Of a stretch of DNA of 64,000 nucleotides, positions 1 to 64,000 are shown piece after piece. The stretch covers positions 248,001 through 312,000 of the forward strand of contig NZ_JACVMX010000001.1 in assembly GCF_014530035.1 (NCBI RefSeq). The letters run 5' to 3'. The stretch is from Leucobacter sp. cx-328. GTDB taxonomy: Bacteria > Actinomycetota > Actinomycetes > Actinomycetales > Microbacteriaceae. The position numbers were made by a program, and so were the translations under genes. The first letter of the stretch is position 1; every line of letters begins with the position of its first letter. The notes under the pieces are model-generated. The model had not been told where the DNA came from. It did no database searches and saw only the letters and a list, made by a program, of their open reading frames with translations.

Positions 1-435
1 GTGACGGCGCTGCTAAACGAGCCGCGCAACAGCAGACATATGCCGCTCGCGACGACCTTTACCCCAGAGCAAGCTGCCGACTGGGTGCGGGACAAGGATG
101 CGCAGTGGGCGATTCACGGCTTTGGCCCGTGGGCAATTTTGGTGAATGGTGAATTTGCTGGTTGGGGCGGGTTTGAAGCTGAGGCAGGCTCTGCCGACTT
201 CGCGCTGGTGCTGCTGCCGGGTCATTGGGGGATGGGTGAAATGATCACCCGTAAAGCGTTGGAAACAGGCTTTGTAGAGTTTGACGTTCACACGGTGACG
301 ATCGCGCTCCCGTACTCACGTCAGCCGACTAAGGTCGTCGGACGTCTAGGGTTCAACGCTGACGGAGAAGTCATCTATGGCGGCGAGCGATTCAGGCGCT
401 ACAAGCTCAACCGGCAAGACTGGCGCACGGCGTAG
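1..435 (+). CDS. GNAT-family acetyltransferase, probably 5'-truncated by window edge
   Basis: The 144 visible residues look like the C-terminal two thirds of a GNAT N-acetyltransferase of the Acetyltransf_3 (RimJ-like) type: a PWAILVNGEFAGWGGFE strand pair, an acetyl-CoA loop region around LLPGHWGMGEMITRKAL, and the late VVGRLGFNADGEVIY segment typical of the family. These enzymes move an acetyl group from acetyl-CoA to an amine or protein N-terminus; the substrate cannot be told. The frame is open from base 1, and the GTG there lies in the middle of what is normally strand/helix 1, so the true start is probably upstream of the window. It ends with TAG at 433-435. The following 245 bp to the HU gene hold no convincing gene. 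Confidence 0.7.
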   Translation: MTALLNEPRNSRHMPLATTFTPEQAADWVRDKDAQWAIHGFGPWAILVNGEFAGWGGFEAEAGSADFALVLLPGHWGMGEMITRKALETGFVEFDVHTVTIALPYSRQPTKVVGRLGFNADGEVIYGGERFRRYKLNRQDWRTA

Positions 436-692
436 GCCGAGTCACCCTTCTACCGAAACCGAACCAATCACCCAAATCTCGTCACAAGACATCGAATTAG
501 CACTGAATTTCCTCAGAAGAGTGAAATATTCTCGTTTCTCAGTTACCTTGATGGAACTGCGGTGCGCGAAATCACCAGCGCCACCCAGAGTTTGTAAGTA
601 CCGAATGAAATTTCACCGGGCGGTACCGGGCCGAAGGTCCCAGCGGATCCTGGCGCGACCGCCTGTCGAATCACGATGGAGTGCGGCGAGAA

Positions 693-1034
693 ATGATGAA
701 GAACGAGGCCGATGGTTCACGCGTGAACCGCAGTGAGTTCTTGCGGGATGTTGCGCGTCGCGCTGAGACTGACGTGAAGCTCACGACGGAGATCGTCAAT
801 GCGGCGCTCGCTGAAATCGTTGAGGTGGTGAGCCGCGGCGACCACCTGACGCTCACCGGTTTTGGCCGCTTCTACCCGCAGCAGCACAAGGGGCATCGCG
901 TGCAGAGTGTCGCTGAGGATGGCAAACTCGCGGGCACTGACGCGGTCGCGCACGTCGATGACTATACGGTGCTGAAGTTCTCTGCGACCCGCACGGTGAA
1001 CCGGAGCCTCGCGGCCGAGTTGCCTGCGTCATAG
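693..1034 (+). CDS. HU-family nucleoid-associated DNA-binding protein
   Basis: About 113 residues. The sequence NRSEFLRDVARR...TTEIVNAALAEIVEVV is the HU alpha-helical dimer body. GFGRFYPQQHKGHRVQ is the start of the DNA-binding beta-arm (HU consensus GFGtFevr.r.aR.grNP), and VLKFSATRTV matches the usual F.ag..l+..vN end. The arm is short and lacks the classical RNP tip, so this is a divergent HU rather than the housekeeping copy. The start is uncertain: ATG at 693 or 696 follows GGAG at 678-681; an in-frame GTG at 681 would add four residues. It probably binds DNA as a dimer. No operon partner is evident, since the next gene is convergent. Confidence 0.75.
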   Translation: MMKNEADGSRVNRSEFLRDVARRAETDVKLTTEIVNAALAEIVEVVSRGDHLTLTGFGRFYPQQHKGHRVQSVAEDGKLAGTDAVAHVDDYTVLKFSATRTVNRSLAAELPAS

Positions 1035-1047
1035 GGGCGCGGATCCG

Positions 1048-1123
1048 CGCTTCGCGCTACCGAACCACACACTCCGCGACCAAACAACACGCAAAGCTAC
1101 CGAACCCCCGCTTCGCGCTACCG
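1048..1123. repeat. 15-bp direct repeat CGCTTCGCGCTACCG, two copies
   Basis: Copies lie at 1048-1062 and 1109-1123, 61 bp apart (start to start), between the HU gene and the convergent lipoprotein gene. The second copy covers the lipoprotein stop codon. No long hairpin was seen that would mark a bidirectional terminator. Confidence 0.6.
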
Positions 1124-1677
1124 GACGCTGAGCGTCTCTCTGCCGATCTCGACGAGCCCTGCGTCGCTGACGATGAGTGCTACGTCTGCCTCAGGGGCAG
1201 CGAGCGTGTATGCAATCGTGCTGGACGCGGTTTCCCCCGCGGGAATCTCAGCGCCCTCCGCTGCCTCCGCACCTGCCGCCACCTGCTCATCGGGCAAGGC
1301 TGCGAGCGTGAGCTCGGTTGGTGCTTCCGCGCCAGTCTCTTGCACCGCACGGAAGTGATTGAGCCAGGCAGTCAGCGCATCGAGGACCTCGGCAGAGGTG
1401 TTCGTGAGGTCATTGGAGACCACAAGAAACGCCCCACGTTCGCCGGGAATCACGCGGGATTCGGTGATCGCAATTGTTGTGCGAGAAGATATCAGGGTGC
1501 GGTCGGAGTAGCTCGTCGGCCCTGCCTCCGTGGGAACTTCCGTCTCGATGACGCTGTGCTCACCGTCACGTGAATCGCCCTGGAATCCGTGCAGCCAGTG
1601 GCTGAGAGGGCGGTCAGGCCTGCGACAACGGTGATCGCAGCGTTGCGGTGCGGGTTGATTTGCGCCTGTGCCTCCAC
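1118..1677 (-). pseudogene. Lipoprotein gene split by an apparent frameshift
   Basis: Two overlapping frames together make one plausible lipoprotein. The upstream frame (start about 1677) gives RNAAITVVAGLTALSATGC, a signal peptide with lipobox LSATGC. It then degrades into Arg-rich text. The downstream frame is open from before that point to 1118 and carries the plausible mature domain (TYPE: SYSDRTLISSRTTIAITESRV ... NDLTNTSAEVLDALTAWLNHF ... LIVSDAGLVEIGRETL). Joining them needs a -1 shift near 1560-1590, consistent with loss of one base or a sequencing error. The mature part resembles secreted small-lipoprotein domains but I do not recognise the family. Transcribed away from the giant surface-protein gene. 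Confidence 0.55.
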
Positions 1678-1741
1678 CCGTTCGGGCGCTCAAGACACCC
1701 AAAACGTTATCGGACTGAGTGCATTATTTACTCATATACGA

Positions 1742-1763
1742 GAATGTTTGCCCCCAAACATTC
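1742..1763. promoter_or_regulatory. Perfect 9-bp inverted repeat upstream of the giant surface-protein gene
   Basis: GAATGTTTG (1742-1750), a CCCC spacer (1751-1754) and CAAACATTC (1755-1763) form a perfect dyad in an A+T-rich patch 70-90 bp before the likely start of the giant gene. It could be an operator or a small RNA hairpin. No matching second copy was noticed nearby. Confidence 0.5.
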
Positions 1764-1790
1764 GTTACGCTTGTTGTGTAACAGTACTCT

Positions 1791-4700
1791 GTGCGAGCCA
1801 CCATGCGCGCACACTGGAAGATGGGGTGTTTGGTGAAGCTGAGGCAGATCCTTACGGGTGTCCTTGCGAGCGTGTTGGTCGCAGCGTTGGCGTTTACGGA
1901 CGTTGCAACTTCCGCGGGCGCAGCCGCTGCGGCGGCACCCTCCCCATCGATCACCCTGAACGGCACCGTCACCGAGGGTGACCCCGGTGCGCTCACCTCG
2001 AAGTCGATCATCTTGGCGACCGGCAACGAGGTGAAGGTGAACTATCGCCTCGTGCCGAACTATTCGGCCGGCCAGGCATCCGGTGTGCGGGTGACGCTGT
2101 TCATGCCGTCGCTTGAGCACGTCGACGGCGAGTACCAGGTGGTCGCGCGTGACGCAGCCCCGACGCCGCTCGGTGTGCAGGGACGCGTGAGCTCCGGCGG
2201 CGAGTGGAACGTCATCTCTGACACCACGGTCAAAGGCGGCCCGCTCGTTCTCGAGTACGACGGTGACCTGCGTGGCGGCGCGAACCCTGCGTTCGATATC
2301 TTCCTGACGACCTACAACGACGGCACGAACGGTGTCTACGGTGGCATCCCCGAGGGCACCCCATTCGAGATCAACGGCTTCGTCTCCTATGACATGTTCG
2401 ACCGCGCCGAAGGCAGCGAGTGGGAGACCCCCGGCCAGCTCGACGACGAGTCGCGCGTTGCGATCATCTCGTCCGACCTCAAGTGGGAAACGAAGATCGA
2501 GCCGTACGCATACGGCAACGGTGACACCTCGGTGCCGATGTGGGATCGCTACCAGTACTTCGATTACGTCTACACGGTAGATAACGTCTCCACGAACCCG
2601 GGATCGAACATCGAGGGGTACACGGGAACCTTCGACATCGACACGACCGACAACATCAACGGCATCATTCCGTTCGATATCAACCGCTTCAGCTACACCG
2701 CAGACGGTAAGACCGAGCCGAACACCGACCCCGAAGCGACCGAGGGCGAGTTTATTGGCGTGCCTGGCAAGGGCGGCGTCTTGATCTATGACATCACCGA
2801 GTGGGACGGCGAAAGCGAACTCACGGAGGAGATCCCGTACTCCTACTCGGGCGCCGGCATGATCTCGATCAATCGCGAGCACGGTGCAGCGAAGCAGGGG
2901 CTGAAGCCCGGCGAGAAGCACAAGTTCATGGTCTCGCTACCGATGAGCCGCCAGGGCTTCCCGAACCTCCCCACGAACTTCAAGCTCACCGCGATCACCA
3001 ACGTGCTCTTCGCCAAGACCGCGAACTGGACCAAGACGCACACGGCTGTGCGCGAGGTTGATGTGCCTCGCTATGGCCTGACCTTCACGCACGCGCCCGA
3101 AAAGGCCACCGTGGAAGAAAGCCAGCGCACCTACACCGAGATCTCCGCGATCAAAAACACCTCGAACGCTCCGATCTTCAACACCGACCTCTCCTACACG
3201 ATCGACCCGGGCTTCGTTGCCGATAGCGTCACGCTTGAGTTCCCGACTGAAAAGTCCGATCCCGACCTCAGCAAGTCCACCCTGACCTACACCTACACCG
3301 ATAAGAAGGGCGCAGAGCAGACCGGCACGCTCACCGGCACCCTGGGGGAGTCCGAGCAGGGCGCGGATCATTCCAAGCTCACCTTCGATGTCTCGAAGCT
3401 GTATGCGCTCGACTGGAATCGCGAGCTGTCGTTCTCGTTCGTGAGCGGTCGCCTGAACCCTGGCAAGACGCTGCCGTTGACGATCCGCGTCTATGGCACC
3501 GCGCCGACCGCTGGCACCATTACAGATCCCGCGGCAGTGACATACAACGAGCGCTACGCGAGCAACGACGACTACGCAGAGGACACCGTCTACACCGACG
3601 TGCCGCACACGGTGCAGCGTGATGCCGTCTTTACGGTGGTCAAGCCCAAGCCGCAGGACGTGCTCAAGCCCGTCGTCGATGTCATCGGCGTGTACGGCAA
3701 CGCCCGCACGAAGAGCACGACTCAGGTGCCGTACGAGGCGCCGTTCCAGGCGGAGTACCAGCTGTCGACGGGTGGCGTTCCCGCGGCCTCGTTCGAGTAC
3801 ACGATGGATCTCAGCGCGCCAACGGTGGCCCCTGGCGTCGCGAAGCCGACGAAGATTGCGCTGACCGATGCGCTGTTGGGATCCGCCACTGATCTCGAAC
3901 TCGCCTTCATCGATGCGGCCGGTAAGAAAGTCACCACCGCAGACACGACGGTGACGCTCGGCGACCTCGCACTGACCGACGTCGCGAAGATCGTGATTTC
4001 GGGCAAGATGCTCACCCTTGCGAGCGCAGAAACGATTGCCGTCGTCGACTATTCCTCTGCGCTGGCGATGGGCGGATCGCAGACGCTCCAAGCATCCTTC
4101 GCCGGTAGGCAGGTGCCGCCCGATACCGCAACCCGCACGGCATCGAAGACCAATGTGGTGACGGTTCCCGAGGCGAAGACTACGGTGAAGATCGAGGGCC
4201 TGAACCAGGTCACGAAGTCGACCGGTGCTGGCAACTCGTACGACCAGTGGGTCGATCGCCAGTGGTACTGCTCGACGAGTGGGTGCGGTTCAAAGACCGA
4301 CTACACCCTTGATCAGGGGTACAAGTCGCTCGGCGGCTTTGCGGCGTCGATCACGCGCCCCACGACCGCAGCGACGAACAACGACCAGACGACGGTCGTG
4401 AGCACGAAGTTGCCCGCGGAGCAGTTCGACATGTACTACATGAAGATTCGCAGCGATCTGCAGCCCTACCTGCGGTCGGTCGATATCTTCCGAACGATTG
4501 ATGGCAAGGAAGTCCTCTGGAAGACCGTGCCCGCCGCCGACTGGACAGCAAACACCACCGAAGGTAAGTTCTGGCGGATCGCCACAGCAGACCCCCGGGC
4601 AACAGACCTGAGCGAGACCTTTGCAACGGTCGACGCAGAGGGGCACACGTATTACAAGGCGCCGTTCGCTGCCGACGTCGTTCCCGACCAGCCCGTGAGC

Positions 4701-7700
4701 CGGGTCGCCTTCACGCTTGACTTCTCGCGTGCTGACGCGAATGCGCTGCCGGAGCTCAAAGGCACGACGAGTCGCGTGGTCGAGTTCATGGGCCGCTTCT
4801 ATGCGACGACGACGGATACGAAGAAGCCCACCTCGGTGACCGCTGCCGACACCTTCGGCACGACGGCGGCGACGTTGCGCACCCACGTTGCAAACCCGGT
4901 GTATTCGATCGTGAGCCACCCGTTTGCGAAGTCGAGCACCGGCGCACAAGACTCCACTTCGACCGCGTCGAAGACCGTCACGATGGGCACCGAGGCGAAC
5001 TATCTCGCGAGCGTCTGGAACGTGAATACCGCCTCGTGGTACATCTACAATGGCCACGGCCCTGACGTCTACACGCCGGTCGCCACGGAGTTCGACGAGT
5101 GGCTGTACCACTACAACCCAGAGTCGTTCCACGACAGGTTGACATACGAATTCACGTACCCCGCGAGCCCGAAGGACGACAAAGAGTACAACTTCGAGGC
5201 GACGCAGATCACGCTGCCGAACGTCAAGCTGCTGAACTCCCTCACCGAACTGCGCGTGACCTTCGGCAATCAGAAGACCGCGACGCTCACGGTTGACGAT
5301 GACCTGCGCAAGGAGATCCTCGCGCAGCCGCAGCTCAAGCTGGTCTATGACAACTCGCAGCCGGCGGGTATTCACCGTGTCAACGACACGACCTTTGCAA
5401 TTTCAGCTGGCGTCACAGCCACGTACCCCAAGACGTTTGAGGCGAGCTTCGAGAAGATCGCAGGCATCGGCGATACGACGGCCGAACTGCAGGGAGGCGC
5501 AGGGGACAGCCTCGGCGCAGACCTCAAGGAGATCGACGTCAAGGTCGGCGGTGTCGTTAATGGCAATAAGGCACTGGTTGGCACGACGGCGCTGTACCGG
5601 GAGTCGAACGGTACTGCTCGAACCAAGATGGACGAGACGAAGGCGACGCTGCTCGGCGCGACGCCAACGCTTGGCGGCACGCTCGACATGACCTTTGATG
5701 CGCTCTCGGTTTACGACTACGAAACCGACGGCATCACTCCGACGACGAGCACCGTGCACATGGGCATGGCGAACTCGGCTCAGGCAGACGTGACGAGTTT
5801 CACGATGAACATCGTGCCTGACGCGTCATTCCGCTCGCAGCAGCTTGAGATTCCTGCGGCGATTTTCGACGCAGACTGGCGCACGGCGAGCGTGAAGATC
5901 ACGCAGCCGAGCGGCAAGCCCGTTGAGATTCCGCTCGACCGGTTCAGCCTGAACCCCGACACTCATCGATACGAGCTCGACCTCGTTGCGCTGTTCGAGG
6001 CGCAGGGTGACGAAGCTGCGCTGCTGACGATGAAGACTGTCCCGGTCACCTTCGGCGGCAAGTCAGACCTCCTGCAGCTCGCAATCAGCAACATCAGCAT
6101 TGATTTTGCCGCGGCGACTGATGAGACCCGCATGTGGGGTTCCTTCGCTCGCGAAACCGACCCGACGCTGTCGGCGCGCATGATCGACGGCAGCTACGCC
6201 TTCCTGACGGGAATCTGGGTCGACGAGACTGCAGCCGGTCATGACTGGAACTCGAAGCCCTCGTTCCGTGCAGAAGGCACCAAGCTCGACGCAGGAAACT
6301 ACGCCTACACCTCGTTCCGCGTGCACGTGACTGACATGAAGAGCCCGCAGCGCTTCACGGTCAACGCGGGCGGCAGCAACTCGGGTATGACCCCCACGCT
6401 CTCAAAGACGACGTCGGCGGCGCCCGTGCTCCACAACCGCGTGAGTAGCCTGCAACTGCTCGGCATGCACCTGAACGACGACCTGTCACAGGCCACGGGA
6501 TCCGCGAACTACCTGTTCGACGCTGATACTGACGGTCCGATCGCGGCCAACAACATGGTGGTGGGTGACACCGCGAAGGTGCTGTACGAACTGCGCAACG
6601 CCTCAACGGCGGGGAACGGCAGTACTCCGGTAGCTGACCCTGCCGCGCACTTCACTGCGCCGCAGGGCCTCGATATTGCCGAGGTTACGGTCGTGCAGCC
6701 CGGTGACTCGGAGACCCTCGACGGCGTCATCGCGGCGGCGGGCCGCACACCGGTCAATGTGGCAGCAGACCAGTTCACCGTGACCGACAAGACCGCGAAG
6801 AAGCGTACCGACGTGACCTTCTCAGGCGTCACGGTAGCGGCGCAGGAATCGGTGTTCGTGCTCGTGAAGTACGTCGCCGTGAACGACTACGCCAAAGATC
6901 CCGCCAAAGAGCTGGGCGCGACCCAGAAGCAGACCGTCTACCCATACTCCTATGCACGCCCCGGCTACCAGCATCACCTGCAGAACTACGTGGTGACCGG
7001 CGTGACGGGTGACGGTATCACCGGTAACTCCTCGGTCACGGGTGATTACGACGGCGATAAGACCAACGAGTACCTCGCACGCACCTACGGCATGACGACC
7101 TACGCGAACCCGACGGGGCTCACGCTGAAGTCTGCTTTCACAGAGGAAAGCCTCTCGGGCACGGGCATGATGCTCTCGTTGTCGAAGATCAGTAACAAGA
7201 TCGTGCACAGCAATACGAACGCGACGCTCGATATCACGCTCGATTCGCGCGCCCGCGGATTCACGCTCACCGAACTGCCCACTCCGACCTACCCCGAAGG
7301 GTTCGTCGGTGAGTTCGATGCGCCGCAGGTACTGATCCGCGTCAATGGCCAGTGGGTGGCATACGACAAGAATGAGCACTCGCTCGCAGGAATCAATGAA
7401 CTGCGCGTTGACTACGGCATCTTGCCGGCTCGCGACGAAGCCGGTGCAGAGTTCCAATTGCCTGATTTCACCATCACCGGCACTGGCCACTGGCAGGCGA
7501 CCGGGGGAGCGGCGACCAAGAGCTCGGTCATCGCTTCGTCGGCCGTCCTCACGCTCACGCACCACGATGGCGCGCAGCCGGAGAATCCCGCCGTCGCGAG
7601 CTACGCAGTTACCGCGACTGACCAGCAGACGATCTACAAGGCGATTCCGGTCGTCGAGTTGAACCTGCAGTCGTTCGACACCGCTGACGAGGCTGCCGCC

Positions 7701-10700
7701 GAGTACACCGATGTATCTGCTGCACAGCTCGGCAAGACCTCGTACCTGCCCGGTGACGACGTCCACCTGAAGCTCACAGCCCGCAACGCAGACACCCCCG
7801 CGGCAACCAACACCGGATTCGGCAAGGCACCCCTGCTCGAGCCAATCATGTACGACAAGATTCCCGAGTACATCACGAGCGATCTTGACGCGTTCATTAC
7901 CGGCGGCACGCTCGATGCTGCGGCCGCAATCGCGGCTGGCAAGCTCACGATCAACCGGTACGACCGCGCTGGCAAGCTGATTTCGGGGGCGGATCTCCCC
8001 GCCGTCACCGTCGAAACCGTCACGGGTCTTGACGTGGGCGGATCGCAGACCTTCGCAAACAATCGCCACAACGATACGTACGGTCTGCTCTCCTCGACGG
8101 AACCGAATGACGCCTCGGGACTCACTGCGAAGAACCCCGCGGCGAAGATCGATTTCCAGCTGGTGACCTACACGTTCCCCACGAAGCTGGGCCGTGGCGA
8201 GCGGATTGAGATCATGTATGCGGGCACGATCCGCGAGAATGATCTGCCGGTGGCGACCTACAAGGACGGGCACGCCGTCTTTGCACCGCTTATGAGTTGG
8301 TACAGCGGAAACACCCCCGTCGCGAGCAACATGCACCAGACCAACATGGATATGGCTGCGTTGCTCCACGATGCCGGTATCACTGGCACCCGCAGCGATG
8401 AGATGACGGCGACCGAATTCCTGTCGACCTCGTTCGCGTGGCAGCCTGGCAGCAACACCGAGCGCAGGCATCCGGCAAGCAGCAGCGGCACGCTCGACAC
8501 CTACTATGACTCCTCTGCGAACAGCTCGATGAGCCACAAAGCATTCATGCAAGAGCGCGTCGCCACCACATACACGAACCCGCTCTACGAAGCTGCGACT
8601 GGTGGCGAAGCTGACGATAACTTCGCATATGTTGGCGTCTCGCGCGTCAATGACGGCAGCGTACGTCACGGCGAGCGCGTGCTCTGGGCTCAAGACAATC
8701 TGCAGCTCAACCGTGCCTGGCTGTACGGCGCGAGTGAGATGCTGCCCGACGTGCAGCGGAAAGCAAGCGGCGTAGACGCGGCGAACTTCTACGAGTTCGA
8801 CGGCTCGCTCCGGAAACCAGACAATAACATCACGGAGTACGCGTACGACGACTACACCTATGCGGTTGAACTCCACGAGCAGTTGACCGTGCGGTTGCAC
8901 GCGGCAAACCTCGGCGACCGCAGCATCGAGAGCGGTATCGAGTACCTCGAGGTGCTGCCAGAGGGCATCTCGCCCTACGACGGTCATGGCGAACTGCTCG
9001 GCGTGACCGCGTATGACGGCACCGGCTCCGCAATTGACGCTGACCGAGTGACGGTTGACGTCGTGCAGTCACCGCGTCGCGACCACGGCTATCGCGCCCC
9101 CGCCCAGCAACAGGAGGCTGGCAGCTACGCAGAGACGACCCGCGATGAGGTAGTGCCGTATGTGGTCCGCGTGCAGGTGACCGGTGAACTCGGTGGCATG
9201 TTCAACGCGTCGACGTCGACCATGCAGTCGAAGTACCAGTACGTCGACCTGCGCGTGCGCGTTGAGCACGAGTCGTCGCAGCTCGTCGACGGCAAGTTCA
9301 CCTGGTACGACCAGCTCACCGTCACTACGGTCGATGAGGAGCCCTATCTTGAGGTCTACGACAGCTCGTACGGTGGTTACCATCGTGCGCCTGATATCTG
9401 GAACCCCCTGAAGTTCCCGAACGACGGCATGCAGCAGGGTATCGACGTCGTCGACCTTCTGTGGTCGAACTATTCCTATTCGACGTACCTCGCGCTTGAA
9501 CCGTGGGGCATGTACATCAGCGGCATCAACTCGCAGGGCACGACGACCGAGCTCGATGGTAAGCCTGCCATCGTGAACGGCGATCGCCTCGCAATGCGTG
9601 CACCGACGTTGCGTGTGTGGAACAACACCGAAAAGGACGCCGACTCGGCAACAGGCGGTGCCTCGTCCTTTGACAAGACCCTGCAGAACTTCACCGCCGA
9701 GCTGTACGAAGAATTCACCGTGCACTCGACCGTCGAGAACCAGCAGGTTGAAACTGACCCCGCCTACTTCACGAGCGGGTACACCGAAGACAAGTGGAAG
9801 CATCAGCCGCAGACCACGGGTGGTGCCCGTGGCACCTGGTTCGACCCGACCGTTACGGTCTCGCTGCCCTACGGCATCGTGCCAATGCTCGCCGACGGTC
9901 AACCCGCCCGGTACACCGGCAAGGTCGATGATCAGCAGGACATCGTATTCACCGCCGCAATCAACGACGTGACCTACAAGTCTTCGACGCAGGTCGCTGA
10001 TGTGAGCGAGCACCTCACTGTGAAGGTCGAGCGCGTCGCGAGCAACGAGGGCGAACGATTCGTGCTGCACTTCACTGCGAAACGCACTGCAGCGGCACAG
10101 GCCGCGCTGCACGCGGTGAAGTTCGGTCAGTCGTTGACGGTCTCGCCGCGGGTGAAGACCATCGATGGCCCGGCGCCTGCCGCGGCTGACGACGCATCTC
10201 CTGAGGTCGCGTCTGCTGACGACACCAAGTACCAGCAGATTCTCACTCTCGCACACAGCGAGCGCCCCTCGTTCAAGCCCGTAGTGGTCGCTGCAAAGCC
10301 GACCGGATCGGTGCCGACCGGCGCTCCCGCCGACCGTGACCGCCTCGACTCCACGAGTGAGTGGTTGCACACCCCGACGAACGGCAAGGCCAACAACCTC
10401 GGTGTTATCAAGATCACCGAGCGCCTAATTTCGGCGACGAAAACCTTCCTGCAGAACGACAAGATTTCGCTGCACTCCGGCGGATCCTGGGACGTCGAAG
10501 CCGCACGCCTGATTCCCGTTGAGGTGCCGACGTCGGAGGTGAACGCTGGCGCGTATGGCGGCACCCGCATGGTGCTGCGCCGGCCAACGATCGTGAACAG
10601 CACGAAGACTGGTCTCACGAAGGACGGTGAGTTCGTCGAGACTCAGCTCGTCGACGCAGCTGGCGATTTCTGGCTCTCGCAAGAGATCACGAACCGCGCT

Positions 10701-13700
10701 GCGACGAGTGAGAACCCGTACGAGATGATCACCGGTTCTGGCGACGTCCACAATTCACGGTTCGTGCTGAGCGCGTACGTCTCAGCCTTCGCAGAGCGGA
10801 TCGGCGACCCCATGCTCGTCGTTGACGACAAGGTGCTCGCTCCCGCGGAATACGAGAAGCTTGGCTACGCGGTCAAGATGCTCACCTCAGACGAACGTGC
10901 TGCAGCTGGCAACAACGACCGTCAGCTCATCCAGTGGCGCGTAACGACACCGCCGAACGCGATCGGGACGAGCGGCAAGCTCGCATCGGGCGCCTCGATC
11001 ACCGTGCGACACAAGCTGCGGCTGGTTGACGGCTACGAGGACACGACTCCGAATGAGGAGCCGACCTGGCACGGCGACGCACTCAAGATCGACTCGTACG
11101 TCTCGCTCATCACCGATGACACCTCACTCATCGCTGGCGACCAGCGCGAGGGCGATTTCATCGTCCAGAACGCAGCCTCGATGACCTACGAGACGCGCGT
11201 CGCTGAGCACGAGGGCCTCGTCGATTACGACAACGACGACAAGCTGGAGACGACGTTCGCGCACAACCCCGCGCGCATTGAGATCATCAAGCCGCGTGGT
11301 GAGGTACGCGTGAACACCACCCGTCCCCGCCTCGAGTATTCGAATGGTCGCACCGGCGACCCGTACTTCAACTCGTCTGACACGATCGAATACATCGTGA
11401 CGCACGCGAAGAACACGGGCTCTGGCCTCAAGGAATTCGCGTTCGAGCACACCCTGCCGACGAACGAGTCGAACGACCCGACGAACTCGCTGAGTACCGA
11501 ACCCGTGAACAACACGTTGCTCTACGTCTCGACGGGTTTGTGGGAGATTCCTGCGGAAACCACCGAACTCCTTGCAGAAGCTGGCAAGAGCATCGACGAT
11601 GTCTTCGAGACTGAGGTGTTGGTCTCGAACGAGCTCGCCGAGGCCGGGTATGAAGCTGGCACGTGGAAGTCGCTCGGCACGAGCTCGATCCGCGCCAATA
11701 CTGAATTCAAGGTGCCCGCGGCTGATCGGCTTGGGAAACGCAAGATCCGCGTGATTGTGCGTTCTCTCGACCCTGATTTCCTCGTCCCGAAGGGCACCAG
11801 GCTCGCCATCGATGCGGATCCCGCAACCGACGGCAGTCAGGAAGTTACTGAGACCGACCCCGAGAATCAGAGCATCACTGAGTACCCGACGAGCGTCACT
11901 GACAACGCGATGCGGATCGGTCTGCGCGCTGCTTCGGAGCGCAAGGCAACGATCTTCATCTACGACACCGTGCAGATGTGGGGCAACTACGTAGCCAACG
12001 CACGCTTGCAGCTCGACAACAGCGAAGCACGGGCATACCTGACGCCGTCGCGCCCCGTAGTCAACGTCTATCACGACGCAACCTACTACCGGTCGGACTC
12101 AACGAAGCCAACCGAGGAACGCTATGGCTGGTCAGAGAACACCGCGATTAAGCCGGATGTTTCGCCGCACCTGAAGTTCCGCGGTGAGATAGTGAACGCC
12201 GACGAGTCGATGTGGAACCCCGATACCGAGGGAAACACCTACGCTGAAGACACCCTCATCAATCCGACGGTGTCGTTCGAACTGCCGTCGGTCATGACGG
12301 TCGGCGACGACTTCACCTATGTGCCCAACGATCAGATCACCGCTTCGCATCCGCTGAGCGATGATCACCGCTCGCGGTACGGTCTCACTGACAACGATGC
12401 CTACCTGTGGACGTGGAAGCTCGTTCACGCGGATGGCACCGAGGCGAGCGCTGACTCACACATCAAGCACACGAAGATCCACACGGGCTCCTGGCCGGGT
12501 ATGGACCGCAACGTCGTCACCGTGTGGTTCGACGGCACCGTTTTCCCCGGCGATAAGGTCGTGGTCGATTTCATCGGCAAGATCGACGCCTACACTCCCG
12601 GTGCGAAGTCTGACGACCTGAAGTCGAAGGTCTACGTCACGAACAGCACCGGTCTCGTGCAGCCGTTGAACTCTGCGCAGAACAGCGGCAACCGCCTGGG
12701 CTACATGACTGACCGCTACGACCTCGACGCGAACAAGCTCTTTAATGAGCGCCTGGTGTTTGCCGAGCGCGTGCTGTTCGAGTACGAGACGTACGACAAC
12801 TTCGGCAAGCGCAAGGTTGCCTACTCAGACCTCAACCGCGCGGGAACGGTCTGGCCTCAGAGCACTCCCGTGCGCGAGGGCGGTACGCTCACCTACGAGC
12901 TTGCAATGGATAACACCAAGGAGCCGGGCGGATCTACCGCGTACCCGTATCCGATCATGTACGACGTGCTCCCGTTCGCGGGGGACACCTCGATCATGAA
13001 CGCGGCGACCTCGCGTGAATCGATGGGCTCCTCTGAACTCGACCTCACCAGCATGACGCTGCGCCGCGAGGGCGACGGCGGCGGGGTGTACCCGGTCTCC
13101 GAGTACACCGTCTACGTTGGCCCGTTCAAGATGCAGGGCGGCAAGGTCGTTGCCGCTGACATGCTCGAGAGCACCACGGTCGGCACCGAGGCGTTCTACG
13201 ATTCACTCGGCGTACCCGGCGCTGCTTCGGCGGTACGTGACGCGCACTTCGTGACGCTCGCTCAGTTCACGGCGGCGGTTGCCGCTGATCCCGCGTTGCT
13301 TGGCGAGGCGCAGACGCTGCTCACCCTGTTCAACACCAAGGACGCGTCGCTGCCGGGCCAGAGCAAGCTCAAGCTCAGCTACGACATGCGCTCGCCGCTG
13401 AACGCTCCGGCGTACATCGAGACCTGGCAGCCCGAGGCGAAGCCTGCAGATGTCGGCCAGTGGAACTCCTTCGTCGGTACCCAGCGCAAGACTGGCTTCA
13501 AGCCGCAGGAATCGAACAAGGCCGGCACCTACGTGACCGAGCGAAAGGCCTCAGTCTCGATCGGTAACTACGTCTGGCACGACGTGAACTACAACGCGAA
13601 GCAGGACGAGGGCACGATCATCACTGATGACAACGGTCGCGAACTGCTGCAGCCTTCGAAGGACATCAACTTCGATGGCACGGTTGATGACCCCGGTATC

Positions 13701-16583
13701 AACGGGGTGAAGGTCACGCTGCTCTCGCCGAACGGACGCCTCGTAGATTACGCAGGCAACTCCGTTGCGAGGCAGGGGGGCGAGTGGACTGTCGTGAACG
13801 ACGAAACTGGCAAGGTCATCACGGATGATCTCGGTCAGACGACCCCGTCTGACGGCCCGCTCGTGACGACCACGCGATCCGACATTCACGGTAACGCTGG
13901 CTACTACGTGTTCTCGAACATCACGCCTGGCAGCTACCGCGTGATGTTTGAATTCCCTGCGGCCTACGACCGGTTCTCGGTCACGACCAAAGAACTCATC
14001 TCTGGCGCAGGCGTGACCGTTTACGAGCCCGGCTTCGCAGCGAGCATCCCGGCGGCCAACGCCAAGGAAGCGCTTGTCGCGATCACCTCAGCGCAGGAGA
14101 TCACCACCGAGAGCGTCGACAAGATTCGTATGGGCTTCGACCTCGGTGTTGGCCAGCTTGCTGACTTCGGTGGTGTCATCTGGAACGACGCGAACCGAAA
14201 CGGTGTGCGTGATGCCGGCGAGCAGGGTCTCGCGGGCTACCGCGTTGCACTCAAGGACGGTTCGGGCAAGCCCGTGCGTGACGCACGCGGTGACGCGCTG
14301 GAGACTGTGTCTGCGGCAGACGGTAGTTACCTCTTCACGGCACTGCCACGCGGCGGGAACTACACGATTCAGGCGACGCATCCCGGCGGCACGTATGACG
14401 TCGAGATGCCGGTGACCCCGATTCTGTTGACGCACGATCCGCTCGCCCAGACGGACGACAACGACGGCTTCCTCCGCAAGAGTGATTCCGGCGCACGCCA
14501 GGTCGTGACGAACACGTTCAGTTTCGATCTGGAGCGTCTGTTCGGTGCTGACTTCGCGGCGATCAATGCGATCAATGTTGGTTTCACCGAACGCCAGGAC
14601 ACCGCCGTTATCGGCAACCGGGTCTGGAACGATCTCAACCGTGACGGTATCCAGGACGCTGATGAGCCGGGCATCGCCGGCCAGCAGCTCGAACTTGAGC
14701 AGTACGTTCGCGCGGGCGACGAGTGGGTCAAGCAGGACGGCTTCACCCGCATCACGGTGTCGGGCGCCGACGGGTACTACTACTTCGCCGACGTTCCCGC
14801 GTTTAGCGGCGAAGACACTGACCCGATCGAATACCGATACCAGGTCGTCGTACGTGAGCTCACCCGCGGCTTCACCTTCGCACCCACCCAGACGGGCAAC
14901 GACGCTGAGGCAGACTCCGACTTCTTCCTGAACGGCACAATGCACGAGGGAGCCGTCGGCGCGAACCTCATTTCGTTGCTGGACATGGAGGGCGGATCAG
15001 CACTCGCTGTCGACACCAGCTCGGTCGATTTGGGCCTCATAGCGCACGCCACTGGCGTGATCGCTGGCGAGGTGTTCATCGATGCTGACGCTGACGGGAC
15101 GAAGACCGGCGATGACCGAGCTACTGAGCGATACACCGCAACGCTGCAGGTGAGCGTTGACGGGGAAACCTGGACCGACGTCACCTCGCAGCACGGCGTG
15201 AACGCGTACCGGTTCGAGGGGCTCGCGATCCACCATGAGGACCGTGGTGTGCTCAACCAGTACCGGGTGGTGATCACTGAGATTCCGCTGTGGCTGCAGC
15301 TGACTGCGCAGAATGCCGGTACCGGAGACGGTGCTGACGCGATCGACAGCGACTTCGCTGAGACCGTGCGCGATGGTGCAGCAACCGTGACCGCGGTGTC
15401 TGATGTCTACGTGCTCGGCGAGCTCGCAGAGGGACACCTGTTGCCGGTTGACACCCGCGAGGCCATCACCCACGAGGACGTCGATCTCGGTCTCATCGAG
15501 CCCGCAATCACCATCGGTGGTCGGGTGTGGAACGATGCGAACGCCGACGGAATTCAGGACGCCGACGAAGCCGACCAGGGTGGCAATACTGTCACCCTGT
15601 GGGAGCGTGTGGACGGCGAATGGCGCCACGCGACCGATCGCAACGGCGTTATGAACGTGACCGTCGGCACGGACGGCCGGTACCGCTTCACTGTGAGCCC
15701 CACGGTGTACGACGAGGCCGATCCGCGCTTCTTGCAGCCGCGCGAATACCGTGTCAGCACCGACCGACTCGGCTACCAGGAATGGTCGCCGGTACACATC
15801 GGCGATGATCGTGCGCTCGACAGCGACATCGCGTTCGACGAGGCCATGGACGGTGCGGAGGGCGGATCGCTCCACCGCGGATTCACCGACGCCTTCAGCA
15901 TCGTCGACACCGATGGCGCATCTGGCGCGATCGTGGCGAACACCGTGCGCGACGACCTGACGAAGGACATCGGCCTGGTCACCAACGCGCATCTCGCCAC
16001 CATCGGCGGCGTGGTGTGGAATGACGCAAACCAGGACGGCGCGCGTCAGGCTTCCGAGGGGATGATGGCGGATCAGGAGCTGACGCTCTGGGAACGCATT
16101 GACGAGGAATGGGTTGTCGTTGAGGACCGCAACGGAAACTCCACGCGAGTCAGTGGCGTCGACGGCTCATATGAGTTCGTCGTGTCGCCGACCGACTACG
16201 CGGAGATCTCCGCGGGCTACCTCCTGCCGCGCGAGTACCGTGTGACGACCACGGTTCCTGCTGGGTACGAACTCAGCCAGGGAGCGGAAGTCACTGCGAG
16301 CTTCGATGGTGAGAAGGTGGTGACCCTCACAGCGCAGATTGTGACCGTCGGGGAGGACGGCCGGATCCTCGTGCGCGAAGTGACGAACGACCTGTCACTC
16401 GACTTCCCGTTCGTGTTCGTACCGGTGGTCTTGCCGAGTGAGCCAGACGGAATCGGCGGCCTCGTGAACACGGGGGGTGGACCACTCGTGTTCTGGGGAG
16501 CAGCAGCTGCGATCGCGTTGCTTGGCGGTGGCGCGCTCGTTCTGTGGTCGCGTCGTAAACGCCCGAGGCACGCCGCGCGCTAG
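1791..16583 (+). CDS. Giant secreted cell-wall-anchored surface protein (about 4,900 aa, SdrD-B-like repeats)
   Basis: The longest start gives 4,930 residues; GTG at 1833 is likelier because GATGGGG lies 6-7 nt upstream and it starts a clean signal peptide (KLRQILTGVLASVLVAALAF...TSAGA). The first ~3,900 residues are beta-rich, Asp/Thr/Tyr-rich and almost cysteine-free, and I recognise no catalytic motif. The last ~1,000 hold about six SdrD-B/prealbumin-like modules starting near residues 3922, 4124, 4273, 4421, 4573 and 4738. Each has a Ca-binding-type loop such as NDANRNGVRDAGE or NDLNRDGIQDADE. The C-terminus is LVNTG (4891-4895), a hydrophobic helix and RRKRPRHAAR: a sortase signal with a non-canonical motif. 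Role inferred: stalk-like adhesin or matrix protein. It is intact with no frameshift; monocistronic, ending at a strong terminator. Confidence 0.9.
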   Translation: MRATMRAHWKMGCLVKLRQILTGVLASVLVAALAFTDVATSAGAAAAAAPSPSITLNGTVTEGDPGALTSKSIILATGNEVKVNYRLVPNYSAGQASGVRVTLFMPSLEHVDGEYQVVARDAAPTPLGVQGRVSSGGEWNVISDTTVKGGPLVLEYDGDLRGGANPAFDIFLTTYNDGTNGVYGGIPEGTPFEINGFVSYDMFDRAEGSEWETPGQLDDESRVAIISSDLKWETKIEPYAYGNGDTSVPMWDRYQYFDYVYTVDNVSTNPGSNIEGYTGTFDIDTTDNINGIIPFDINRFSYTADGKTEPNTDPEATEGEFIGVPGKGGVLIYDITEWDGESELTEEIPYSYSGAGMISINREHGAAKQGLKPGEKHKFMVSLPMSRQGFPNLPTNFKLTAITNVLFAKTANWTKTHTAVREVDVPRYGLTFTHAPEKATVEESQRTYTEISAIKNTSNAPIFNTDLSYTIDPGFVADSVTLEFPTEKSDPDLSKSTLTYTYTDKKGAEQTGTLTGTLGESEQGADHSKLTFDVSKLYALDWNRELSFSFVSGRLNPGKTLPLTIRVYGTAPTAGTITDPAAVTYNERYASNDDYAEDTVYTDVPHTVQRDAVFTVVKPKPQDVLKPVVDVIGVYGNARTKSTTQVPYEAPFQAEYQLSTGGVPAASFEYTMDLSAPTVAPGVAKPTKIALTDALLGSATDLELAFIDAAGKKVTTADTTVTLGDLALTDVAKIVISGKMLTLASAETIAVVDYSSALAMGGSQTLQASFAGRQVPPDTATRTASKTNVVTVPEAKTTVKIEGLNQVTKSTGAGNSYDQWVDRQWYCSTSGCGSKTDYTLDQGYKSLGGFAASITRPTTAATNNDQTTVVSTKLPAEQFDMYYMKIRSDLQPYLRSVDIFRTIDGKEVLWKTVPAADWTANTTEGKFWRIATADPRATDLSETFATVDAEGHTYYKAPFAADVVPDQPVSRVAFTLDFSRADANALPELKGTTSRVVEFMGRFYATTTDTKKPTSVTAADTFGTTAATLRTHVANPVYSIVSHPFAKSSTGAQDSTSTASKTVTMGTEANYLASVWNVNTASWYIYNGHGPDVYTPVATEFDEWLYHYNPESFHDRLTYEFTYPASPKDDKEYNFEATQITLPNVKLLNSLTELRVTFGNQKTATLTVDDDLRKEILAQPQLKLVYDNSQPAGIHRVNDTTFAISAGVTATYPKTFEASFEKIAGIGDTTAELQGGAGDSLGADLKEIDVKVGGVVNGNKALVGTTALYRESNGTARTKMDETKATLLGATPTLGGTLDMTFDALSVYDYETDGITPTTSTVHMGMANSAQADVTSFTMNIVPDASFRSQQLEIPAAIFDADWRTASVKITQPSGKPVEIPLDRFSLNPDTHRYELDLVALFEAQGDEAALLTMKTVPVTFGGKSDLLQLAISNISIDFAAATDETRMWGSFARETDPTLSARMIDGSYAFLTGIWVDETAAGHDWNSKPSFRAEGTKLDAGNYAYTSFRVHVTDMKSPQRFTVNAGGSNSGMTPTLSKTTSAAPVLHNRVSSLQLLGMHLNDDLSQATGSANYLFDADTDGPIAANNMVVGDTAKVLYELRNASTAGNGSTPVADPAAHFTAPQGLDIAEVTVVQPGDSETLDGVIAAAGRTPVNVAADQFTVTDKTAKKRTDVTFSGVTVAAQESVFVLVKYVAVNDYAKDPAKELGATQKQTVYPYSYARPGYQHHLQNYVVTGVTGDGITGNSSVTGDYDGDKTNEYLARTYGMTTYANPTGLTLKSAFTEESLSGTGMMLSLSKISNKIVHSNTNATLDITLDSRARGFTLTELPTPTYPEGFVGEFDAPQVLIRVNGQWVAYDKNEHSLAGINELRVDYGILPARDEAGAEFQLPDFTITGTGHWQATGGAATKSSVIASSAVLTLTHHDGAQPENPAVASYAVTATDQQTIYKAIPVVELNLQSFDTADEAAAEYTDVSAAQLGKTSYLPGDDVHLKLTARNADTPAATNTGFGKAPLLEPIMYDKIPEYITSDLDAFITGGTLDAAAAIAAGKLTINRYDRAGKLISGADLPAVTVETVTGLDVGGSQTFANNRHNDTYGLLSSTEPNDASGLTAKNPAAKIDFQLVTYTFPTKLGRGERIEIMYAGTIRENDLPVATYKDGHAVFAPLMSWYSGNTPVASNMHQTNMDMAALLHDAGITGTRSDEMTATEFLSTSFAWQPGSNTERRHPASSSGTLDTYYDSSANSSMSHKAFMQERVATTYTNPLYEAATGGEADDNFAYVGVSRVNDGSVRHGERVLWAQDNLQLNRAWLYGASEMLPDVQRKASGVDAANFYEFDGSLRKPDNNITEYAYDDYTYAVELHEQLTVRLHAANLGDRSIESGIEYLEVLPEGISPYDGHGELLGVTAYDGTGSAIDADRVTVDVVQSPRRDHGYRAPAQQQEAGSYAETTRDEVVPYVVRVQVTGELGGMFNASTSTMQSKYQYVDLRVRVEHESSQLVDGKFTWYDQLTVTTVDEEPYLEVYDSSYGGYHRAPDIWNPLKFPNDGMQQGIDVVDLLWSNYSYSTYLALEPWGMYISGINSQGTTTELDGKPAIVNGDRLAMRAPTLRVWNNTEKDADSATGGASSFDKTLQNFTAELYEEFTVHSTVENQQVETDPAYFTSGYTEDKWKHQPQTTGGARGTWFDPTVTVSLPYGIVPMLADGQPARYTGKVDDQQDIVFTAAINDVTYKSSTQVADVSEHLTVKVERVASNEGERFVLHFTAKRTAAAQAALHAVKFGQSLTVSPRVKTIDGPAPAAADDASPEVASADDTKYQQILTLAHSERPSFKPVVVAAKPTGSVPTGAPADRDRLDSTSEWLHTPTNGKANNLGVIKITERLISATKTFLQNDKISLHSGGSWDVEAARLIPVEVPTSEVNAGAYGGTRMVLRRPTIVNSTKTGLTKDGEFVETQLVDAAGDFWLSQEITNRAATSENPYEMITGSGDVHNSRFVLSAYVSAFAERIGDPMLVVDDKVLAPAEYEKLGYAVKMLTSDERAAAGNNDRQLIQWRVTTPPNAIGTSGKLASGASITVRHKLRLVDGYEDTTPNEEPTWHGDALKIDSYVSLITDDTSLIAGDQREGDFIVQNAASMTYETRVAEHEGLVDYDNDDKLETTFAHNPARIEIIKPRGEVRVNTTRPRLEYSNGRTGDPYFNSSDTIEYIVTHAKNTGSGLKEFAFEHTLPTNESNDPTNSLSTEPVNNTLLYVSTGLWEIPAETTELLAEAGKSIDDVFETEVLVSNELAEAGYEAGTWKSLGTSSIRANTEFKVPAADRLGKRKIRVIVRSLDPDFLVPKGTRLAIDADPATDGSQEVTETDPENQSITEYPTSVTDNAMRIGLRAASERKATIFIYDTVQMWGNYVANARLQLDNSEARAYLTPSRPVVNVYHDATYYRSDSTKPTEERYGWSENTAIKPDVSPHLKFRGEIVNADESMWNPDTEGNTYAEDTLINPTVSFELPSVMTVGDDFTYVPNDQITASHPLSDDHRSRYGLTDNDAYLWTWKLVHADGTEASADSHIKHTKIHTGSWPGMDRNVVTVWFDGTVFPGDKVVVDFIGKIDAYTPGAKSDDLKSKVYVTNSTGLVQPLNSAQNSGNRLGYMTDRYDLDANKLFNERLVFAERVLFEYETYDNFGKRKVAYSDLNRAGTVWPQSTPVREGGTLTYELAMDNTKEPGGSTAYPYPIMYDVLPFAGDTSIMNAATSRESMGSSELDLTSMTLRREGDGGGVYPVSEYTVYVGPFKMQGGKVVAADMLESTTVGTEAFYDSLGVPGAASAVRDAHFVTLAQFTAAVAADPALLGEAQTLLTLFNTKDASLPGQSKLKLSYDMRSPLNAPAYIETWQPEAKPADVGQWNSFVGTQRKTGFKPQESNKAGTYVTERKASVSIGNYVWHDVNYNAKQDEGTIITDDNGRELLQPSKDINFDGTVDDPGINGVKVTLLSPNGRLVDYAGNSVARQGGEWTVVNDETGKVITDDLGQTTPSDGPLVTTTRSDIHGNAGYYVFSNITPGSYRVMFEFPAAYDRFSVTTKELISGAGVTVYEPGFAASIPAANAKEALVAITSAQEITTESVDKIRMGFDLGVGQLADFGGVIWNDANRNGVRDAGEQGLAGYRVALKDGSGKPVRDARGDALETVSAADGSYLFTALPRGGNYTIQATHPGGTYDVEMPVTPILLTHDPLAQTDDNDGFLRKSDSGARQVVTNTFSFDLERLFGADFAAINAINVGFTERQDTAVIGNRVWNDLNRDGIQDADEPGIAGQQLELEQYVRAGDEWVKQDGFTRITVSGADGYYYFADVPAFSGEDTDPIEYRYQVVVRELTRGFTFAPTQTGNDAEADSDFFLNGTMHEGAVGANLISLLDMEGGSALAVDTSSVDLGLIAHATGVIAGEVFIDADADGTKTGDDRATERYTATLQVSVDGETWTDVTSQHGVNAYRFEGLAIHHEDRGVLNQYRVVITEIPLWLQLTAQNAGTGDGADAIDSDFAETVRDGAATVTAVSDVYVLGELAEGHLLPVDTREAITHEDVDLGLIEPAITIGGRVWNDANADGIQDADEADQGGNTVTLWERVDGEWRHATDRNGVMNVTVGTDGRYRFTVSPTVYDEADPRFLQPREYRVSTDRLGYQEWSPVHIGDDRALDSDIAFDEAMDGAEGGSLHRGFTDAFSIVDTDGASGAIVANTVRDDLTKDIGLVTNAHLATIGGVVWNDANQDGARQASEGMMADQELTLWERIDEEWVVVEDRNGNSTRVSGVDGSYEFVVSPTDYAEISAGYLLPREYRVTTTVPAGYELSQGAEVTASFDGEKVVTLTAQIVTVGEDGRILVREVTNDLSLDFPFVFVPVVLPSEPDGIGGLVNTGGGPLVFWGAAAAIALLGGGALVLWSRRKRPRHAAR

Positions 16584-16675
16584 CGCCCAACTCAGCAGTA
16601 GCGCTCAACTCCGCAGTGGGCGCTCAACTCAGCAGTGAGTGCTCAATTCGGCAGTGAGTGCTCAACCTCGCGAAA
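16582..16675. repeat. Tandem repeat, five imperfect 18-19-bp units
   Basis: Units begin at 16582, 16600, 16619, 16638 and 16657, each close to AGCGCTCAACTCAGCAGTG. The first overlaps the stop codon of the giant gene and the last runs into the terminator stem. The units differ by 1-5 bases, so the array is old or under relaxed selection. Confidence 0.8.
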
Positions 16676-16705
16676 GGGGCCGTTTCTCTCGAAACGGCCC
16701 CTTTC
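16672..16705 (+). terminator. Intrinsic terminator of the giant surface-protein gene
   Basis: A perfect 15-bp stem (GAAAGGGGCCGTTTC at 16672-16686 with its complement at 16691-16705) closes on a TCTC loop and is followed by TTG. The near-palindromic design could act on both strands, but the downstream gene runs the same way. Confidence 0.85.
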
Positions 16706-16875
16706 TTGCGCATGAAACTATCGATCTCGGCAACAACGCCTCTGTGTGCGAGTTTCGCCTGGAACTCGACCTCGCAAACTTCGCCAAAAATGCTGTGTGT
16801 CTTGTAGCTTTGTGCTGCATACTGATCTGCACACGGCTCAGCGCAGCCACAAAAAACTACGTCAAGGGAGACGCC

Positions 16876-17298
16876 ATGGCGCACTCAATTGCAACCTATA
16901 TTTCACTCGACGGCGTGACCGGTGAGGCGATGCAGCACTGGCACGAGGTCTTCGGCGGAGAGCTGAACATCATTCGTTACGGCGACATGCAGCTGCAAGG
17001 CATGCCGTTCGAGCCGCCGGCAGATGCTGTCGCACACGCGACGCTCACGTTGCCCGGCGGGGTGATCGCTGGTGGTGACTCAATGGATCCGGGCACCGAG
17101 TATCCGGTACGCGACACCGCGTACTCGATGCTGTACACAACAGATACTCCCGACGAAGCGCGGGCGCTCATTTCTGCGCTCCTCGAAGGTGGCGGCGAGG
17201 CCGGCATGCCGTTCGAGAAGGCGCCGTGGGGCGACTGGTATGGCCAGGTGTTTGACCGCTACGGCGTGATGTGGTCGTTCTCGTGCGAGGAGGCCTAA
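16876..17298 (+). CDS. PhnB-like VOC-superfamily protein
   Basis: 140 residues with the PhnB/3-demethylubiquinone-methyltransferase-like VOC pattern: SIATYISLDGVTGEAMQHWHEVFGG at the start, GVIAGGDSMDPGT in the middle and WGDWYGQVFDRYGVMWSF at the end. VOC proteins are dimeric metal- or ligand-binding folds; the PhnB group includes many members of unknown reaction. ATG 16876 was chosen because AAGGGAG lies 6-12 nt upstream and the fold starts here; an upstream extension would cross the preceding intergenic sequence and add non-homologous text. The stop is 2 nt before the next gene, so the two are likely co-transcribed. Confidence 0.8.
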   Translation: MAHSIATYISLDGVTGEAMQHWHEVFGGELNIIRYGDMQLQGMPFEPPADAVAHATLTLPGGVIAGGDSMDPGTEYPVRDTAYSMLYTTDTPDEARALISALLEGGGEAGMPFEKAPWGDWYGQVFDRYGVMWSFSCEEA

Positions 17299-17300
17299 CG

Positions 17301-17543
17301 ATGGCAGCAGCCGAGAACACTGCAGACTCAGCGCCAGCGGCGAAGGGACCGAAGTCTTACTTCCCGTCTATTGAGACCAAATACGGGAAACCGATGACTG
17401 AGTGGTTCGCAATGCTCGCTCCCCATACCGGAGAAAAGCACATGGCACAGGTCGCGGCTTTGAAAGCAGCAGGTATGGGGCACGGACACGCAAATGCCGT
17501 CGTGCACGTGTTCCGAGCCGAACACGGTGGCGCTGGCGAGTAA
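17301..17543 (+). CDS. DUF4287-domain small protein
   Basis: 80 residues. The core SYFPSIETKYGKPMTEWFAML ... KHMAQVAALKAAGMGHGHANAVVHVFRAEH matches the DUF4287 pattern, a small helical domain of unknown function common in actinomycetes. ATG 17301 has a strong GCGAGGAGG 8-16 nt upstream, inside the end of the PhnB-like gene, so translation is probably coupled to it. Cytoplasmic; no signal or membrane segment. Confidence 0.75.
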   Translation: MAAAENTADSAPAAKGPKSYFPSIETKYGKPMTEWFAMLAPHTGEKHMAQVAALKAAGMGHGHANAVVHVFRAEHGGAGE

Positions 17544-17550
17544 CCGCGTC

Positions 17551-17617
17551 AGTTCGGTTCGGTTCGGTTCGGTCGGTGCGGGGTGGTGTGGCCAGTTTGC
17601 CTCACCACCCCGCACCG
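17551..17617. terminator. TTCGG micro-repeats plus 15-bp dyad between convergent genes
   Basis: Four TTCGG-type units (17553-17572) precede a perfect dyad: CGGTGCGGGGTGGTG (17574-17588), a 14-nt loop, and its complement (17603-17617). It sits between the DUF4287 gene and the convergent siderophore-interacting protein gene, so a bidirectional terminator is likely, although the U-tracts are poor. Confidence 0.6.
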
Positions 17618-17628
17618 GCAAATAGGGT

Positions 17629-18474
17629 CTAAATCGCGAGCGCGAGGTCGTCGAGATCACCAACGCTGCCACCCGCTGCGAGCGTCTGCTCGTAAGCCGC
17701 GAGTCGGAACTCGTCGATCTGGGTGTTCGTTGTACCGCGCTTCCAGTAGCCGAAGACCGCGACGTCGCCCTTTGCAAGCCCGCGTTCCTTCCTAAAGTGC
17801 GAGCGAATGGTCTTCATTTCGTCGCGCTCGCCTGCAGCCCACACGACAACATCTGTGGTGGCCGGAATGCTTGCAATGTGAGTGTCAAAGCCATGCCCTG
17901 GCGCGATCCGCGTCAGGGCGATGCCTGGCACACTGGGCAGCTCAGCGAAGGCTACTTCGTCATCGGTGGCGACCCAGCCGCGTCCCCGCAGCGGCTCACG
18001 CTGCGTGTCCTCGGCTGCAGCAGCAAGAATGGCATAGAGCGCAGGGAGCGAAGTCGCGTCGGCAAAGATTGCGAGCTCACGTCCCTGCGAATCAGGGAAC
18101 ACAAAGTGTGGGCGAGGCCCGCCAAACTCGACGGTGTCGCCGATGCTGAGGCTGTCGAGCCAGCGCATCATCGGGCTCGCGCTGCCGTGACGCACCACAT
18201 CGACATCAACGGTGCGATCTTCTACGTTGAACGAGCGCACCGTGTAGACCCGGGTCTCTGAGTCGAAGCGTTCGTCAAAGTAGAACCGAAGAGCGGCGTT
18301 CGGACGCTGCCACAGGGGCTCATCGTCAAAGTTCGGGACGGCGAGCACGACGCGGGCGAGCTGCGGGCTCACCTCGATGATTGCGCGCACGGTTGCGGTG
18401 TCGAGCTGGAGACCGCGGTTGTGATCTTCTGACTGAATTGCGGCTGACTTCTGCAGCGGTTCGGTGGACTTCAT
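17629..18474 (-). CDS. Siderophore-interacting protein (FAD-dependent ferric-siderophore reductase, SIP/ViuB type)
   Basis: 281 residues, usual for the SIP family. RVYTVRSFNVEDRTVDVDVVRHG is the FAD-binding RxYT region. GDTVEFGGPRPHF is the isoalloxazine/phosphate loop. The C-terminal NAD(P)H-like domain carries VVVWAAGERDEMKTIRSHFRKERGL and VFGYWKRGTTN, highly typical of SIPs. Such enzymes reduce Fe(III) in imported siderophores in the cytoplasm to release iron. It is the last gene of the minus-strand importer operon, 51 nt after the ATPase gene, so it probably acts on that importer's cargo. RBS CAGGAGCA lies just before ATG 18474. Confidence 0.92.
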   Translation of the reverse strand: MKSTEPLQKSAAIQSEDHNRGLQLDTATVRAIIEVSPQLARVVLAVPNFDDEPLWQRPNAALRFYFDERFDSETRVYTVRSFNVEDRTVDVDVVRHGSASPMMRWLDSLSIGDTVEFGGPRPHFVFPDSQGRELAIFADATSLPALYAILAAAAEDTQREPLRGRGWVATDDEVAFAELPSVPGIALTRIAPGHGFDTHIASIPATTDVVVWAAGERDEMKTIRSHFRKERGLAKGDVAVFGYWKRGTTNTQIDEFRLAAYEQTLAAGGSVGDLDDLALAI

Positions 18475-18525
18475 CTGATGCTCCTGTGTGTTGAAAAGCG
18501 AAACGAATGGGAGTTAACGAGCAGA

Positions 18526-19353
18526 TCAGCTGCCCGCTGGGGTCGTGACGAGCGCGCTTGCGCGTCGGTCACGGGGAATCACGAGGGGCCTGCCGGTTTC
18601 CGGGTCAGGAATGACGCGGGCCTCGAGGTCAAACACCGCGTGCAGTAGCTCTGGCGTGATCGTTTCAGTTGGTGAACCGGTGGCAACGATCCGCCCCTCG
18701 CGCATGGCAATCACGTGCGTGGCATACCGTGCGGCGAGGTTGAGGTCGTGCAGTACGGCCACCAGGGTGCGGCCACCAGCGTGCAACTGCGAGCAGAGGT
18801 CGAGTACGTCGAGCTGATGCGCGACGTCGAGGTAAGTGGTGGGCTCATCGAGCAACAACACCGGGGTGTCTTGGGCAAGCGCCATCGCAATCCAGGCGCG
18901 CTGCCGTTGACCTCCACTGAGCTCATCGACGAAGCGGTGAGCGTGCTCGGTCATATTGACCTCGGCGAGTGCGGCCGAAACCGCCTCCTCGTCTGAGACG
19001 CTCCACTGGCGGAGCAACGTTTGGTGCGGGTTTCGACCACGCGCAACGAGGTCGCCAACGGTGAGCCCGGCGGGCGCCAGTGGTGGCTGTGTGAGCATTC
19101 CGATGCGGCGAGCGAGCGCCTTCGGACGGACCATCGCGATATCTTCACCGTGGAGCGACACGTGTCCCTGGAGCGGGCGGATCATGCGAGCGAGTGACTT
19201 CAACAACGTTGACTTCCCGCAGCCGTTCGGACCGATGATGACCGTAAAGCTGTGGTCGGGAATCGATACGTCCAGGTTGGTGATGATCGGCTCGCCTGCG
19301 TAGCCGAGCGAAAGTGATGCGGCAGAGAGCGCGACGGAATCGAGAGGAATCAT
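18526..19353 (-). CDS. Iron-siderophore ABC transporter ATPase (FecE/FepC-like)
   Basis: 275 residues with a full ABC set: Walker A GPNGCGKSTL, Q-loop near MLTQPPLAPAG, signature LSGGQRQRAWIAMAL, Walker B VLLLDEPTTYLD, and H-loop AVLHDLN. DEPTTYLD and the size are typical of the FecE/FepC/FhuC group. It would power import through the two permeases encoded immediately upstream. It begins 15 nt after the FecD-like gene and ends 51 nt before the SIP gene, all on the minus strand. Confidence 0.93.
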   Translation of the reverse strand: MIPLDSVALSAASLSLGYAGEPIITNLDVSIPDHSFTVIIGPNGCGKSTLLKSLARMIRPLQGHVSLHGEDIAMVRPKALARRIGMLTQPPLAPAGLTVGDLVARGRNPHQTLLRQWSVSDEEAVSAALAEVNMTEHAHRFVDELSGGQRQRAWIAMALAQDTPVLLLDEPTTYLDVAHQLDVLDLCSQLHAGGRTLVAVLHDLNLAARYATHVIAMREGRIVATGSPTETITPELLHAVFDLEARVIPDPETGRPLVIPRDRRASALVTTPAGS

Positions 19354-19368
19354 GAGAGTGTTTCTGTA

Positions 19369-20415
19369 TTAGATGCGACGGGCGAGGAGCCACAGCAGAT
19401 AGAGGCCGCCGAGCACGCTGGTGATCAGGCCGACGGGGGTGCGCATACCGATGTTGAGGTTCTGCGTGAGAAGATCGGCTGCCACAAGCAAGAGCGACCC
19501 GATAAGGGCTGAGAGACCGACGAAGAGGCCGGGGGCACGCGTGAGGCGGCGCGCAATCTGGCCGGCAGCAAACGCGATGAATGCGATGGGGCCCGCTGCT
19601 GCGGTGGCGAGAGCAGCCGCCAATACCGCAATGAGCATGGCGAAGAACCGAGTGCGTTCGACACGGAGCCCCAGGCCAGCGGCAGTCTCGTCGCCCATCT
19701 CGATGAGGGTGAGGCCACGAGCGCACACGCTTAACAGCGGGAGGCACACGCACACCGCGAGCACGGTGACAAGGGCGTGCGGCCAACCTCGACCGATGAG
19801 TGATCCGGCGCCCCACAGCTGGGCAAGGGTAGCGTCGCTGACGTCAGCACGGGCGATGAGGAGCGAGGAAAACGCGCTGACGACGGCACCGACGCCAATG
19901 CCGACGAGCACCAGCCGATAGCCGCCGGTCGTGCCGTTGCGTCGGGACAATACGTAGACAACGAGGGCTGTCAAGATTCCACCGATGATCGAGGCGACAG
20001 CGGTGGCGAACAGGCCGCCGCGGAGCACGACGATCTGGAACACCGCGGCTGTCGCTGCGCCAGCTGTGAACCCGATGATGTCGGGGGAGCCAAGTGCATT
20101 CCGAGAAATCGATTGGAACGTGGCGCCACTCATTCCTAAGAGTGCGCCCACCGCCCCAGCAGTGATGACACGGGGGAGCCTGCGACCGAACACCGAACGA
20201 GTGAGCGAGGGCTTGGCGTCGCCGCTCACGAGGGTGGCGAGTTCGCCTGCAGAGAGCGGCTTAGTGCCGATCACCAGGGTTGCGGTGACGAGCATGAGTA
20301 AGACAGCGATCGCGATGGCGCTCACCCACACGGAGCGCGGATGCACGCGAACGGAGTATCCGTTTCGACGAATGAACGTTCCCGTCACCGGGGCGAGTGC
20401 GGTGAGGTCAGTCAC
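19369..20415 (-). CDS. Iron-siderophore ABC transporter permease (FecD-like)
   Basis: 348 residues with about 9-10 hydrophobic segments of the FecCD/BtuC family. Recognisable blocks are RLPRVITAGAVGALLGMSGATFQSISRNALGSPDIIGFTAGA and GPIAFIAFAAGQIARRLTRAPG (the cytoplasmic coupling-helix region), ending MRTPVGLITSVLGGLYLLWLLARR. The start overlaps the upstream FecC-like stop by 4 nt (ATGA), showing tight coupling for a heterodimeric permease. Confidence 0.92.
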   Translation of the reverse strand: MTDLTALAPVTGTFIRRNGYSVRVHPRSVWVSAIAIAVLLMLVTATLVIGTKPLSAGELATLVSGDAKPSLTRSVFGRRLPRVITAGAVGALLGMSGATFQSISRNALGSPDIIGFTAGAATAAVFQIVVLRGGLFATAVASIIGGILTALVVYVLSRRNGTTGGYRLVLVGIGVGAVVSAFSSLLIARADVSDATLAQLWGAGSLIGRGWPHALVTVLAVCVCLPLLSVCARGLTLIEMGDETAAGLGLRVERTRFFAMLIAVLAAALATAAAGPIAFIAFAAGQIARRLTRAPGLFVGLSALIGSLLLVAADLLTQNLNIGMRTPVGLITSVLGGLYLLWLLARRI

Positions 20416-21452
20416 AGTGCAGACACCTTTCGAGAACGGACGAGTGCGATGAAGACCGGGCCGCCGAACAGGGCTGCGGCGATACCGGTCTGCAATTCCG
20501 CAGGAGCGACAATCCAGCGGCCAAGCGTGTCAGCAACAACGAGCAACGTCGCGCCAACGAGCGTCGCGAGGGGGAGCAGAAGTCGGTGCTCATTGCCCGT
20601 TGCGAAGCGAGCGATGTGGGCGGCCCCGAGACCGATGAAGCCGATGGGCCCGACAGCAGCCGTCGCGGCGCCAGCGAGGACGACGACTGCGATGGCTGCC
20701 GCGATCCGCGCCCCGGTGACGCTGGTGCCGAGTGACGCGGCAACGTCATCTCCAAGCGCGATGGCATTGAGTGGGGCCGCGAGAAACATCGTGAATATCA
20801 CTGCGACGAGAATGAACGGCAGCACGGTGAACAAGACATCGAACCCGCGTCCCTGGAGCGAGCCGATGGCCCAGAACCTGAAAGAGTTGAACGCGGTTTC
20901 GTCGCTGAGCATCACAACCTGCGTGAGCGAGCCAATCACAATGCTCACTGCGGTTCCCGCGAGGGCGATGCGTACTGGGGTTGCTGCGCTTCCGCGCGCG
21001 GATCCCAGCGCATAGACCACCACGGCAGCGAGGGCCGCACCGATGAACGAAAACCAGAGGTAGCCCGCGGGTGCGCTCACACCGAAGACGCTGATAGCGA
21101 TGACGACGCAGAGCGCGGCGCCAGCGTTGATGCCGAGAATGCCAGGGTCAGCGAGCGGATTTCGGGTGACCGATTGCATGAGCGCGCCAGCAAGGCCGAG
21201 CGCGGCGCCGACACTGATTCCGAGGAGGATGCGCGGCAAGCGGGATTGCACGACGATGAGATGTTCGTTGTTTCCGGGGTCGTACGACACAAGCGCCGTG
21301 AGGACCGTGCGTGCTGGGAGCGGGTGCGAGCCGACTCCGATACCAAGTACGGCGGTGGTGAGGAGTAGCAGTAGCGTGAGCGCGAACGCGGCCGAAGCCC
21401 GTCGGGCAGGGGAGGCCTGCCCGACGGGAGCGGTCGTTGGTGAAAGAGCCAT
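20412..21452 (-). CDS. Iron-siderophore ABC transporter permease (FecC-like)
   Basis: 346 residues, FecCD family: SRLPRILLGISVGAALGLAGALMQSVTRNPLADPGILGINAGA is the classic block, with GPIGFIGLGAAHIARFATG as coupling region. It begins 3 nt after the broken substrate-binding gene, so a premature stop upstream might reduce its expression through polarity. It overlaps the FecD-like gene by 4 nt. Confidence 0.92.
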   Translation of the reverse strand: MALSPTTAPVGQASPARRASAAFALTLLLLLTTAVLGIGVGSHPLPARTVLTALVSYDPGNNEHLIVVQSRLPRILLGISVGAALGLAGALMQSVTRNPLADPGILGINAGAALCVVIAISVFGVSAPAGYLWFSFIGAALAAVVVYALGSARGSAATPVRIALAGTAVSIVIGSLTQVVMLSDETAFNSFRFWAIGSLQGRGFDVLFTVLPFILVAVIFTMFLAAPLNAIALGDDVAASLGTSVTGARIAAAIAVVVLAGAATAAVGPIGFIGLGAAHIARFATGNEHRLLLPLATLVGATLLVVADTLGRWIVAPAELQTGIAAALFGGPVFIALVRSRKVSAL

Positions 21453-21455
21453 GGC

Positions 21456-22454
21456 CTACTTGGCGAAGGTGTCGACGATGAGTTCTACCGTCTGCTTGGC
21501 GCTGTAGTAGTCGAGGCGGAATGACTGCGAGCCCAGGCTGTACACGCGATCGTTTGCGACTGCCGACTGGTTAGCGAGCAGTGGGTCGCCCGTGAAGTCA
21601 GCGACCGGGTCGCCACCTCCCATTGCGACGATGAAGATGCTCTGTGCCTGTTCGAGGCCAGCTGCCATGTTCTCGCTGGAGAGGACGTCGACGTCGCGGC
21701 CGGCCTGACCCTCAGCGGCAAACGCGTCGTTCGCGCGCTCATAGGTGAAGCCGAGCGACGAGAGGAGCTGTGCCTGCGGGCTCTCCGGCAAGAACTACCA
21801 GGCGCCCTCTGCGCCCATGTAGACGAGTGCCGTGGCGGGCTGTTCAGGGAGCGTGAGCTTTGCTGCCTCGCCGGCAACCCAGCTGTCATACTCGGCAAGA
21901 CGCTCAGATGCGTTCGATTCGAGACCGGTGATCTCACCGAGTTCCGTTGTGAGCTCCTGCCAGGTGACGCTGCTGTAGTCGAGCAGCACGGTGGGCGCGA
22001 TCTCCGAGAGCTGGTCGTACGCGTCGCTCGTCGCGTCGCCACCGTTCGCTGAGCCGATGATGAGGTCTGGTTCGAACTGATCGATCGCGTCGATGTCGAG
22101 CGTGAGGTTTGCGTATGCGACCTCGACACCGCGCTCGTCGGCGACATCTGCCCACTGAGTGAAGAAGCCCTTGTCGTCGGTGAGTGGGGTGACCGTTGCC
22201 GCACCCGCAGCGACGAGCGGGGCATCAATAGCGAGGAGGCTACCGGTCAGCGACGGCGAGGTCGACACAATGCGAAGCGGAGCCTCATCAATCGTGGTGC
22301 TCCCTGCTGCGTGATCGATGGTGCGAGGCCAGTCGCCGCTTGCGGTGTTCCCTGCGGTGGTGTCGTCGGTGGTGGTTGCCGGTGTGCCCGAGCAGCCAGC
22401 GAGGAGCAAAATGGCTCCCATCGCGGCGATGAATGTGGGCAGTCGTCTGGCCAT
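21456..22454 (-). pseudogene. Siderophore-binding lipoprotein gene (FecB/FepB-like) interrupted by an in-frame amber codon
   Basis: The first part (22454-21795) gives a lipoprotein signal (FIAAMGAILLLAGC) and an N-lobe (RIVSTSPSLTGSLLAIDAPLVAAGA; FEPDLIIGSANGG) of the periplasmic-binding class III fold. TAG at 21795-21797 follows ALVYMGAEGAW. The same frame then resumes FLPESPQAQLLSSLGFTYE and runs through the C-lobe to 21456. Together about 332 codons, normal for the family, so only one base appears altered (for example TGG or CAG to TAG). Alternatives are a sequencing error or readthrough. It is first in the importer operon and divergent from the AraC gene, with an iron box between. Confidence 0.85.
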
Positions 22455-22520
22455 GCTGAGTGCAGCCTTTCAAAGATATGTACGTAATTCTGCGCGGTTC
22501 AGTAGCCCGCGATAACATCA

Positions 22521-22540
22521 AAGTTAGCCTTACCTAACTT
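22521..22540. promoter_or_regulatory. DtxR/IdeR-like iron box between divergent importer and AraC genes
   Basis: AAGTTAGCCTTACCTAACTT is close to the DtxR/IdeR consensus (TTAGGTTAGSCTAACCTAA), with nearly perfect dyad symmetry. It lies 67 nt before the binding-protein gene on one side and just before the regulator gene on the other. Iron-loaded repressor would be expected to silence both units. Confidence 0.8.
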
Positions 22541-22547
22541 AGATCTG

Positions 22548-23600
22548 TTGATAGGAAACGACATCGTGTTACCCGCTCCCCATGGGGATCCTGTTCGAAT
22601 GCGCGAATCGGTGCTGTTTGTTGTGCTCGCTGGGGCGGCCCGATTCCGCACCGCCGTTGGTGAGGCCATCGTGCGCGCCGGTTGCGGCATATGGATTGCA
22701 GCTGGTGACATGCTTTCGATCCGTGTTGAGCACGGAGATGTGGTGCTCCCCGTGCCTGCCGTCGGGGTAGGGGCGACGTCCGGGGTTCGCGTGACTGTGG
22801 AGCGGCGCCTCCTGCCCGAACTTGCGCGCGCGTTCGGAGGCTCACTTGGTTACCTCGATGCGTCGCCGTCTCCGGTGGAGGTTCACGGTGCTGATGAATT
22901 GGCTGTGCCCGAATTGGTGTGGCCGACATCGAAAGATCTCCGCGCCTCCGCCGAATTGCTCGCGGCTCACCCAGAACTTGACGTCGCTGAGTGGCTCGCG
23001 CGCTCCGGATTGGGGTGGAGTCAGCGCACCGTACAGAGAAATTTCCTCGCTGAGACCGGCATGACATTGGCTGGCTGGCTACGTCGCTCTCGGGTGGTGG
23101 CTGCTGTGAAGCTCATTCAGGAGGGTCGATCGCTCGATTGGGTGGCGCACCAGGTCGGCTATTTGAGTCTCGCCGGATTTATTCGCGCCTTCACGCGCGA
23201 GGTTGGTGTGACGCCGGGGCGCTGGCGCGAGGAGGTGCTGAATGGCGACCCGCGGTCACATGAGGGGCGGGTGGTGTTGCCGCGTGTGGTGCGCGGGCAC
23301 TCGCAAGGCACCTGGGTGCGAGCGAATGGCGCTCACGTTGCCGTGTGGGCAGCGGTGGGCGGATCGCGGCTGATGGTGCGCGACCGGACCATTGAGTTGC
23401 GTGAGGGGCAAGCGGTCGTTATTCCGGCCGGAATGCCAAACTCGCTAGAAATCCCGCCAGGCTCGATCGTGCTTCCGGTCGGGTTCCGGTCAGGCGCTAC
23501 TGGCGGGGTAGGAGAGCCGCTCGTTCCCGCGCAGCTGGGCAACATTTCTGACGTCAATGATGCTTGCCGCATACACCGCGGTCGGTGCGGTTGGAATTGA
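22548..23600 (+). CDS. AraC-family regulator, first part of a tandem cupin-HTH-cupin-HTH reading unit
   Basis: 350 residues from TTG 22548; GTG 22566 is an alternative with GGAAA upstream. Residues ~15-90 look like a cupin sensor. Residues ~120-225 are an AraC HTH: LARSGLGWSQRTVQRNFLAETGMTLAGWLRRSRVVAAVKLIQ, then LDWVAHQVGYLSLAGFIRAFTREVGVTPGRWR. Unusually a second cupin-like block follows (RTIELREGQAVVIPAGMPNSLEIPPGSIVLPVGF). The frame then ends in atypical text (DACRIHRGRCGWN), exactly where another frame opens into a second AraC HTH. Likely controls the adjacent iron importers, as AraC proteins beside siderophore genes often do. The frame change may be a mutation or error. Confidence 0.75.
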   Translation: MIGNDIVLPAPHGDPVRMRESVLFVVLAGAARFRTAVGEAIVRAGCGIWIAAGDMLSIRVEHGDVVLPVPAVGVGATSGVRVTVERRLLPELARAFGGSLGYLDASPSPVEVHGADELAVPELVWPTSKDLRASAELLAAHPELDVAEWLARSGLGWSQRTVQRNFLAETGMTLAGWLRRSRVVAAVKLIQEGRSLDWVAHQVGYLSLAGFIRAFTREVGVTPGRWREEVLNGDPRSHEGRVVLPRVVRGHSQGTWVRANGAHVAVWAAVGGSRLMVRDRTIELREGQAVVIPAGMPNSLEIPPGSIVLPVGFRSGATGGVGEPLVPAQLGNISDVNDACRIHRGRCGWN

Positions 23601-24054
23601 CGCGGAGCGGGGGTTTTGTGCGGTGCTCACTGGGTCGACCGTCGCTGAGGTAACCGCGGGAGACACGGTGCTCGCAAACTTTGCGAGCATGAGTGCGCGC
23701 TCGCCGCATGAGTCGAACCTGCGGCTTTCGGATCGACTGGGAATGGATGAACGAATGCTGCAGCGGATGGTGGGTGAGCGCGCTGGGGTCTCGCTTGTGG
23801 TGTTGCGCAGGCTGCTTCGAATGACGGGCGCCAGGCACATGCTCGGTGCCGGGGCAAAGCCATCCGAGGTGTCGCGCGAGGTGGGATATGCGCATCTGCC
23901 TGCGTTTACGCGAGCATTCCGCGCTGTTCATGGCGCCCCTCCCGCTGAGCTTGAGGTGCAAGATCTGCAGTTCGCGCGATCGGCGTGGGGGCAGCGGGCG
24001 CAACGGAACCCTGAGTGGGGTGATCGGGGGCAAAGCGTGCGTCATGTTAGCTAA
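23557..24054 (+). CDS. Second AraC-type HTH half in the next frame (probable continuation after a frameshift)
   Basis: 165 residues from ATG 23557, overlapping the preceding frame by 44 nt. It opens with LAAYTAVGAVGIDAERG, which resembles the post-cupin linker (LLAAYT.H.G) of AraC regulators, not an N-terminus. A complete HTH follows: LSDRLGMDERMLQRMVGERAGVSLVVLRRLLRMTGARHML and PSEVSREVGYAHLPAFTRAFRAVHGAPPAE. No good ribosome-binding site precedes the ATG. The simplest reading is that it and the upstream frame were one gene, with two cupin-HTH cassettes in tandem. Translational coupling of two separate genes is the alternative. Confidence 0.65.
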   Translation: MMLAAYTAVGAVGIDAERGFCAVLTGSTVAEVTAGDTVLANFASMSARSPHESNLRLSDRLGMDERMLQRMVGERAGVSLVVLRRLLRMTGARHMLGAGAKPSEVSREVGYAHLPAFTRAFRAVHGAPPAELEVQDLQFARSAWGQRAQRNPEWGDRGQSVRHVS

Positions 24055-24060
24055 TCTGAT

Positions 24061-24084
24061 GTTAGTTAGGCAAACCTTACTAAC
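24061..24084. promoter_or_regulatory. Second DtxR/IdeR-like iron box
   Basis: The 24-nt element starts GTTAGTTAGG and ends CCTTACTAAC, an imperfect dyad of the DtxR/IdeR type. It lies 48 nt before the second binding-protein gene and just after the AraC stop. A partial GTTAGCTAA half-site lies at about 24045. Implies iron repression of the second importer operon. Confidence 0.75.
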
Positions 24085-24131
24085 GTCAGATATGGTTACG
24101 ACGTTCATATTTTCGCCACCGAAAGGCACGA

Positions 24132-25277
24132 ATGTCATCCCTGTCCAGAACCCACTCGTTCTCCGCCAAGCTTCGACGAACCGGACTTGGCGCGCTCGCT
24201 ACCGTGAGCGCCGTCACGCTCCTGCTCACCGGGTGCACCTCGGAATCCGCAAGTGAGGCGAAGTCGAAGTCTGCTGACAGCGGCATTGTCCTGACAGATC
24301 AGCGAGGCGAGACTGTCGAACTTCCGGCAAACGTCGAGAAGGTGGCGTTCACGGTGATGCCAGCGCCGTCGATCTTCGCTGCGGTAGATCGCTCGTACGA
24401 TCGCATCGTTGGTATCAACGAGTCGACCCTGCAGGCAAACCAGGGTGGCATGTTCGCGACGATGTTCCCTGAGTCTTCGAGCACGACCACGGTTGCTGGC
24501 GCAGACTTCGTGCCGAACGTTGAAACCTTGCTCACGCTGCAGCCTGACGTTGTCGTGCAGTGGGGCGATCGCGGTGATGACGTCATCGCACCGATCGAGA
24601 ATGCCGGCATCCCGGTCGTTGGCCTGAAGTACGGCACGCAGGAGGACCTCGAGACCTGGCTCACGCTCTTCTCTGAGATTGCGGGCAAGCCAGAGCGTGG
24701 CGAAGAGCTTGTGGCGTGGCAGCACGAGCAGATTGCCGAGATGCAGGAGCAGGTTGCGGCGCAGAAGACTGAGCGCCCGCGCGCAATCATGCTCTCCGCA
24801 GCGGCAGACAGCTACTCGGCGACGACCGGCAGTGGCTACGACGGCTTCCAGTTCGACCTCGTCGGTGCTGACCTCGTCTCGCAGGACTTCGTCTCGGACA
24901 CCGGACAGGTGAGCCCAGAGCAGATCCTCGAATGGAACCCCGAGGTCATCTTCCTCAGCGCATTTGACGAGTCGACCCCCGAGCAGATCATGGCTGACTC
25001 GCGCCTTGCATCGGTCCAGGCGGTCAAGGATGGCCGTGTGTACAAGACCCCGCTCGGCGGCTACCGCTGGCAGGTTCCTGGCTCGGAGTCGCCGCTCATG
25101 TGGGAGTGGATGTTCCACCTGCTCTACCCGGAAGCCGGCAACGTTGACCTGCGCGAAGACACGATCGATGCGTTCGATGATCTCTTCGCCTACGACCTCT
25201 CAGAGGACGAGCTCGATGGCGTCCTGCGCTTCGAAGACAACGTGTCGGGTGCGAACTATGACCAGTTCCTCCGCTAA
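24132..25277 (+). CDS. Metal-complex ABC transporter substrate-binding lipoprotein
   Basis: 381 residues. Signal peptide with lipobox LLLTGC (Cys at about 35), then the class III binding-protein pattern: VLTDQRGETVELPANVEKVAF, DRIVGINES, NVETLLTLQPDVVVQWG, and the C-lobe end DGRVYKTPLGGYRWQVPGSESPLMWEWM. The last block resembles binding proteins annotated for iron complexes or cobalamin in which the usual siderophore Arg/Glu pattern is altered. The substrate is therefore uncertain: siderophore, haem-like or corrinoid. It heads a five-gene unit with overlapping starts, under an iron box. Confidence 0.88.
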   Translation: MSSLSRTHSFSAKLRRTGLGALATVSAVTLLLTGCTSESASEAKSKSADSGIVLTDQRGETVELPANVEKVAFTVMPAPSIFAAVDRSYDRIVGINESTLQANQGGMFATMFPESSSTTTVAGADFVPNVETLLTLQPDVVVQWGDRGDDVIAPIENAGIPVVGLKYGTQEDLETWLTLFSEIAGKPERGEELVAWQHEQIAEMQEQVAAQKTERPRAIMLSAAADSYSATTGSGYDGFQFDLVGADLVSQDFVSDTGQVSPEQILEWNPEVIFLSAFDESTPEQIMADSRLASVQAVKDGRVYKTPLGGYRWQVPGSESPLMWEWMFHLLYPEAGNVDLREDTIDAFDDLFAYDLSEDELDGVLRFEDNVSGANYDQFLR

Positions 25278-26394
25278 CTCGGCAGCTGTGACTGGCGGTG
25301 CCGGCGCGACCGGCACCGCCTCCTCGGGCGCGCCAGTCGGCACCGACGTGACACCAGCGCCGGCTGCCCGCCGCGTGATCCGCCCCAGTACGGTCATCGC
25401 AGCGCTCGCGGTGCTGCTCGTGCTCGCGATCCTGGTGTCGCTCTCGGTCGGCCGCTTCGCGGTGCCGGTGACGGACACCGCCCGCATTCTGCTCGGAAGT
25501 TTCCTCCCGGTCGATCAGACCTGGACCGATCAGCAGGGCACCGTTGTGCTCGACGTGCGTCTACCGCGCGTACTGCTCGGGGCACTCGTCGGTGCGGGGC
25601 TGGCGCTGAGCGGCGCCGCGATGCAGGCCGTCTTCCGCAACCCGCTCGCGAGCGCGCAGGTACTGGGTGTCTCATCCGGCGCTTCACTCGGCGGCGTGCT
25701 CATGATCCTCGCCGGACTCGGCGGCGCCTACCTCGTCGGTGGCGCGTTTGTCGGCGGGCTCGTTGCCCTCGTGCTCGTTCTGCTCATCGCGCGTGTGACT
25801 CCCGGGTCGCCGCTCCTTATGGTGATTCTCGCGGGCACGGTCATCGGCGCGATGTTCAACGCCTTTGTGTCGATACTCACATACGTTGCCGATCCGAACG
25901 GTGAGCTGCCGTCGATCGTGTTCTGGCTGATGGGCTCGCTCGCGACGGCGAGCTATTCGAAGCTTGTCCTTGCTGCGTTCCCGATCGTGATTGCTGGTGC
26001 CGTAATTCTCGCTCTGCGCTGGCGCGTCAATCTGCTCTCGATGGGCGACGAAGATGCGCGGGCATTGGGCGCGGATCCTGCCCGCACCCGCATGGTTCTC
26101 CTGATCGCAGTGGCACTCATCACCGCGGGAGCGGTCGCTGTCACCGGCGTTATTGGTTGGGTCGGTCTCGTGGTGCCGCATTTGGTGCGAATGCTCATTG
26201 GAGTCGACAACCGTTTCGTGCTTCCCGCGAGCGCACTACTTGGCGCGAGCTATCTCGTACTCATCGATACGCTCTCGCGCACACTCACCACTGCCGAAAT
26301 TCCCATTGGCATTCTCACGGCAATCATTGGTGCCCCGTTCTTCGTGGGGCTCCTTATTAAGAATGGAAAGCGAATGTGGGGCGGCAATGATTAG
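25258..26394 (+). CDS. BtuC/FecCD-family ABC transporter permease
   Basis: 378 residues from ATG 25258, which lies 20 nt inside the upstream gene; earlier in-frame starts would read through that gene in a shadow frame. An unusually long polar N-tail (about 45 residues, Ala/Gly/Thr-rich) precedes ~10 membrane segments. Family blocks: VRLPRVLLGALVGAGLALSGAAMQAVFRNPLASAQVLGVSSGASLGG and GVIGWVGLVVPHLVRMLIG. It would form a homodimeric channel, since only one permease gene is present in this unit. Confidence 0.92.
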   Translation: MTSSSANSAAVTGGAGATGTASSGAPVGTDVTPAPAARRVIRPSTVIAALAVLLVLAILVSLSVGRFAVPVTDTARILLGSFLPVDQTWTDQQGTVVLDVRLPRVLLGALVGAGLALSGAAMQAVFRNPLASAQVLGVSSGASLGGVLMILAGLGGAYLVGGAFVGGLVALVLVLLIARVTPGSPLLMVILAGTVIGAMFNAFVSILTYVADPNGELPSIVFWLMGSLATASYSKLVLAAFPIVIAGAVILALRWRVNLLSMGDEDARALGADPARTRMVLLIAVALITAGAVAVTGVIGWVGLVVPHLVRMLIGVDNRFVLPASALLGASYLVLIDTLSRTLTTAEIPIGILTAIIGAPFFVGLLIKNGKRMWGGND

Positions 26395-27196
26395 GGCAAC
26401 CGGGCTGGGGCACCGTTATGGGCGCTCAGCTGACTGGACGTTTCGCGATGTAGACGTCACCATTCCCGCCGGTGAGGTTCTGGCGGTGCTCGGTCCGAAT
26501 GCGCGCGGTAAGACCACGCTGGTCTCAACGCTTGCCGGGCTGCGGGTTCCCGCTTCCGGTGAAGTTGAGCGCGAGGGACACGTCGGATTTGTGCCACAGA
26601 GCCACGCGAGCGCGTTTGCCTTCCCCGTGCGCGAGGTCGTGCTCATGGGGCGCGCGCGACATGTGCGTGCAATGTCGACCCCGGGCAAGCATGACCGAGA
26701 GATCGCAGACGCTGCGCTTGAGCGCATCGGCATCTCGCATTTGGCGGATCGCAGTTACCCGCGCCTGAGCGGCGGTGAACGGCAGCTCGTGTTGATTGCG
26801 CGTGCGCTCGCGTCAGAATGCAGCAGCATGGTGCTCGATGAGCCTGCGTCTGCACTCGACCTGCGGAACCAGGCGCGTGTGCTGCGTGTGCTCCGATCGC
26901 TCGCCGACGAAGGCATGGCCATTGTGATGACCACGCACCACCCTGACCATGCGTTCCATATCGCGGAACGCTCGCTCCTCATTGTCGGCCCAGATGACGT
27001 GCGCGTCGGTGCCACCGGGGAGCTCCTCACCGAGGAGCTGCTGTCTGAGCTGTATGGGCTTGGGATGCAGACCGCCGATGTGACGACCCCGAGTGCGCTG
27101 CGGCGCCTCATCGTTCCTGATTTTGGCCCGGCCGTACCTGCGGCTTGGTCTGATGCGGCGCGACCCGCGCCCACAGTAGAAGGAGTGCGAGTGTGA
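26387..27196 (+). CDS. ABC transporter ATPase for the second importer (FecE/BtuD-like)
   Basis: 269 residues from ATG 26387, overlapping the permease stop by 8 nt. Walker A is GPNARGKTT (Ala-Arg in place of the common Gly-Ala/Cys-Gly). Signature is LSGGERQLVLIARALA, Walker B MVLDEPASALD, and the switch His lies in MTTHHPDHAF. The C-terminal ~40 residues (after LIVPDF) are Pro/Ala-rich and extend beyond the usual end. The 4-nt overlap with the next gene shows the operon continues. Confidence 0.92.
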   Translation: MIRATGLGHRYGRSADWTFRDVDVTIPAGEVLAVLGPNARGKTTLVSTLAGLRVPASGEVEREGHVGFVPQSHASAFAFPVREVVLMGRARHVRAMSTPGKHDREIADAALERIGISHLADRSYPRLSGGERQLVLIARALASECSSMVLDEPASALDLRNQARVLRVLRSLADEGMAIVMTTHHPDHAFHIAERSLLIVGPDDVRVGATGELLTEELLSELYGLGMQTADVTTPSALRRLIVPDFGPAVPAAWSDAARPAPTVEGVRV

Positions 27197-27840
27197 TTAT
27201 TCGCGCAGTAATGCAGGAGACGCCGCCGCTGCCGGTGGCCGCGTCTGACGAGCCAGTGGCGCTTGACGTGTACCGGCTGCCAGAGACCGACCTCAGCCGG
27301 GTGACCGGCATCATCATCGCGGGTGACGCCGATCAGGTGTTTCTTGCTGAGCAGCAGCCGCTGCTTGATGGTTTTGTGGAGCGCGGTGGACGCGTGCTGG
27401 TGAACGGTCACGTGCAGCGATCGTTCCTGACAGGACTCGCGACCTGGCGCAAACTCGCGTTCGCTGGACCACGCGACCTGCGGCTCACGCGTCTGCACGA
27501 GCACCCGGTATGGGAAGGAGCCGACCCTGATCTGTTCCTCTTCAGCACTGGTGAGCCTGGCCCGCAGACGCTCGAACGCCTGCGGGAGATCGGTGTTGCT
27601 GGATTCTACGGTTGCGGCTACCCCGCCTGGCTGCCTGAGAATGCCACGGTCATTCACGGCCTAGGAGAGCTCCTGGCGCCTATCGACTATGAGTATTCGC
27701 TCGGCGCAGGACGGGTGCTCGTGCACTGCGGCAACGACCTTACTCACTTCATTTCGGCAGATCGCGGCACGGCTCACATGGGTGCGCAGCTCGCCGCATG
27801 GCTCCGTGCTGAAGACGAACAGAAAGCAGGTGCAGCATGA
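27193..27840 (+). CDS. Amidotransferase/ThuA-like protein of unknown role, coupled to metal importer
   Basis: 215 residues. GIIIAGDADQVFLAEQQPLLDGFVERGGRVLVNGH looks like the central strand-helix-strand of class I glutamine-amidotransferase-like or ThuA-like folds, and GAGRVLVHCGNDLTHF like a late strand with an active-site-type loop. A canonical nucleophilic GxCxG elbow is not obvious; FYGCGYPAW is the nearest Cys. No signal peptide, so cytoplasmic. The start overlaps the ATPase gene stop by 4 nt and the stop overlaps the next gene by 4 nt. It should be made with the importer, and may process or sense the imported ligand (inference). Confidence 0.6.
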   Translation: MIIRAVMQETPPLPVAASDEPVALDVYRLPETDLSRVTGIIIAGDADQVFLAEQQPLLDGFVERGGRVLVNGHVQRSFLTGLATWRKLAFAGPRDLRLTRLHEHPVWEGADPDLFLFSTGEPGPQTLERLREIGVAGFYGCGYPAWLPENATVIHGLGELLAPIDYEYSLGAGRVLVHCGNDLTHFISADRGTAHMGAQLAAWLRAEDEQKAGAA

Positions 27841-29078
27841 CCCGGCGAATTGCCTTTGTTCACGGTGGATCGCACGCCCAGCTCGCAACGCTCACCGATC
27901 CTGCGCTCGGCATCTACAACCTCGCTCCAGTACACATTCGAGATCTCGCGCGTGAACTCGGCGACGAGCTACTACGGGTGCGCAACGCCAAGGCGGGGGA
28001 GAGCGCGGTGGACGTGCTATCTGAGGCCGATGCGATCTTGGTGAGCGACCGACTGCGTCAGGATCTACTTGCCCTGGCAGGCCCAGCGCTGCTCGAACGG
28101 TTTGCGGCGGGTGTTCCCGGTGCTGTGTTCGGGGAAAACCGTGTCGGTTCGTGGTTTCCCCAGCTCGTTGAACACGAGCGTCCGACCATCTTCTGGTGGT
28201 GGCGCACAGGGGAGCCGCACCGCAAGCGTCGCGTCGCGCGCGAGCATCCTGCGCAGCGACACTTCTCCGACCGCTCGGTGATCTGGCATTCCCATGGTGT
28301 GCTTGAGCTTCCGACGGATGCGACGAGTCTCGTCGACCTGGATCACGTTGACGGCAGCGTTGACGGCTCGATTCTTGCGGTGTGGGAGCCTGCCAACGGT
28401 GCGCGAGTGCTGGTCAGCACAATGGACCCCGTCTACCACCACGGTTCAGGGTTTATGCCCGGTGCGACGCAGCTGCTCTATCGATCGCTCGCCTGGCTGG
28501 CAGATGAGATCGCCGCGGGAGACGCGACCAACGAATCAACCGCAACAGGGCCAACGGCAACGACTCGTGAGATCACGCTGTGGGAAAACGGACTTGCCCA
28601 CACAATCACGTTTGCTGACTGCATGCGGTACCACGGGCCAGAGTTCCCGGGTGGTGTCGCGCACGCGTTTGCGGCTCTCGGTCGCGCCATTCCTGCGCTC
28701 GAAGCGCGACTCGAATCTGGTCGAGTGGATCGCCGAGCCCTGCGGATCCGCACCCCGTTCGGTGGCCCGGGTGCGCGTGATGCATTCGAACTCATGACGC
28801 GATCCGTGACCGGTGACCGATACGAGATCATTCCCGACCTCGCGCGGCCAGAACGTGGCACGACCCTGCAGCGTTACGTGTTTGAGTTCAGCGTTGGTGA
28901 GGTGACGGTGACGAGTGTGATTCGTGACACAGATATTGTCGTGCCCGAGTTTATTGAACTCACTGCGCGCCCCGGGAAAGGTGAGGCCGAGCTCGAACGG
29001 CTCGAAGTGTTAAAGCGTGAGATGCGTGACCGAATTCTCGCACTTCCCCCAGAAGAGGTCTACGACCTCGAGGGGTAG
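27837..29078 (+). CDS. Two-domain protein: amidotransferase-like N-half, possible FmdE-like C-half
   Basis: 413 residues. The N-terminal ~230 (IAFVHGGSHAQLATLTDPALGIYNLAPVHI, AGVPGAVFGENRVGSWFP, GARVLVSTMDPVYHHGSGF) resemble a ThuA/amidotransferase-like fold and distantly echo the preceding gene. The C-terminal ~170 begin TFADCMRYHGPEFPGGVAHAFAAL and continue FGGPGARDAFELMTRSVTGDRY. This spacing recalls the FmdE domain (F..v..FHGH.cPGl..g..a; ..aC.vDa.q..tgct.G), a metal-binding module. The first His-Gly pair is kept but the second Cys of the FmdE pattern is not evident. Last gene of the importer operon; a hairpin terminator lies 105 nt later. Function unknown. Confidence 0.55.
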   Translation: MTRRIAFVHGGSHAQLATLTDPALGIYNLAPVHIRDLARELGDELLRVRNAKAGESAVDVLSEADAILVSDRLRQDLLALAGPALLERFAAGVPGAVFGENRVGSWFPQLVEHERPTIFWWWRTGEPHRKRRVAREHPAQRHFSDRSVIWHSHGVLELPTDATSLVDLDHVDGSVDGSILAVWEPANGARVLVSTMDPVYHHGSGFMPGATQLLYRSLAWLADEIAAGDATNESTATGPTATTREITLWENGLAHTITFADCMRYHGPEFPGGVAHAFAALGRAIPALEARLESGRVDRRALRIRTPFGGPGARDAFELMTRSVTGDRYEIIPDLARPERGTTLQRYVFEFSVGEVTVTSVIRDTDIVVPEFIELTARPGKGEAELERLEVLKREMRDRILALPPEEVYDLEG

Positions 29079-29183
29079 CCACGGGCAGACGGCTTTGCGA
29101 GTTGAAGCTGTCTCTGCGGGTCACTACTGACGACACGCCGTCGAAATGTGGGGGAGTGCGCCTGATTGATGTGAGCGCATAGA

Positions 29184-29227
29184 AAATCACGGGAGGTCGT
29201 AACAAATGTTCCGGCCTCCCGTGATTT
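29184..29227 (+). terminator. Terminator-like hairpin after the second importer operon
   Basis: AAATCACGGGAGG (29184-29196) pairs perfectly with CCTCCCGTGATTT (29215-29227) across an 18-nt loop. The 3' arm ends in TTT. Confidence 0.75.
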
Positions 29228-29305
29228 CCCAGAATCTGTACCTAAAATAGTTCGTTGGGTGGGGCCGTTGCGGCTCCGGATCACGGCTGGGGAGCCGAGG
29301 TCCAT

Positions 29306-29402
29306 TGCGAAGGTGAATCCTGTGCGGCGCATTCTGCGTGACGCGATCTGGCGCCAGTTTTGAGCGCGCAGATGGCAGATATCCGCAGGGTTCACCTTCG
29401 CA
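29306..29402. repeat. Long-spaced inverted repeat in a 430-bp intergenic region
   Basis: TGCGAAGGTGAA (29306-29317) is exactly complementary to TTCACCTTCGCA (29391-29402), and the pairing continues imperfectly inward (TCCTGTGCGG against CCGCAGGG). A further GGCTCC/GGAGCC pair lies around 29272-29296. The 29079-29505 gap holds this structure, the terminator above and the next promoter, but no open frame I believe. Confidence 0.6.
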
Positions 29403-29446
29403 CGCTGTTGTCTGGTCCGCGCCGCTGGAGGCCAGTTGAGTGATCG

Positions 29447-29499
29447 TTGAAAAAACGATACCTCCTACATTTATTATTTTCAGGATCACCGGGTAGCGT
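29447..29499 (+). promoter_or_regulatory. Promoter region of the alpha/beta-hydrolase gene
   Basis: Two readings are possible: TTGAAA (29447-29452) with TTTATT at 29470-29475 (17-bp spacer), or a leaderless start from TAGCGT (29494-29499), which lies exactly 6 nt before GTG 29506. No Shine-Dalgarno sequence is seen before the GTG, which favours the second. Confidence 0.5.
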
Positions 29500-29505
29500 G
29501 GAACG

Positions 29506-30342
29506 GTGATCGAGAAGCTCTCAGGCCCCATTCGTTCCACCCTTATCTCTGGCGATCAGGAAAATTCTTCCGCCACGGAATCTCCGGGTGGTCCGCGCCA
29601 TCGCATCGTCTTCCTGCACGGTCTCTTCGGTCGCGGGAAGAACTTCACGAAGGTTGCGCAGGCACTTTCGTCGCACGCAGACAGCCTGCTCATTGATCTT
29701 CCGAATCACGGCGCCTCCGGCTGGACTGAGCACTTCGTATTCGAGGAAATGGCTGACCTAGTCGCTGCGCACATCCTCGAATCCTTCCCAGGTGAAGGCC
29801 CCGTCGATCTCATCGGCCATTCAATGGGTGGCAAAGTCGCAATGGTGCTCGCACTTCGTCACCCGGGGCTCATCCGGCGCCTCGTGATCATCGACATTTC
29901 GCCCGTTGGTAGGGGCGCGGATCGCGGCAACTTCCGTCACCTCTTCGATTCGCTCCTGAAGATCGACCTGGCAACGCTTCCCGACCGCCGTCACGCAGAA
30001 AAAATGCTCGAAGAATCGATTGAGTCGGCATCCGTGCGATCGTTCCTGCTGCAGAACCTGAAGCGGACCGACGATGGCTTCACGTGGCAGCCGAACCTTG
30101 CACTGTTGAGTCATGAGCTGCCCACCATCATGGACTTCCCAGATATGACGGGCCGCCAGTTCCGTGGCCCTGTGCTCTGGATGCGCGGGGAAAAGTCGAG
30201 CTACGTTACGGACGAGGATCTGCCGGCAATGCGCGAGCTTTTCCCGCGTGTGCTCCGCGTCACAGTGCGGGATGCGGGTCACTGGGTGCACTCGGAGCAG
30301 CCTGACGCGGTCATCGCATCACTCACACGATTCCTGCTGTAA
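29506..30342 (+). CDS. Alpha/beta-hydrolase (YbfF-like esterase)
   Basis: 278 residues. Oxyanion segment FLHGLFGRGKNF, LLIDLPNHGASGW, nucleophile elbow GHSMGG (Ser near residue 106), LVIIDISPVGRG, and the catalytic-His region VRDAGHWVHSEQPDAV. These match the YbfF/proline-iminopeptidase-like esterase group; the substrate is unknown. Cytoplasmic, no signal peptide. The N-terminal ~30 residues are a polar extension. GTG 29506 is used because it is the first start in frame and lies 6 nt behind a -10-like TAGCGT. Confidence 0.85.
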   Translation: MIEKLSGPIRSTLISGDQENSSATESPGGPRHRIVFLHGLFGRGKNFTKVAQALSSHADSLLIDLPNHGASGWTEHFVFEEMADLVAAHILESFPGEGPVDLIGHSMGGKVAMVLALRHPGLIRRLVIIDISPVGRGADRGNFRHLFDSLLKIDLATLPDRRHAEKMLEESIESASVRSFLLQNLKRTDDGFTWQPNLALLSHELPTIMDFPDMTGRQFRGPVLWMRGEKSSYVTDEDLPAMRELFPRVLRVTVRDAGHWVHSEQPDAVIASLTRFLL

Positions 30343-30401
30343 GTATTTGCGCTCGCAGCTGACTCTCCGTAACTTCCGGGTGTGATGTCAGTGGTCGGTT
30401 G

Positions 30402-30407
30402 TAGCCT
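30402..30407 (+). promoter_or_regulatory. -10-like TAGCCT, 6 nt before the alarmone-synthetase ATG
   Basis: TANNNT placed so that transcription would begin at or next to the ATG at 30414; no Shine-Dalgarno sequence is present. Suggests a leaderless mRNA. Confidence 0.5.
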
Positions 30408-30413
30408 GACGTC

Positions 30414-31169
30414 ATGAACGAACACACGCTTCCATCGGGCAGTGAGTCGCTTGCGCTCCCCACCGATCTTGTCGGTGATGAGATTTCGATCTCGCCGAGT
30501 GAGCTGCGGAGCCTTGGTGACCGTTTCCAGAAATTTCACCTTGAGTACCGCTTTGCGATGCAAGAGGTCGAAACGAAGCTTGACATTCTTCGTGAAGAGT
30601 TTCTGCACATGCACGAGTACCATCCGATCGAGCATGTCTCGAGCCGGGTAAAGAGCATTGACAGCCTGCTCGCAAAGGTCGAACGTCGTGGCATTAGTCC
30701 CGACATCGACTCCATCCGTCGCGAGGTGCGAGACATCGCTGGCGTGCGCGTGACCTGTGCGTTCCGCCGCGATGTGTACAAACTATTTGACCTCCTGACA
30801 CAGCAAGACGACGTGACGGTGCTCGAAGTTGAGGACTACATCGTTGACCCGAAGCCGAACGGCTATAAGAGCCTGCACGCGATTATCTCTGTACCGGTGT
30901 TCCTTTCAAGCGGTCGCGTTGACGTTCCTGTTGAGGTGCAGTTCCGCACGATTGCAATGGACTTCTGGGCAAGCCTTGAGCACAAGATTTATTACAAATA
31001 CCAGCGCCATGTGCCAGACGGCCTGATCGATGAGTTGCGAAGTGCCGCTGTGACGGCATCTGAGCTCGACGAGCGTATGGAACGCCTGCATACGACGTTG
31101 CACGGTGTGCCGACGGAGACCACTCCCATCCGATTGCCCGATCCCAACCAGCGTGAGTACCTTGCATGA
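30414..31169 (+). CDS. Small alarmone synthetase, (p)ppGpp synthetase (RelQ/YjbM-like)
   Basis: 251 residues, synthetase domain only, with no HD hydrolase, TGS or ACT domain. HLEYRFAMQEVETKLDILREEF is the N-terminal helix. RREVRDIAGVRVTCAF carries the catalytic D-x-x-G-x-R block. PNGYKSLHAIISVPVF is the G-loop (acceptor GDP/GTP stacking Tyr), VPVEVQFRTIAMDFWASLEHKIYYKY has the catalytic Glu and closing segment. It transfers pyrophosphate from ATP to GTP/GDP and would raise alarmone levels under stress. The stop overlaps the next start (ATGA), so the kinase-like gene is translationally coupled. Confidence 0.92.
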   Translation: MNEHTLPSGSESLALPTDLVGDEISISPSELRSLGDRFQKFHLEYRFAMQEVETKLDILREEFLHMHEYHPIEHVSSRVKSIDSLLAKVERRGISPDIDSIRREVRDIAGVRVTCAFRRDVYKLFDLLTQQDDVTVLEVEDYIVDPKPNGYKSLHAIISVPVFLSSGRVDVPVEVQFRTIAMDFWASLEHKIYYKYQRHVPDGLIDELRSAAVTASELDERMERLHTTLHGVPTETTPIRLPDPNQREYLA

Positions 31170-31990
31170 ACACCTCGTCTTTGACTGACACAGACACTGG
31201 CACAGCGAAAGATGCCGCTATTGGCGTGCACCTGCCAGGCGGTTCTGGTGGAGTATGGAAAATCGCGACCGCATCTGGCGAGATGCGTGTGCACCGACCA
31301 ACCGGCGCATGGACGCCGGCGGTACACGAACTCCTTCAGCATCTACATTCGCGCAATGTTGCTGGTGTTCCGCAGCTTTTCGGTATTGATGCCGATGGGC
31401 GTGAGGTGCTCGAGTTTCTGCCAGGCAACTCGGTCGACCCTGACGGTCAAGCCGTGTCTGACAAGGTACTTGCAGAGGCTGCTGCGTGGCTTCGCACATT
31501 TCACGATGCCGTTGTTGATTTCACTCCGACCAGCGATGTCTGGCGGCCCGGTACGCGTTCACTTGAACCGGGTGAGATTATTTGCCATAACGATCCAGGG
31601 CTGACGAACTGGGTGGTCACCGGCGATAAATTCAGCGGAATGATTGATTGGGACCGTGCGGCTCCTGGTCGACCAATTGATGATGTCGCGTTTCTCTGCT
31701 GGAGCGCGATTCCGCTGATGCGTGAAGCACCAATTGCAGACGTCGCACGCCGAATCGAGCTCGTGGCACGCTCATACGGGGGGATTGATCCGCTCAATTT
31801 GCTCGACGCCGTGAGTGATCGCATGGAACTCATTAGCGAGCGCTGGCGTGCCGGAATTGCGGCGGAAGATCCCGGCACGATCGCCCTGCGTGACTCAGGA
31901 ATCATGGCAAAACACGAAGCCCGAGTGGCCGGGTTCAATGCGAGAAAACCGGGAATTAGCGTGGCGGTATCTCAGCGTTTACGCGCCTGA
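31166..31990 (+). CDS. APH-family (aminoglycoside phosphotransferase-like) kinase
   Basis: 274 residues. Brenner-type catalytic loop ICHNDPGLTNWVV (H-x-D...N) and metal-binding MIDWDRAAPG are clear. The N-lobe GGSGGVWKIATASGEMRVHRPTG stands for the ATP-binding part. APH-fold enzymes phosphorylate antibiotics, choline, fructosamines or other small hydroxyls, so drug resistance cannot be assumed. Overlaps the alarmone synthetase by 4 nt, an arrangement suggesting joint expression. Confidence 0.85.
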   Translation: MNTSSLTDTDTGTAKDAAIGVHLPGGSGGVWKIATASGEMRVHRPTGAWTPAVHELLQHLHSRNVAGVPQLFGIDADGREVLEFLPGNSVDPDGQAVSDKVLAEAAAWLRTFHDAVVDFTPTSDVWRPGTRSLEPGEIICHNDPGLTNWVVTGDKFSGMIDWDRAAPGRPIDDVAFLCWSAIPLMREAPIADVARRIELVARSYGGIDPLNLLDAVSDRMELISERWRAGIAAEDPGTIALRDSGIMAKHEARVAGFNARKPGISVAVSQRLRA

Positions 31991-32017
31991 CCGTCAGCGT
32001 TTGTTCAGCAGTATGAG

Positions 32018-32023
32018 TAATCT
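32018..32023 (+). promoter_or_regulatory. -10-like TAATCT, 6 nt before the Ala/Pro-rich membrane protein start
   Basis: TAATCT is followed by 6 nt and GTG 32030, with no Shine-Dalgarno sequence between; a leaderless arrangement like those of the esterase and alarmone genes. Confidence 0.5.
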
Positions 32024-32029
32024 TGAAGT

Positions 32030-33208
32030 GTGAGTAAGGATCCGCTCGAAGAACTGTTTGGCCTGTTGGATGAAGCCGCTGAGGCTGACGCGCAGGCAAA
32101 TCAGCCCGTTTCTGCACGCGAACGACTTTCGCAAGAACAGTCGGTGCGCACGCACGAACGGCAGCCAGATATTCCCCGTGCAGAGGCACAGCCGAAGCAG
32201 AAGCGTCGCTCGAAGCGCGGCGCCGCAGCTCTGATCGCCCAGGCTCAGACCGAGGCGCCCACCGCGGCTTTGCCGAACCCAGCGCCAGCTGCACCGACGA
32301 CTCCGATCGCGCGCACGGCCCCGGTTGCAGCTCCTGCCGCCGAAGTTGCAGCTCCGACGGCTCCGCTGCCGACGCAGACTGCTCGCACAGCTGCTGCACC
32401 GGCCGCTCCGGCACCCGCGGCACCCACCGTGCCGCTCTCGACGTCCGCCGCTGCGGCAGCGCCGACCGCGCCACTTCGTTCGGCGGCTCCTGCCGCTCCT
32501 GCCGCTCCTGCCGCTCCCGCAGCGGCAGCGCCGAGAGTGCGCCCCGCGGCTGCACCTCGTGCGGCTGCACCAGCACCTGCTACTCCCGCGCCAGCATACG
32601 CTCGAAACGGTGGCAGTGCTGGGAATGGCGGTAGCGTTGGCGGTAGCACCCAAACCGTTGACGATACGCCGCAGGACGCGCGTGCGAAGTTCATGCCTTG
32701 GGTTGTCGTTGGCGTGGTTGCCCTCGTTGCGATCATCGGTGCGACCTTCCTGATCGGTGGCCTGCGTGGTGGTGCCGAAGAGGTAACCCCCGCGCCCGTT
32801 GAAAAGGTTGAACCCGTAGCTCCGACGCCGGATACAAACGTCTCTGAAGATGAGAAGCCTGAAGAGGTTGTCGAAGAGCCCAAGACCGATGAGGCTCCCA
32901 CCGTCGAAGTTGGCGCGACTTACCCGATTCCCGTTCCCCAGTGGAACGCGAGCTTCGATCTTTCTGATCGCCTCGGTTCATCATGTGGATACAACATCGA
33001 GGGTGAAAACCTCGTGATGTGTACTGATCTTGTCGAATCGTTCCCGGAGAGCTGCTCGGCGCTCCGCACAGGATGGGGCATTACTCGCCTTGCTGACGGC
33101 AAGTTCGAACTGCTTCGTCCTGAGGGCACCTGTGCCGATGCAAAGGCGCTCTATGACAACGTGTGGGGCCTCATGCAGGCAGCTGCAGACAGTATGAAGA
33201 CTGCGTAA
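32030..33208 (+). CDS. Ala/Pro-rich single-pass membrane protein with extracytoplasmic Cys-containing domain
   Basis: 392 residues. A cytoplasmic N-part starts DPLEELFGLLDEAAEADAQ and has a basic KQKRRSKRG patch. Residues ~70-200 are an Ala/Pro/Thr-rich low-complexity linker, then one TM helix WVVVGVVALVAIIGATFLIGG (about 225-245). An acidic Pro/Glu stalk leads to a ~90-residue outer domain with four cysteines (SSCGYNIEG, LVMCTDLV, ESCSAL, GTCADA), probably two disulfides. Family not recognised; topology resembles signalling or cell-wall-sensing membrane proteins. It ends at a clear terminator. Confidence 0.7.
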   Translation: MSKDPLEELFGLLDEAAEADAQANQPVSARERLSQEQSVRTHERQPDIPRAEAQPKQKRRSKRGAAALIAQAQTEAPTAALPNPAPAAPTTPIARTAPVAAPAAEVAAPTAPLPTQTARTAAAPAAPAPAAPTVPLSTSAAAAAPTAPLRSAAPAAPAAPAAPAAAAPRVRPAAAPRAAAPAPATPAPAYARNGGSAGNGGSVGGSTQTVDDTPQDARAKFMPWVVVGVVALVAIIGATFLIGGLRGGAEEVTPAPVEKVEPVAPTPDTNVSEDEKPEEVVEEPKTDEAPTVEVGATYPIPVPQWNASFDLSDRLGSSCGYNIEGENLVMCTDLVESFPESCSALRTGWGITRLADGKFELLRPEGTCADAKALYDNVWGLMQAAADSMKTA

Positions 33209-33227
33209 TCGCTCGACATTAGAGCTG

Positions 33228-33259
33228 AACGGCCGGACTTATGTGGGTCCGGCCGTTTT
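33228..33259 (+). terminator. Intrinsic terminator
   Basis: AACGGCCGGA (33228-33237), a 10-nt loop and TCCGGCCGTT (33248-33257) followed by TT. Confidence 0.85.
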
Positions 33260-33679
33260 GCATTGTCTGGCTTGTCGGCCAACCTCCCGAGACAGCGTCG
33301 TTCTCTCGGGAATGGGCGCTACACGCGCATGCAACCCCTCGTTTTCTCAGAAACGGCTAGCGTCTGGCGGCCAACACAAGCCCGCCAAACCCAAAAAGTC
33401 TCAGAACCAAGAAAATTCGAATTCCACCTTACATTTTGTATAACTCTGCATGAATTGCGGAGAAATGCGCAGGAAGATTCGTGGAAACGACAGTTTCTGT
33501 CACGACTCGATCACGCTTGGAACCGCACTTGTCATCGAAATTTTTCTATTCGATACGATGAAGGAGTCAACGGCTATTGACCGCACTGCTGCGGTTTGCC
33601 TGTGGCGGCGGGCCTGGACGACCTCGCTCTGTCTGACACACGCACCAAATAGCCACCCAAAACAGAAAGAGAGAAGACT
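33260..33679 (+). promoter_or_regulatory. 420-bp leader/promoter region of the oligopeptide transporter
   Basis: No credible gene. A small hairpin (CCCGAGA/TCTCGGG around 33285-33311) follows the terminator. The region is A+T-richer than its surroundings. A possible promoter is TTGTCA (33529-33534) with TACGAT at 33554-33559 (19-bp spacer). AGAAAGAGAGAAG directly precedes GTG 33680 as ribosome-binding site. The remaining ~120-nt leader shows no riboswitch that I can recognise. Confidence 0.45.
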
Positions 33680-35287
33680 GTGAAGCGATCTCGAATTGGC
33701 CTGAGCCTTATTGCTCTGGCTGCAGCAGGCGCACTTGCGCTGTCGGGCTGCTCGTCGAACAGCGGCAGCGGAGCTGCTGGCGATGGCATCATCATTGCGA
33801 ACGGCACCGAGCCGCAGAACGCACTGATCCCGACCAACATTAACGAGGTTGGCGGCGGCAAGATCGCCGATAACATCTTCTCGGGCCTCATCCACTACAC
33901 CGAGACTGGTGCGGTTGAGAACGATATGGCTGAGTCGATCGAGACCACTGACTCGAAGACCTTCACCATCAAGATCAAGCCTGACGCAAAGTTCAGCGAC
34001 GGTACCCAGGTCAAGGCTGAGAACTTCGTCAAGGCGTGGAACTTCGGTGCTGCACTCGACAACGCTCAGCTCAACAGCTACTTCTTCGAGGACATCGAAG
34101 GCTTCAGCTGGGACGAGAACGTTGCAGAGCTTTCGGGCCTGAAGGTTGTCGATGACACCACCTTCACCGTGACTCTCAACCAGCCCGCAGCTGACTTCCC
34201 GATCCGCCTTGGCTACACCGCGTTCTCGCCGCTTCCTGACGTTGCGTTCGAAGACATGGAGGCATTCGGCCAGGCTCCCATCGGTAACGGCCCCTACAAG
34301 CTCGCTTCGGACAAGGCTTGGGCTCATGATGAGCAGATCGAGCTCGTCAAGAACGAGGACTACTCGGGCACCCGCGAGGTTCAGAACAATGGCCTGACCA
34401 TTAAGTTCTACTCGACGCTCGACGCAGCATACGCTGACCTGCTCGCTGGCAACCTCGACGTTCTCGATGAGATCCCCGATACCCAGTACGCAAACTACGA
34501 GGCAGACCTCGGTGACCGCGCTGTGAGCCAGCCTGCTGCGCTCAACCAGACCTTCACCATCCCTGAGACCCTTGCGCACTTCGAGGGTGAAGAGGGCAAG
34601 CTCCGTCGCCAGGCGCTCTCGATGGCAATTGACCGCGATCAGATCACCGAAAAGATCTTCGACGGCACCCGTACCCCCGCAGTTGACTTCACTTCGCCCG
34701 TCATTGACGGCTGGAGCGACTCGCTCAAGGGCAAGGAAGTTCTCGAATTCAACCCTGAAGAGGCAAAGAAGCTGTGGGCTGAGGCCGACAAGATCTCGCC
34801 TTGGACCGGCACCTTCGAGATCGCGTACAACGGTGACGCAAACCACCAGGCTTGGGTTGACGCTGTCACCAACGGCATCAAGAACAACCTCGGTATCGAC
34901 GCAGCGGGCAAGGTTTACCCCAAGTTCGACGTCCTCCGCGAAGAGGTCACCAACCGCACCATCGGCGCGGCATTCCGTACCGGCTGGCAGGCTGACTACC
35001 CGGGTCTGTTCAACTTCCTCGGCCCGATCTTCGGCACCAACGCTGGCGCAAACGACGGCGACTTCTCGGATCCCGAGTTCGACGCGCTGCTGAAGCAGGG
35101 TTCGACCGCTGACACGGTTGAGGACGCGAACAAGGCGTTCAACCAGGCTCAGGAAATCCTCCTGCAGGATCTCCCCGCAATCCCGCTCTGGTACCAGAAC
35201 GTGAACGGCGGCTACAGCGAGAACGTTGACAACGTAGCCTTCGGCTGGAACTCGGTTCCCCTCTACTACGAAATCACCAAGAAGTAG
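33680..35287 (+). CDS. Peptide ABC transporter substrate-binding lipoprotein (OppA/DppA family)
   Basis: 535 residues, SBP_bac_5 family. Lipobox ALSGC (Cys at about residue 24). Hallmarks: IANGTEPQNALIPTNINEVGGGKIADNIFSGL, TDSKTFTIKIKPDAKFSDGTQVKAENFVKAW, and GNGPYKLAS. Encodes the extracellular binder for di- or oligopeptides; the end LWYQNVNGGYSENVDNV is typical. First gene of the transporter locus, but separated from the permease by a perfect terminator and 180 nt. The binder is therefore probably made in excess. Confidence 0.93.
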   Translation: MKRSRIGLSLIALAAAGALALSGCSSNSGSGAAGDGIIIANGTEPQNALIPTNINEVGGGKIADNIFSGLIHYTETGAVENDMAESIETTDSKTFTIKIKPDAKFSDGTQVKAENFVKAWNFGAALDNAQLNSYFFEDIEGFSWDENVAELSGLKVVDDTTFTVTLNQPAADFPIRLGYTAFSPLPDVAFEDMEAFGQAPIGNGPYKLASDKAWAHDEQIELVKNEDYSGTREVQNNGLTIKFYSTLDAAYADLLAGNLDVLDEIPDTQYANYEADLGDRAVSQPAALNQTFTIPETLAHFEGEEGKLRRQALSMAIDRDQITEKIFDGTRTPAVDFTSPVIDGWSDSLKGKEVLEFNPEEAKKLWAEADKISPWTGTFEIAYNGDANHQAWVDAVTNGIKNNLGIDAAGKVYPKFDVLREEVTNRTIGAAFRTGWQADYPGLFNFLGPIFGTNAGANDGDFSDPEFDALLKQGSTADTVEDANKAFNQAQEILLQDLPAIPLWYQNVNGGYSENVDNVAFGWNSVPLYYEITKK

Positions 35288-35300
35288 CTAAGAGTTCAGG

Positions 35301-35332
35301 AGAGGCCCCGAATCTTCGGATTCGGGGCCTCT
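35301..35332 (+). terminator. Perfect 14-bp hairpin between binding-protein and permease genes
   Basis: AGAGGCCCCGAATC and its complement enclose a stable TTCG tetraloop. It lies 13 nt after the stop. It would end or attenuate most transcripts before the permease genes, or stabilise the 3' end of the binding-protein mRNA. Confidence 0.85.
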
Positions 35333-35469
35333 CTCTGATAACAGCCCCAGCCGAACTCGACTCTCGGTTTATTAGGGTATTAATCTGTAGTAACACTGAA
35401 CTTACGCATCAAAATTCTTGAGAGGATGCGCATTTTGGCTTTTCCAGTCATGCCGGAGAGGAGTAGCTC

Positions 35470-36396
35470 GTGCTGAGATACATCCTTTTCCGGCTTCTCC
35501 AGGTGATCCCAGTCCTCCTGGGCACCACATTCCTGATCTACTTCATGGTCTTCGCTATGCCGGGCGACCCGATCCTTGCAATGTTTGGCGACAAGACGCC
35601 GAACCCCGCAGTGGTCGCGCAGCTCAAAGAGCAGTACCACCTAGATCAGCCCTTTATCGTCCAGTACTTCTTGTACCTCAAGGGCGTCCTCGTCGGTGAC
35701 TTTGGCATGAGCTTCTCAGGTCAGCCGATTTCAGAGGTTCTTGCGCGTACCTTCCCCGTGACGGTGAAGCTCGCGATCATCGCAATCGTTGTTGAGCTGT
35801 TCGTTGCAATCGCTGTAGGCCTGTTCTCAGGTCTGCGCAAGGGCGGCATCTTCGATAACGTGAACCTCATCATCGGCCTGCTCCTCATGAGCGTGCCGAT
35901 CTTCGTGATCGCCTTTGGCGCACAGTTCTTCTTCGGTGTGAAGCTTGGGTGGTTCAGCCCCACGGTTGGTGCTGGCGCTCCATTGCAGGATCTCTTGCTT
36001 CCTGGCCTGGTTCTGGGCGTCAGCTTGTACGCGACGAGCATGCGACTGACGCGTGCTTCGGTCATCGACACGCTGAACCAGGACTTCGTGCGCACCGCGT
36101 ACTCGAAGGGTCTGAGCCGCGGTCGTGTCATCCCGGTACACGTGCTCCGCAACTCGATGATTCCTACCGTGACGAACACAGCCACCGACTTCGGCATCCT
36201 GATTGTCGGCGCAACGGTCACCGAGGGCATTTTCAACGTCCCTGGCGTAGGTAACGCACTGTTCCAGGCAATCATCAAGGGCGAGAACGCGACCGTAGTG
36301 TCGTTCGTGACTGTCATGGTGCTCGTCTACCTCGGCGTAAACCTGCTCGTTGACCTCCTGTACGCAGTACTTGATCCGAGGATCCGATATGCCTGA
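35470..36396 (+). CDS. Peptide ABC transporter permease (DppB/OppB family)
   Basis: 308 residues with six expected membrane segments and the N-terminal block ILFRLLQVIPVLLGTTFLIYFMVFAMPGDP of DppB/OppB. The EAA-like loop DFVRTAYSKGLSRGRVIPVHVLRNSMIPT contacts the ATPase. GTG 35470 has GGAGAGGAG 7-15 nt upstream. The stop lies 8 nt inside the next gene. Confidence 0.92.
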   Translation: MLRYILFRLLQVIPVLLGTTFLIYFMVFAMPGDPILAMFGDKTPNPAVVAQLKEQYHLDQPFIVQYFLYLKGVLVGDFGMSFSGQPISEVLARTFPVTVKLAIIAIVVELFVAIAVGLFSGLRKGGIFDNVNLIIGLLLMSVPIFVIAFGAQFFFGVKLGWFSPTVGAGAPLQDLLLPGLVLGVSLYATSMRLTRASVIDTLNQDFVRTAYSKGLSRGRVIPVHVLRNSMIPTVTNTATDFGILIVGATVTEGIFNVPGVGNALFQAIIKGENATVVSFVTVMVLVYLGVNLLVDLLYAVLDPRIRYA

Positions 36397-37342
36397 GTCC
36401 CAGAAGCCTAATACTGAGCACTACGTCGCTCCGTTCGAAGACACCCCGGTTGCCGCTGTCGATGCGGTTCGTATCGACGCCAAGCGTTCAAACCTCTGGC
36501 TTGACGCGTGGCGCGATATGCGCGGCCGCCCGATGTTCTGGATCTCGGCCGTCGTCATCGTTATTGTCGCCCTCGTGGCGCTCTTCCCGACCTGGTTCAC
36601 CAGTGTCGATCCGCGCGCGTGTGATCTCGCGTTCTCGAAGAACCCCGCTGCTGCTGGGCACCCGCTCGGCTTTGATGCCCAGGGCTGCGATATCTATTCG
36701 CGTGTTGTCTGGGGTGCAGGCACTTCGGTGTCCGTCGGCCTGATCGTGATTCTCATCACGTTCGTGATCGGTACGTTCATGGGTGCGCTCGCCGGCTTCT
36801 TCGGTGGCTGGGTCGATACCGTGCTGTCGCGTCTGGGTGACATCTTCTTCTCGATTCCCTACATCCTCGCTGCAGTCATCGTGATGACCGTCTTCGCTGA
36901 CTACCGCAACGTGTGGGTTATTGCGCTTGCGATCGGTGGCTTCTCATGGCCGGTCTCGGCGCGTATCCTGCGTGGCGAGATCCTTCGTGTGAAGAACTCG
37001 GACTTCGTTATGGCGTCTGAGTCGATTGGCCTGTCGCGGATCCGCACCCTGATGTCACACGTGCTCCCCAACGCGATCGCACCGCTCATCGTGGTGACGA
37101 CGCTGTCGCTGTCGGCGGCGATCGTGGCTGAGGCTGTGCTCTCGTTCCTTGGCGTGGGTCTTCCCTCGTCCGAGTTCATGAGCTGGGGCAACGACATCAG
37201 TGCGGCGCAGCGCGATCTGCGCAACTCGCCTGAGATTCTCATGTGGCCGTCTCTCGCTCTCGCGACTACCGTGCTCGGTTTCGTGATGATGGGCGAGGTC
37301 GTCCGCGACGCGCTTGACCCGAAGGCGAGGGCTCGTCGATGA
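36389..37342 (+). CDS. Peptide ABC transporter permease (DppC/OppC family)
   Basis: 317 residues from ATG 36389, inside the end of the upstream permease gene. DAWRDMRGRPMFWISAVVIVIVALVALFPTWFTSVDP is the typical DppC N-terminus. GFDAQGCDIYSRVVWGAGTSVSVG and EAVLSFLGVGLPSSEFMSWGND are strong DppC markers; the EAA loop is DFVMASESIGLSRIRTLMSHVLPN. It forms the permease heterodimer with the preceding product. The ATGA overlap with the next gene shows coupling. Confidence 0.93.
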   Translation: MPESQKPNTEHYVAPFEDTPVAAVDAVRIDAKRSNLWLDAWRDMRGRPMFWISAVVIVIVALVALFPTWFTSVDPRACDLAFSKNPAAAGHPLGFDAQGCDIYSRVVWGAGTSVSVGLIVILITFVIGTFMGALAGFFGGWVDTVLSRLGDIFFSIPYILAAVIVMTVFADYRNVWVIALAIGGFSWPVSARILRGEILRVKNSDFVMASESIGLSRIRTLMSHVLPNAIAPLIVVTTLSLSAAIVAEAVLSFLGVGLPSSEFMSWGNDISAAQRDLRNSPEILMWPSLALATTVLGFVMMGEVVRDALDPKARARR

Positions 37343-39057
37343 ACGAAAGGACCAAGTCGCAGATGGAACCGCTGCTGAGCGTACGCGACCTGCGTATCTC
37401 GTTTGGTGCAAAGAAGAAGCAGACCGAGGTCGTACACGGCGTTGATTTCGACGTGTACCCCGGCGAGACTGTTGCAATCGTGGGTGAGTCCGGTTCGGGC
37501 AAGTCGACGACCATGCACGCAGTCATCGACCTGCTTCCTGGCACAGGTGCAGTAACTGGCGGATCGATCAAGCTCAACGGGCGCGAGCTCGTGGGTCTGA
37601 GCCGTCGTGAGATGGAGTCGCTGCGAGGCCGAGAGATCGGTCACGTTCCGCAGGATCCCATGTCGAACCTGAACCCCGTATGGTCGGTTGGCTTCCAAGT
37701 TGAGGAAGCGATCCGCGCAAATGGCGTTGCGAAGGGCCGCAAGGCAATTCGTGAGCGTGCAGTCGAGGTACTCGAGCAGGCTGGCCTGAAGGACGCTGAC
37801 AAGCGCATGCGTCAGTACCCGCACCAGTTCTCTGGTGGTATGAAGCAGCGCGCGCTGATCGGCATCGGTATGTCGGCAAGCCCGAAGCTCCTCATCGCAG
37901 ATGAGCCGACTTCGGCGCTCGACGTGACCGTACAGCGCGTCGTGCTTGACCATCTTGCATCGCTGACCCAGAAACAGGGCACCGCGGTTGTCTTCATTAC
38001 GCACGACCTCGGCCTTGCGGCTGAGCGTGCTGAGAAGCTCATCGTCATGTACAAGGGCAACATTGTCGAGGCTGGTCCGAGCCGCGATATTCTGCAGCGC
38101 CCGCAGCACCCGTACACGAAGCGCCTCGTTGCTGCTGCACCGAGCCTCGCGTCGCGTCGAATCGGTGAGGCAGAGGGCACCGGTGTTGCAGCCGGTGACG
38201 CAGCGTTCGACCTTGCAGCCATGGCAACCGCTCGCGCAGAGAACCTCGAAGTGTCGAAGACCCCCGTTATCGAGGTTCGCGATCTGACGAAGATCTACAA
38301 ACTCCGTAAGGGTAACTTCGGCACGGAGGACCTCGCAGCCGTGAAGAACGCGAGCTTTGTGGTGAACCGTGGCGAGACCATGGCACTCGTTGGTGAATCG
38401 GGTTCGGGTAAGTCGACAATCGCCAAGATGGTGTTGCAGCTTGAGAAGCCGACGAGCGGTGACATCCTGATCGACGGTAAGTCGACGGCTGGCATGCACG
38501 GTCGTGAACTGTTCAACCTGCGCCGCCGCTTGCAGCCGGTGTTCCAGGACCCGTACGGTTCACTCGATCCGCTCCACAACATTGGCAACACGATTCTTGA
38601 GCCGCTCAAGATTCACGGTGTTGGCGATGCGGCAAGCCGGAAGGAACGCCTGAACGAGCTGCTCGATCAGGTCGCACTACCGCGTGAACTCGCGACGCGT
38701 TACCCGAACGAGCTCTCGGGTGGCCAGCGTCAGCGTGTGGCTGTTGCTCGTGGTCTCGCACTCAAGCCTGAAATTCTCGTCCTAGACGAAGCTGTTTCTG
38801 CGCTTGACGTGCTGGTCCAGGCTCAGATCCTCGAGCTGCTTGCTGAGCTGCAGCGCGATCTCGGTCTGACCTACCTGTTCATCACTCATGACCTCGCAGT
38901 GGTTCGCCTCATTGCTGATCGTGTGTGCGTCATGCAGCAGGGCCAGATTATCGAGCAGGCGACGACCTCTGAGGTCTTCGATAACCCGCAGCACGCGTAC
39001 ACGCAGAACCTGCTGAACGCTATCCCTGGTCGAAGCATCGAGCTGGGCATCAACTAA
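37339..39057 (+). CDS. Fused two-domain peptide ABC transporter ATPase (DppD-DppF type)
   Basis: 572 residues with two complete ABC cassettes. First: Walker A GESGSGKSTT, signature FSGGMKQRALIGIGM, Walker B LLIADEPTSALD. Then the oligopeptide/dipeptide C-terminal extension (QHPYTKRLVAAAPSL). Second from about residue 305: GESGSGKSTI, LSGGQRQRVAVARGLA, ILVLDEAVSALD, ending QHAYTQNLLNAIPG. The fusion replaces the usual separate DppD and DppF subunits, fixing a 1:1 pair. Ends 12 nt before a strong terminator. Confidence 0.93.
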   Translation: MNERTKSQMEPLLSVRDLRISFGAKKKQTEVVHGVDFDVYPGETVAIVGESGSGKSTTMHAVIDLLPGTGAVTGGSIKLNGRELVGLSRREMESLRGREIGHVPQDPMSNLNPVWSVGFQVEEAIRANGVAKGRKAIRERAVEVLEQAGLKDADKRMRQYPHQFSGGMKQRALIGIGMSASPKLLIADEPTSALDVTVQRVVLDHLASLTQKQGTAVVFITHDLGLAAERAEKLIVMYKGNIVEAGPSRDILQRPQHPYTKRLVAAAPSLASRRIGEAEGTGVAAGDAAFDLAAMATARAENLEVSKTPVIEVRDLTKIYKLRKGNFGTEDLAAVKNASFVVNRGETMALVGESGSGKSTIAKMVLQLEKPTSGDILIDGKSTAGMHGRELFNLRRRLQPVFQDPYGSLDPLHNIGNTILEPLKIHGVGDAASRKERLNELLDQVALPRELATRYPNELSGGQRQRVAVARGLALKPEILVLDEAVSALDVLVQAQILELLAELQRDLGLTYLFITHDLAVVRLIADRVCVMQQGQIIEQATTSEVFDNPQHAYTQNLLNAIPGRSIELGIN

Positions 39058-39069
39058 GCGGAGTTTCAC

Positions 39070-39112
39070 AAAAAGTGGCTGATTGGCGTTATGCGCTCAT
39101 CAGCCACTTTTT
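39070..39112 (+). terminator. Intrinsic terminator of the peptide transporter operon
   Basis: AAAAAGTGGCTGAT (39070-39083) pairs with ATCAGCCACTTTTT (39099-39112); the 3' arm ends in five T. Confidence 0.9.
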
Positions 39113-39141
39113 GTTCCCAGGTCGCCTAGACTGTGATCGAA

Positions 39142-39183
39142 CAAGCCTTTTCCGAGAAAAGTTCAGAAAGGCTTGTGTAGAAT
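39142..39183 (+). promoter_or_regulatory. Inverted repeat abutting a -10 box upstream of typA
   Basis: CAAGCCTTT (39142-39150) and AAAGGCTTG (39167-39175) form a perfect dyad, followed 2 nt later by the -10-like TAGAAT (39178-39183). A matching -35 is not clear. The dyad could be an operator covering the promoter spacer. Confidence 0.5.
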
Positions 39184-39277
39184 AGTGCGTCGGCTTCTTT
39201 CAGGCTGCTGCGATCTCTCGCACGGTCATAGGCACCCGCCGCCGACCCTCCGCATGTCTCGTTAGGATCCCACCTTT

Positions 39278-41182
39278 ATGGCTCTCGCAACACGCGAAGA
39301 CCTTCGCAATGTCGCTATCGTCGCACACGTCGATCACGGCAAGACCACCCTCGTCAACGCAATGCTGACGCAGACGAACTCGTTCGATGCGCACGAAGAA
39401 GTCGGCGACCGCGTCATGGACTCGAACGATCTCGAGCGCGAAAAGGGCATCACGATCCTCGCGAAGAACACCGCGATTTCTTACGAGGGTGACCACGCGA
39501 CCAACGGCCCCGTCACGATTAACGTGATCGATACCCCGGGTCACGCTGACTTCGGTGGCGAGGTTGAGCGCGCACTCTCGATGGTTGACGGCGTTGTGCT
39601 GCTCGTTGACTCGGCTGAGGGCCCCATGCCCCAGACCCGCTTCGTGCTGCGTAAGGCACTCGAGGCTCGCCTTCCGGTGATCCTCGCTATCAACAAGACC
39701 GACCGTAGCGATGCTCGCATCGAGGGCGTCGAGAGCGATGCTCAGGACCTCCTCCTCGGCCTGGCTTCGGACCTCGCAGAAGATCACCCCGACATCGACA
39801 TCGACTCGGTGCTCGAGGTTCCCACTGTGTACCTCTCGGGCCGTGCAGGCGTTGCTTCGCACAACCGTCCCGCAGACGGCACCCTGCCTGACAAGGAAAA
39901 CCTTGAGGACCTGTTCCAGGTCATCCTTGAGCGCGTTCCTGCTCCCACCTACGATGACGAGCACGTTCTCCAGGCACACGTCACCAACCTTGACTCGTCG
40001 CCGTTCCTCGGCCGTATCGCGCTGCTTCGCGTGCACCACGGCGAGATCCACAAGGGCGAGAACGTCGTCTGGATCAAGCACGATGGCACCACTCAGAACG
40101 TGCGCATCACCGAGCTCATGCTCACCAAGGCACTCACCCGTTACCCTGCTGAAAAGGCAGGCCCCGGTGACATCGTTGCAATTGCTGGTATCGAAGACAT
40201 CACCATTGGTGAGACCATCGCAGATGCAAGCAACCCGATCGCGCTCCCGACCATCACGGTCGATGAGCCCGCGATCTCGATGACCATTGGTGCAAACACC
40301 TCGCCGCTCGTTGGCAAGGTCAAGGGCCACAAGCTCACCGCTCGTATGATCAAGGATCGCCTTGATCGTGAGCTCATTGGTAACGTATCGCTGCGCGTTC
40401 TCGACACCGAGCGTCCCGACGCTTGGGAAGTACAGGGTCGTGGCGAGCTCGCTCTCTCGATCCTCGTTGAGAACATGCGTCGCGAAGGCTTCGAGCTCAC
40501 CGTTGGCAAGCCCCAGGTTGTGACCAAGCAGGTCGACGGTAAGACTCACGAGCCTTACGAGCACCTCACCATCGATACTCCTGAAGAGCACCTCGGTGCA
40601 ATCACCCAGCTCCTCGCTGCTCGTAAGGGCCGCATGGAGAACATGGTGAACAACGGCACCGGTTGGGTCCGTATGGAGTTCATCGTTCCTTCGCGTGGCC
40701 TCATTGGCTTCCGTTCGGAATTCATGACCGAGACTCGCGGCACCGGCATCGCAAACGCGATCGCACACGGCTACGCAGAGTGGGCTGGCCAGATTGTGAC
40801 GCGTCACAATGGTTCGATCGTTGCTGACCGTGCGGGTGTTGTTACCCCGTTCTCGATGATCAACCTCCAGGAGCGTATGTCGTTCTTCGTCGAGCCGACG
40901 CAGGAAGTCTACGAAGGCATGGTTATCGGTGAGAACTCGCGTTCGGAAGACATGGACGTGAACATCACCAAGGAGAAGAAGCTGACGAACATGCGTTCGG
41001 CAAATGCTGACAACTTCGAGTCGATGACCCCGCCCCGTCGCCTCACCCTCGAGGAATGCCTCGAATTCGCTCGTGAAGACGAGTGCGTTGAGGTCACCCC
41101 CGAGCACGTGCGTATTCGTAAGCTCGTACTTGATTCGACCTTGCGTGCACGTACCGCTTCGCGCAACAAGAACCAGAAGTAA
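39278..41182 (+). CDS. typA: Ribosome-associated translational GTPase TypA/BipA
   Basis: 634 residues, full length. G1 [10 protein letters not shown], switch [14 protein letters not shown]3 [15 protein letters not shown]4 NKTDR. The C-terminal EF-G-like domain III/V and the BipA-specific C-terminal domain follow: [104 protein letters not shown]. The protein binds 70S ribosomes, helps 50S assembly at low temperature and in stress. Housekeeping gene; codon use shows strong bias to C/G-ending codons. Confidence 0.97.
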
Positions 41183-41227
41183 TTCGCTTCTGCGCTTGAG
41201 CGTTCTGGCTGGCTAGCCGCTGGCTGA

Positions 41228-41267
41228 CACTGTGCCCGGTCTCCCTGTTGGGGGACCGGGCACAGTG
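41228..41267 (+). terminator. Intrinsic terminator of typA
   Basis: CACTGTGCCCGGTC (41228-41241) and its exact complement (41254-41267) with a GC-rich loop; followed by CGTTT. Confidence 0.88.
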
Positions 41268-41384
41268 CGTTTGAGGAGGAGAGTGGCGGATTGTCGCGGA
41301 TCGCCCGGGTTTGTATGAAACGCGGCCTCGTTTTCGTGTTTTCGGTGTCGACCACTAAACTAAAACCTGCGTGCAAACGCAAAT

Positions 41385-41461
41385 CGGGATGTGGCGCAGC
41401 TTGGTAGCGCACGTCGTTCGGGACGACGGGGTCGCAGGTTCAAATCCTGTCATCCCGACCA
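41385..41461 (+). tRNA. tRNA-Pro (anticodon CGG), integration target of the ICE
   Basis: 77 nt with encoded CCA. Acceptor arms CGGGATG (41385-41391) and CATCCCG (41451-41457) pair perfectly. D-stem GCGC/GCGC, anticodon stem CGTCG/CGACG with loop TTCGGGA (anticodon CGG, reads CCG), T-arm with GGTTCAAATCC, discriminator A and CCA at 41459-41461. The excisionase and integrase genes start 180-410 bp downstream in the same direction, so the tRNA 3' end is very likely the attachment-site core and is restored on insertion. Confidence 0.95.
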
Positions 41462-41464
41462 CTA

Positions 41465-41497
41465 GGCCGCGGAAACTCAACGGTTTCCGCGGCCTTT
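41465..41497 (+). terminator. Terminator hairpin directly after tRNA-Pro
   Basis: GGCCGCGGAAAC (41465-41476) pairs perfectly with GTTTCCGCGGCC (41483-41494), then TTT. It may be ICE-borne (attL side), so the tRNA keeps a terminator after integration. The rest of the 41462-41637 stretch holds no gene. Confidence 0.8.
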
Positions 41498-41637
41498 GAG
41501 GTTTCTGAAATTGAACCGTCCACGTAAAACCCATGTAAAACCCGATCCCGACACCCTCCCTGGGGCATGGCTCTCCAACCGAGAATGGTTGCTCCAGGTT
41601 GACCCTGTTTCTTGTCTGACTAGCGCACCTCGCTGGC

Positions 41638-41865
41638 ATGGATACGAAGCCCACCCCTCACCGCTCCCTCGAACCGCTGTTCGACATCACCGAGCTTGCC
41701 GACTATCTCGGGGTTCCGGTCTCGACGCTCTACGACTGGAGGGCACGCGGACTCGGCCCTCGCGCCTACCGCTTCGGCAAGCGGCTGAAGTTCGCGCTCT
41801 CCGATGTGCAGAACTGGATGGAGACGCAGCGCGATCCCGGCAGCCTCGAATCGGATCGGGGGTGA
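41638..41865 (+). CDS. Excisionase-like HTH (MerR/AlpA-type) protein
   Basis: 75 residues. LFDITELADYLGVPVSTLYDWRARGLGPRAYRFGKRLKFALSDVQNWM is a winged-helix HTH_17/excisionase domain with the typical G-x-x-x-Y-R-x-G-x-x-L/+-F wing. Such proteins bend DNA at att sites and direct integrase toward excision, or regulate it. The stop lies 4 nt before the integrase ATG. Confidence 0.88.
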   Translation: MDTKPTPHRSLEPLFDITELADYLGVPVSTLYDWRARGLGPRAYRFGKRLKFALSDVQNWMETQRDPGSLESDRG

Positions 41866-41869
41866 ACTG

Positions 41870-43051
41870 ATGAGCAGGCCACGTCTCCCCATCGGTACCT
41901 TCGGTGACATCTGGTTCATCTCTAGGCCGAACAATCGCGTTGAGGCGCGCGCAAATATGCGAGATTGGGATGGAGTCACCCGCCCCGTGCAGGCCACCGC
42001 TGCGACGAAGAGAGCTGCCGAGGCTGCGCTTAAGGTGAAGCTCGCTGAGCGCACTCAATTCCAGCCTTCAAACCTGACCCTCACGCCAGACAGCCCGTTT
42101 ACTGAACTCGTGACCTACTGGCTTGAAGACCTGGAACTTGAAGATCATCTTGCCAAGGCCACCAAGCAGCTCTACGAGCGGAACATGCGAACTCTCGTAC
42201 TCCCCGCGTTCAAAGACTTCACGCTGCGGGAGATTGGCGTTGCTCGCTGTGACCGGCACATTAAACAGCTTGCCCGCCAGAGCTACAATCGCGCGAAGCA
42301 GGCGCGCAACGTCATGCGTCTCGCTTTCGGGCTTGCCGTGCGGCATGAGGTTCTGCCACGTAACCCGATGGACGGCATCGCCAAACTGCGGAAGCCACAA
42401 CACACTCCTGATGCGTTGACCCCGGCTGAGGTAAACGCGGTGCGTGCCGCAATCGCTCATTGGGAAACTGGCCTTTCATCGTCTGGCCCAAAGCCTGACG
42501 GTCAGCTTGGGCAGATTGTTGAGGTGCTGCTGGGCACTTCCAGTCGTATCGGAGAGGCGCTGGCTTTCCGGCGTATGGATGTCGATGTGGCTTCGGCTGT
42601 GCCGACGATGGAGGTTGCGGGCACGATCGTTTGCCCGAAGGGTGAGCCGGTGCAACGCCAGGATCATCCGAAGACCTCGAAGTCGAAGCGCACGGCAGCG
42701 ATTCCTTCGTTCACTGCCGAAGCAGTACGCAGCCGCCTGAGCAAACTCACCGATACCTCGCGAGAGGCACTGCTGTTCTGCTCTCGCGAGGGCACTCCGC
42801 TCTCTCCGGCGAATGTGCGCCGTCAACTTCGTCAGGCTTTGAACCTGGCAGGACTCTCGGGTATCACTCCGCATATGTTCCGCCGAACCGTCGCCACCGC
42901 AGTGAGCGAGGCGGCAGACGTGGAACTTGCCGCCGAACTGCTCGGGCACACTGATCCAAGAATCACGATCCAGCACTACATTCGCCGCAACCAGATGGTG
43001 AATGCGAAGACTGCCGAGATTCTTGAGAGTGCATTCGCGAAGCCAGAGTAG
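41870..43051 (+). CDS. Tyrosine integrase of the ICE
   Basis: 393 residues from ATG 41870; upstream in-frame codons overlap the excisionase gene, while GATCGGGGG precedes this start. N-terminal arm-binding region FGDIWFISRPNNRVEARANMRDWDG, SAM-like core-binding domain around 70-160, catalytic domain with all key residues: Arg in GTSSRIGEALAF, Lys region after PKTSKSKR, HMFRRTVATAV (H-x-x-R), ELLGHTDPRIT (His) and IQHYIRRN (Tyr). Phage/ICE-type integrase that would recombine tRNA-Pro attB. A terminator follows 14 nt after the stop. Confidence 0.95.
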   Translation: MSRPRLPIGTFGDIWFISRPNNRVEARANMRDWDGVTRPVQATAATKRAAEAALKVKLAERTQFQPSNLTLTPDSPFTELVTYWLEDLELEDHLAKATKQLYERNMRTLVLPAFKDFTLREIGVARCDRHIKQLARQSYNRAKQARNVMRLAFGLAVRHEVLPRNPMDGIAKLRKPQHTPDALTPAEVNAVRAAIAHWETGLSSSGPKPDGQLGQIVEVLLGTSSRIGEALAFRRMDVDVASAVPTMEVAGTIVCPKGEPVQRQDHPKTSKSKRTAAIPSFTAEAVRSRLSKLTDTSREALLFCSREGTPLSPANVRRQLRQALNLAGLSGITPHMFRRTVATAVSEAADVELAAELLGHTDPRITIQHYIRRNQMVNAKTAEILESAFAKPE

Positions 43052-43065
43052 AACTCAGGAGGAAT

Positions 43066-43101
43066 GGTTGAGGCCCCGAGACAAACATCGGGGCCTCAGC
43101 C
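43066..43101. terminator. Terminator between integrase and convergent ICE operon
   Basis: GGTTGAGGCCCCGA (43066-43079) pairs with TCGGGGCCTCAGCC (43088-43101), one G-T pair; probably bidirectional. Confidence 0.8.
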
Positions 43102-43131
43102 ATTTCTGCAGTTCAGTTGGCGTCGCTTGGC

Positions 43132-43764
43132 TCACACGGGGTTGCAGGAACGTGAAGACTCATCTTCAGCGAGAAGCTTGAAGTAAGCATCTTCGTCGGC
43201 ACGGCGCGAAGCCACATCGGCTTTGACGAACTCTACGAAGTCGGAGTCGCGGTCAACGATGGGGGCCTCCGCCGCCGCAGGGTACGGGGTGTCGCCCGGC
43301 CAAGTGGTTTGCCGTGTGGGGCGGTCACGGTCGATGCGGGTGCCGGAGGCCTGCACCCATTCGCGCAGGCGCATCCGAGCTTCAGTGAAGTCGCGGTGCC
43401 AGGTGATCGGGCCGCTGGCGTGCTGTTCAGGATCGTAGGCACCGAGCCAGTGACAATGCAGCGCCGAGAGTTCCCATACCAACTCGGGGTGTCGGTGCCA
43501 CAGCGGGGGCAGCACTGCCGGTGTGAGACCGTAGGAGAGTTTCAGCCAGGAGACCCAGCTGTTGAGTTCGAGCCACTCGATCTCGGCTTGTTCGCTGGTG
43601 AGTAGGTTCCAGTTGATCGGTCGCGGAGGTGCGCTCACTCTGCCGCCCGCATTCACCGGGGTACCGAGACGTGGCAACTCTCGTGATGTCGATGCCGATG
43701 AATCTGGTTCGACTGCCTCCGGGGCGGGAGGAAGTTCACTCGGATCCATGACGTCCTCGCTCAT
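43132..43764 (-). CDS. DUF4913-like ICE accessory protein
   Basis: 210 residues. Disordered Pro/Ser-rich N-terminus, then NLLTSEQAEIEWLELNSWVSWLKLSYGLTPAVLPPLWHRHPELVWELSALHCHWLGAYDPEQHASGPITWHRDF, which follows the DUF4913 pattern (W..L..WV.WL...Y.L....+P.CW..HP..+EELSAL...W..AY). DUF4913 proteins are common in actinobacterial plasmids and ICEs; their function is unknown. The start overlaps the stop of the SSB-like gene by 4 nt. It is the last gene of the minus-strand transfer operon. Confidence 0.75.
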   Translation of the reverse strand: MSEDVMDPSELPPAPEAVEPDSSASTSRELPRLGTPVNAGGRVSAPPRPINWNLLTSEQAEIEWLELNSWVSWLKLSYGLTPAVLPPLWHRHPELVWELSALHCHWLGAYDPEQHASGPITWHRDFTEARMRLREWVQASGTRIDRDRPTRQTTWPGDTPYPAAAEAPIVDRDSDFVEFVKADVASRRADEDAYFKLLAEDESSRSCNPV

Positions 43765-44279
43765 CGACTCACGCCGACTGATGCCGCGTTCATGTGCGTG
43801 GTGCGGCGCGGCTCAGGATGCGCGCTAACTGCCGTCGAGTGCTCCTGCGCGGTGCTGAGTGCCTGCCTCATCGCGGTCTGCTCTACCGCACGCTGTTCGG
43901 TGCGGGGGCTGCGGTCGACCGTGTAACGGGTGCGTCGGGTGTTGTGGCCGATCTGCTTGATCTCGAAGCGTTCCTTGCCCGTCTGCTCGCTGACTCGCAC
44001 CACCCCCTGCGCGATGAACGAGTCGCCCTTGTGGTACTGAGCGAGGATTGTCTCGGCAGCACCCCAGTACGCGGTGAGCGCGTGAAAGGTTGGCTCTTCC
44101 TTGATCGTGCTGCCCGTCTCGGGATCGTGAACGAATCGCTCGGTGCCGTAGCGGGCATAGATTTTGGGTGCGCCGTCGCGGGTCTTGCTGGGCTTCGGGT
44201 CGGTTGCAAAGAACCCGACGATCGCATCGAGGGTTTCGATCGGCTCAGATGCGGGGGCCGGTTCGCTGCTGTCGTTCAT
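43761..44279 (-). CDS. Single-stranded-DNA-binding-like OB-fold protein
   Basis: 172 residues from ATG 44279, chosen for its AAGGAG 7 nt upstream. AIVGFFATDPKPSKTRDGAPKIYARYGTERFV, TFHALTAYWGAAETILAQYHKGDSFIAQGVVRVSEQTGKERFEIKQIGHNTRRTRYTVDR reads as an OB-fold SSB: a hydrophobic strand pair, a K-G-D turn and the R-r-T-r-Y end. Tail of ~45 residues is polar. Probably protects transferred single strands. Follows the helicase gene by 75 nt and overlaps the DUF4913-like gene. Confidence 0.72.
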   Translation of the reverse strand: MNDSSEPAPASEPIETLDAIVGFFATDPKPSKTRDGAPKIYARYGTERFVHDPETGSTIKEEPTFHALTAYWGAAETILAQYHKGDSFIAQGVVRVSEQTGKERFEIKQIGHNTRRTRYTVDRSPRTEQRAVEQTAMRQALSTAQEHSTAVSAHPEPRRTTHMNAASVGVSR

Positions 44280-44353
44280 TGGGGTTCTCCTTGCCTGTAG
44301 CACCGCGCCTCCGCGCGGCAACAAGGAGGTGAGGTCGCCACCCCGAGAAGCGA

Positions 44354-47300
44354 TTACCGCCCGATCTGCAACCCAGACGGTCTCGGCGGCACCGGGGCGA
44401 ACGCGCTGGGAGCAGCAGCCGGAGCATGGGGTCGCTGCTGCTCGGGATCGGAGCGCACCCCGCCCAGTGGCTGATACGCGCGCACCGCCTCAACCGTGAG
44501 TTCCGGGCGAGACGGCGAAGCCGAGACCCGCTCAGGCTCTGGGGAGGGTTCCTCCGGGGTTTGCCGCTGCATAACGGCGATCTTCTTCTCGACCTTCTCG
44601 AGGTCGGCCTCAGCCGCAGAGAGCGCGAGGGCATGCTTGAACGGTTGCCCGAGACGCTGCTCGGCATCCTGCCGGGTCTGTTCGGCTCGCGCTAGATCCT
44701 GTTCGGCTTCGGCCAACAGCTTCGGGAGTGCAGCCATACGATTCTCGATCCGCTGGATCAGACCGACACCGCCTTGCAGGAACGAGTCTCGGGTGACAGT
44801 AAACGATCCCCTCGGTACTCCGTGCAAGCTGGTACGCACGAGCACGTCTCCGGCCATTTCGGGCACGAGCTCGCAGCTGATGTCGAAGCCGCCGATCCGC
44901 CCGATCACGCCGTAGTCCTGTGCTTGGTGACGCCCTGCGTATTGCATGTTCGCTTGCCTTGCCCATCCCATGAGCGCGTGGCCGGCATCGCTACGCGAAT
45001 CGTAGAAGCGGCCTTGGATCGTGATGCGGAACTTCTCGGCCGTGGTGTCGATCATGTTCGGGATCGCTGCCCGTATCCCGTCGATGTCATCGGCAGCACG
45101 GGCAGCGTCTTGAACTGCCTGGGAACGGGTGTATTCGAGCATCCGCTCGTTGTTCTGGTGCGCCCGGTCGAGTCGTCGCAGCCGGGTAACTTCACTCTGA
45201 AGATTGGCCTGATCGAGCAACAGTGGGTTGCCGGACGAGATGGCTTTCGCCTCGGCAGCGGTGAGCGAGGCTGAGTCGATTTCTTCGATCTCGCGTACGT
45301 CCAGCCTGCCGCGCATCACCTGTGAAATGAACTTCGCTTTACGCTCAACGCCCTGCCACATATACGAGTCGAAAGAACGCTCGGTGACGAGCCTGACGAT
45401 TGCGACTTCCTCATTCTGGTTGCCTTGCCGCAGAATCCGGCCCTCGCGTTGCGCAATATCAGAGGGTCGCCAAGGGCAGTCGAGGTGATAGAGCGCGATG
45501 GCTCGTGCTTGAACGTTCGTGCCGACGCCCATGCGTTCGGTGGAACCGAGAAGTACAGAGATGTGTCCGGCGCGGGCAGCCGCGAACAGGCGACCTTTCT
45601 CGAGGTCGTTGCGGGCCTCGTGAATGAACCGGATACCCTCGGCAGGCATCCCACGGTAGATGAGTTGGGTGCGCAGTTCCTCGTACACGTTCCACCGCTC
45701 CTTGTTCGGTGTCGAGAGGTCGGAGAACACCAACTGCATCGCACCTTTGATCGGCGATGGCTCGCCGGTCACCGTATCGAGGTACTCGGTATCTCGGGTG
45801 TTCTCCCAGGTGCGGAAGATCATGTCGGCCGCGACGTCGACCTTGGTAGGGCCGGAGGGATCGTCAGAGATGGTCAGCCGCATATCGAGTGCGGCTTTCC
45901 TGCCGTCGCTGGTGACCGAGAGCATGTTGTCCTCGCGCGGGTCAACACTGCCGGAGGCAATCATCTCGGCACGTTCACCGAGGGTCTTCACGAACGCCAC
46001 CAGTTCGGACGATGGGGCTACGCCTCTGGTGAGCGGGGCACGGTTGCCATCGTCGCGAATGCGAATGTCGGGAACGGGGAGCTTCAGATCTTCGGCGGTT
46101 TTCACGTCGGCGAACGTCGACCACATGCGGAGCATTTCGGGTACGTTCTGGAACTTCGCGAATCGCGTCTTCATCCTGAATGACGCACCCGTGGGAGACA
46201 TCTCCATCTGCGTGACTGTCTCGCCAAAGGTCGCCGCCCATGCGTCGAAGCTCTCACCGATTCCGGCAGCATGGAACAGGTCTGGGCGCAGGTAGCGCTG
46301 CATCACATACGCTTCGGTGATGGAGTTCGAGATTGGCGTCGCCGTCGCAGCGGTCACGATCCTTGTCTTCCCCGTCGAACGGAGATACTCGAGCTTCATG
46401 TGAAGATCGGAAGCGCGCTCTGACCCGGTGATCGAGGCGTCTCGAATGTTCGACGGTGTGGCAAGGTTCTTGAAAAGGTGCGATTCGTCCACGATGACGT
46501 AGTCGATACCGGTGTCCTCGAAGTTGATGCCCGGATCGCGGGGTTTGTCTGCGAGCTTCTTGAGGCGTTCCTCGGCCATTGTGAGGGCGCGCTGCATCCG
46601 CTTCACACTGATGCGATCTTCCTTGTCGGCGGCTTCGAGCGCGGTGCGGAGAGCGTCGAGTTGCCGGTCACGATACTCATGTTCGGTATCGACCCGCAGT
46701 GGCACGCGCTCGAACGCGGAGTGCGTCATGATGATCGCATCCCACTCGTTCGCCGCTGCCCGCGCGACGAACGCTCGCCGCCGATCCCGCGTCACATCCT
46801 GGCTCGACGCTGTGAGAATCTTCGCGTTCGGATACAACTGCAACCACTCACGCGAGAACTGCTCCAACATATGATTCGGCACCGAGACAACGGGCTTGTT
46901 GATGAGGCCCATACGTCGCATCTCCATCGCCCCGCACACCATCTCAGCGGTCTTCCCTGCACCGACCTCATGGAAGAGACCGACGGACGGTTCTGCGACC
47001 ATCCGGGCTACCGCTGCGCGCTGGTGCGGGCGCAGCGTGATCGTGTTCGCAGCAAGCCCTGGAAATGTGAGATAGTCGGCAGCGCCCGTGTAGTCGCGGA
47101 GCGCGATGCACGCGAACCTGCGGTTGTAGCCGTCTACCAGGGTGCGGGCGCGCTCGGGGTCTTCCCACACCCATTCAGCGAACCGCTCCTGTAGCTGGTT
47201 CGCCTTTTCCTGTGCGGCTGCTGTCTCGGTGGGGTTGAGTACCTGCCGTTCTTTGCCCTCTATGTCCTTTTCGGTGTCGTAGACGAGGATGGGTCGCTGC

Positions 47301-50113
47301 TCAGCGAGCGCTTCAAGCAGAACGGGCGCGGAGCGACGCTCGGTGCCCCATTCGGAGGTTGATCGGATACCGTGCCTGCCGCCCTTCACCTGCCACATGC
47401 CTGGCACCGGGTTCTCGACCACGACATCACGGGCCTGCAGAAGCTCGGTGAGGAACTGCTGGTGAATCTGCGCGCTGATCCACACCGCTCCGATCCTCGG
47501 CGTGATGTCTTCAGCGCCGAGCGGTTCGGGCTTCACTTGTTCCAGTGCGGTGATGTTCACCGCGAACTCGGGATCACGCTCTGCACGCTGACGGGCAGCG
47601 TCGAGCTTTTCGTAGATGTCACCCGAAAGGTACGCCGGGGCGTGGATCAGTTCATCGGTCACCGGATCGGTGAACACCAGGCCGTCAAGTGCGCCGCGAG
47701 CCTCCGGCTCGCTCATGCCGAGCAGATCGGCGATCAGGATCAGGTCGATCCCGCCGGTACGGTCGAGACTCACCGCTACCGCGTCCGCAGGGGTCTCCAC
47801 TCCTTGAATCTCAGGCCTGGGCACCACGACCCGCTCGCTCAGCAATGTCGCCGGAGTCGCTTCTTGAGTGGTTTCCTCGAAGTTCTCGAGCGCGAGCACG
47901 AGCGGCCCGAACGGGTCGCTGCGCAGCAGTCTGATCGGGGTCGGCACCGTGCGCGCGTACTTCGGGTTGCCGTCCTCATCGAATCGCCCGGTACTGCGCA
48001 GCTTGTAGCGATTCAGCGCCCCATAGACGCCGACATACTTCTGGTAGGAGCGGCGTAGCTGTTCGCGTGCCTGATCGAGTTCAGGGGTGTCATCGAGGGA
48101 GTGCGCCTCCATCGTGAGCAGCGTCGACGCTTGATCCCGCAAACTGAGTAGCGCTCGTAGCTCTCGCGCCGCTGACTTCGCGACCTTGAATGGCACGACT
48201 GCGCCTACGGCGACCACGCCGAAGCTGCCATTGTCGTGCGGCACGATTGACCCATCCCATCGGCCAGGCTCCGACGGCACGAATGCCGCGCGCCTTGCCT
48301 CGACCTCCGGTGCGGCCTCGGTCAGTGTCAAATCCTCGCGACGTGCTTGGAATGTCAGCTGGTCGAGTGCGTTTTGCAGGTGCTCGGCGGCGTGCTCGTG
48401 GTCGCCTTTCACGACGAGGGTGAGTGCCGAATAGAGGCCGTGCTGCATCCCGATCTCGCCGAGCACCATCTCCGGGTGTTCGTCAAAGTAGCGGTTCAGG
48501 TTCAACGGTTTCCCGTCGAAGTCGAGCTGCGTCACCGTCTCCCAAGTGAGATCGCGCGGTGGTTCACCGTCTGCGCGGCGACGGAACAGTAAGAGGTCGG
48601 TGACGATCTCGGTGCCCGCGATCCTGCGGTGCGCTCCGCTCGGCATCCTGACCGCGCCGATGAGGTCAGCGACTGCGTTCATCTCCCGGCGTGGGCCAGG
48701 GTTCCTGGCGTCGAGCGTGTAAAAGGAAGTGAGTACCGCCATCAGCCCGCCAGGCCGCAAGAGCCTCAGCGACTTGATGATGAAGTGGTTGTGGATCGCA
48801 TACTCAGAGGCGTTGTACACCCGGTCATGCAACTGGATCTTCCCGTAGGGCACGTTGCCCACCGCAACGTCGAATGTGCCCTCGGGGAATCGGGAGTCTG
48901 CGAACGACTCGGTGCGAATATTTGCGTCGGGGTAGAGTGCGCGACTGATCGCCGCCGTCATCGGGTCAAGCTCCACGCCAGTCGCATGGGCACCTTCGGG
49001 TGCGAGACCGATGAACGTACCGGATCCGCTACCCGGTTCGAGCACGCGACCGCCCGAGAAACCGAGGTCTCCTAGCGCCCGCCATATCTCACGCACGACA
49101 TCGGGGTCGGTGTAGTGCGCGTTCATCGTCGTGCGGGCCGCAGCCCGCCACTCGTCTTCACTGAGCAGTTCGCGCAGCTCGGCGCGCTCTTTCTCCCACT
49201 CCGGTTTTGACGTATCGAACACGTCTGCCACCGCACCCCAGCTCGACCAGCGTGCGAGCATCGTCTGCTCAGCCTCCGTGGCCGGCCGTTGCTCCGCTTC
49301 AAGCTGCCGCAATAGCCGGATCGCGGCGATGTTTGCGTGGTAGCGGCTCTTCGCACCGCTCGGCGGGCGCGCATCTGCTGCGCCCGGCACAAACCGGGGT
49401 GCAGCCAGACGGGGCGCTGCTGGCTCGAGGGTTTCGGCTACTGGACTTCGCGGAGGAAGCGAATATTCGCTGCTTCTTCCATGATCCCCTGATACTCCTC
49501 CAGGTAGCGGTAGGGGTTCTCCGATCCGATCAGGCCCTCGAAGAACCACATCGGGATCGCCCATTCCTGAGCTATCTCTTCCAGTTCCTCGGTCGAGTAG
49601 ATCGGGTACGGGCTGTCCTGAATCCGATCGACGATCATCATCAGCCCCTCGTCCATCGGCCGGGTGTCCTCCCACTCCTGTCGAGCCTCGGTCAGAGTCA
49701 GCGAGGGATCGCTCATCCATGCGAGTTGATGAGCCATGGCGATCTCCTCCGCTATCTTCCGGGCCGTGGTCAGCAGTGCGACCTGGGTGAGATAATCCTC
49801 CCTCGCTTCGGGCATTTCCGCCAGCATCACGCGCGCCATGTCCTCGCTCAGCGAACTCACTTCCCCCAGCACTTCGGTTCCAATCTCCGAAAAGCGTGTC
49901 TCCAGATCCTCGCTCGAAGCCGCCAAGGTCTTCATGTGGTTCGGGGCGTACCTCTCCCAATGTGCCCTGATCCGGTGCGCGTAGTGCGTCATTGAGCTCA
50001 CCTGCTTCTCGTGTGCCAGCTTCAGCAATCTGTGCGTCAGCGGTTGTTTCGTCCAGACCCCAGAGGTCGAGCTCAAGCTGATCTGGTGGCGGCTGCCGTC
50101 TACGCCTCGCCAT
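44354..50113 (-). CDS. Giant N6-methyltransferase/helicase fusion (DarB-like antirestriction type)
   Basis: 1,919 residues from ATG 50113 (GAGAGGCGG upstream; GTG 50122 would add three). An early MTase fold: motif I VLEPGSGSGTF (~360) and motif IV NVPYG (~419), like NPPY of N6-adenine MTases. An SF2 helicase follows: LFHEVGAGKTAEMV (~1053), VIVDESHLFKN (~1210), TAATATPISNS, and late motif QREGRILRQGNQNEE (~1557). The C-terminus has long charged helices. This arrangement resembles phage P1 DarB and other ICE-borne MTase-helicases that protect incoming DNA from type I restriction; that role is inferred. Residues ~40-225 are Gly/Asp/Arg-rich, low complexity and overlap another gene in another frame, so the N-terminal region needs care. 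Confidence 0.85.
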   Translation of the reverse strand: MARRRRQPPPDQLELDLWGLDETTADAQIAEAGTREAGELNDALRAPDQGTLGEVRPEPHEDLGGFERGSGDTLFGDWNRSAGGSEFAERGHGARDAGGNARSEGGLSHPGRTADHGPEDSGGDRHGSSTRMDERSLADSDRGSTGVGGHPADGRGADDDRRSDSGQPVPDLLDRGTGRDSSGMGDPDVVLRGPDRIGEPLPLPGGVSGDHGRSSEYSLPPRSPVAETLEPAAPRLAAPRFVPGAADARPPSGAKSRYHANIAAIRLLRQLEAEQRPATEAEQTMLARWSSWGAVADVFDTSKPEWEKERAELRELLSEDEWRAAARTTMNAHYTDPDVVREIWRALGDLGFSGGRVLEPGSGSGTFIGLAPEGAHATGVELDPMTAAISRALYPDANIRTESFADSRFPEGTFDVAVGNVPYGKIQLHDRVYNASEYAIHNHFIIKSLRLLRPGGLMAVLTSFYTLDARNPGPRREMNAVADLIGAVRMPSGAHRRIAGTEIVTDLLLFRRRADGEPPRDLTWETVTQLDFDGKPLNLNRYFDEHPEMVLGEIGMQHGLYSALTLVVKGDHEHAAEHLQNALDQLTFQARREDLTLTEAAPEVEARRAAFVPSEPGRWDGSIVPHDNGSFGVVAVGAVVPFKVAKSAARELRALLSLRDQASTLLTMEAHSLDDTPELDQAREQLRRSYQKYVGVYGALNRYKLRSTGRFDEDGNPKYARTVPTPIRLLRSDPFGPLVLALENFEETTQEATPATLLSERVVVPRPEIQGVETPADAVAVSLDRTGGIDLILIADLLGMSEPEARGALDGLVFTDPVTDELIHAPAYLSGDIYEKLDAARQRAERDPEFAVNITALEQVKPEPLGAEDITPRIGAVWISAQIHQQFLTELLQARDVVVENPVPGMWQVKGGRHGIRSTSEWGTERRSAPVLLEALAEQRPILVYDTEKDIEGKERQVLNPTETAAAQEKANQLQERFAEWVWEDPERARTLVDGYNRRFACIALRDYTGAADYLTFPGLAANTITLRPHQRAAVARMVAEPSVGLFHEVGAGKTAEMVCGAMEMRRMGLINKPVVSVPNHMLEQFSREWLQLYPNAKILTASSQDVTRDRRRAFVARAAANEWDAIIMTHSAFERVPLRVDTEHEYRDRQLDALRTALEAADKEDRISVKRMQRALTMAEERLKKLADKPRDPGINFEDTGIDYVIVDESHLFKNLATPSNIRDASITGSERASDLHMKLEYLRSTGKTRIVTAATATPISNSITEAYVMQRYLRPDLFHAAGIGESFDAWAATFGETVTQMEMSPTGASFRMKTRFAKFQNVPEMLRMWSTFADVKTAEDLKLPVPDIRIRDDGNRAPLTRGVAPSSELVAFVKTLGERAEMIASGSVDPREDNMLSVTSDGRKAALDMRLTISDDPSGPTKVDVAADMIFRTWENTRDTEYLDTVTGEPSPIKGAMQLVFSDLSTPNKERWNVYEELRTQLIYRGMPAEGIRFIHEARNDLEKGRLFAAARAGHISVLLGSTERMGVGTNVQARAIALYHLDCPWRPSDIAQREGRILRQGNQNEEVAIVRLVTERSFDSYMWQGVERKAKFISQVMRGRLDVREIEEIDSASLTAAEAKAISSGNPLLLDQANLQSEVTRLRRLDRAHQNNERMLEYTRSQAVQDAARAADDIDGIRAAIPNMIDTTAEKFRITIQGRFYDSRSDAGHALMGWARQANMQYAGRHQAQDYGVIGRIGGFDISCELVPEMAGDVLVRTSLHGVPRGSFTVTRDSFLQGGVGLIQRIENRMAALPKLLAEAEQDLARAEQTRQDAEQRLGQPFKHALALSAAEADLEKVEKKIAVMQRQTPEEPSPEPERVSASPSRPELTVEAVRAYQPLGGVRSDPEQQRPHAPAAAPSAFAPVPPRPSGLQIGR
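49438..49992 (-). CDS. Embedded out-of-frame gene, TnpV-like helical protein
   Basis: 184 residues (MTHYAHRIRAHWERYAPNHM ... EEAANIRFLREVQ) lying wholly inside the helicase reading frame, same strand, different phase. ATG 49992 has GCAGGTGAG 5-13 nt upstream. Codon third positions are strongly G/C in this frame and not in the helicase frame over the same stretch. The composition (Trp, Tyr, Met, amphipathic helices) is protein-like. DYLTQVALLTTARKIAEEIAM resembles the small TnpV-like proteins of ICEs that precede such helicases (recollection, not a search). Either it overprints the helicase N-terminal linker or the helicase truly starts further on. Function unknown. Confidence 0.75.
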   Translation of the reverse strand: MTHYAHRIRAHWERYAPNHMKTLAASSEDLETRFSEIGTEVLGEVSSLSEDMARVMLAEMPEAREDYLTQVALLTTARKIAEEIAMAHQLAWMSDPSLTLTEARQEWEDTRPMDEGLMMIVDRIQDSPYPIYSTEELEEIAQEWAIPMWFFEGLIGSENPYRYLEEYQGIMEEAANIRFLREVQ

Positions 50114-51884
50114 CGGAAGCACCGCCTCTCAACGTGGATTCGAGCCGCGCCCGATCCGAGCGAAGCTGCGCCGCATCGTTACGCGCTGTCCAAGGCCGCA
50201 GATCGGTAATGATCGGGGGTGCGGCACGCAGCAGCGTCACGCCCGTACCGAACGGGATCATGCGCAGCTTCTCTGGCGGCATGATCGGCACCCTGCGGAT
50301 CGACCGCTGCGAGGAACGCTCACCGAACGCGCCCATCGTGATCGAATCGGTGTGCTCATCGCGTTCACCCAACAGGGCGGAAAGGTCTTGCAGGTCGCGC
50401 GTGTTCGACGCGCCACCGAGAATCACTTTCACGATCGACGCATCCCAGATCGCGTTCGCAGAGTTGTCACCCCATTTCTCTCGCGCCTGCGCGAGCGATT
50501 GCAGAATCGGCACCGTCGTAATGCCGGTGCCACCGCCCTCAGCCATCAGCGTCGGAAGCGACGGTAGCGGCGCGATGTTCGCTATCTCATCGAGCACCAG
50601 CGCCAGCGGAGGGTCGAGCCGGGCACCAGCAGAGACCGCCGCCTGACGGCGGGCGGTCTCCACGATGTCTTCCACAAGCGCCGCCACCAGGGAGGCTGAC
50701 GCGCCAGCCCCGGCTCCGGTCGCAAGCAGATACAGGGTACCCCGATCAGCGAGGAACTGCGCCGGATTGAACTCTTCCCCAGGGCTGGGTGAGACGGTAT
50801 CGAGCACGCGCGGGTCGGCGAGCGCGGCAAGACTGAGCGCGACACCCTGCCAGATGCTGTCGCGTGTTCTCGGGTCAGCGTCGATCACGCCGCCGAGCGC
50901 GTTAGCCCACCCAGACGCCGCATGAGGCGTGCTTTCAAGGATGGTGACGGCCTCAGCGGCAGCGGCAGGATCGAGCGTCCACCTGAACAACTCTGATGTG
51001 GGCCGCTCGTCGAGTGCGGCAGCGTGCAGCAGCGACTGCAACGCCACCCGAGTTTTCGCCTCCCAGAAGCCGCCATTCTCGGTATCGCCAGAAGCCAGCC
51101 CGGTCGCGGAAGCGAGGCCGGTGGCGCGGATCATCGCGGTGAGAGGGTCGGTGCAACCCCGCACCGGCGACCATCTCATTCCCGCAGGAATACCATCGGC
51201 GAGGCGTTGCGGATCGAACACCGCCACCGGCCGTTCGCCTCTCCTGCGCGCCTCGAGCGTCGCCGTCACATTATCCGGTCGCGTCGACGTCGTGACCACC
51301 GCGCCCGGAGCGTCAAGGATCATGTTGATCGCGAGATGCAAGCCCTTTCCAGAGCGGGGCGGGCCGAGCACGAGCATCGAGTCTTCGACCGACGCCCACA
51401 CAGGTTTGCCGTGAGCGGAACCGAGACGGTAGCCAACATCAGAGGGTCGAGGAATGGCGAGCGTGGGGCGCAGGTTTGCGGCCCGGCGCATGAGCGCTTT
51501 CTCGGATGCTTGCGCCTCGATGTCTGCGCGGGTCGCGACGCCAACGATCCTGCGAGGATCGGCCTCTCGTCTTTTCTGGCCGCGACGCACAAGCGTCCAC
51601 ACCCACAATGCGATGCCGGAGATGAGACCCAGAAAGACGGCGGAGATGAACCAGTACACGACCGGGTTCAACCCTGGCGCGCCGAGCGCCGTACCAGGGT
51701 CGCCGGGAGTGAAGAGCACTCCGGCACCCGCCGCAATCCCAGCCTCCGGTGCAGGGTGGCCGGTCGCCCACGCGGTGACAGTGCCTGCGGCACGCAGCAC
51801 GAGTGCAAGCGCGAACAGGGCGGCGAGGCCGACCATCGCGAAGTTGGTCAGCTCGTGCCCGTACCCGCCGACTTGCCGGTTCAT
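50100..51884 (-). CDS. Type IV coupling protein (TraD/TraG/VirD4-like)
   Basis: 594 residues. Two N-terminal membrane helices (FAMVGLAALFALALVLRAAG; VVYWFISAVFLGLISGIALWVWTL). Walker A LVLGPPRSGKGLHLAIN, VVTTSTRPDN, Walker B LALVLDEIANIAPL, then GGTGITTVPILQSLAQAREKWG and ILGGASNTRDLQDLSALLG, all classic for TraG/VirD4 ATPases. It would bring the relaxosome to the secretion channel at the inner membrane. Its stop overlaps the helicase start region and its start overlaps the upstream gene by 4 nt. Confidence 0.93.
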   Translation of the reverse strand: MNRQVGGYGHELTNFAMVGLAALFALALVLRAAGTVTAWATGHPAPEAGIAAGAGVLFTPGDPGTALGAPGLNPVVYWFISAVFLGLISGIALWVWTLVRRGQKRREADPRRIVGVATRADIEAQASEKALMRRAANLRPTLAIPRPSDVGYRLGSAHGKPVWASVEDSMLVLGPPRSGKGLHLAINMILDAPGAVVTTSTRPDNVTATLEARRRGERPVAVFDPQRLADGIPAGMRWSPVRGCTDPLTAMIRATGLASATGLASGDTENGGFWEAKTRVALQSLLHAAALDERPTSELFRWTLDPAAAAEAVTILESTPHAASGWANALGGVIDADPRTRDSIWQGVALSLAALADPRVLDTVSPSPGEEFNPAQFLADRGTLYLLATGAGAGASASLVAALVEDIVETARRQAAVSAGARLDPPLALVLDEIANIAPLPSLPTLMAEGGGTGITTVPILQSLAQAREKWGDNSANAIWDASIVKVILGGASNTRDLQDLSALLGERDEHTDSITMGAFGERSSQRSIRRVPIMPPEKLRMIPFGTGVTLLRAAPPIITDLRPWTARNDAAQLRSDRARLESTLRGGASDGEA

Positions 51885-52468
51885 GGTGTCGCCCGAACGA
51901 GTTGCATGGTGCCCGAGACTCGCCCAACCAGCAGCATCTCCTGCACGTTCGCCGGTATCTGATCCTGCGCCACAACCGCGTTGACCTGCCCGTCTGGGGC
52001 GGCGCTGCCGTAGCCGATGATCGGCGCGATCGCGACATCCTCGCCAGCGAGAAACCCGTGCCCTTGCACCGGCACCGGAGGCACCTGCCCTATCGGCACC
52101 GGAGCAGACACGGGAGCGACCGGAAGCGGCGCAGGGGCGCGCGGCGGCATCACAACGTCAGTGAATGTTGCGCCGTCGTACTCGGTGACGGTGACCTTGA
52201 CCGCTGTGCCCAGGCTCGTGGTGATCGCTTCGAGCACTGCCGAGAACGCCTCCCTGCGCCAGGCCGGAGCATACGGTGGCGGCTCGTACACTTGCCCGTC
52301 GAGCAGCACCGTCATCGCCCCATCGGGCCGCACGCTCATCTGCACGAGCGGCAACCGAACCGGAGCACCAGCGGCGGCTTGTGGGGTGGGCTTCGCACTG
52401 TGCCGCTTCACCCGAACACCATCCGTTCGGAAGCACGACGGGCAGGGAAGAACAGGGGGCTGTGACAT
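51881..52468 (-). CDS. ICE hypothetical protein with CPSC motif
   Basis: 195 residues. N-terminal LPCPSCFRTDGVRVKRH may be half of a zinc site. Residues ~45-105 (LVQMSVRPDGAMTVLLDGQVYEPPPYAPAWRREAFSAVLEAITTSLGTAVKVTVTEYDG) look like a compact alpha/beta domain. A Pro/Ala linker and a C-terminal ~60-residue beta-rich segment follow. No signal peptide or TM. Family not recognised; its position before the coupling protein suggests a conjugation accessory role. Confidence 0.6.
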   Translation of the reverse strand: MSQPPVLPCPSCFRTDGVRVKRHSAKPTPQAAAGAPVRLPLVQMSVRPDGAMTVLLDGQVYEPPPYAPAWRREAFSAVLEAITTSLGTAVKVTVTEYDGATFTDVVMPPRAPAPLPVAPVSAPVPIGQVPPVPVQGHGFLAGEDVAIAPIIGYGSAAPDGQVNAVVAQDQIPANVQEMLLVGRVSGTMQLVRATP

Positions 52469-52533
52469 CTCATGCCAGGCATGTGCGACGGCAGACCCGA
52501 ACCCGAAGAGCGGGAGTGCCGATGCAACACAGA

Positions 52534-52568
52534 CGGGAGGCGCAACCGAGTTTCGGCTGCGCCTCCCG
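52534..52568 (-). terminator. Terminator of the ICE surface-protein gene
   Basis: CGGGAGGCGCA (52534-52544) pairs with TGCGCCTCCCG (52558-52568), with an inner CCGA/TCGG pair, 18 nt past the surface-protein stop. Confidence 0.7.
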
Positions 52569-52585
52569 CTGGGGGTTGGGGATGC

Positions 52586-55570
52586 TTAGTTCATGAGTTC
52601 GTCGAGTTCGTTCTCCTTTCCATCAGTACCAGTGGGGTCTTCGGCTGCGGCTTCGCGTTCGCGCTGCTGAGCGAGGCGACGCCCGAACAACATCACGCCC
52701 GCTGCGGCGAGGATCGCGACGCCTGCGCCGATGCCGAGCGCCCACATGCCGCCGTTGTCGCCTCCGGTCACCGCCAGCTCAGGCGGAGCGGTGGGCTCGG
52801 TCACGACCTTGGTGGTCTCGTTCGGGGCACCGCAATGGCCGCGATGCAGCACGTCACCGTCCGGGCCGTACAGGGTCTCCACCCAGTAGTAGGTGCCGAC
52901 GCGATCAAACACCACATCGTTCGAGCGGTAGTCGCCCGGCTCGTCGACCTCGATGGCCTCGGAGGTGAAGACCAGCTCGTCTGCGGTGCAGAGCGCCTCG
53001 CTGCCGTCCTGCCGGTAGGCCTCGAACTTCAGCGTGGAACCCTCGGGCACCTTACCTGTGACGGTCGCGACATCGTGAGCGGGATCACCGAGCAGCACCT
53101 CGGGCACCGCGTTCGTGACCACGCTCACTTCCTCAGGCTGCCCAGTGACCACGGTGGTCTCACCCGGAGCACCGCAACGCCCCTCGACGATCACTTCACC
53201 GTCTTTGTCGTACAGGGTCTCGACCCAGTAGACATGGCCGGGCTGGTCGACGCTCGTGGTGCCGGAGCGGTAGATGCCCGCCTGGGTGACAGGAATCTGC
53301 TCGCTCTCGAAGAACGGTGCGTCGCACTGCGGCTCAGCCTCGGGATCGACCGGGCCATGCGCCCGGAACACGAGGTATGCACCTTCGGGGATGTCGGTGC
53401 CCTGCACGAGCGCGAGATCCTCGAACGGTTCACCGACGCGCGCCTCGGGTGTCGCCTGCGTAATCACCGAGACCGGCTGCCGATCATCGGGCACGAAGAA
53501 CCGCTCCCGAATATCGCCCGGCGAACTCGTGTGCGGCTGCACCCGGTCATCGCCCGCGAAGTGCGACACGATGACGTAGTAGCCGGGCTTCACCGGCTTG
53601 ATCGCATCCTCATCCGTGTACCCGAGATGGTAGGTGCCGTTTCGTGCGGGCGTCGTGATCGACGTGAGCACCGGAGCATCCTCAAGATCGAGGTCATCGG
53701 TCAGCTCGTCCTCGGTCTTGAACGGCCCGTACACGGTGTGCACGACCTCGTCATGGTCGGCACCCCAGTAGCCGTCGCCCTCGAACTCGCTGTGATTCTC
53801 GGGGAACCCGCTTACCTCGATCCGGTCGAACGCGCGACCGCCTTTGAGATGCACGTTGTACTCCTTGACCTCGGAGACGATCTTGATCGGCCAGCGCACC
53901 GAGTGCGTCTCGATGCTGATGCCGTAGTCATCGGCCCAATCGGCGGCGAGGTAGGGGCGCACCCATTCGGGCTGGTCAGCGCGCTTCATCTCCCACACCC
54001 AGGTCACAAACCCCGCGTTCGGCAGCACGATCTCAGGGCTGGTGTAGGTGCTGGGGCCGGTCGCGGTGATTGTGACCGTCTCGATTACTCGCGCGTCAGC
54101 GGGCACTTGGCCGGCCTGTGCAGGGGGCAGCGTGCCGGGCACCTGATAGGCGGTGCCCTTGAAGATCACGGGGATGTGCTCGCCGTTGTGCTTGAGCCAG
54201 ACCCCGTTGCTCGAGGACACGGTGATCGTGTCGGTCACCGTGTCGCCGGGGTTCACGAGCCGCTGGTCAGCGCGCGAGACCGCCTCGGGCTGGAACGGCA
54301 CCACCGACGTCTCCGGCACGAGGCCGAAACGATCGGTGAAGCTCTCGGTGATGTACTTCGCGTTCTCGCCCTGCGCTGCTTTGTCGATCGACCAGACCCA
54401 GGTGTAAAAACCTGACTCGGGAGCGGTGATCGTGCCCGGCGACGTGTAGTTGCCGGGGCCGGTCAGGGTGAGCTTCTCCGTGCCTGCGACAGGCGCACCG
54501 CTCGGCGGCGCGTTCGCCTCGGCGGGCTGCGCGTCGAACGGGCCGTAGAGCGTACCGACGGCCTCGACCGGGATCGGGGAACCGTTGATGCGAATCCACG
54601 AGTGCTTCGTCACCGTCACATTCACGCCGTCAACGAACTGGTCGCCCGCCTGTACGAACTTCGATGCGACCTGCGTGGTCAGCTCGGGCTGGAAATCGAG
54701 CGGGATCACGGGCGACTGCGCGGCGGCTTTCACCGGCTCGAAGCTCGCTGCTGCGAGAATCCGCTGCTCGCCGGGAGTGTAGAACATATCCACCCCGGCA
54801 CCCAGACCCGCAGCCTGTGACGAGAACGACGCACTCACACGGTACTCCGGCGCACCCTCAGCGGGGGTGCCGGTGATCGCGTGCGTGCCCGCACCGAGTG
54901 TCGCAGTAGTCGCACCGTTCGCAAACGTCGCATTGGTGAGCGTTACCGCGCCCGTGAGTGATCCTGGCGTGGTGCTGATCGTGAGGCGACCCTGGTACTG
55001 GTCGCTCATCTCGATACTCATCGACGCGGATGGCTTCGCCACCTCGTTGTCGGCGGCGGCCTGTCGCATTGCTGCGAGGTTTCCGAGCACCGTCGACCGC
55101 GCACCAGCCGGTACACGCTCGATGAAGTGTGCCTCGCCGCCGCGCGCGGCATAGGTGTCGTGGTCGGCGACATCCCACACGAACAGTTGTACCGCAGCCG
55201 TGATCGCCGGGTCTGACGATTCGCCCCAGGTGGCCATCACATAGTTCAGCTGCGCGAGTTGCCCCTCGGAGAGATTGTCGAGGGTGGTCTTCAGTTCGGG
55301 ATGCTCGGTGTTCCCGTAGGGCGGCAGCGCGTCGATGTCCATGCAGTATGCCTGACGGCCGTGTGAGGAGAACGAGCCGAGCCACAACTGCTCATTCCCA
55401 TATCCGACGCCCAGGGTCGCGGCCTGCGCAGCTGGGGCAGGCATCATGACGAGGCTCGATACGAGCATCAGCAGCGCCAGCAGCAAGGTGGCGAACTGTA
55501 CTCGGAATCTTCGCTCCTGGGGATCGACCCTGGGCCGATCATCCGGTGGGCGGGTGGACGTGTAAGACAT
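52586..55570 (-). CDS. LPXTG-like (LAVTG) surface protein with thioester-type N-domain
   Basis: 994 residues. Signal peptide FATLLLALLMLVSSLVMMPAPAAQA. A TQXA/thioester-like domain follows: AYCMDIDALPPYG supplies the Cys and AAVQLFVWDVADH the Gln pair that would form an internal thioester for covalent target binding. Then come repeated beta modules: two with DGVNVTVTKHSWIRING / DTITVSSSNGVWLKHNGEHI, and two with YYWVETLYGPDGDVLHRGHCGAP / HVYWVETLYDKDGEVIVEGRCGAP. It ends LAVTGG, TM helix MWALGIGAGVAILAAAGVMLFG and a charged tail unusually long (30 residues) and acidic. LAxTG suits class E sortase. Probable mating-contact adhesin. Confidence 0.88.
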   Translation of the reverse strand: MSYTSTRPPDDRPRVDPQERRFRVQFATLLLALLMLVSSLVMMPAPAAQAATLGVGYGNEQLWLGSFSSHGRQAYCMDIDALPPYGNTEHPELKTTLDNLSEGQLAQLNYVMATWGESSDPAITAAVQLFVWDVADHDTYAARGGEAHFIERVPAGARSTVLGNLAAMRQAAADNEVAKPSASMSIEMSDQYQGRLTISTTPGSLTGAVTLTNATFANGATTATLGAGTHAITGTPAEGAPEYRVSASFSSQAAGLGAGVDMFYTPGEQRILAAASFEPVKAAAQSPVIPLDFQPELTTQVASKFVQAGDQFVDGVNVTVTKHSWIRINGSPIPVEAVGTLYGPFDAQPAEANAPPSGAPVAGTEKLTLTGPGNYTSPGTITAPESGFYTWVWSIDKAAQGENAKYITESFTDRFGLVPETSVVPFQPEAVSRADQRLVNPGDTVTDTITVSSSNGVWLKHNGEHIPVIFKGTAYQVPGTLPPAQAGQVPADARVIETVTITATGPSTYTSPEIVLPNAGFVTWVWEMKRADQPEWVRPYLAADWADDYGISIETHSVRWPIKIVSEVKEYNVHLKGGRAFDRIEVSGFPENHSEFEGDGYWGADHDEVVHTVYGPFKTEDELTDDLDLEDAPVLTSITTPARNGTYHLGYTDEDAIKPVKPGYYVIVSHFAGDDRVQPHTSSPGDIRERFFVPDDRQPVSVITQATPEARVGEPFEDLALVQGTDIPEGAYLVFRAHGPVDPEAEPQCDAPFFESEQIPVTQAGIYRSGTTSVDQPGHVYWVETLYDKDGEVIVEGRCGAPGETTVVTGQPEEVSVVTNAVPEVLLGDPAHDVATVTGKVPEGSTLKFEAYRQDGSEALCTADELVFTSEAIEVDEPGDYRSNDVVFDRVGTYYWVETLYGPDGDVLHRGHCGAPNETTKVVTEPTAPPELAVTGGDNGGMWALGIGAGVAILAAAGVMLFGRRLAQQREREAAAEDPTGTDGKENELDELMN

Positions 55571-55656
55571 AGATCGCTCCTGACTCCTGTGTTGACAGGC
55601 CCCGCAATATGGCGGTGACCCGACAGCGAGGTAAGACAGAAACCCCGAGCACGAAG

Positions 55657-55693
55657 AAACGGTCTGAGAAGCACAGCACTTCTCAGACCGTTT
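55657..55693. terminator. Perfect 15-bp hairpin at the left border of the nested element
   Basis: AAACGGTCTGAGAAG (55657-55671), loop CACAGCA, complement 55679-55693. It lies ~90 nt before the surface-protein start on its 5' side. It could be the original terminator of the upstream ICE operon, or belong to the inserted element. Confidence 0.65.
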
Positions 55694-55720
55694 GCGGAGA
55701 TGAGCTTTTAATCTCTATGC

Positions 55721-55785
55721 GTTGAAGTTCCCGACCCGGTTCTGTGCCCCAGCGGCCTCGCTTCCCTTGTGGTTGCAAGTTCCCG
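55721..55785. repeat. AAGTTCCCG motif, two copies at the left border (third at 61592-61601)
   Basis: GTTGAAGTTCCCG (55721-55733) and GTTGCAAGTTCCCG (55772-55785) are direct repeats. GAAGTTCCCG recurs in the same orientation at 61592-61601 by the right border, there within a near-palindrome GGCGGAAGTTCCCGCC. Candidate recombinase-binding sites. Confidence 0.5.
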
Positions 55786-55877
55786 TCACGCCTGACGCAA
55801 AATGAAAAACCTTCACTCTCAATGACGGTTCGTCGGTACGATTGACGTATGGTCGCCTCTCGTGAACTGCCGGGGTC

Positions 55878-56957
55878 ATGAAGCTCGTCGCGCTGCGTGG
55901 CGGCGCTGCCGACGAGGTGCTGCGGACTGCCCAGGACGCGGAGGACTTCGAGCAGGAGATCGTTGACGAGCACGCGATCGCGATGGCTGCCGCTGGCCTC
56001 AGCGACGGCCATATCCAGGGCACCCGCCGGATCATCATCGAGTTCGCCCGTTCGCTGACGGGCCCGTTGTGGGAGGCGGGCTGCGCCGACGCGGACGCGT
56101 TCCTGGCCGAGCAGCGGCGCATGGGCCACGCGGTGAGCACGCGGGCGGGCAAGGCCGGGGCGCTGGCGCAGTTCTACGAGTTCGTCATCGCCCGCTATCA
56201 GGGCCAGATTCACCGCATGACCGGGGTGGTGGTCGAGCAGCCCATTGATGACTTCAACCGGCAGTCCGGTGCGTCGCTGGGCAAGGTGCGCGTGCCGCCG
56301 TCCGATGACGAGGTCGACGCGCTGTTCACGGGCTGGCGGCAGTCGATCCCGGACGCGCGGAAGTATCTCCCGGCCGCGCGTGACTACTTCGCCGCGTCGT
56401 TGTGGCGGCGGGTCGGGGTGCGGATCAACGAGACGGTGATGCTCGACATCCGCGACTGGCGGCCCGACCTCGGCGGGCTAGGGAAGCTGCATGTGCGGTT
56501 CGGGAAGGGCTCGCACGGGCGCGGCTTCAAGGCCCGCCTGGTGCCCGCGATCAACGGGGCCGACCAGCTCATCGACTGGTGGCTGGCCGAGGTGCGTCAC
56601 CAGTTCGGCGACGACTGGGTCAACCCGGATGCGCCGATGCTGCCCTCCGAACGGTTCGATGAGGACCTGGGGCGCTGCGCCAGAGTGAGCGACTACTCGC
56701 TGCGGCGCGGCCTGACAATCCAGACCGAGCGGTTCCTGCCCGCGTGGGCGGGCCGGTTGACGCCTCATGTGCTGCGGCATTACTGCGCCTCGTCTCTGTA
56801 TGGGAGCGGGATGGACTTGAAAGCGATCCAAGAGCTGCTGGGCCACCAGTGGCTGTCCACGACGTCGGGGTATGTCCACGTGCGTAGCGAGCATGTCGAG
56901 CTGGCCTGGCGCAACGCCAACCAGCGGGTCGAGGCCCGCTTCGCGGAAGAAAGGTGA
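55878..56957 (+). CDS. Tyrosine recombinase, catalytically complete (TnpA-like)
   Basis: 359 residues, near the 361 of Tn554 TnpA. SAM-like N-domain (HAIAMAAAGLSDGHIQGTRRIIIEFARSL). All catalytic residues visible: Arg-I in RRVGVRINETVML, Lys in RFGKGSHGRGF, H-x-x-R in LTPHVLRHYCASS, His in ELLGHQWLSTTSGY, Tyr in SGYVHVRSEH. ATG 55878 overlaps the stop of a possible 10-codon leader (55849-55881). The next gene begins 7 nt after the stop. Confidence 0.9.
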   Translation: MKLVALRGGAADEVLRTAQDAEDFEQEIVDEHAIAMAAAGLSDGHIQGTRRIIIEFARSLTGPLWEAGCADADAFLAEQRRMGHAVSTRAGKAGALAQFYEFVIARYQGQIHRMTGVVVEQPIDDFNRQSGASLGKVRVPPSDDEVDALFTGWRQSIPDARKYLPAARDYFAASLWRRVGVRINETVMLDIRDWRPDLGGLGKLHVRFGKGSHGRGFKARLVPAINGADQLIDWWLAEVRHQFGDDWVNPDAPMLPSERFDEDLGRCARVSDYSLRRGLTIQTERFLPAWAGRLTPHVLRHYCASSLYGSGMDLKAIQELLGHQWLSTTSGYVHVRSEHVELAWRNANQRVEARFAEER

Positions 56958-56964
56958 ATCGCCT

Positions 56965-57291
56965 GTGCAATGGAATTTGAGAATGCGAGCCGCCGAGCGC
57001 GGCATCTGGAAGTCCGCCGAGATGCGCCGCCGCCTCGCCGCGGCAGGACTGGAGATCAGCGCCGGGAAGATGTCGGGCTGGTGGGCCGGAACCCCCGCGA
57101 CGATCCGTCTGGAAGAGCTCGACGTGCTCTGCTCGATCCTCGACTGCGCACCCTCTGACCTGATGACTCCCGAGCCCCAGAAGGTTGCGGCGAGGCGTCC
57201 GAGACAGGCCGAGACGGTGGGCGGTGAGAAGGAGGTCGGCCCGACGGTCTCGCCCCGCTTCGGTAAGCCCCGTTCCGAGCCGCCGCTGTGA
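56965..57291 (+). CDS. Small XRE-like helix-turn-helix protein of the recombinase trio
   Basis: 108 residues from GTG 56965, preceded by GAAGAAAGG at the end of the recombinase gene; ATG 56983 is an alternative. SAEMRRRLAAAGLEISAGKMSGWWAGTPATIRLEELDVLCSILDCAPSDLM is an XRE-type HTH. The tail is basic and Pro-rich. It may regulate or orient the recombination complex, as TnpC does in Tn554. The stop overlaps the next GTG (GTGA). Confidence 0.78.
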   Translation: MQWNLRMRAAERGIWKSAEMRRRLAAAGLEISAGKMSGWWAGTPATIRLEELDVLCSILDCAPSDLMTPEPQKVAARRPRQAETVGGEKEVGPTVSPRFGKPRSEPPL

Positions 57292-59048
57292 GTCCAGCGC
57301 CGGGGCCGGAAGCGCGGCTGCGGGTACCGCCCTTGTGCAACCGCTGCCAGGTCAACCGCGTCGCGTGGAGCAAGCCCCGCATCGACTTCTGCTACGACTG
57401 CATGCCCGGAGGCCCGTTCCCGCCGCCACCCTGCGAGATGTGCGGAACGACCACCGACTACTTCAGCCAGGGCCTGTGCCAGCGCTGCCACCCGCGCAGC
57501 CCCCACAAGGTCGGCTCCTGCAAGAGCTGCCTCGCGTGGGGCGTGTATCCGCAGCACAACTGGATGTGCTGGTCGTGCCGCTGGTGGCAGACCCACTACC
57601 CGAAAGGGGTCTGCAACTACTGCCATCGCGATACCTGGATCGGTGACCGGGGTGCGTGCCGTCTTTGCCTCGAACAGGCCCGGATGCTCCAAGAGCCCGG
57701 CCGCGCCCTCGACCTCGCGGGCGCGAACAAACACGGCCAGCAGCTCTTCTTCGCGAACATGCACTTTCAGCGCCGCCGTACTCCGCGCCTCAAGCCTGCG
57801 AACGGGTGGAAGACGCCCGGCGGGTGGGGTCGCCCCGGCCCGCCGCCGAAGAAGCTCGCCCTGACCGAGTGGGTGCAGCCCGTCCTCATCGACGTCGCCC
57901 CTGACCCCGAGCTGCTGCTCCAGCGCGCCCTGATCGAGAACAGCGAGCTGACCCGATACTGCAACGCGATCGTGCACGAGCACGCCGAACAGTTCGGCTG
58001 GTCTGTCCGCCAACGCAACGACGTGATCCGTTCCCTGCGCCTGCTGCAGACCCTCCGCGACAGCCCGACCGCGAAGATCCGCGCCTCCGACGTGCTCCAA
58101 CTCCCACGCTATGACGGCAACATCGTCTCCACCCTCGACGTGCTCGACGCCGCCGGGCTGCTCATCGATGACCGGCCCCGCTGGATCGACACCTACTTCG
58201 CGAACAAGACGTCGCTGCTGCCACAGGTGATGCAGGAGCAGCTCGAGGTCTGGGTGAACGTCATGATCGACGGAGCGACGGCCGCGCCCCGGCAGCGCTC
58301 CCGCGACCCGCTGACCGTGAAAGTCCATATCCACGCCGTCGTGCCGGCCGTGACCGCGTGGGCCGAGGCCGGCCATCAGTCGCTCGCCGAGATCAGCCCC
58401 GCTCAGATTCGTGACGTGCTGCCCGAGAGCGGGAACCCGCGTGCGCTCATGGAGCGTGGCCTGCGGTCGCTGTTCAAGGTACTCAAAGCTCGCAGGCTCC
58501 TCTTCCAGAACCCCACCCGCGGCATGACGTTCACCAAGGTCAACGGCAACATCCCGATGCCGCTGGACACCGCGCTCATCCGTGAGAAACTGAACTCGCC
58601 CCACCCCGTGATCGCGTTGGCCGTCGCTCTCGTTGCGTTCCACGCCCTGACCGCGAAACAGGTCTCCGAGCTGCTGCTCACCGACATCGTCGACGGGCGA
58701 TTGAACGTCGCAGGCCGGAGCATCCCGCTCGCCGCTCCCGTCCGCGAACGCCTCGCCCGATGGCTCGACTACCGCCAGAACAGATGGCCGAACTCGCAGA
58801 ACCCGCACCTCATCATCCACCAGCGCTCCGCGCCCAGGATGATGGCCGCGAACCGAACCTACCCCTGGCAGCAGGCCGGCATCCGCCCGCAGGCCCTCCG
58901 CGAAGACCGCATCCTCGCCGAAGCCCACGCCACCCGCGGCGACGCCCGCGCGATCAGCGACCTCTTCGGCCTCAGCATCGCCGGCACCGACCGCTACATC
59001 GACACCCTCGCACACCCCGACCTCACCACCAGCGACCAGCCAGGGTGA
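57288..59048 (+). CDS. Zinc-ribbon protein with degenerate tyrosine-recombinase domain (TnpB-like)
   Basis: 586 residues from GTG 57288. Residues ~10-130 carry seven or more CxxC pairs: CNRCQ, CYDC, CEMC, CQRC, CKSC, CWSC, CNYC, CRLC. That is four likely zinc ribbons, unusual for a recombinase. A long helical middle follows. Residues ~440-580 have the recombinase fold outline: HALTAKQVSELLLTDI where T-G-L-R-I-S-E-L is usual, and QALREDRILAEAHATRGDARAISDLFGLSIAGTDRYIDTL where H-x-L-R...LGHs...Y is usual. Hand alignment keeps Arg-II and the Tyr, but Arg-I is Gln and both His positions are lost. Probably an architectural partner of the active recombinase. Confidence 0.75.
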   Translation: MSPAPGPEARLRVPPLCNRCQVNRVAWSKPRIDFCYDCMPGGPFPPPPCEMCGTTTDYFSQGLCQRCHPRSPHKVGSCKSCLAWGVYPQHNWMCWSCRWWQTHYPKGVCNYCHRDTWIGDRGACRLCLEQARMLQEPGRALDLAGANKHGQQLFFANMHFQRRRTPRLKPANGWKTPGGWGRPGPPPKKLALTEWVQPVLIDVAPDPELLLQRALIENSELTRYCNAIVHEHAEQFGWSVRQRNDVIRSLRLLQTLRDSPTAKIRASDVLQLPRYDGNIVSTLDVLDAAGLLIDDRPRWIDTYFANKTSLLPQVMQEQLEVWVNVMIDGATAAPRQRSRDPLTVKVHIHAVVPAVTAWAEAGHQSLAEISPAQIRDVLPESGNPRALMERGLRSLFKVLKARRLLFQNPTRGMTFTKVNGNIPMPLDTALIREKLNSPHPVIALAVALVAFHALTAKQVSELLLTDIVDGRLNVAGRSIPLAAPVRERLARWLDYRQNRWPNSQNPHLIIHQRSAPRMMAANRTYPWQQAGIRPQALREDRILAEAHATRGDARAISDLFGLSIAGTDRYIDTLAHPDLTTSDQPG

Positions 59049-59130
59049 CGCCGCCGCGCCGGGTCGATTCCGGCCCCAGGGTCGTGCTCTCGCGGACGGT
59101 CAGGAGCCAGGTGCAACGGTGGCCGATCCG

Positions 59131-61047
59131 TCACAGATCTGCGGTGGCGCGGCTCGTGCGGGCGGCGCGGAGCCCGTTGAGGATGACGATCACCTCAGCG
59201 ATCTCGTGCACCAGCACCACCGCGGCCAGACCCAGGACACCGAACAGGGCGAGCGGGAGCAGCACGACGATGATCATGAGCGACAGGATGATGTTCTGGT
59301 TCATGATGTGCCTGCCGCGGCGGGCGTGAGCGAACGCGCGCGGCAGGAGGCGCAGGTCGTGACCGGTGAACGCGACGTCGGCGGACTCGATCGCGGCATC
59401 GGAACCTGTCGCGCCCATCGCGATGCCGATATCCGAGGCGGCCAGTGCAGGGGCGTCGTTGATGCCGTCACCGATCATCGCGACCGAGCCGTGCCTGCCC
59501 AGCTCGCTGATCGCGGCGGCCTTGTCCTCCGGGCGCAGCTCGGCGCGCACGTCCTCGATCCCGGCCTGCGCGGCCAGCGCGCGGGCGGTGCGGGCGTTGT
59601 CACCGGTGAGCATGGTCGCCCCGACACCCTGGGTCGCGAGGGTGCGCACGACCTCTGGGACCTCGGGGCGCAGCTCGTCGCGGACCCCGATCGCGGCGAC
59701 CGGGAGTCCGTCGCGGTGCACGATGACGACGGTCATGCCCTGCTCCTCCAAGCCGGCGACCTGGTCCTTGAGCGTCCCCGCGTCCAGCCAGCGGGGGCTG
59801 CCGACGGTGACCTGGGCCCCGTCGAGGGTGCCTTCGATGCCGTGCCCGGCCTGCTCGGTGACGTCCAAGGCGGCGGGGGCTCCGGGTGAGGCGGCGGTGA
59901 TCGCGGCGGCCAGCGGGTGGGTGCTGTGCTGCTCCAGGGATGCCGCCCAGGCCAGGGCCTGCGCCTCGTCCACCCCGTCGGCGGTGAGAACGGCGGTGAC
60001 GGCGGGCTCGTTGCGTGTGAGGGTGCCGGTCTTGTCGACGGCGACGTGGCGGATCACGCCGAACCGCTCGAACACGGCACCGGACTTGATGATCACGCCG
60101 AGCCGGCTCGCCGAGCCGATCGCGGCGACGACGGTCAGCGGGACGGAGATCGCCAGCGCGCACGGCGACGCGGCGACGAGCACCACGAGCGCGCGGGTGA
60201 TCCACAGCCCCGGGTCGCCCAGCAGCGAGCCGATCAGCGCGACGAGAGCAGCGAGGATCAGCACGCCAGGCACGAGCGGCCGGGCGATGCGGTCGGCCAG
60301 GCGGGCGCGGTCGCCCTTCTCGGTCTGCGCCTGCTCCACCAGCTCCACGATCGTGGTCAGCGAGTTGTCGGTACCCGCCGCGGTCGTCTCGACCTCCAGG
60401 GCACCGGCGGTGTTGATCGCCCCGGCCGACACCGCATCGCCGGGCTCGACTTCCACCGGGATGGACTCGCCCGTGATCGCGGAGGTGTCCAGGCTCGACC
60501 GGCCCGTGCGGACGATCCCGTCGGTCGCAATCCGCTCACCCGGACGCACCAGCATCAGCTGACCAACGGCCAGGTCCTTTGCGGCGACCTCCACGGACGC
60601 GCCATCCCGCCGGATGGTCGCGGTCTCCGGGACCAGCTTGAGCAGCGCCCGCAGCCCGCCGCGGGCGCGGTCCATCGCCTTGTCCTCCAACGCCTCGGCG
60701 ATCGAGTACAAGAACGCCAACGCCGCGGCCTCCCCGACGTAGCCGAGGATGACCGCGCCGATCGCGCTGATCGTCATCAGCAGCCCGATGCCCAGCTTGC
60801 CCTTGAGCAGCTTGCGGATCGCGCCCGGGGTGAACGTCGACGCGCCCAGCAGCAGGCCGATCCAGAACGCCACCAGTGCCGGGATCTCCGCCCCTGCCCA
60901 TTCCAGGACCAGACCGGTGCCGAAGGCGACGCCGGAGAACACCGGGACCATGACCCCGCTGTCCCGCCACCACGGACGCTCCCGCCCTTCCTCGGCCTCC
61001 TCAACGATCAGAGTGTCGGGCTCGTCGCAGCCGCACGCCGCGCTCAC
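59131..61047 (-). CDS. P1B-type heavy-metal-exporting ATPase (CtpG-like)
   Basis: 638 residues from GTG 61047, which overlaps the cmtR stop; longer starts run back into cmtR in a shadow frame. Short metal-binding N-tail ACGCDEPD instead of a full HMA domain. TGES (ITGESIPVEVEPGD), membrane SPCALAISVP, phosphorylation DKTGTLT, HP motif STHPLA, GDGINDAPALAASDIGIAMG. SPC rather than CPC in TM6 with HEIAEVIVILN in TM8 recalls the P1B-4-like branch, whose members export Co, Cd, Zn or Fe. Linkage to a CmtR regulator suggests Cd/Pb export, like M. tuberculosis CtpG. Confidence 0.9.
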   Translation of the reverse strand: MSAACGCDEPDTLIVEEAEEGRERPWWRDSGVMVPVFSGVAFGTGLVLEWAGAEIPALVAFWIGLLLGASTFTPGAIRKLLKGKLGIGLLMTISAIGAVILGYVGEAAALAFLYSIAEALEDKAMDRARGGLRALLKLVPETATIRRDGASVEVAAKDLAVGQLMLVRPGERIATDGIVRTGRSSLDTSAITGESIPVEVEPGDAVSAGAINTAGALEVETTAAGTDNSLTTIVELVEQAQTEKGDRARLADRIARPLVPGVLILAALVALIGSLLGDPGLWITRALVVLVAASPCALAISVPLTVVAAIGSASRLGVIIKSGAVFERFGVIRHVAVDKTGTLTRNEPAVTAVLTADGVDEAQALAWAASLEQHSTHPLAAAITAASPGAPAALDVTEQAGHGIEGTLDGAQVTVGSPRWLDAGTLKDQVAGLEEQGMTVVIVHRDGLPVAAIGVRDELRPEVPEVVRTLATQGVGATMLTGDNARTARALAAQAGIEDVRAELRPEDKAAAISELGRHGSVAMIGDGINDAPALAASDIGIAMGATGSDAAIESADVAFTGHDLRLLPRAFAHARRGRHIMNQNIILSLMIIVVLLPLALFGVLGLAAVVLVHEIAEVIVILNGLRAARTSRATADL

Positions 61048-61403
61048 GCGCCCGCTCCCGTCCCGCAGCAGCCCGGCACCGTGCACTCGGCGTCCACGCA
61101 CGGCGCGTGCTCGTCCACGGCCAGCGTCACGTCTACCAGCGCCGTGAGCGCCGCCGCGAGGTGCGGGTCGGCGATCTCGTAGCGCGTCTGCCGACCCTCC
61201 GGCTCGGCGACCACGATCCCGCAATCCCGCAGGCACGTCAGATGGTTCGACACGTTCGACCGCGTCAACTCCAGCTCACGCGAGAGCACCGCCGGGTAGC
61301 TCGGCCCGTCCAGCAGGGTCATCAGGATCCGGGAACGCGTCGGATCCGCCATCGCCCGACCCAGCCGGTTCATGACATCAAGACGCGAAGCAATAGTCAG
61401 CAT
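61044..61403 (-). CDS. cmtR: ArsR/SmtB-family metal-sensing repressor CmtR
   Basis: 119 residues. MNRLGRAMADPTRSRILMTLLDGPSYPAVLSRELELTRSNVSNHLTCLRDCGIVVAEPEGRQTRYEIAD is close to M. tuberculosis CmtR. Both Cys of the CmtR DNA-helix motif are kept (TCLRDC, Cys57 and Cys61 equivalents), and APCVDAEC supplies the third ligand (Cys102 equivalent). The C-terminus adds Cys residues (PGCCG). Releases DNA on Cd(II)/Pb(II) binding. ATG 61403 lies 7 nt after TATAGT on the minus strand, so the mRNA may be leaderless. Confidence 0.92.
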   Translation of the reverse strand: MLTIASRLDVMNRLGRAMADPTRSRILMTLLDGPSYPAVLSRELELTRSNVSNHLTCLRDCGIVVAEPEGRQTRYEIADPHLAAALTALVDVTLAVDEHAPCVDAECTVPGCCGTGAGA

Positions 61404-61405
61404 GT

Positions 61406-61434
61406 ACTGAACTATACAGTAAGCACTGAACTAT
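61406..61434 (-). promoter_or_regulatory. cmtR promoter/operator with direct repeat
   Basis: ACTGAACTAT occurs at 61406-61415 and 61425-61434 (19-bp period), the first copy including the -10 box (TATAGT on the minus strand). Two same-face half sites would fit binding of a dimeric ArsR repressor. Confidence 0.6.
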
Positions 61435-61638
61435 TATCGATGATGGCGAACCATGCACCCGCGACCCAGCAGCGGCACTCCCGCCCCCGCGGAGCCCTCA
61501 CGACACCCGCACCGGCGGGCGCGGTACAGTCGCAGAGGAGGCAGTTCCTCGAACATCCACCCGCACCCACACCAAAACGACGGCACGGGCGGAAGTTCCC
61601 GCCAAAACCGTCAATATTCACCGGAACATCTAGGTTTT

Positions 61639-63108
61639 TTAGCCCATTCGCGTGGTGGTGTCGAACGCTTCGAGTTCGGCAGGATGCAGTTGGTGCTGCG
61701 AAACGAAGCTCCTGCCTTTGATCTTCCACAAGCCTTGTCCGACGCCGAGACCGGGCAGCAGCGACTGTTCGGTTCGGGTCAGGCCGAGTGCCTGCGCGGT
61801 CGCGCCTAGCTGGTCGGGTTCCTGCCGGTAGATCACTCGAGTCTCGGCGTTTGCGAGTAGCGACGAGGCGAGCGCGCGCATAGCTGAGCCGCTATCGCCT
61901 ACGTTGTCGAGGTCGCTCAGCTTGTGGAACACGAGCACGTTGGCGATTCCGTAGTGGCGGGCGAGTCTCCACTGGCTGTCCATGCGGCGAAGCAGTGAGG
62001 GGTAGGCCATGAGCCGCCAGGCTTCGTCGTAGATCACATACCGCTGCCCGCCTGCCGGATCGAGCAGCGCACCCTCCATCCACGCAGACGAGCAAGTCAT
62101 GAGCACTGAGGTCAGTGCGGAGTTTTCGACCATGCGCGACAGGTCGAGGCTCACCATTGGCAGCGACGGATCGAAGCGGACGGTCGATGGCCCGTCGAAG
62201 ATGCCCTGCAAGTCGCCCGCGACGAGTCGCCTGAGCGCGTGCCCGAGTTGGCGACCGTCTTCTTTGAGCCTGCCGTCAGCGTCGCTGCCAGGCTCGAGGA
62301 TACGGTCGACCACTTGCGGCAGGATGGGCGTGCCGTGCTCACGCATCACCGCGCCAAGCGCGTGGTCAATGCTGGTGTGTTCCAGTGGGGTGAGGGGGCG
62401 GGAGAGCATAGTTTCTGCAAGTGCGCCGACGAGTTCACGGCGACGCGCGGTGACCTGAGCCGCCCAGTCTTGATCGCTGATCCCTGCCGCACGATAACCC
62501 TCATCGAGCGGATTGAGGCGGTGTGGCAGGCCACGTCCAAGAATGATCGCGCGCCCGCCGACCAGCTCAGCGACGGGAGAGTGCTCGCCTTTCGGATCGC
62601 CGGGCACATAGACTCTGCGCCCGAACGGCAGCGCTCTCGTGTAGAGCGATTTCACGAGCGCCGACTTGCCGCTGCCCACGATTCCCGCGATCACAATGTT
62701 CGGGGCGGTGATGAGGCCGCGCTGGTAGAGCGTCCACGGGTCATACACGAACGAGGCACCGGAGTAGAGATCCTGCCCGATGAACGCACCGTCTGAGCCG
62801 AGGCCGACCTCGGCAAGGAACGGGTACTGCGCCCCGAGCGTCGCCGTCGTGTCTTGATGCTTCGGCAACCGAAACCTGCCAGGAGTGCGCAGCGACTCAG
62901 GATACGGCTCGCCCGCTGCGGGGAGATAGACCGTGTTCCGGCGCTCCTCCCGTTCGGCCTCGCGCCTGGCTCGCAGTTCGGCATCTTCACGGGCGCGCGC
63001 CTCGTAGCGAAGCTGCGCAGCCGCCCGGCGTCTGGCTTTCTTCAAGCGTCGACGCTCGGCGGTCGGGGCGACGAGCACGCTCGCGTGCAGACGCTCCTCG
63101 TCACTCAC
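61639..63108 (-). CDS. VirB4-like conjugation ATPase
   Basis: 489 residues from GTG 63108, overlapping the previous stop (GTGA). Basic coiled N-terminus (RRRLKKARRRAAAQLRYEARAREDAELRARREAEREERR). Walker A IAGIVGSGKSALVKSLY, VYVPGDPKGEHSPVAELV, GLPHRLNPLD, Walker B YVIYDEAWRLMAYPSLLRRMDSQWRLAR and NVLVFHKLSDLDNVGDSGS, typical of the TraC/VirB4 ATPases of actinobacterial ICEs. Ends FDTTTRMG; the stop is at the nested-element border, so the last one or two residues may differ from the original. Confidence 0.9.
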   Translation of the reverse strand: MSDEERLHASVLVAPTAERRRLKKARRRAAAQLRYEARAREDAELRARREAEREERRNTVYLPAAGEPYPESLRTPGRFRLPKHQDTTATLGAQYPFLAEVGLGSDGAFIGQDLYSGASFVYDPWTLYQRGLITAPNIVIAGIVGSGKSALVKSLYTRALPFGRRVYVPGDPKGEHSPVAELVGGRAIILGRGLPHRLNPLDEGYRAAGISDQDWAAQVTARRRELVGALAETMLSRPLTPLEHTSIDHALGAVMREHGTPILPQVVDRILEPGSDADGRLKEDGRQLGHALRRLVAGDLQGIFDGPSTVRFDPSLPMVSLDLSRMVENSALTSVLMTCSSAWMEGALLDPAGGQRYVIYDEAWRLMAYPSLLRRMDSQWRLARHYGIANVLVFHKLSDLDNVGDSGSAMRALASSLLANAETRVIYRQEPDQLGATAQALGLTRTEQSLLPGLGVGQGLWKIKGRSFVSQHQLHPAELEAFDTTTRMG

Positions 63109-63599
63109 CGCGACAACCCCGCATCGAGGCTCTGCGGTGCGGCCGTGCGGGAAAGGCCGTGCGCGGCTTTGGGCGCAAGGGTGCCCGAATCGAGCGGCTC
63201 CGGCCTGAGATGCGTGGTGACGCTCGCAGCGGGCGGAGCATCGGGGCGATGTGGGGTCGGCCATTCAAGGAGCGAGAGGTGTTCGGAGGTGCGACCCAGG
63301 CGGGTCTCGGCACGGTCGACAAACTCTGCGGCTTGGAGAAGGTCACGGGCTGCTTCTTCGATCACCGCGACACCAGAGACGATGGTGCCGCCGGTTCGGA
63401 TGATCGCCTCATCGTTCCGAGCGATCGCACGCGACGCGAAACTCCTGAACACGTCGGGCAGCAGCCGAGAGATGCCGAGCAGTTCACGGTTCAGATCGTA
63501 GAGTTCGCGGAGTGGGGTGTCACGAACGGTGTGCGCGAGGTAACGGAGTGCATCGTAGGCGGCGGTCGCCGCTTCGCGCGGGGTCTCATATTCAGGCAT
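63105..63599 (-). CDS. Conserved ICE protein of unknown function
   Basis: 164 residues. The first ~110 are helical (AATAAYDALRYLAHTVRDTPLRELYDLNRELLGISRLLPDVFRSFASRAIARNDEAII...AARDLLQAAEFVDRAETRLGRTSEHLSLLEW), then a Pro/Thr/Ala-rich tail. No signal peptide or TM. Sits between the SCO6880-like and VirB4-like genes, 28 nt after the former and overlapping the latter by 4 nt, so it belongs to the transfer machinery operon. Confidence 0.75.
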   Translation of the reverse strand: MPEYETPREAATAAYDALRYLAHTVRDTPLRELYDLNRELLGISRLLPDVFRSFASRAIARNDEAIIRTGGTIVSGVAVIEEAARDLLQAAEFVDRAETRLGRTSEHLSLLEWPTPHRPDAPPAASVTTHLRPEPLDSGTLAPKAAHGLSRTAAPQSLDAGLSR

Positions 63600-63627
63600 C
63601 AGTGGTGTCCAATCAGTCGGGGCGGGT

Positions 63628-64000
63628 TCAGATGGGGCGGGCGAGCGGGAGGGCTGCGGCGGCGAACGCGCGGGCCTGCTGCCCGACCAAACGACGGCAT
63701 TCGCAGGAGGCTTGGATTGCGGCCTGTTCGACCGCGGCGACCGCTGCCTCGAGTTCCTCGCTGGTTGAAGCTGTGACCGAGATGAGGCCGGTGACGCGGG
63801 CGAGGCCGTGCCCGGCAGAGAGGTCGGCCTCTTGCTGCATCACGTCGACGTACTCGGCAGCAGTCGCAGCGTCTTCGATCTGCCCGATCTTCTGCCGCTG
63901 CGTCTTATCCGAAATCAGTTCGGTGCGTTTGCGCCGCAGATCACGCGCCGCTTGATCGGCGCGCACCGGCAGGTAGTGCAACGAGAGAGTGCGCAGGATC
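63628..64000 (-). CDS. SCO6880-like conjugation protein, C-terminal part (N-terminus beyond window)
   Basis: The frame is open to base 64,000, reading LRTLSLHYLPVRADQAARDLRRKRTELISDKTQRQKIGQIEDAATAAEYVDVMQQEADLSAGHGLARVTGLISVTASTSEELEAAVAAVEQAAIQASCECRRLVGQQARAFAAAALPLARPI. The block order (promoter-like R-T-L...; SD+..R.K.GQ; D...QEA.L..GHG..R..G...VTA....LE.A.A.VEQAA....E.RRL.G.Q..AF....PL) is that of the end of SCO6880-family proteins, PrgI-fused channel components of actinobacterial T4SS. 5'-truncated by the window. Confidence 0.8.
   Translation of the reverse strand, partial: ILRTLSLHYLPVRADQAARDLRRKRTELISDKTQRQKIGQIEDAATAAEYVDVMQQEADLSAGHGLARVTGLISVTASTSEELEAAVAAVEQAAIQASCECRRLVGQQARAFAAAALPLARPI

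Follow-up and report, generated by a model that had tools for sequence, protein, structure and literature searches.

Probable dual coding in a DarB-like methylase-helicase gene of conjugative elements, with a distantly TnpV-like gene nested out of frame in its 5' part

The window analysed here is a stretch of 64,000 nucleotides from Leucobacter sp. cx-328, and all features described below lie on its minus strand. The gene of a DarB-like N6-methylase/SNF2 helicase of 1919 aa (44354..50113) starts with the ATG at 50113, preceded by a modest Shine-Dalgarno sequence (GAGG, 50125..50128), and its frame is open to 44354. The gene of a T4SS coupling protein of the TraG/VirD4 type (50100..51884) overlaps the helicase start with its last 14 bases, and directly 3' of the helicase gene lies an SSB-like gene (43761..44324), whose match to PF00436 scored 21.3 bits, below the cut-off of 26. 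Wholly within the 5' part of the helicase gene, in a frame that differs by one base (+1), we found a second gene (49438..49992; ATG at 49992, stop at 49440-49438) of 184 codons, stop included; the same ~555 bases carry two ORFs. The earlier note had placed two usable same-strand frames at exactly these positions and had credited the nested one with its own Shine-Dalgarno sequence, and both statements were correct: AGGTGA (49998..50003) is located within the helicase frame, 5 bases 5' of the nested ATG. The helicase stretch overprinted by the nested gene (49439..49993), hereafter the tether, is hydrophilic and poorly conserved in its amino-acid sequence. It lies between a conserved N-terminal motif, QLELDLW (residues 12-18, 50060..50080), and the conserved helicase body (44354..49408), which comprises an LPD36-like start, assigned by position, the methylase and the SNF2 helicase, in the domain order described in sections of PMC5512222.

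In a tblastn comparison, the window helicase matched a protein annotated as 'DarB-like antirestriction' of Klebsiella phage LASTA (34.8% identity over 82%), and its Pfam matches to SNF2 and Eco57I were slightly below the cut-offs. By sequence likeness it belongs to the DarB-like methylase-helicases, with homology over the methylase and the SNF2 helicase, an enzyme family it has in common with the DarB-type methylase-helicase of phage P1 and the polyvalent proteins treated in sections of PMC5512222. That source gives NPP(Y/F) as a methylase motif and GXGU as an LPD36 motif; by eye only, we noted NVPYG and PSGAK in the window helicase and GSGG in a Pseudomonas homologue (L070). The terms 'overlap', 'clamp' and 'TnpV' do not occur in its main text.

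Several observations indicate that the nested frame is genuinely coding. Its GC3 was 0.783, whereas the helicase frame over the same bases had a GC3 of 0.397 and a GC1 of 0.777, in line with the GC-rich third positions and the A/T-ending helicase codons that had been noticed before. The nested protein had 12 homologues with 46-95% identity, ten of them covering at least 99% of the query (the others, P0006 and P0014, covered 77% and 53%), and a search with a wider alignment found at least 163 proteins, several of which, among the matches listed, were named TnpV by their sources. Shine-Dalgarno sequences of at least 5 bases preceded 59.5% of the nested starts (n=37) in comparison to 19.1% of internal control starts (n=299), and those of at least 6 bases 32.4% in comparison to 2.3%. 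A structure model from a 30-row alignment was all-helical with a mean pLDDT of 85, although pTM was only 0.46; an earlier model from 14 alignment rows was poor (pLDDT 65), and a fold search with the nested-protein model gave no match at E<=0.001 in PDB or BFVD. When dN/dS was calculated for each frame, as the earlier note had suggested, the nested frame yielded 0.05-0.52 in 28 of the 29 pairs, the 29th being saturated, which by this measure is purifying selection. Could the nested frame nevertheless be a shadow ORF of a helicase gene that alone is real? Given the helicase frame, it was open in 24% of the window resamples (0.45% after permutation of its own codons), and at many GC-rich loci in more than half of them. 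However, the helicase frame over the same bases showed an apparent dN/dS above 1 while the nested frame was constrained, and the many homologues, the Shine-Dalgarno enrichment and the well-modelled helices also speak against a shadow, so that we regard this explanation as virtually untenable.

The window nested protein scored 14.6 bits against the Pfam family TnpV (PF14198), which is known from conjugative transposons, below the gathering cut-off of 27, and it carries an additional helical module at its C-terminus. Seven relatives were scanned one by one, of which P0179 scored highest with 24.8 bits. In the nested set containing the window-type protein (A4), 20 of 28 members had a weak match to the TnpV profile at E<=1, in comparison to 3 of 28 for the next family; at this threshold the model also had matches in 7 of 14 control genomes. 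At E<=1e-5 it matched nothing in 246 genomes of the phylum, and the controls were likewise silent, so that this negative carries no weight. Judged by these profile scores, the actinobacterial nested family is distantly TnpV-like.

The helicase frame was open over the nested gene in 30 of the 32 loci that had been found by the nested protein alone; the stops anticipated as a refutation occurred in just two of them (L017 and L025), at one place with an indel. From the nested start to the body it was unbroken in 29 of the 32, one locus (L029) being open over the nested gene and broken afterwards. When the window nested gene was resampled synonymously with the codon usage of the helicase body, the helicase frame stayed open in 2.05% of 2000 trials, and permutation of the gene's own codons left it open in 1.55%. 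The product of the open-frame chances was ~4e-15 (sum of logs -14.35) for the 17 groups found by the nested protein alone and ~1e-42 for 33 groups (floor 1/2000 each), values that are descriptive and not probabilities, given the kinship between groups and the position of the broken L017 and L025 outside them. These results bear on the arrangement annotated in public records for Arthrobacter pA19BH1, Mycolicibacterium, Gordonia and Pseudomonas-type plasmids, of two adjacent genes in which the helicase starts after a real small gene and the upstream frame is open merely through stop-poor, GC-rich DNA. In such DNA the chance of an open shadow helicase frame indeed reached 0.70 at single loci. However, in three Campylobacter/Helicobacter plasmids of 36-49% GC (L066, L093, L082) it was open in 0 of 2000 resamples each, and codon permutation gave 0, 0.0055 and 0, respectively.

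The composition of the tether also argues against adjacent genes. Order-promoting residues made up on average 11.4% of the overlapped helicase stretch, 29.7% of the nested proteins and 28.5% of the helicase bodies; the overlapped stretch was lower than both in 33 of 33 loci, and in 29 of 33 it was below synonymous resampling conditioned on an open frame. The hydrophilic bias had f<=0.05 in 10 of the 33 loci, and none fell in the opposite tail. In addition, pS of the nested frame was below that of the body in 27 of 29 pairs, with a bootstrap P<0.05 in 14 (pairs share members). The apparent dN/dS of the helicase frame over the overlap exceeded 1 in 29 of 29 pairs, which is expected in this phase if the nested frame dominates, and the amino-acid sequence was not conserved. 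Thus, on the evidence of stop avoidance, lowered nested-frame pS and hydrophilic bias, the helicase frame is selected over the overlap, though not as conserved residues.

The earlier note had left open that the helicase was mis-started by 200 residues. This is unlikely, because in 17 of 37 loci (some of them close kin) there was no ATG, GTG or TTG in the helicase frame after the nested gene. A downstream start with a Shine-Dalgarno sequence of at least 5 bases was present in just two of the 37 (L050 and L055), both already within the conserved body. In the window, the interval that extends from 30 bases 5' of the nested stop to 45 bases inside the body had a single helicase-frame start codon, a GTG (49388..49390) without a Shine-Dalgarno sequence. 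The annotated Pseudomonas helicase start (3088, L070) lies ~75 bases inside the conserved body, which begins near 3013, and for the Campylobacter jejuni homologue RefSeq itself uses the upstream start. Public annotation tends to record the arrangement only in part, and we consider the adjacent-gene arrangement very improbable.

Beta-sliding-clamp-binding peptides follow the patterns Qx[SDN][LM]F or Q[LMIVF]x[LF]x[LFI], and QLELDL of the window helicase fits the latter; residues 12-18 thus resemble such a peptide and may bind the clamp. A strict motif of this type was present at the helicase N-terminus in 17 of 27 groups, with 0.16 expected from shuffles. Among the ten groups that lacked it, four had QLSLESL, five had partial forms (NLF, SLF, FDLW or FVLW) and the Citrobacter group had nothing. 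The conservation of the N-terminus, which the earlier note had asked about, was also seen as purifying selection on the helicase stretch upstream of the nested start in several pairs: Pseudomonas L070/L085 (pN 0.00, pS 0.18), L088/L089 (w 0.07), and Campylobacter compared with Helicobacter winghamensis (w 0.04 and 0.09). The dN/dS signal was weak or noisy in window/L003 (0.54), L018/L019 (0.94), L032/L033 (1.28) and L008/L009 (0.76), pairs that span just 25-59 codons each. At one locus (L073), SAP domains (E 7e-21) lay upstream of the nested ORF and shared the open frame of the helicase body. The motif and the selection upstream of the small gene again disagree with adjacent genes. A conserved N-terminus ahead of the nested frame, with no helicase-frame stop between them, would also be compatible with ribosomal frameshifting that joins the two into a motif-TnpV fusion, made in addition to the long helicase or in its place. 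However, the nested ATG or GTG has its own Shine-Dalgarno sequence, the helicase and nested starts are separated by 9 to 64 codons, depending on the locus (40 in the window), and in annotated helicases of Acetobacter and Roseomonas the helicase frame itself opens with QLNLF or QLSLF, with no nested gene of 80 codons found. Such a fusion thus appears a remote prospect.

Nesting was found in Actinomycetota, Pseudomonadota and Campylobacterota. Besides A4, we distinguished A5 (Mycolicibacterium, Gordonia and five further genomes), A2 (Pseudomonas-type) and A3 (Campylobacter/Helicobacter). Hhalign joined A4 with A5 (probability 95.9%, E 6e-9) and A2 with A3 (80%, E 1.4e-5); it did not join A4 to A2 (0.1%) or A3 (0.7%), which leaves two nested protein families with no detectable relation and does not support one family across phyla. 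Proteobacterial members of the nested proteins numbered 228, and viral contigs scanned with A2 gave no match. No +1 nested ORF of 80 codons was present in helicase relatives from Streptococcus (L065), Agrobacterium (L067), Acetobacter (L069), Roseomonas (L081) and Aeromonas (L083), in a gut contig (L077), or in L059, L060 and L061, the last a match that resembles a fragment and contains a stop. In L076, L079 and L084 the +1 ORFs satisfied the 80-codon rule; they were shadow-like by eye, bore no likeness to the nested families and were left uncounted. By the same rule +2 ORFs occurred in 0/22, 0/16 and 1/6, a comparison that is compromised as a control by the phase dependence of shadow frames. 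The 55-row locus table is without L062 and L029, in both of which the nested ORF is present, and the candidate nested ORF of L074 was kept out of the tests. Two loci were dropped: L005, from the first search, had no helicase, and L071 (Listeria) had only a short match in an ArdC-like gene. The pattern may, though we hold this only tentatively, reflect a single very old overprinted pair in conjugative elements of three phyla, with the tether of a clamp-riding helicase kept open and disordered and the folded accessory protein diverged beyond recognition between phyla; if not, overprinting of this tether arose two or more times, always in the +1 phase.

Taken together, we consider it very probable, on sequence evidence, that the same 555 bases encode two proteins, as the earlier note had proposed in one of its two alternatives. 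The helicase would have a disordered tether with a clamp-binding-like tip, overprinted by a co-expressed nested protein. The likeness of the motif to clamp-binding peptides, the TnpV likeness of the small protein and the spread over three phyla had not been noticed in that note. Both frames are presumably translated. Ribosomes starting at 50113 would produce the full 1919-aa methylase-helicase, in which a tether of ~200 residues, disordered by composition, would join the clamp-like motif to the enzymatic body, and in this way the enzyme could travel with clamps loaded onto element DNA during its transfer or replication. A second gene would be tolerated there because openness, length and hydrophilicity are all that the tether requires. 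From the internal Shine-Dalgarno sequence and the ATG at 49992, ribosomes would make the 184-aa, all-helical TnpV-like protein in the +1 frame, and both proteins would be co-made because the helicase message also carries the nested start. Of the disordered linker and folded accessory protein described in the earlier note, the linker and the fold agree with composition and model; for the small protein, an accessory or regulator of the helicase is the leading candidate role, which we put forward with some reserve.

In phage lambda Rz/Rz1, a functional gene likewise lies out of frame inside another on a mobile element; the proteins are unrelated to those described here, and in the window the overlapped part of the host frame encodes a hydrophilic tether. 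The E. coli O157:H7 genes pop, ano, asa and laoB, according to parts of the reports on them, are also long non-trivial overlaps missed by annotation; however, they are antisense, whereas the window pair is same-strand. In Thermus rnpA/rpmH, according to sections of PMC9841429, the gene of ribosomal protein L34 is fully nested in rnpA with its own start, as is predicted here, and the two AUGs are one nucleotide apart with one common Shine-Dalgarno sequence. The window nested start, by contrast, follows 40 codons of helicase and has a separate Shine-Dalgarno sequence, and the arrangement is found in mobile elements of three phyla. Few such overlapping frames are known from bacteria, as stated in sections of PMC9841429. 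In the present pair the homologues are spread enough for selection to be measured in each frame, and the pair is testable in laboratory-friendly elements, such as pGRT1 of Pseudomonas putida DOT-T1E, which carries the relative L085. It illustrates that a second gene can be accommodated in a disordered tether, and nesting explains public helicase starts by which the N-terminal motif is lost, together with part of the body in Pseudomonas-type plasmids. The N-terminal motif, finally, suggests a link between the DarB-like helicases of conjugative elements and the sliding clamp of the host.

The nested frame of the window is a real gene. It is complete, with 184 codons (49992-49438, minus strand), and lies in the +1 frame inside codons 41-225 of the helicase gene (50113-44354, minus strand). 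The Shine-Dalgarno sequence of its own, which the earlier note had read from the sequence, was indeed found as AGGTGA five bases 5ʹ of the nested ATG. The nested protein had 12 homologues by phmmer, and scoring 7999 candidates with a wider nested-protein alignment brought at least 163 related proteins (E<=0.01); among the matches listed, members from Jiangella, Haloactinopolyspora, Sinomonas, Nakamurella and Solirubrobacteraceae are named 'TnpV protein' in the source. The TnpV model matched 20 of the 28 members of A4, the alignment including window-type nested proteins, at E<=1 (best 4.3e-4; the next family matched 3/28), and the window protein scored 14.6 bits, below the cut-off of 27; we therefore call it distantly TnpV-like and not a TnpV member. 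In 28 of 29 pairwise locus comparisons, dN/dS in the nested frame was 0.05-0.52, the remaining pair being saturated. AlphaFold2 with a 30-row alignment (mean pLDDT 85.1, pTM 0.46; pLDDT only 65.1 with 14 rows) predicted two modules, both all-alpha, spanning residues 1-91 and 100-183 and of uncertain mutual placement, and a search of PDB and BFVD with this model matched no known fold.

The helicase start at 50113 overlaps by 14 bases the end of a T4SS coupling-protein gene (51884-50100, minus strand; TraG-D_C, 5e-29). The 1919-residue helicase product matches SNF2 and Eco57I-methylase models, both just under cut-offs, and can be aligned with phage proteins that carry the annotation 'DarB-like antirestriction'; because of these matches and this alignment we regard it as a DarB-like methylase-helicase, of the kind treated in PMC5512222. 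An SSB-like gene, with a model score below its cut-off, follows directly. We also noticed, adjoining conjugation genes, a 994-residue protein (52586-55570, minus strand) that looks secreted and had no Pfam match at 1e-3. Its QAYCMD and QLFVWD stretches are presumably thioester-domain-like, and its C-terminal LAVTGG we take to be a sortase-type anchor.

Comparison of sequences suggests that the helicase is translated from a start upstream of the nested gene. The nested-protein alignment alone was searched against 398 Microbacteriaceae and 394 Actinomycetes genomes and matched 17 and 12 of them, respectively (the window's own genome counted in both); the conserved helicase body lay downstream of the nested gene in all 32 resulting loci, the window's included, and the helicase frame was unbroken from nested start to body in 29 of them, two of which (L021 and L026) run into a contig end shortly 5ʹ of the nested gene. 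At L029 the helicase frame was open across the nested gene and broken just after it; in this genome (G546; L029/L054) the overlap itself is intact. L017 and L025 are one place in genome G227, where an indel within the overlap puts both frames out of register, either as expected for dual coding or through sequencing error. Of 55 tabulated loci, some of them picked for a visible nested ORF, all had an open helicase frame. In the window it stays open in 2% of synonymous resamplings of the nested gene; multiplied across the 17 groups of loci found blind to the helicase frame, the product is about 4e-15, and across 33 groups about 1e-42, both figures being descriptive, since the groups are related by descent and neither set includes the broken place L017/L025.

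Upstream of the nested start, within 45 residues in the helicase frame, a peptide resembling the beta-sliding-clamp-binding motif (patterns Q[LMIVF]x[LF]x[LFI] or Qx[SDN][LM]F) was present in 17/27 groups, versus 0.16 expected from shuffles. It reads QLELDL in the window, QPDLF in Mycolicibacterium and further genomes, QLDLF in L052 and QMTFDF in Pseudomonas. The same opening stands inside the annotated helicases of Acetobacter (QLNLF, L069) and Roseomonas (QLSLF, L081), which yielded no nested ORF of 80 codons. A second such motif (QPSLF, QLALF and QLDLF in L050, L051 and L052) was seen in the tether, which joins the helicase N-terminus to the body, between nested gene and body. The helicase N-terminal stretch showed strong purifying selection in several pairs; in other pairs the signal was weak or noisy. 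From 30 bases before the nested stop to 45 bases into the body, 17/37 loci lacked any helicase-frame ATG, GTG or TTG; the sole start there in the window and in L003 had no Shine-Dalgarno sequence, and a start with one of five or more bases occurred in 2/37 loci.

The helicase peptide over the overlap contained on average 11.4% order-promoting residues versus 28.5% in the bodies (lower in 33/33 loci), and stop-avoiding synonymous resampling of the nested gene gave values above those observed in 29/33 loci; helicase-frame selection in the overlap therefore appears to act on disorder and not on particular residues. Of 29 pairs, which share members, 27 had a lower pS in the nested frame than in the helicase body, one had equal values and one a higher nested-frame value. 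In the +1 phase the second and third helicase codon positions are the first and second nested ones, thus an ordinary nested gene would naturally leave a hydrophilic host-frame peptide; two ordinary window genes read in the same shadow phase, with 17% and 21% order-promoting residues, agree with this.

A helicase-body search of 296 Actinomycetes genomes gave 22 places in 21 genomes, with a nested ORF of at least 80 codons in +1 at 18 and in +2 at none; L054 was missed by this fixed rule owing to its frame break. The helicase matched 2182 plasmid records, and from the matches listed 16 loci were taken for variety: 11 passed the rule, nine being counted without the shadow-like L079 and L084 (two Arthrobacter, Mycolicibacterium, Gordonia, Campylobacter jejuni, Helicobacter suis, two Pseudomonas and Citrobacter). 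From viral and phage collections 5/6 loci passed (L076 is shadow-like, and L073 passes in +2 too). The nested ORF was also present in nine more plasmid loci picked by DNA similarity, six of them from the Pseudomonas-type search (the nine being three Pseudomonas plasmids and one each of P. aeruginosa, Paraburkholderia, Xanthomonas, H. winghamensis, C. coli and C. fetus). The Pseudomonas-type nested protein had 228 homologues at E<=1e-3, with no Pfam domain among the 120 listed. At L034/L057 and L036/L058 the helicase is part of giant open frames (4797 and 6550 codons long), polyvalent-protein style, and the nested +1 ORF is still there. On the Helicobacter suis plasmid (L082), a 258-codon +1 ORF (1608-2381) is nested in an annotated 'hypothetical protein' frame running into the helicase body; the methylase-helicase is annotated in pieces, and weak ArdC-like similarity, below cut-off, lies upstream.

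Records of the Pseudomonas-type plasmids, Mycolicibacterium, Gordonia and Arthrobacter pA19BH1 include the small gene and place the helicase start behind it; those of Campylobacter and Citrobacter give the helicase its upstream start and omit the nested gene. None of these records annotates both genes in full. The annotated helicase start of L070 and relatives cuts into the conserved body, removing its first part and with it a GSGG motif.

The nesting phase was +1 at every counted locus; long +1 overlaps are generally commoner than +2, for compositional reasons, according to PMC2542354. Profile comparison linked A4 with A5, the Mycolicibacterium/Gordonia set (both Actinomycetota), joined the Pseudomonas-type to the Campylobacter-type proteins, and found no link between the nested proteins of the actinobacterial and the Pseudomonas/Campylobacter sets. 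This would fit a very old pair whose nested protein has since changed too far to be recognised as related or, alternatively, more than one overprinting of the tether.

Titles and abstract openings among the literature matches listed, covering few subscription papers, described no such helicase/nested pair, and 'pTet' did not occur in PMC11955535, which reports Ribo-seq of C. jejuni. PMC5512222 ascribes to DarB-like proteins a probable role in protecting incoming DNA. A clamp-bound N-terminus on a tether could bring the methylase-helicase to DNA that is replicating or becoming duplex after transfer. One message would yield the helicase and the small helical protein together, and this linkage suggests that the small protein may act on the helicase.
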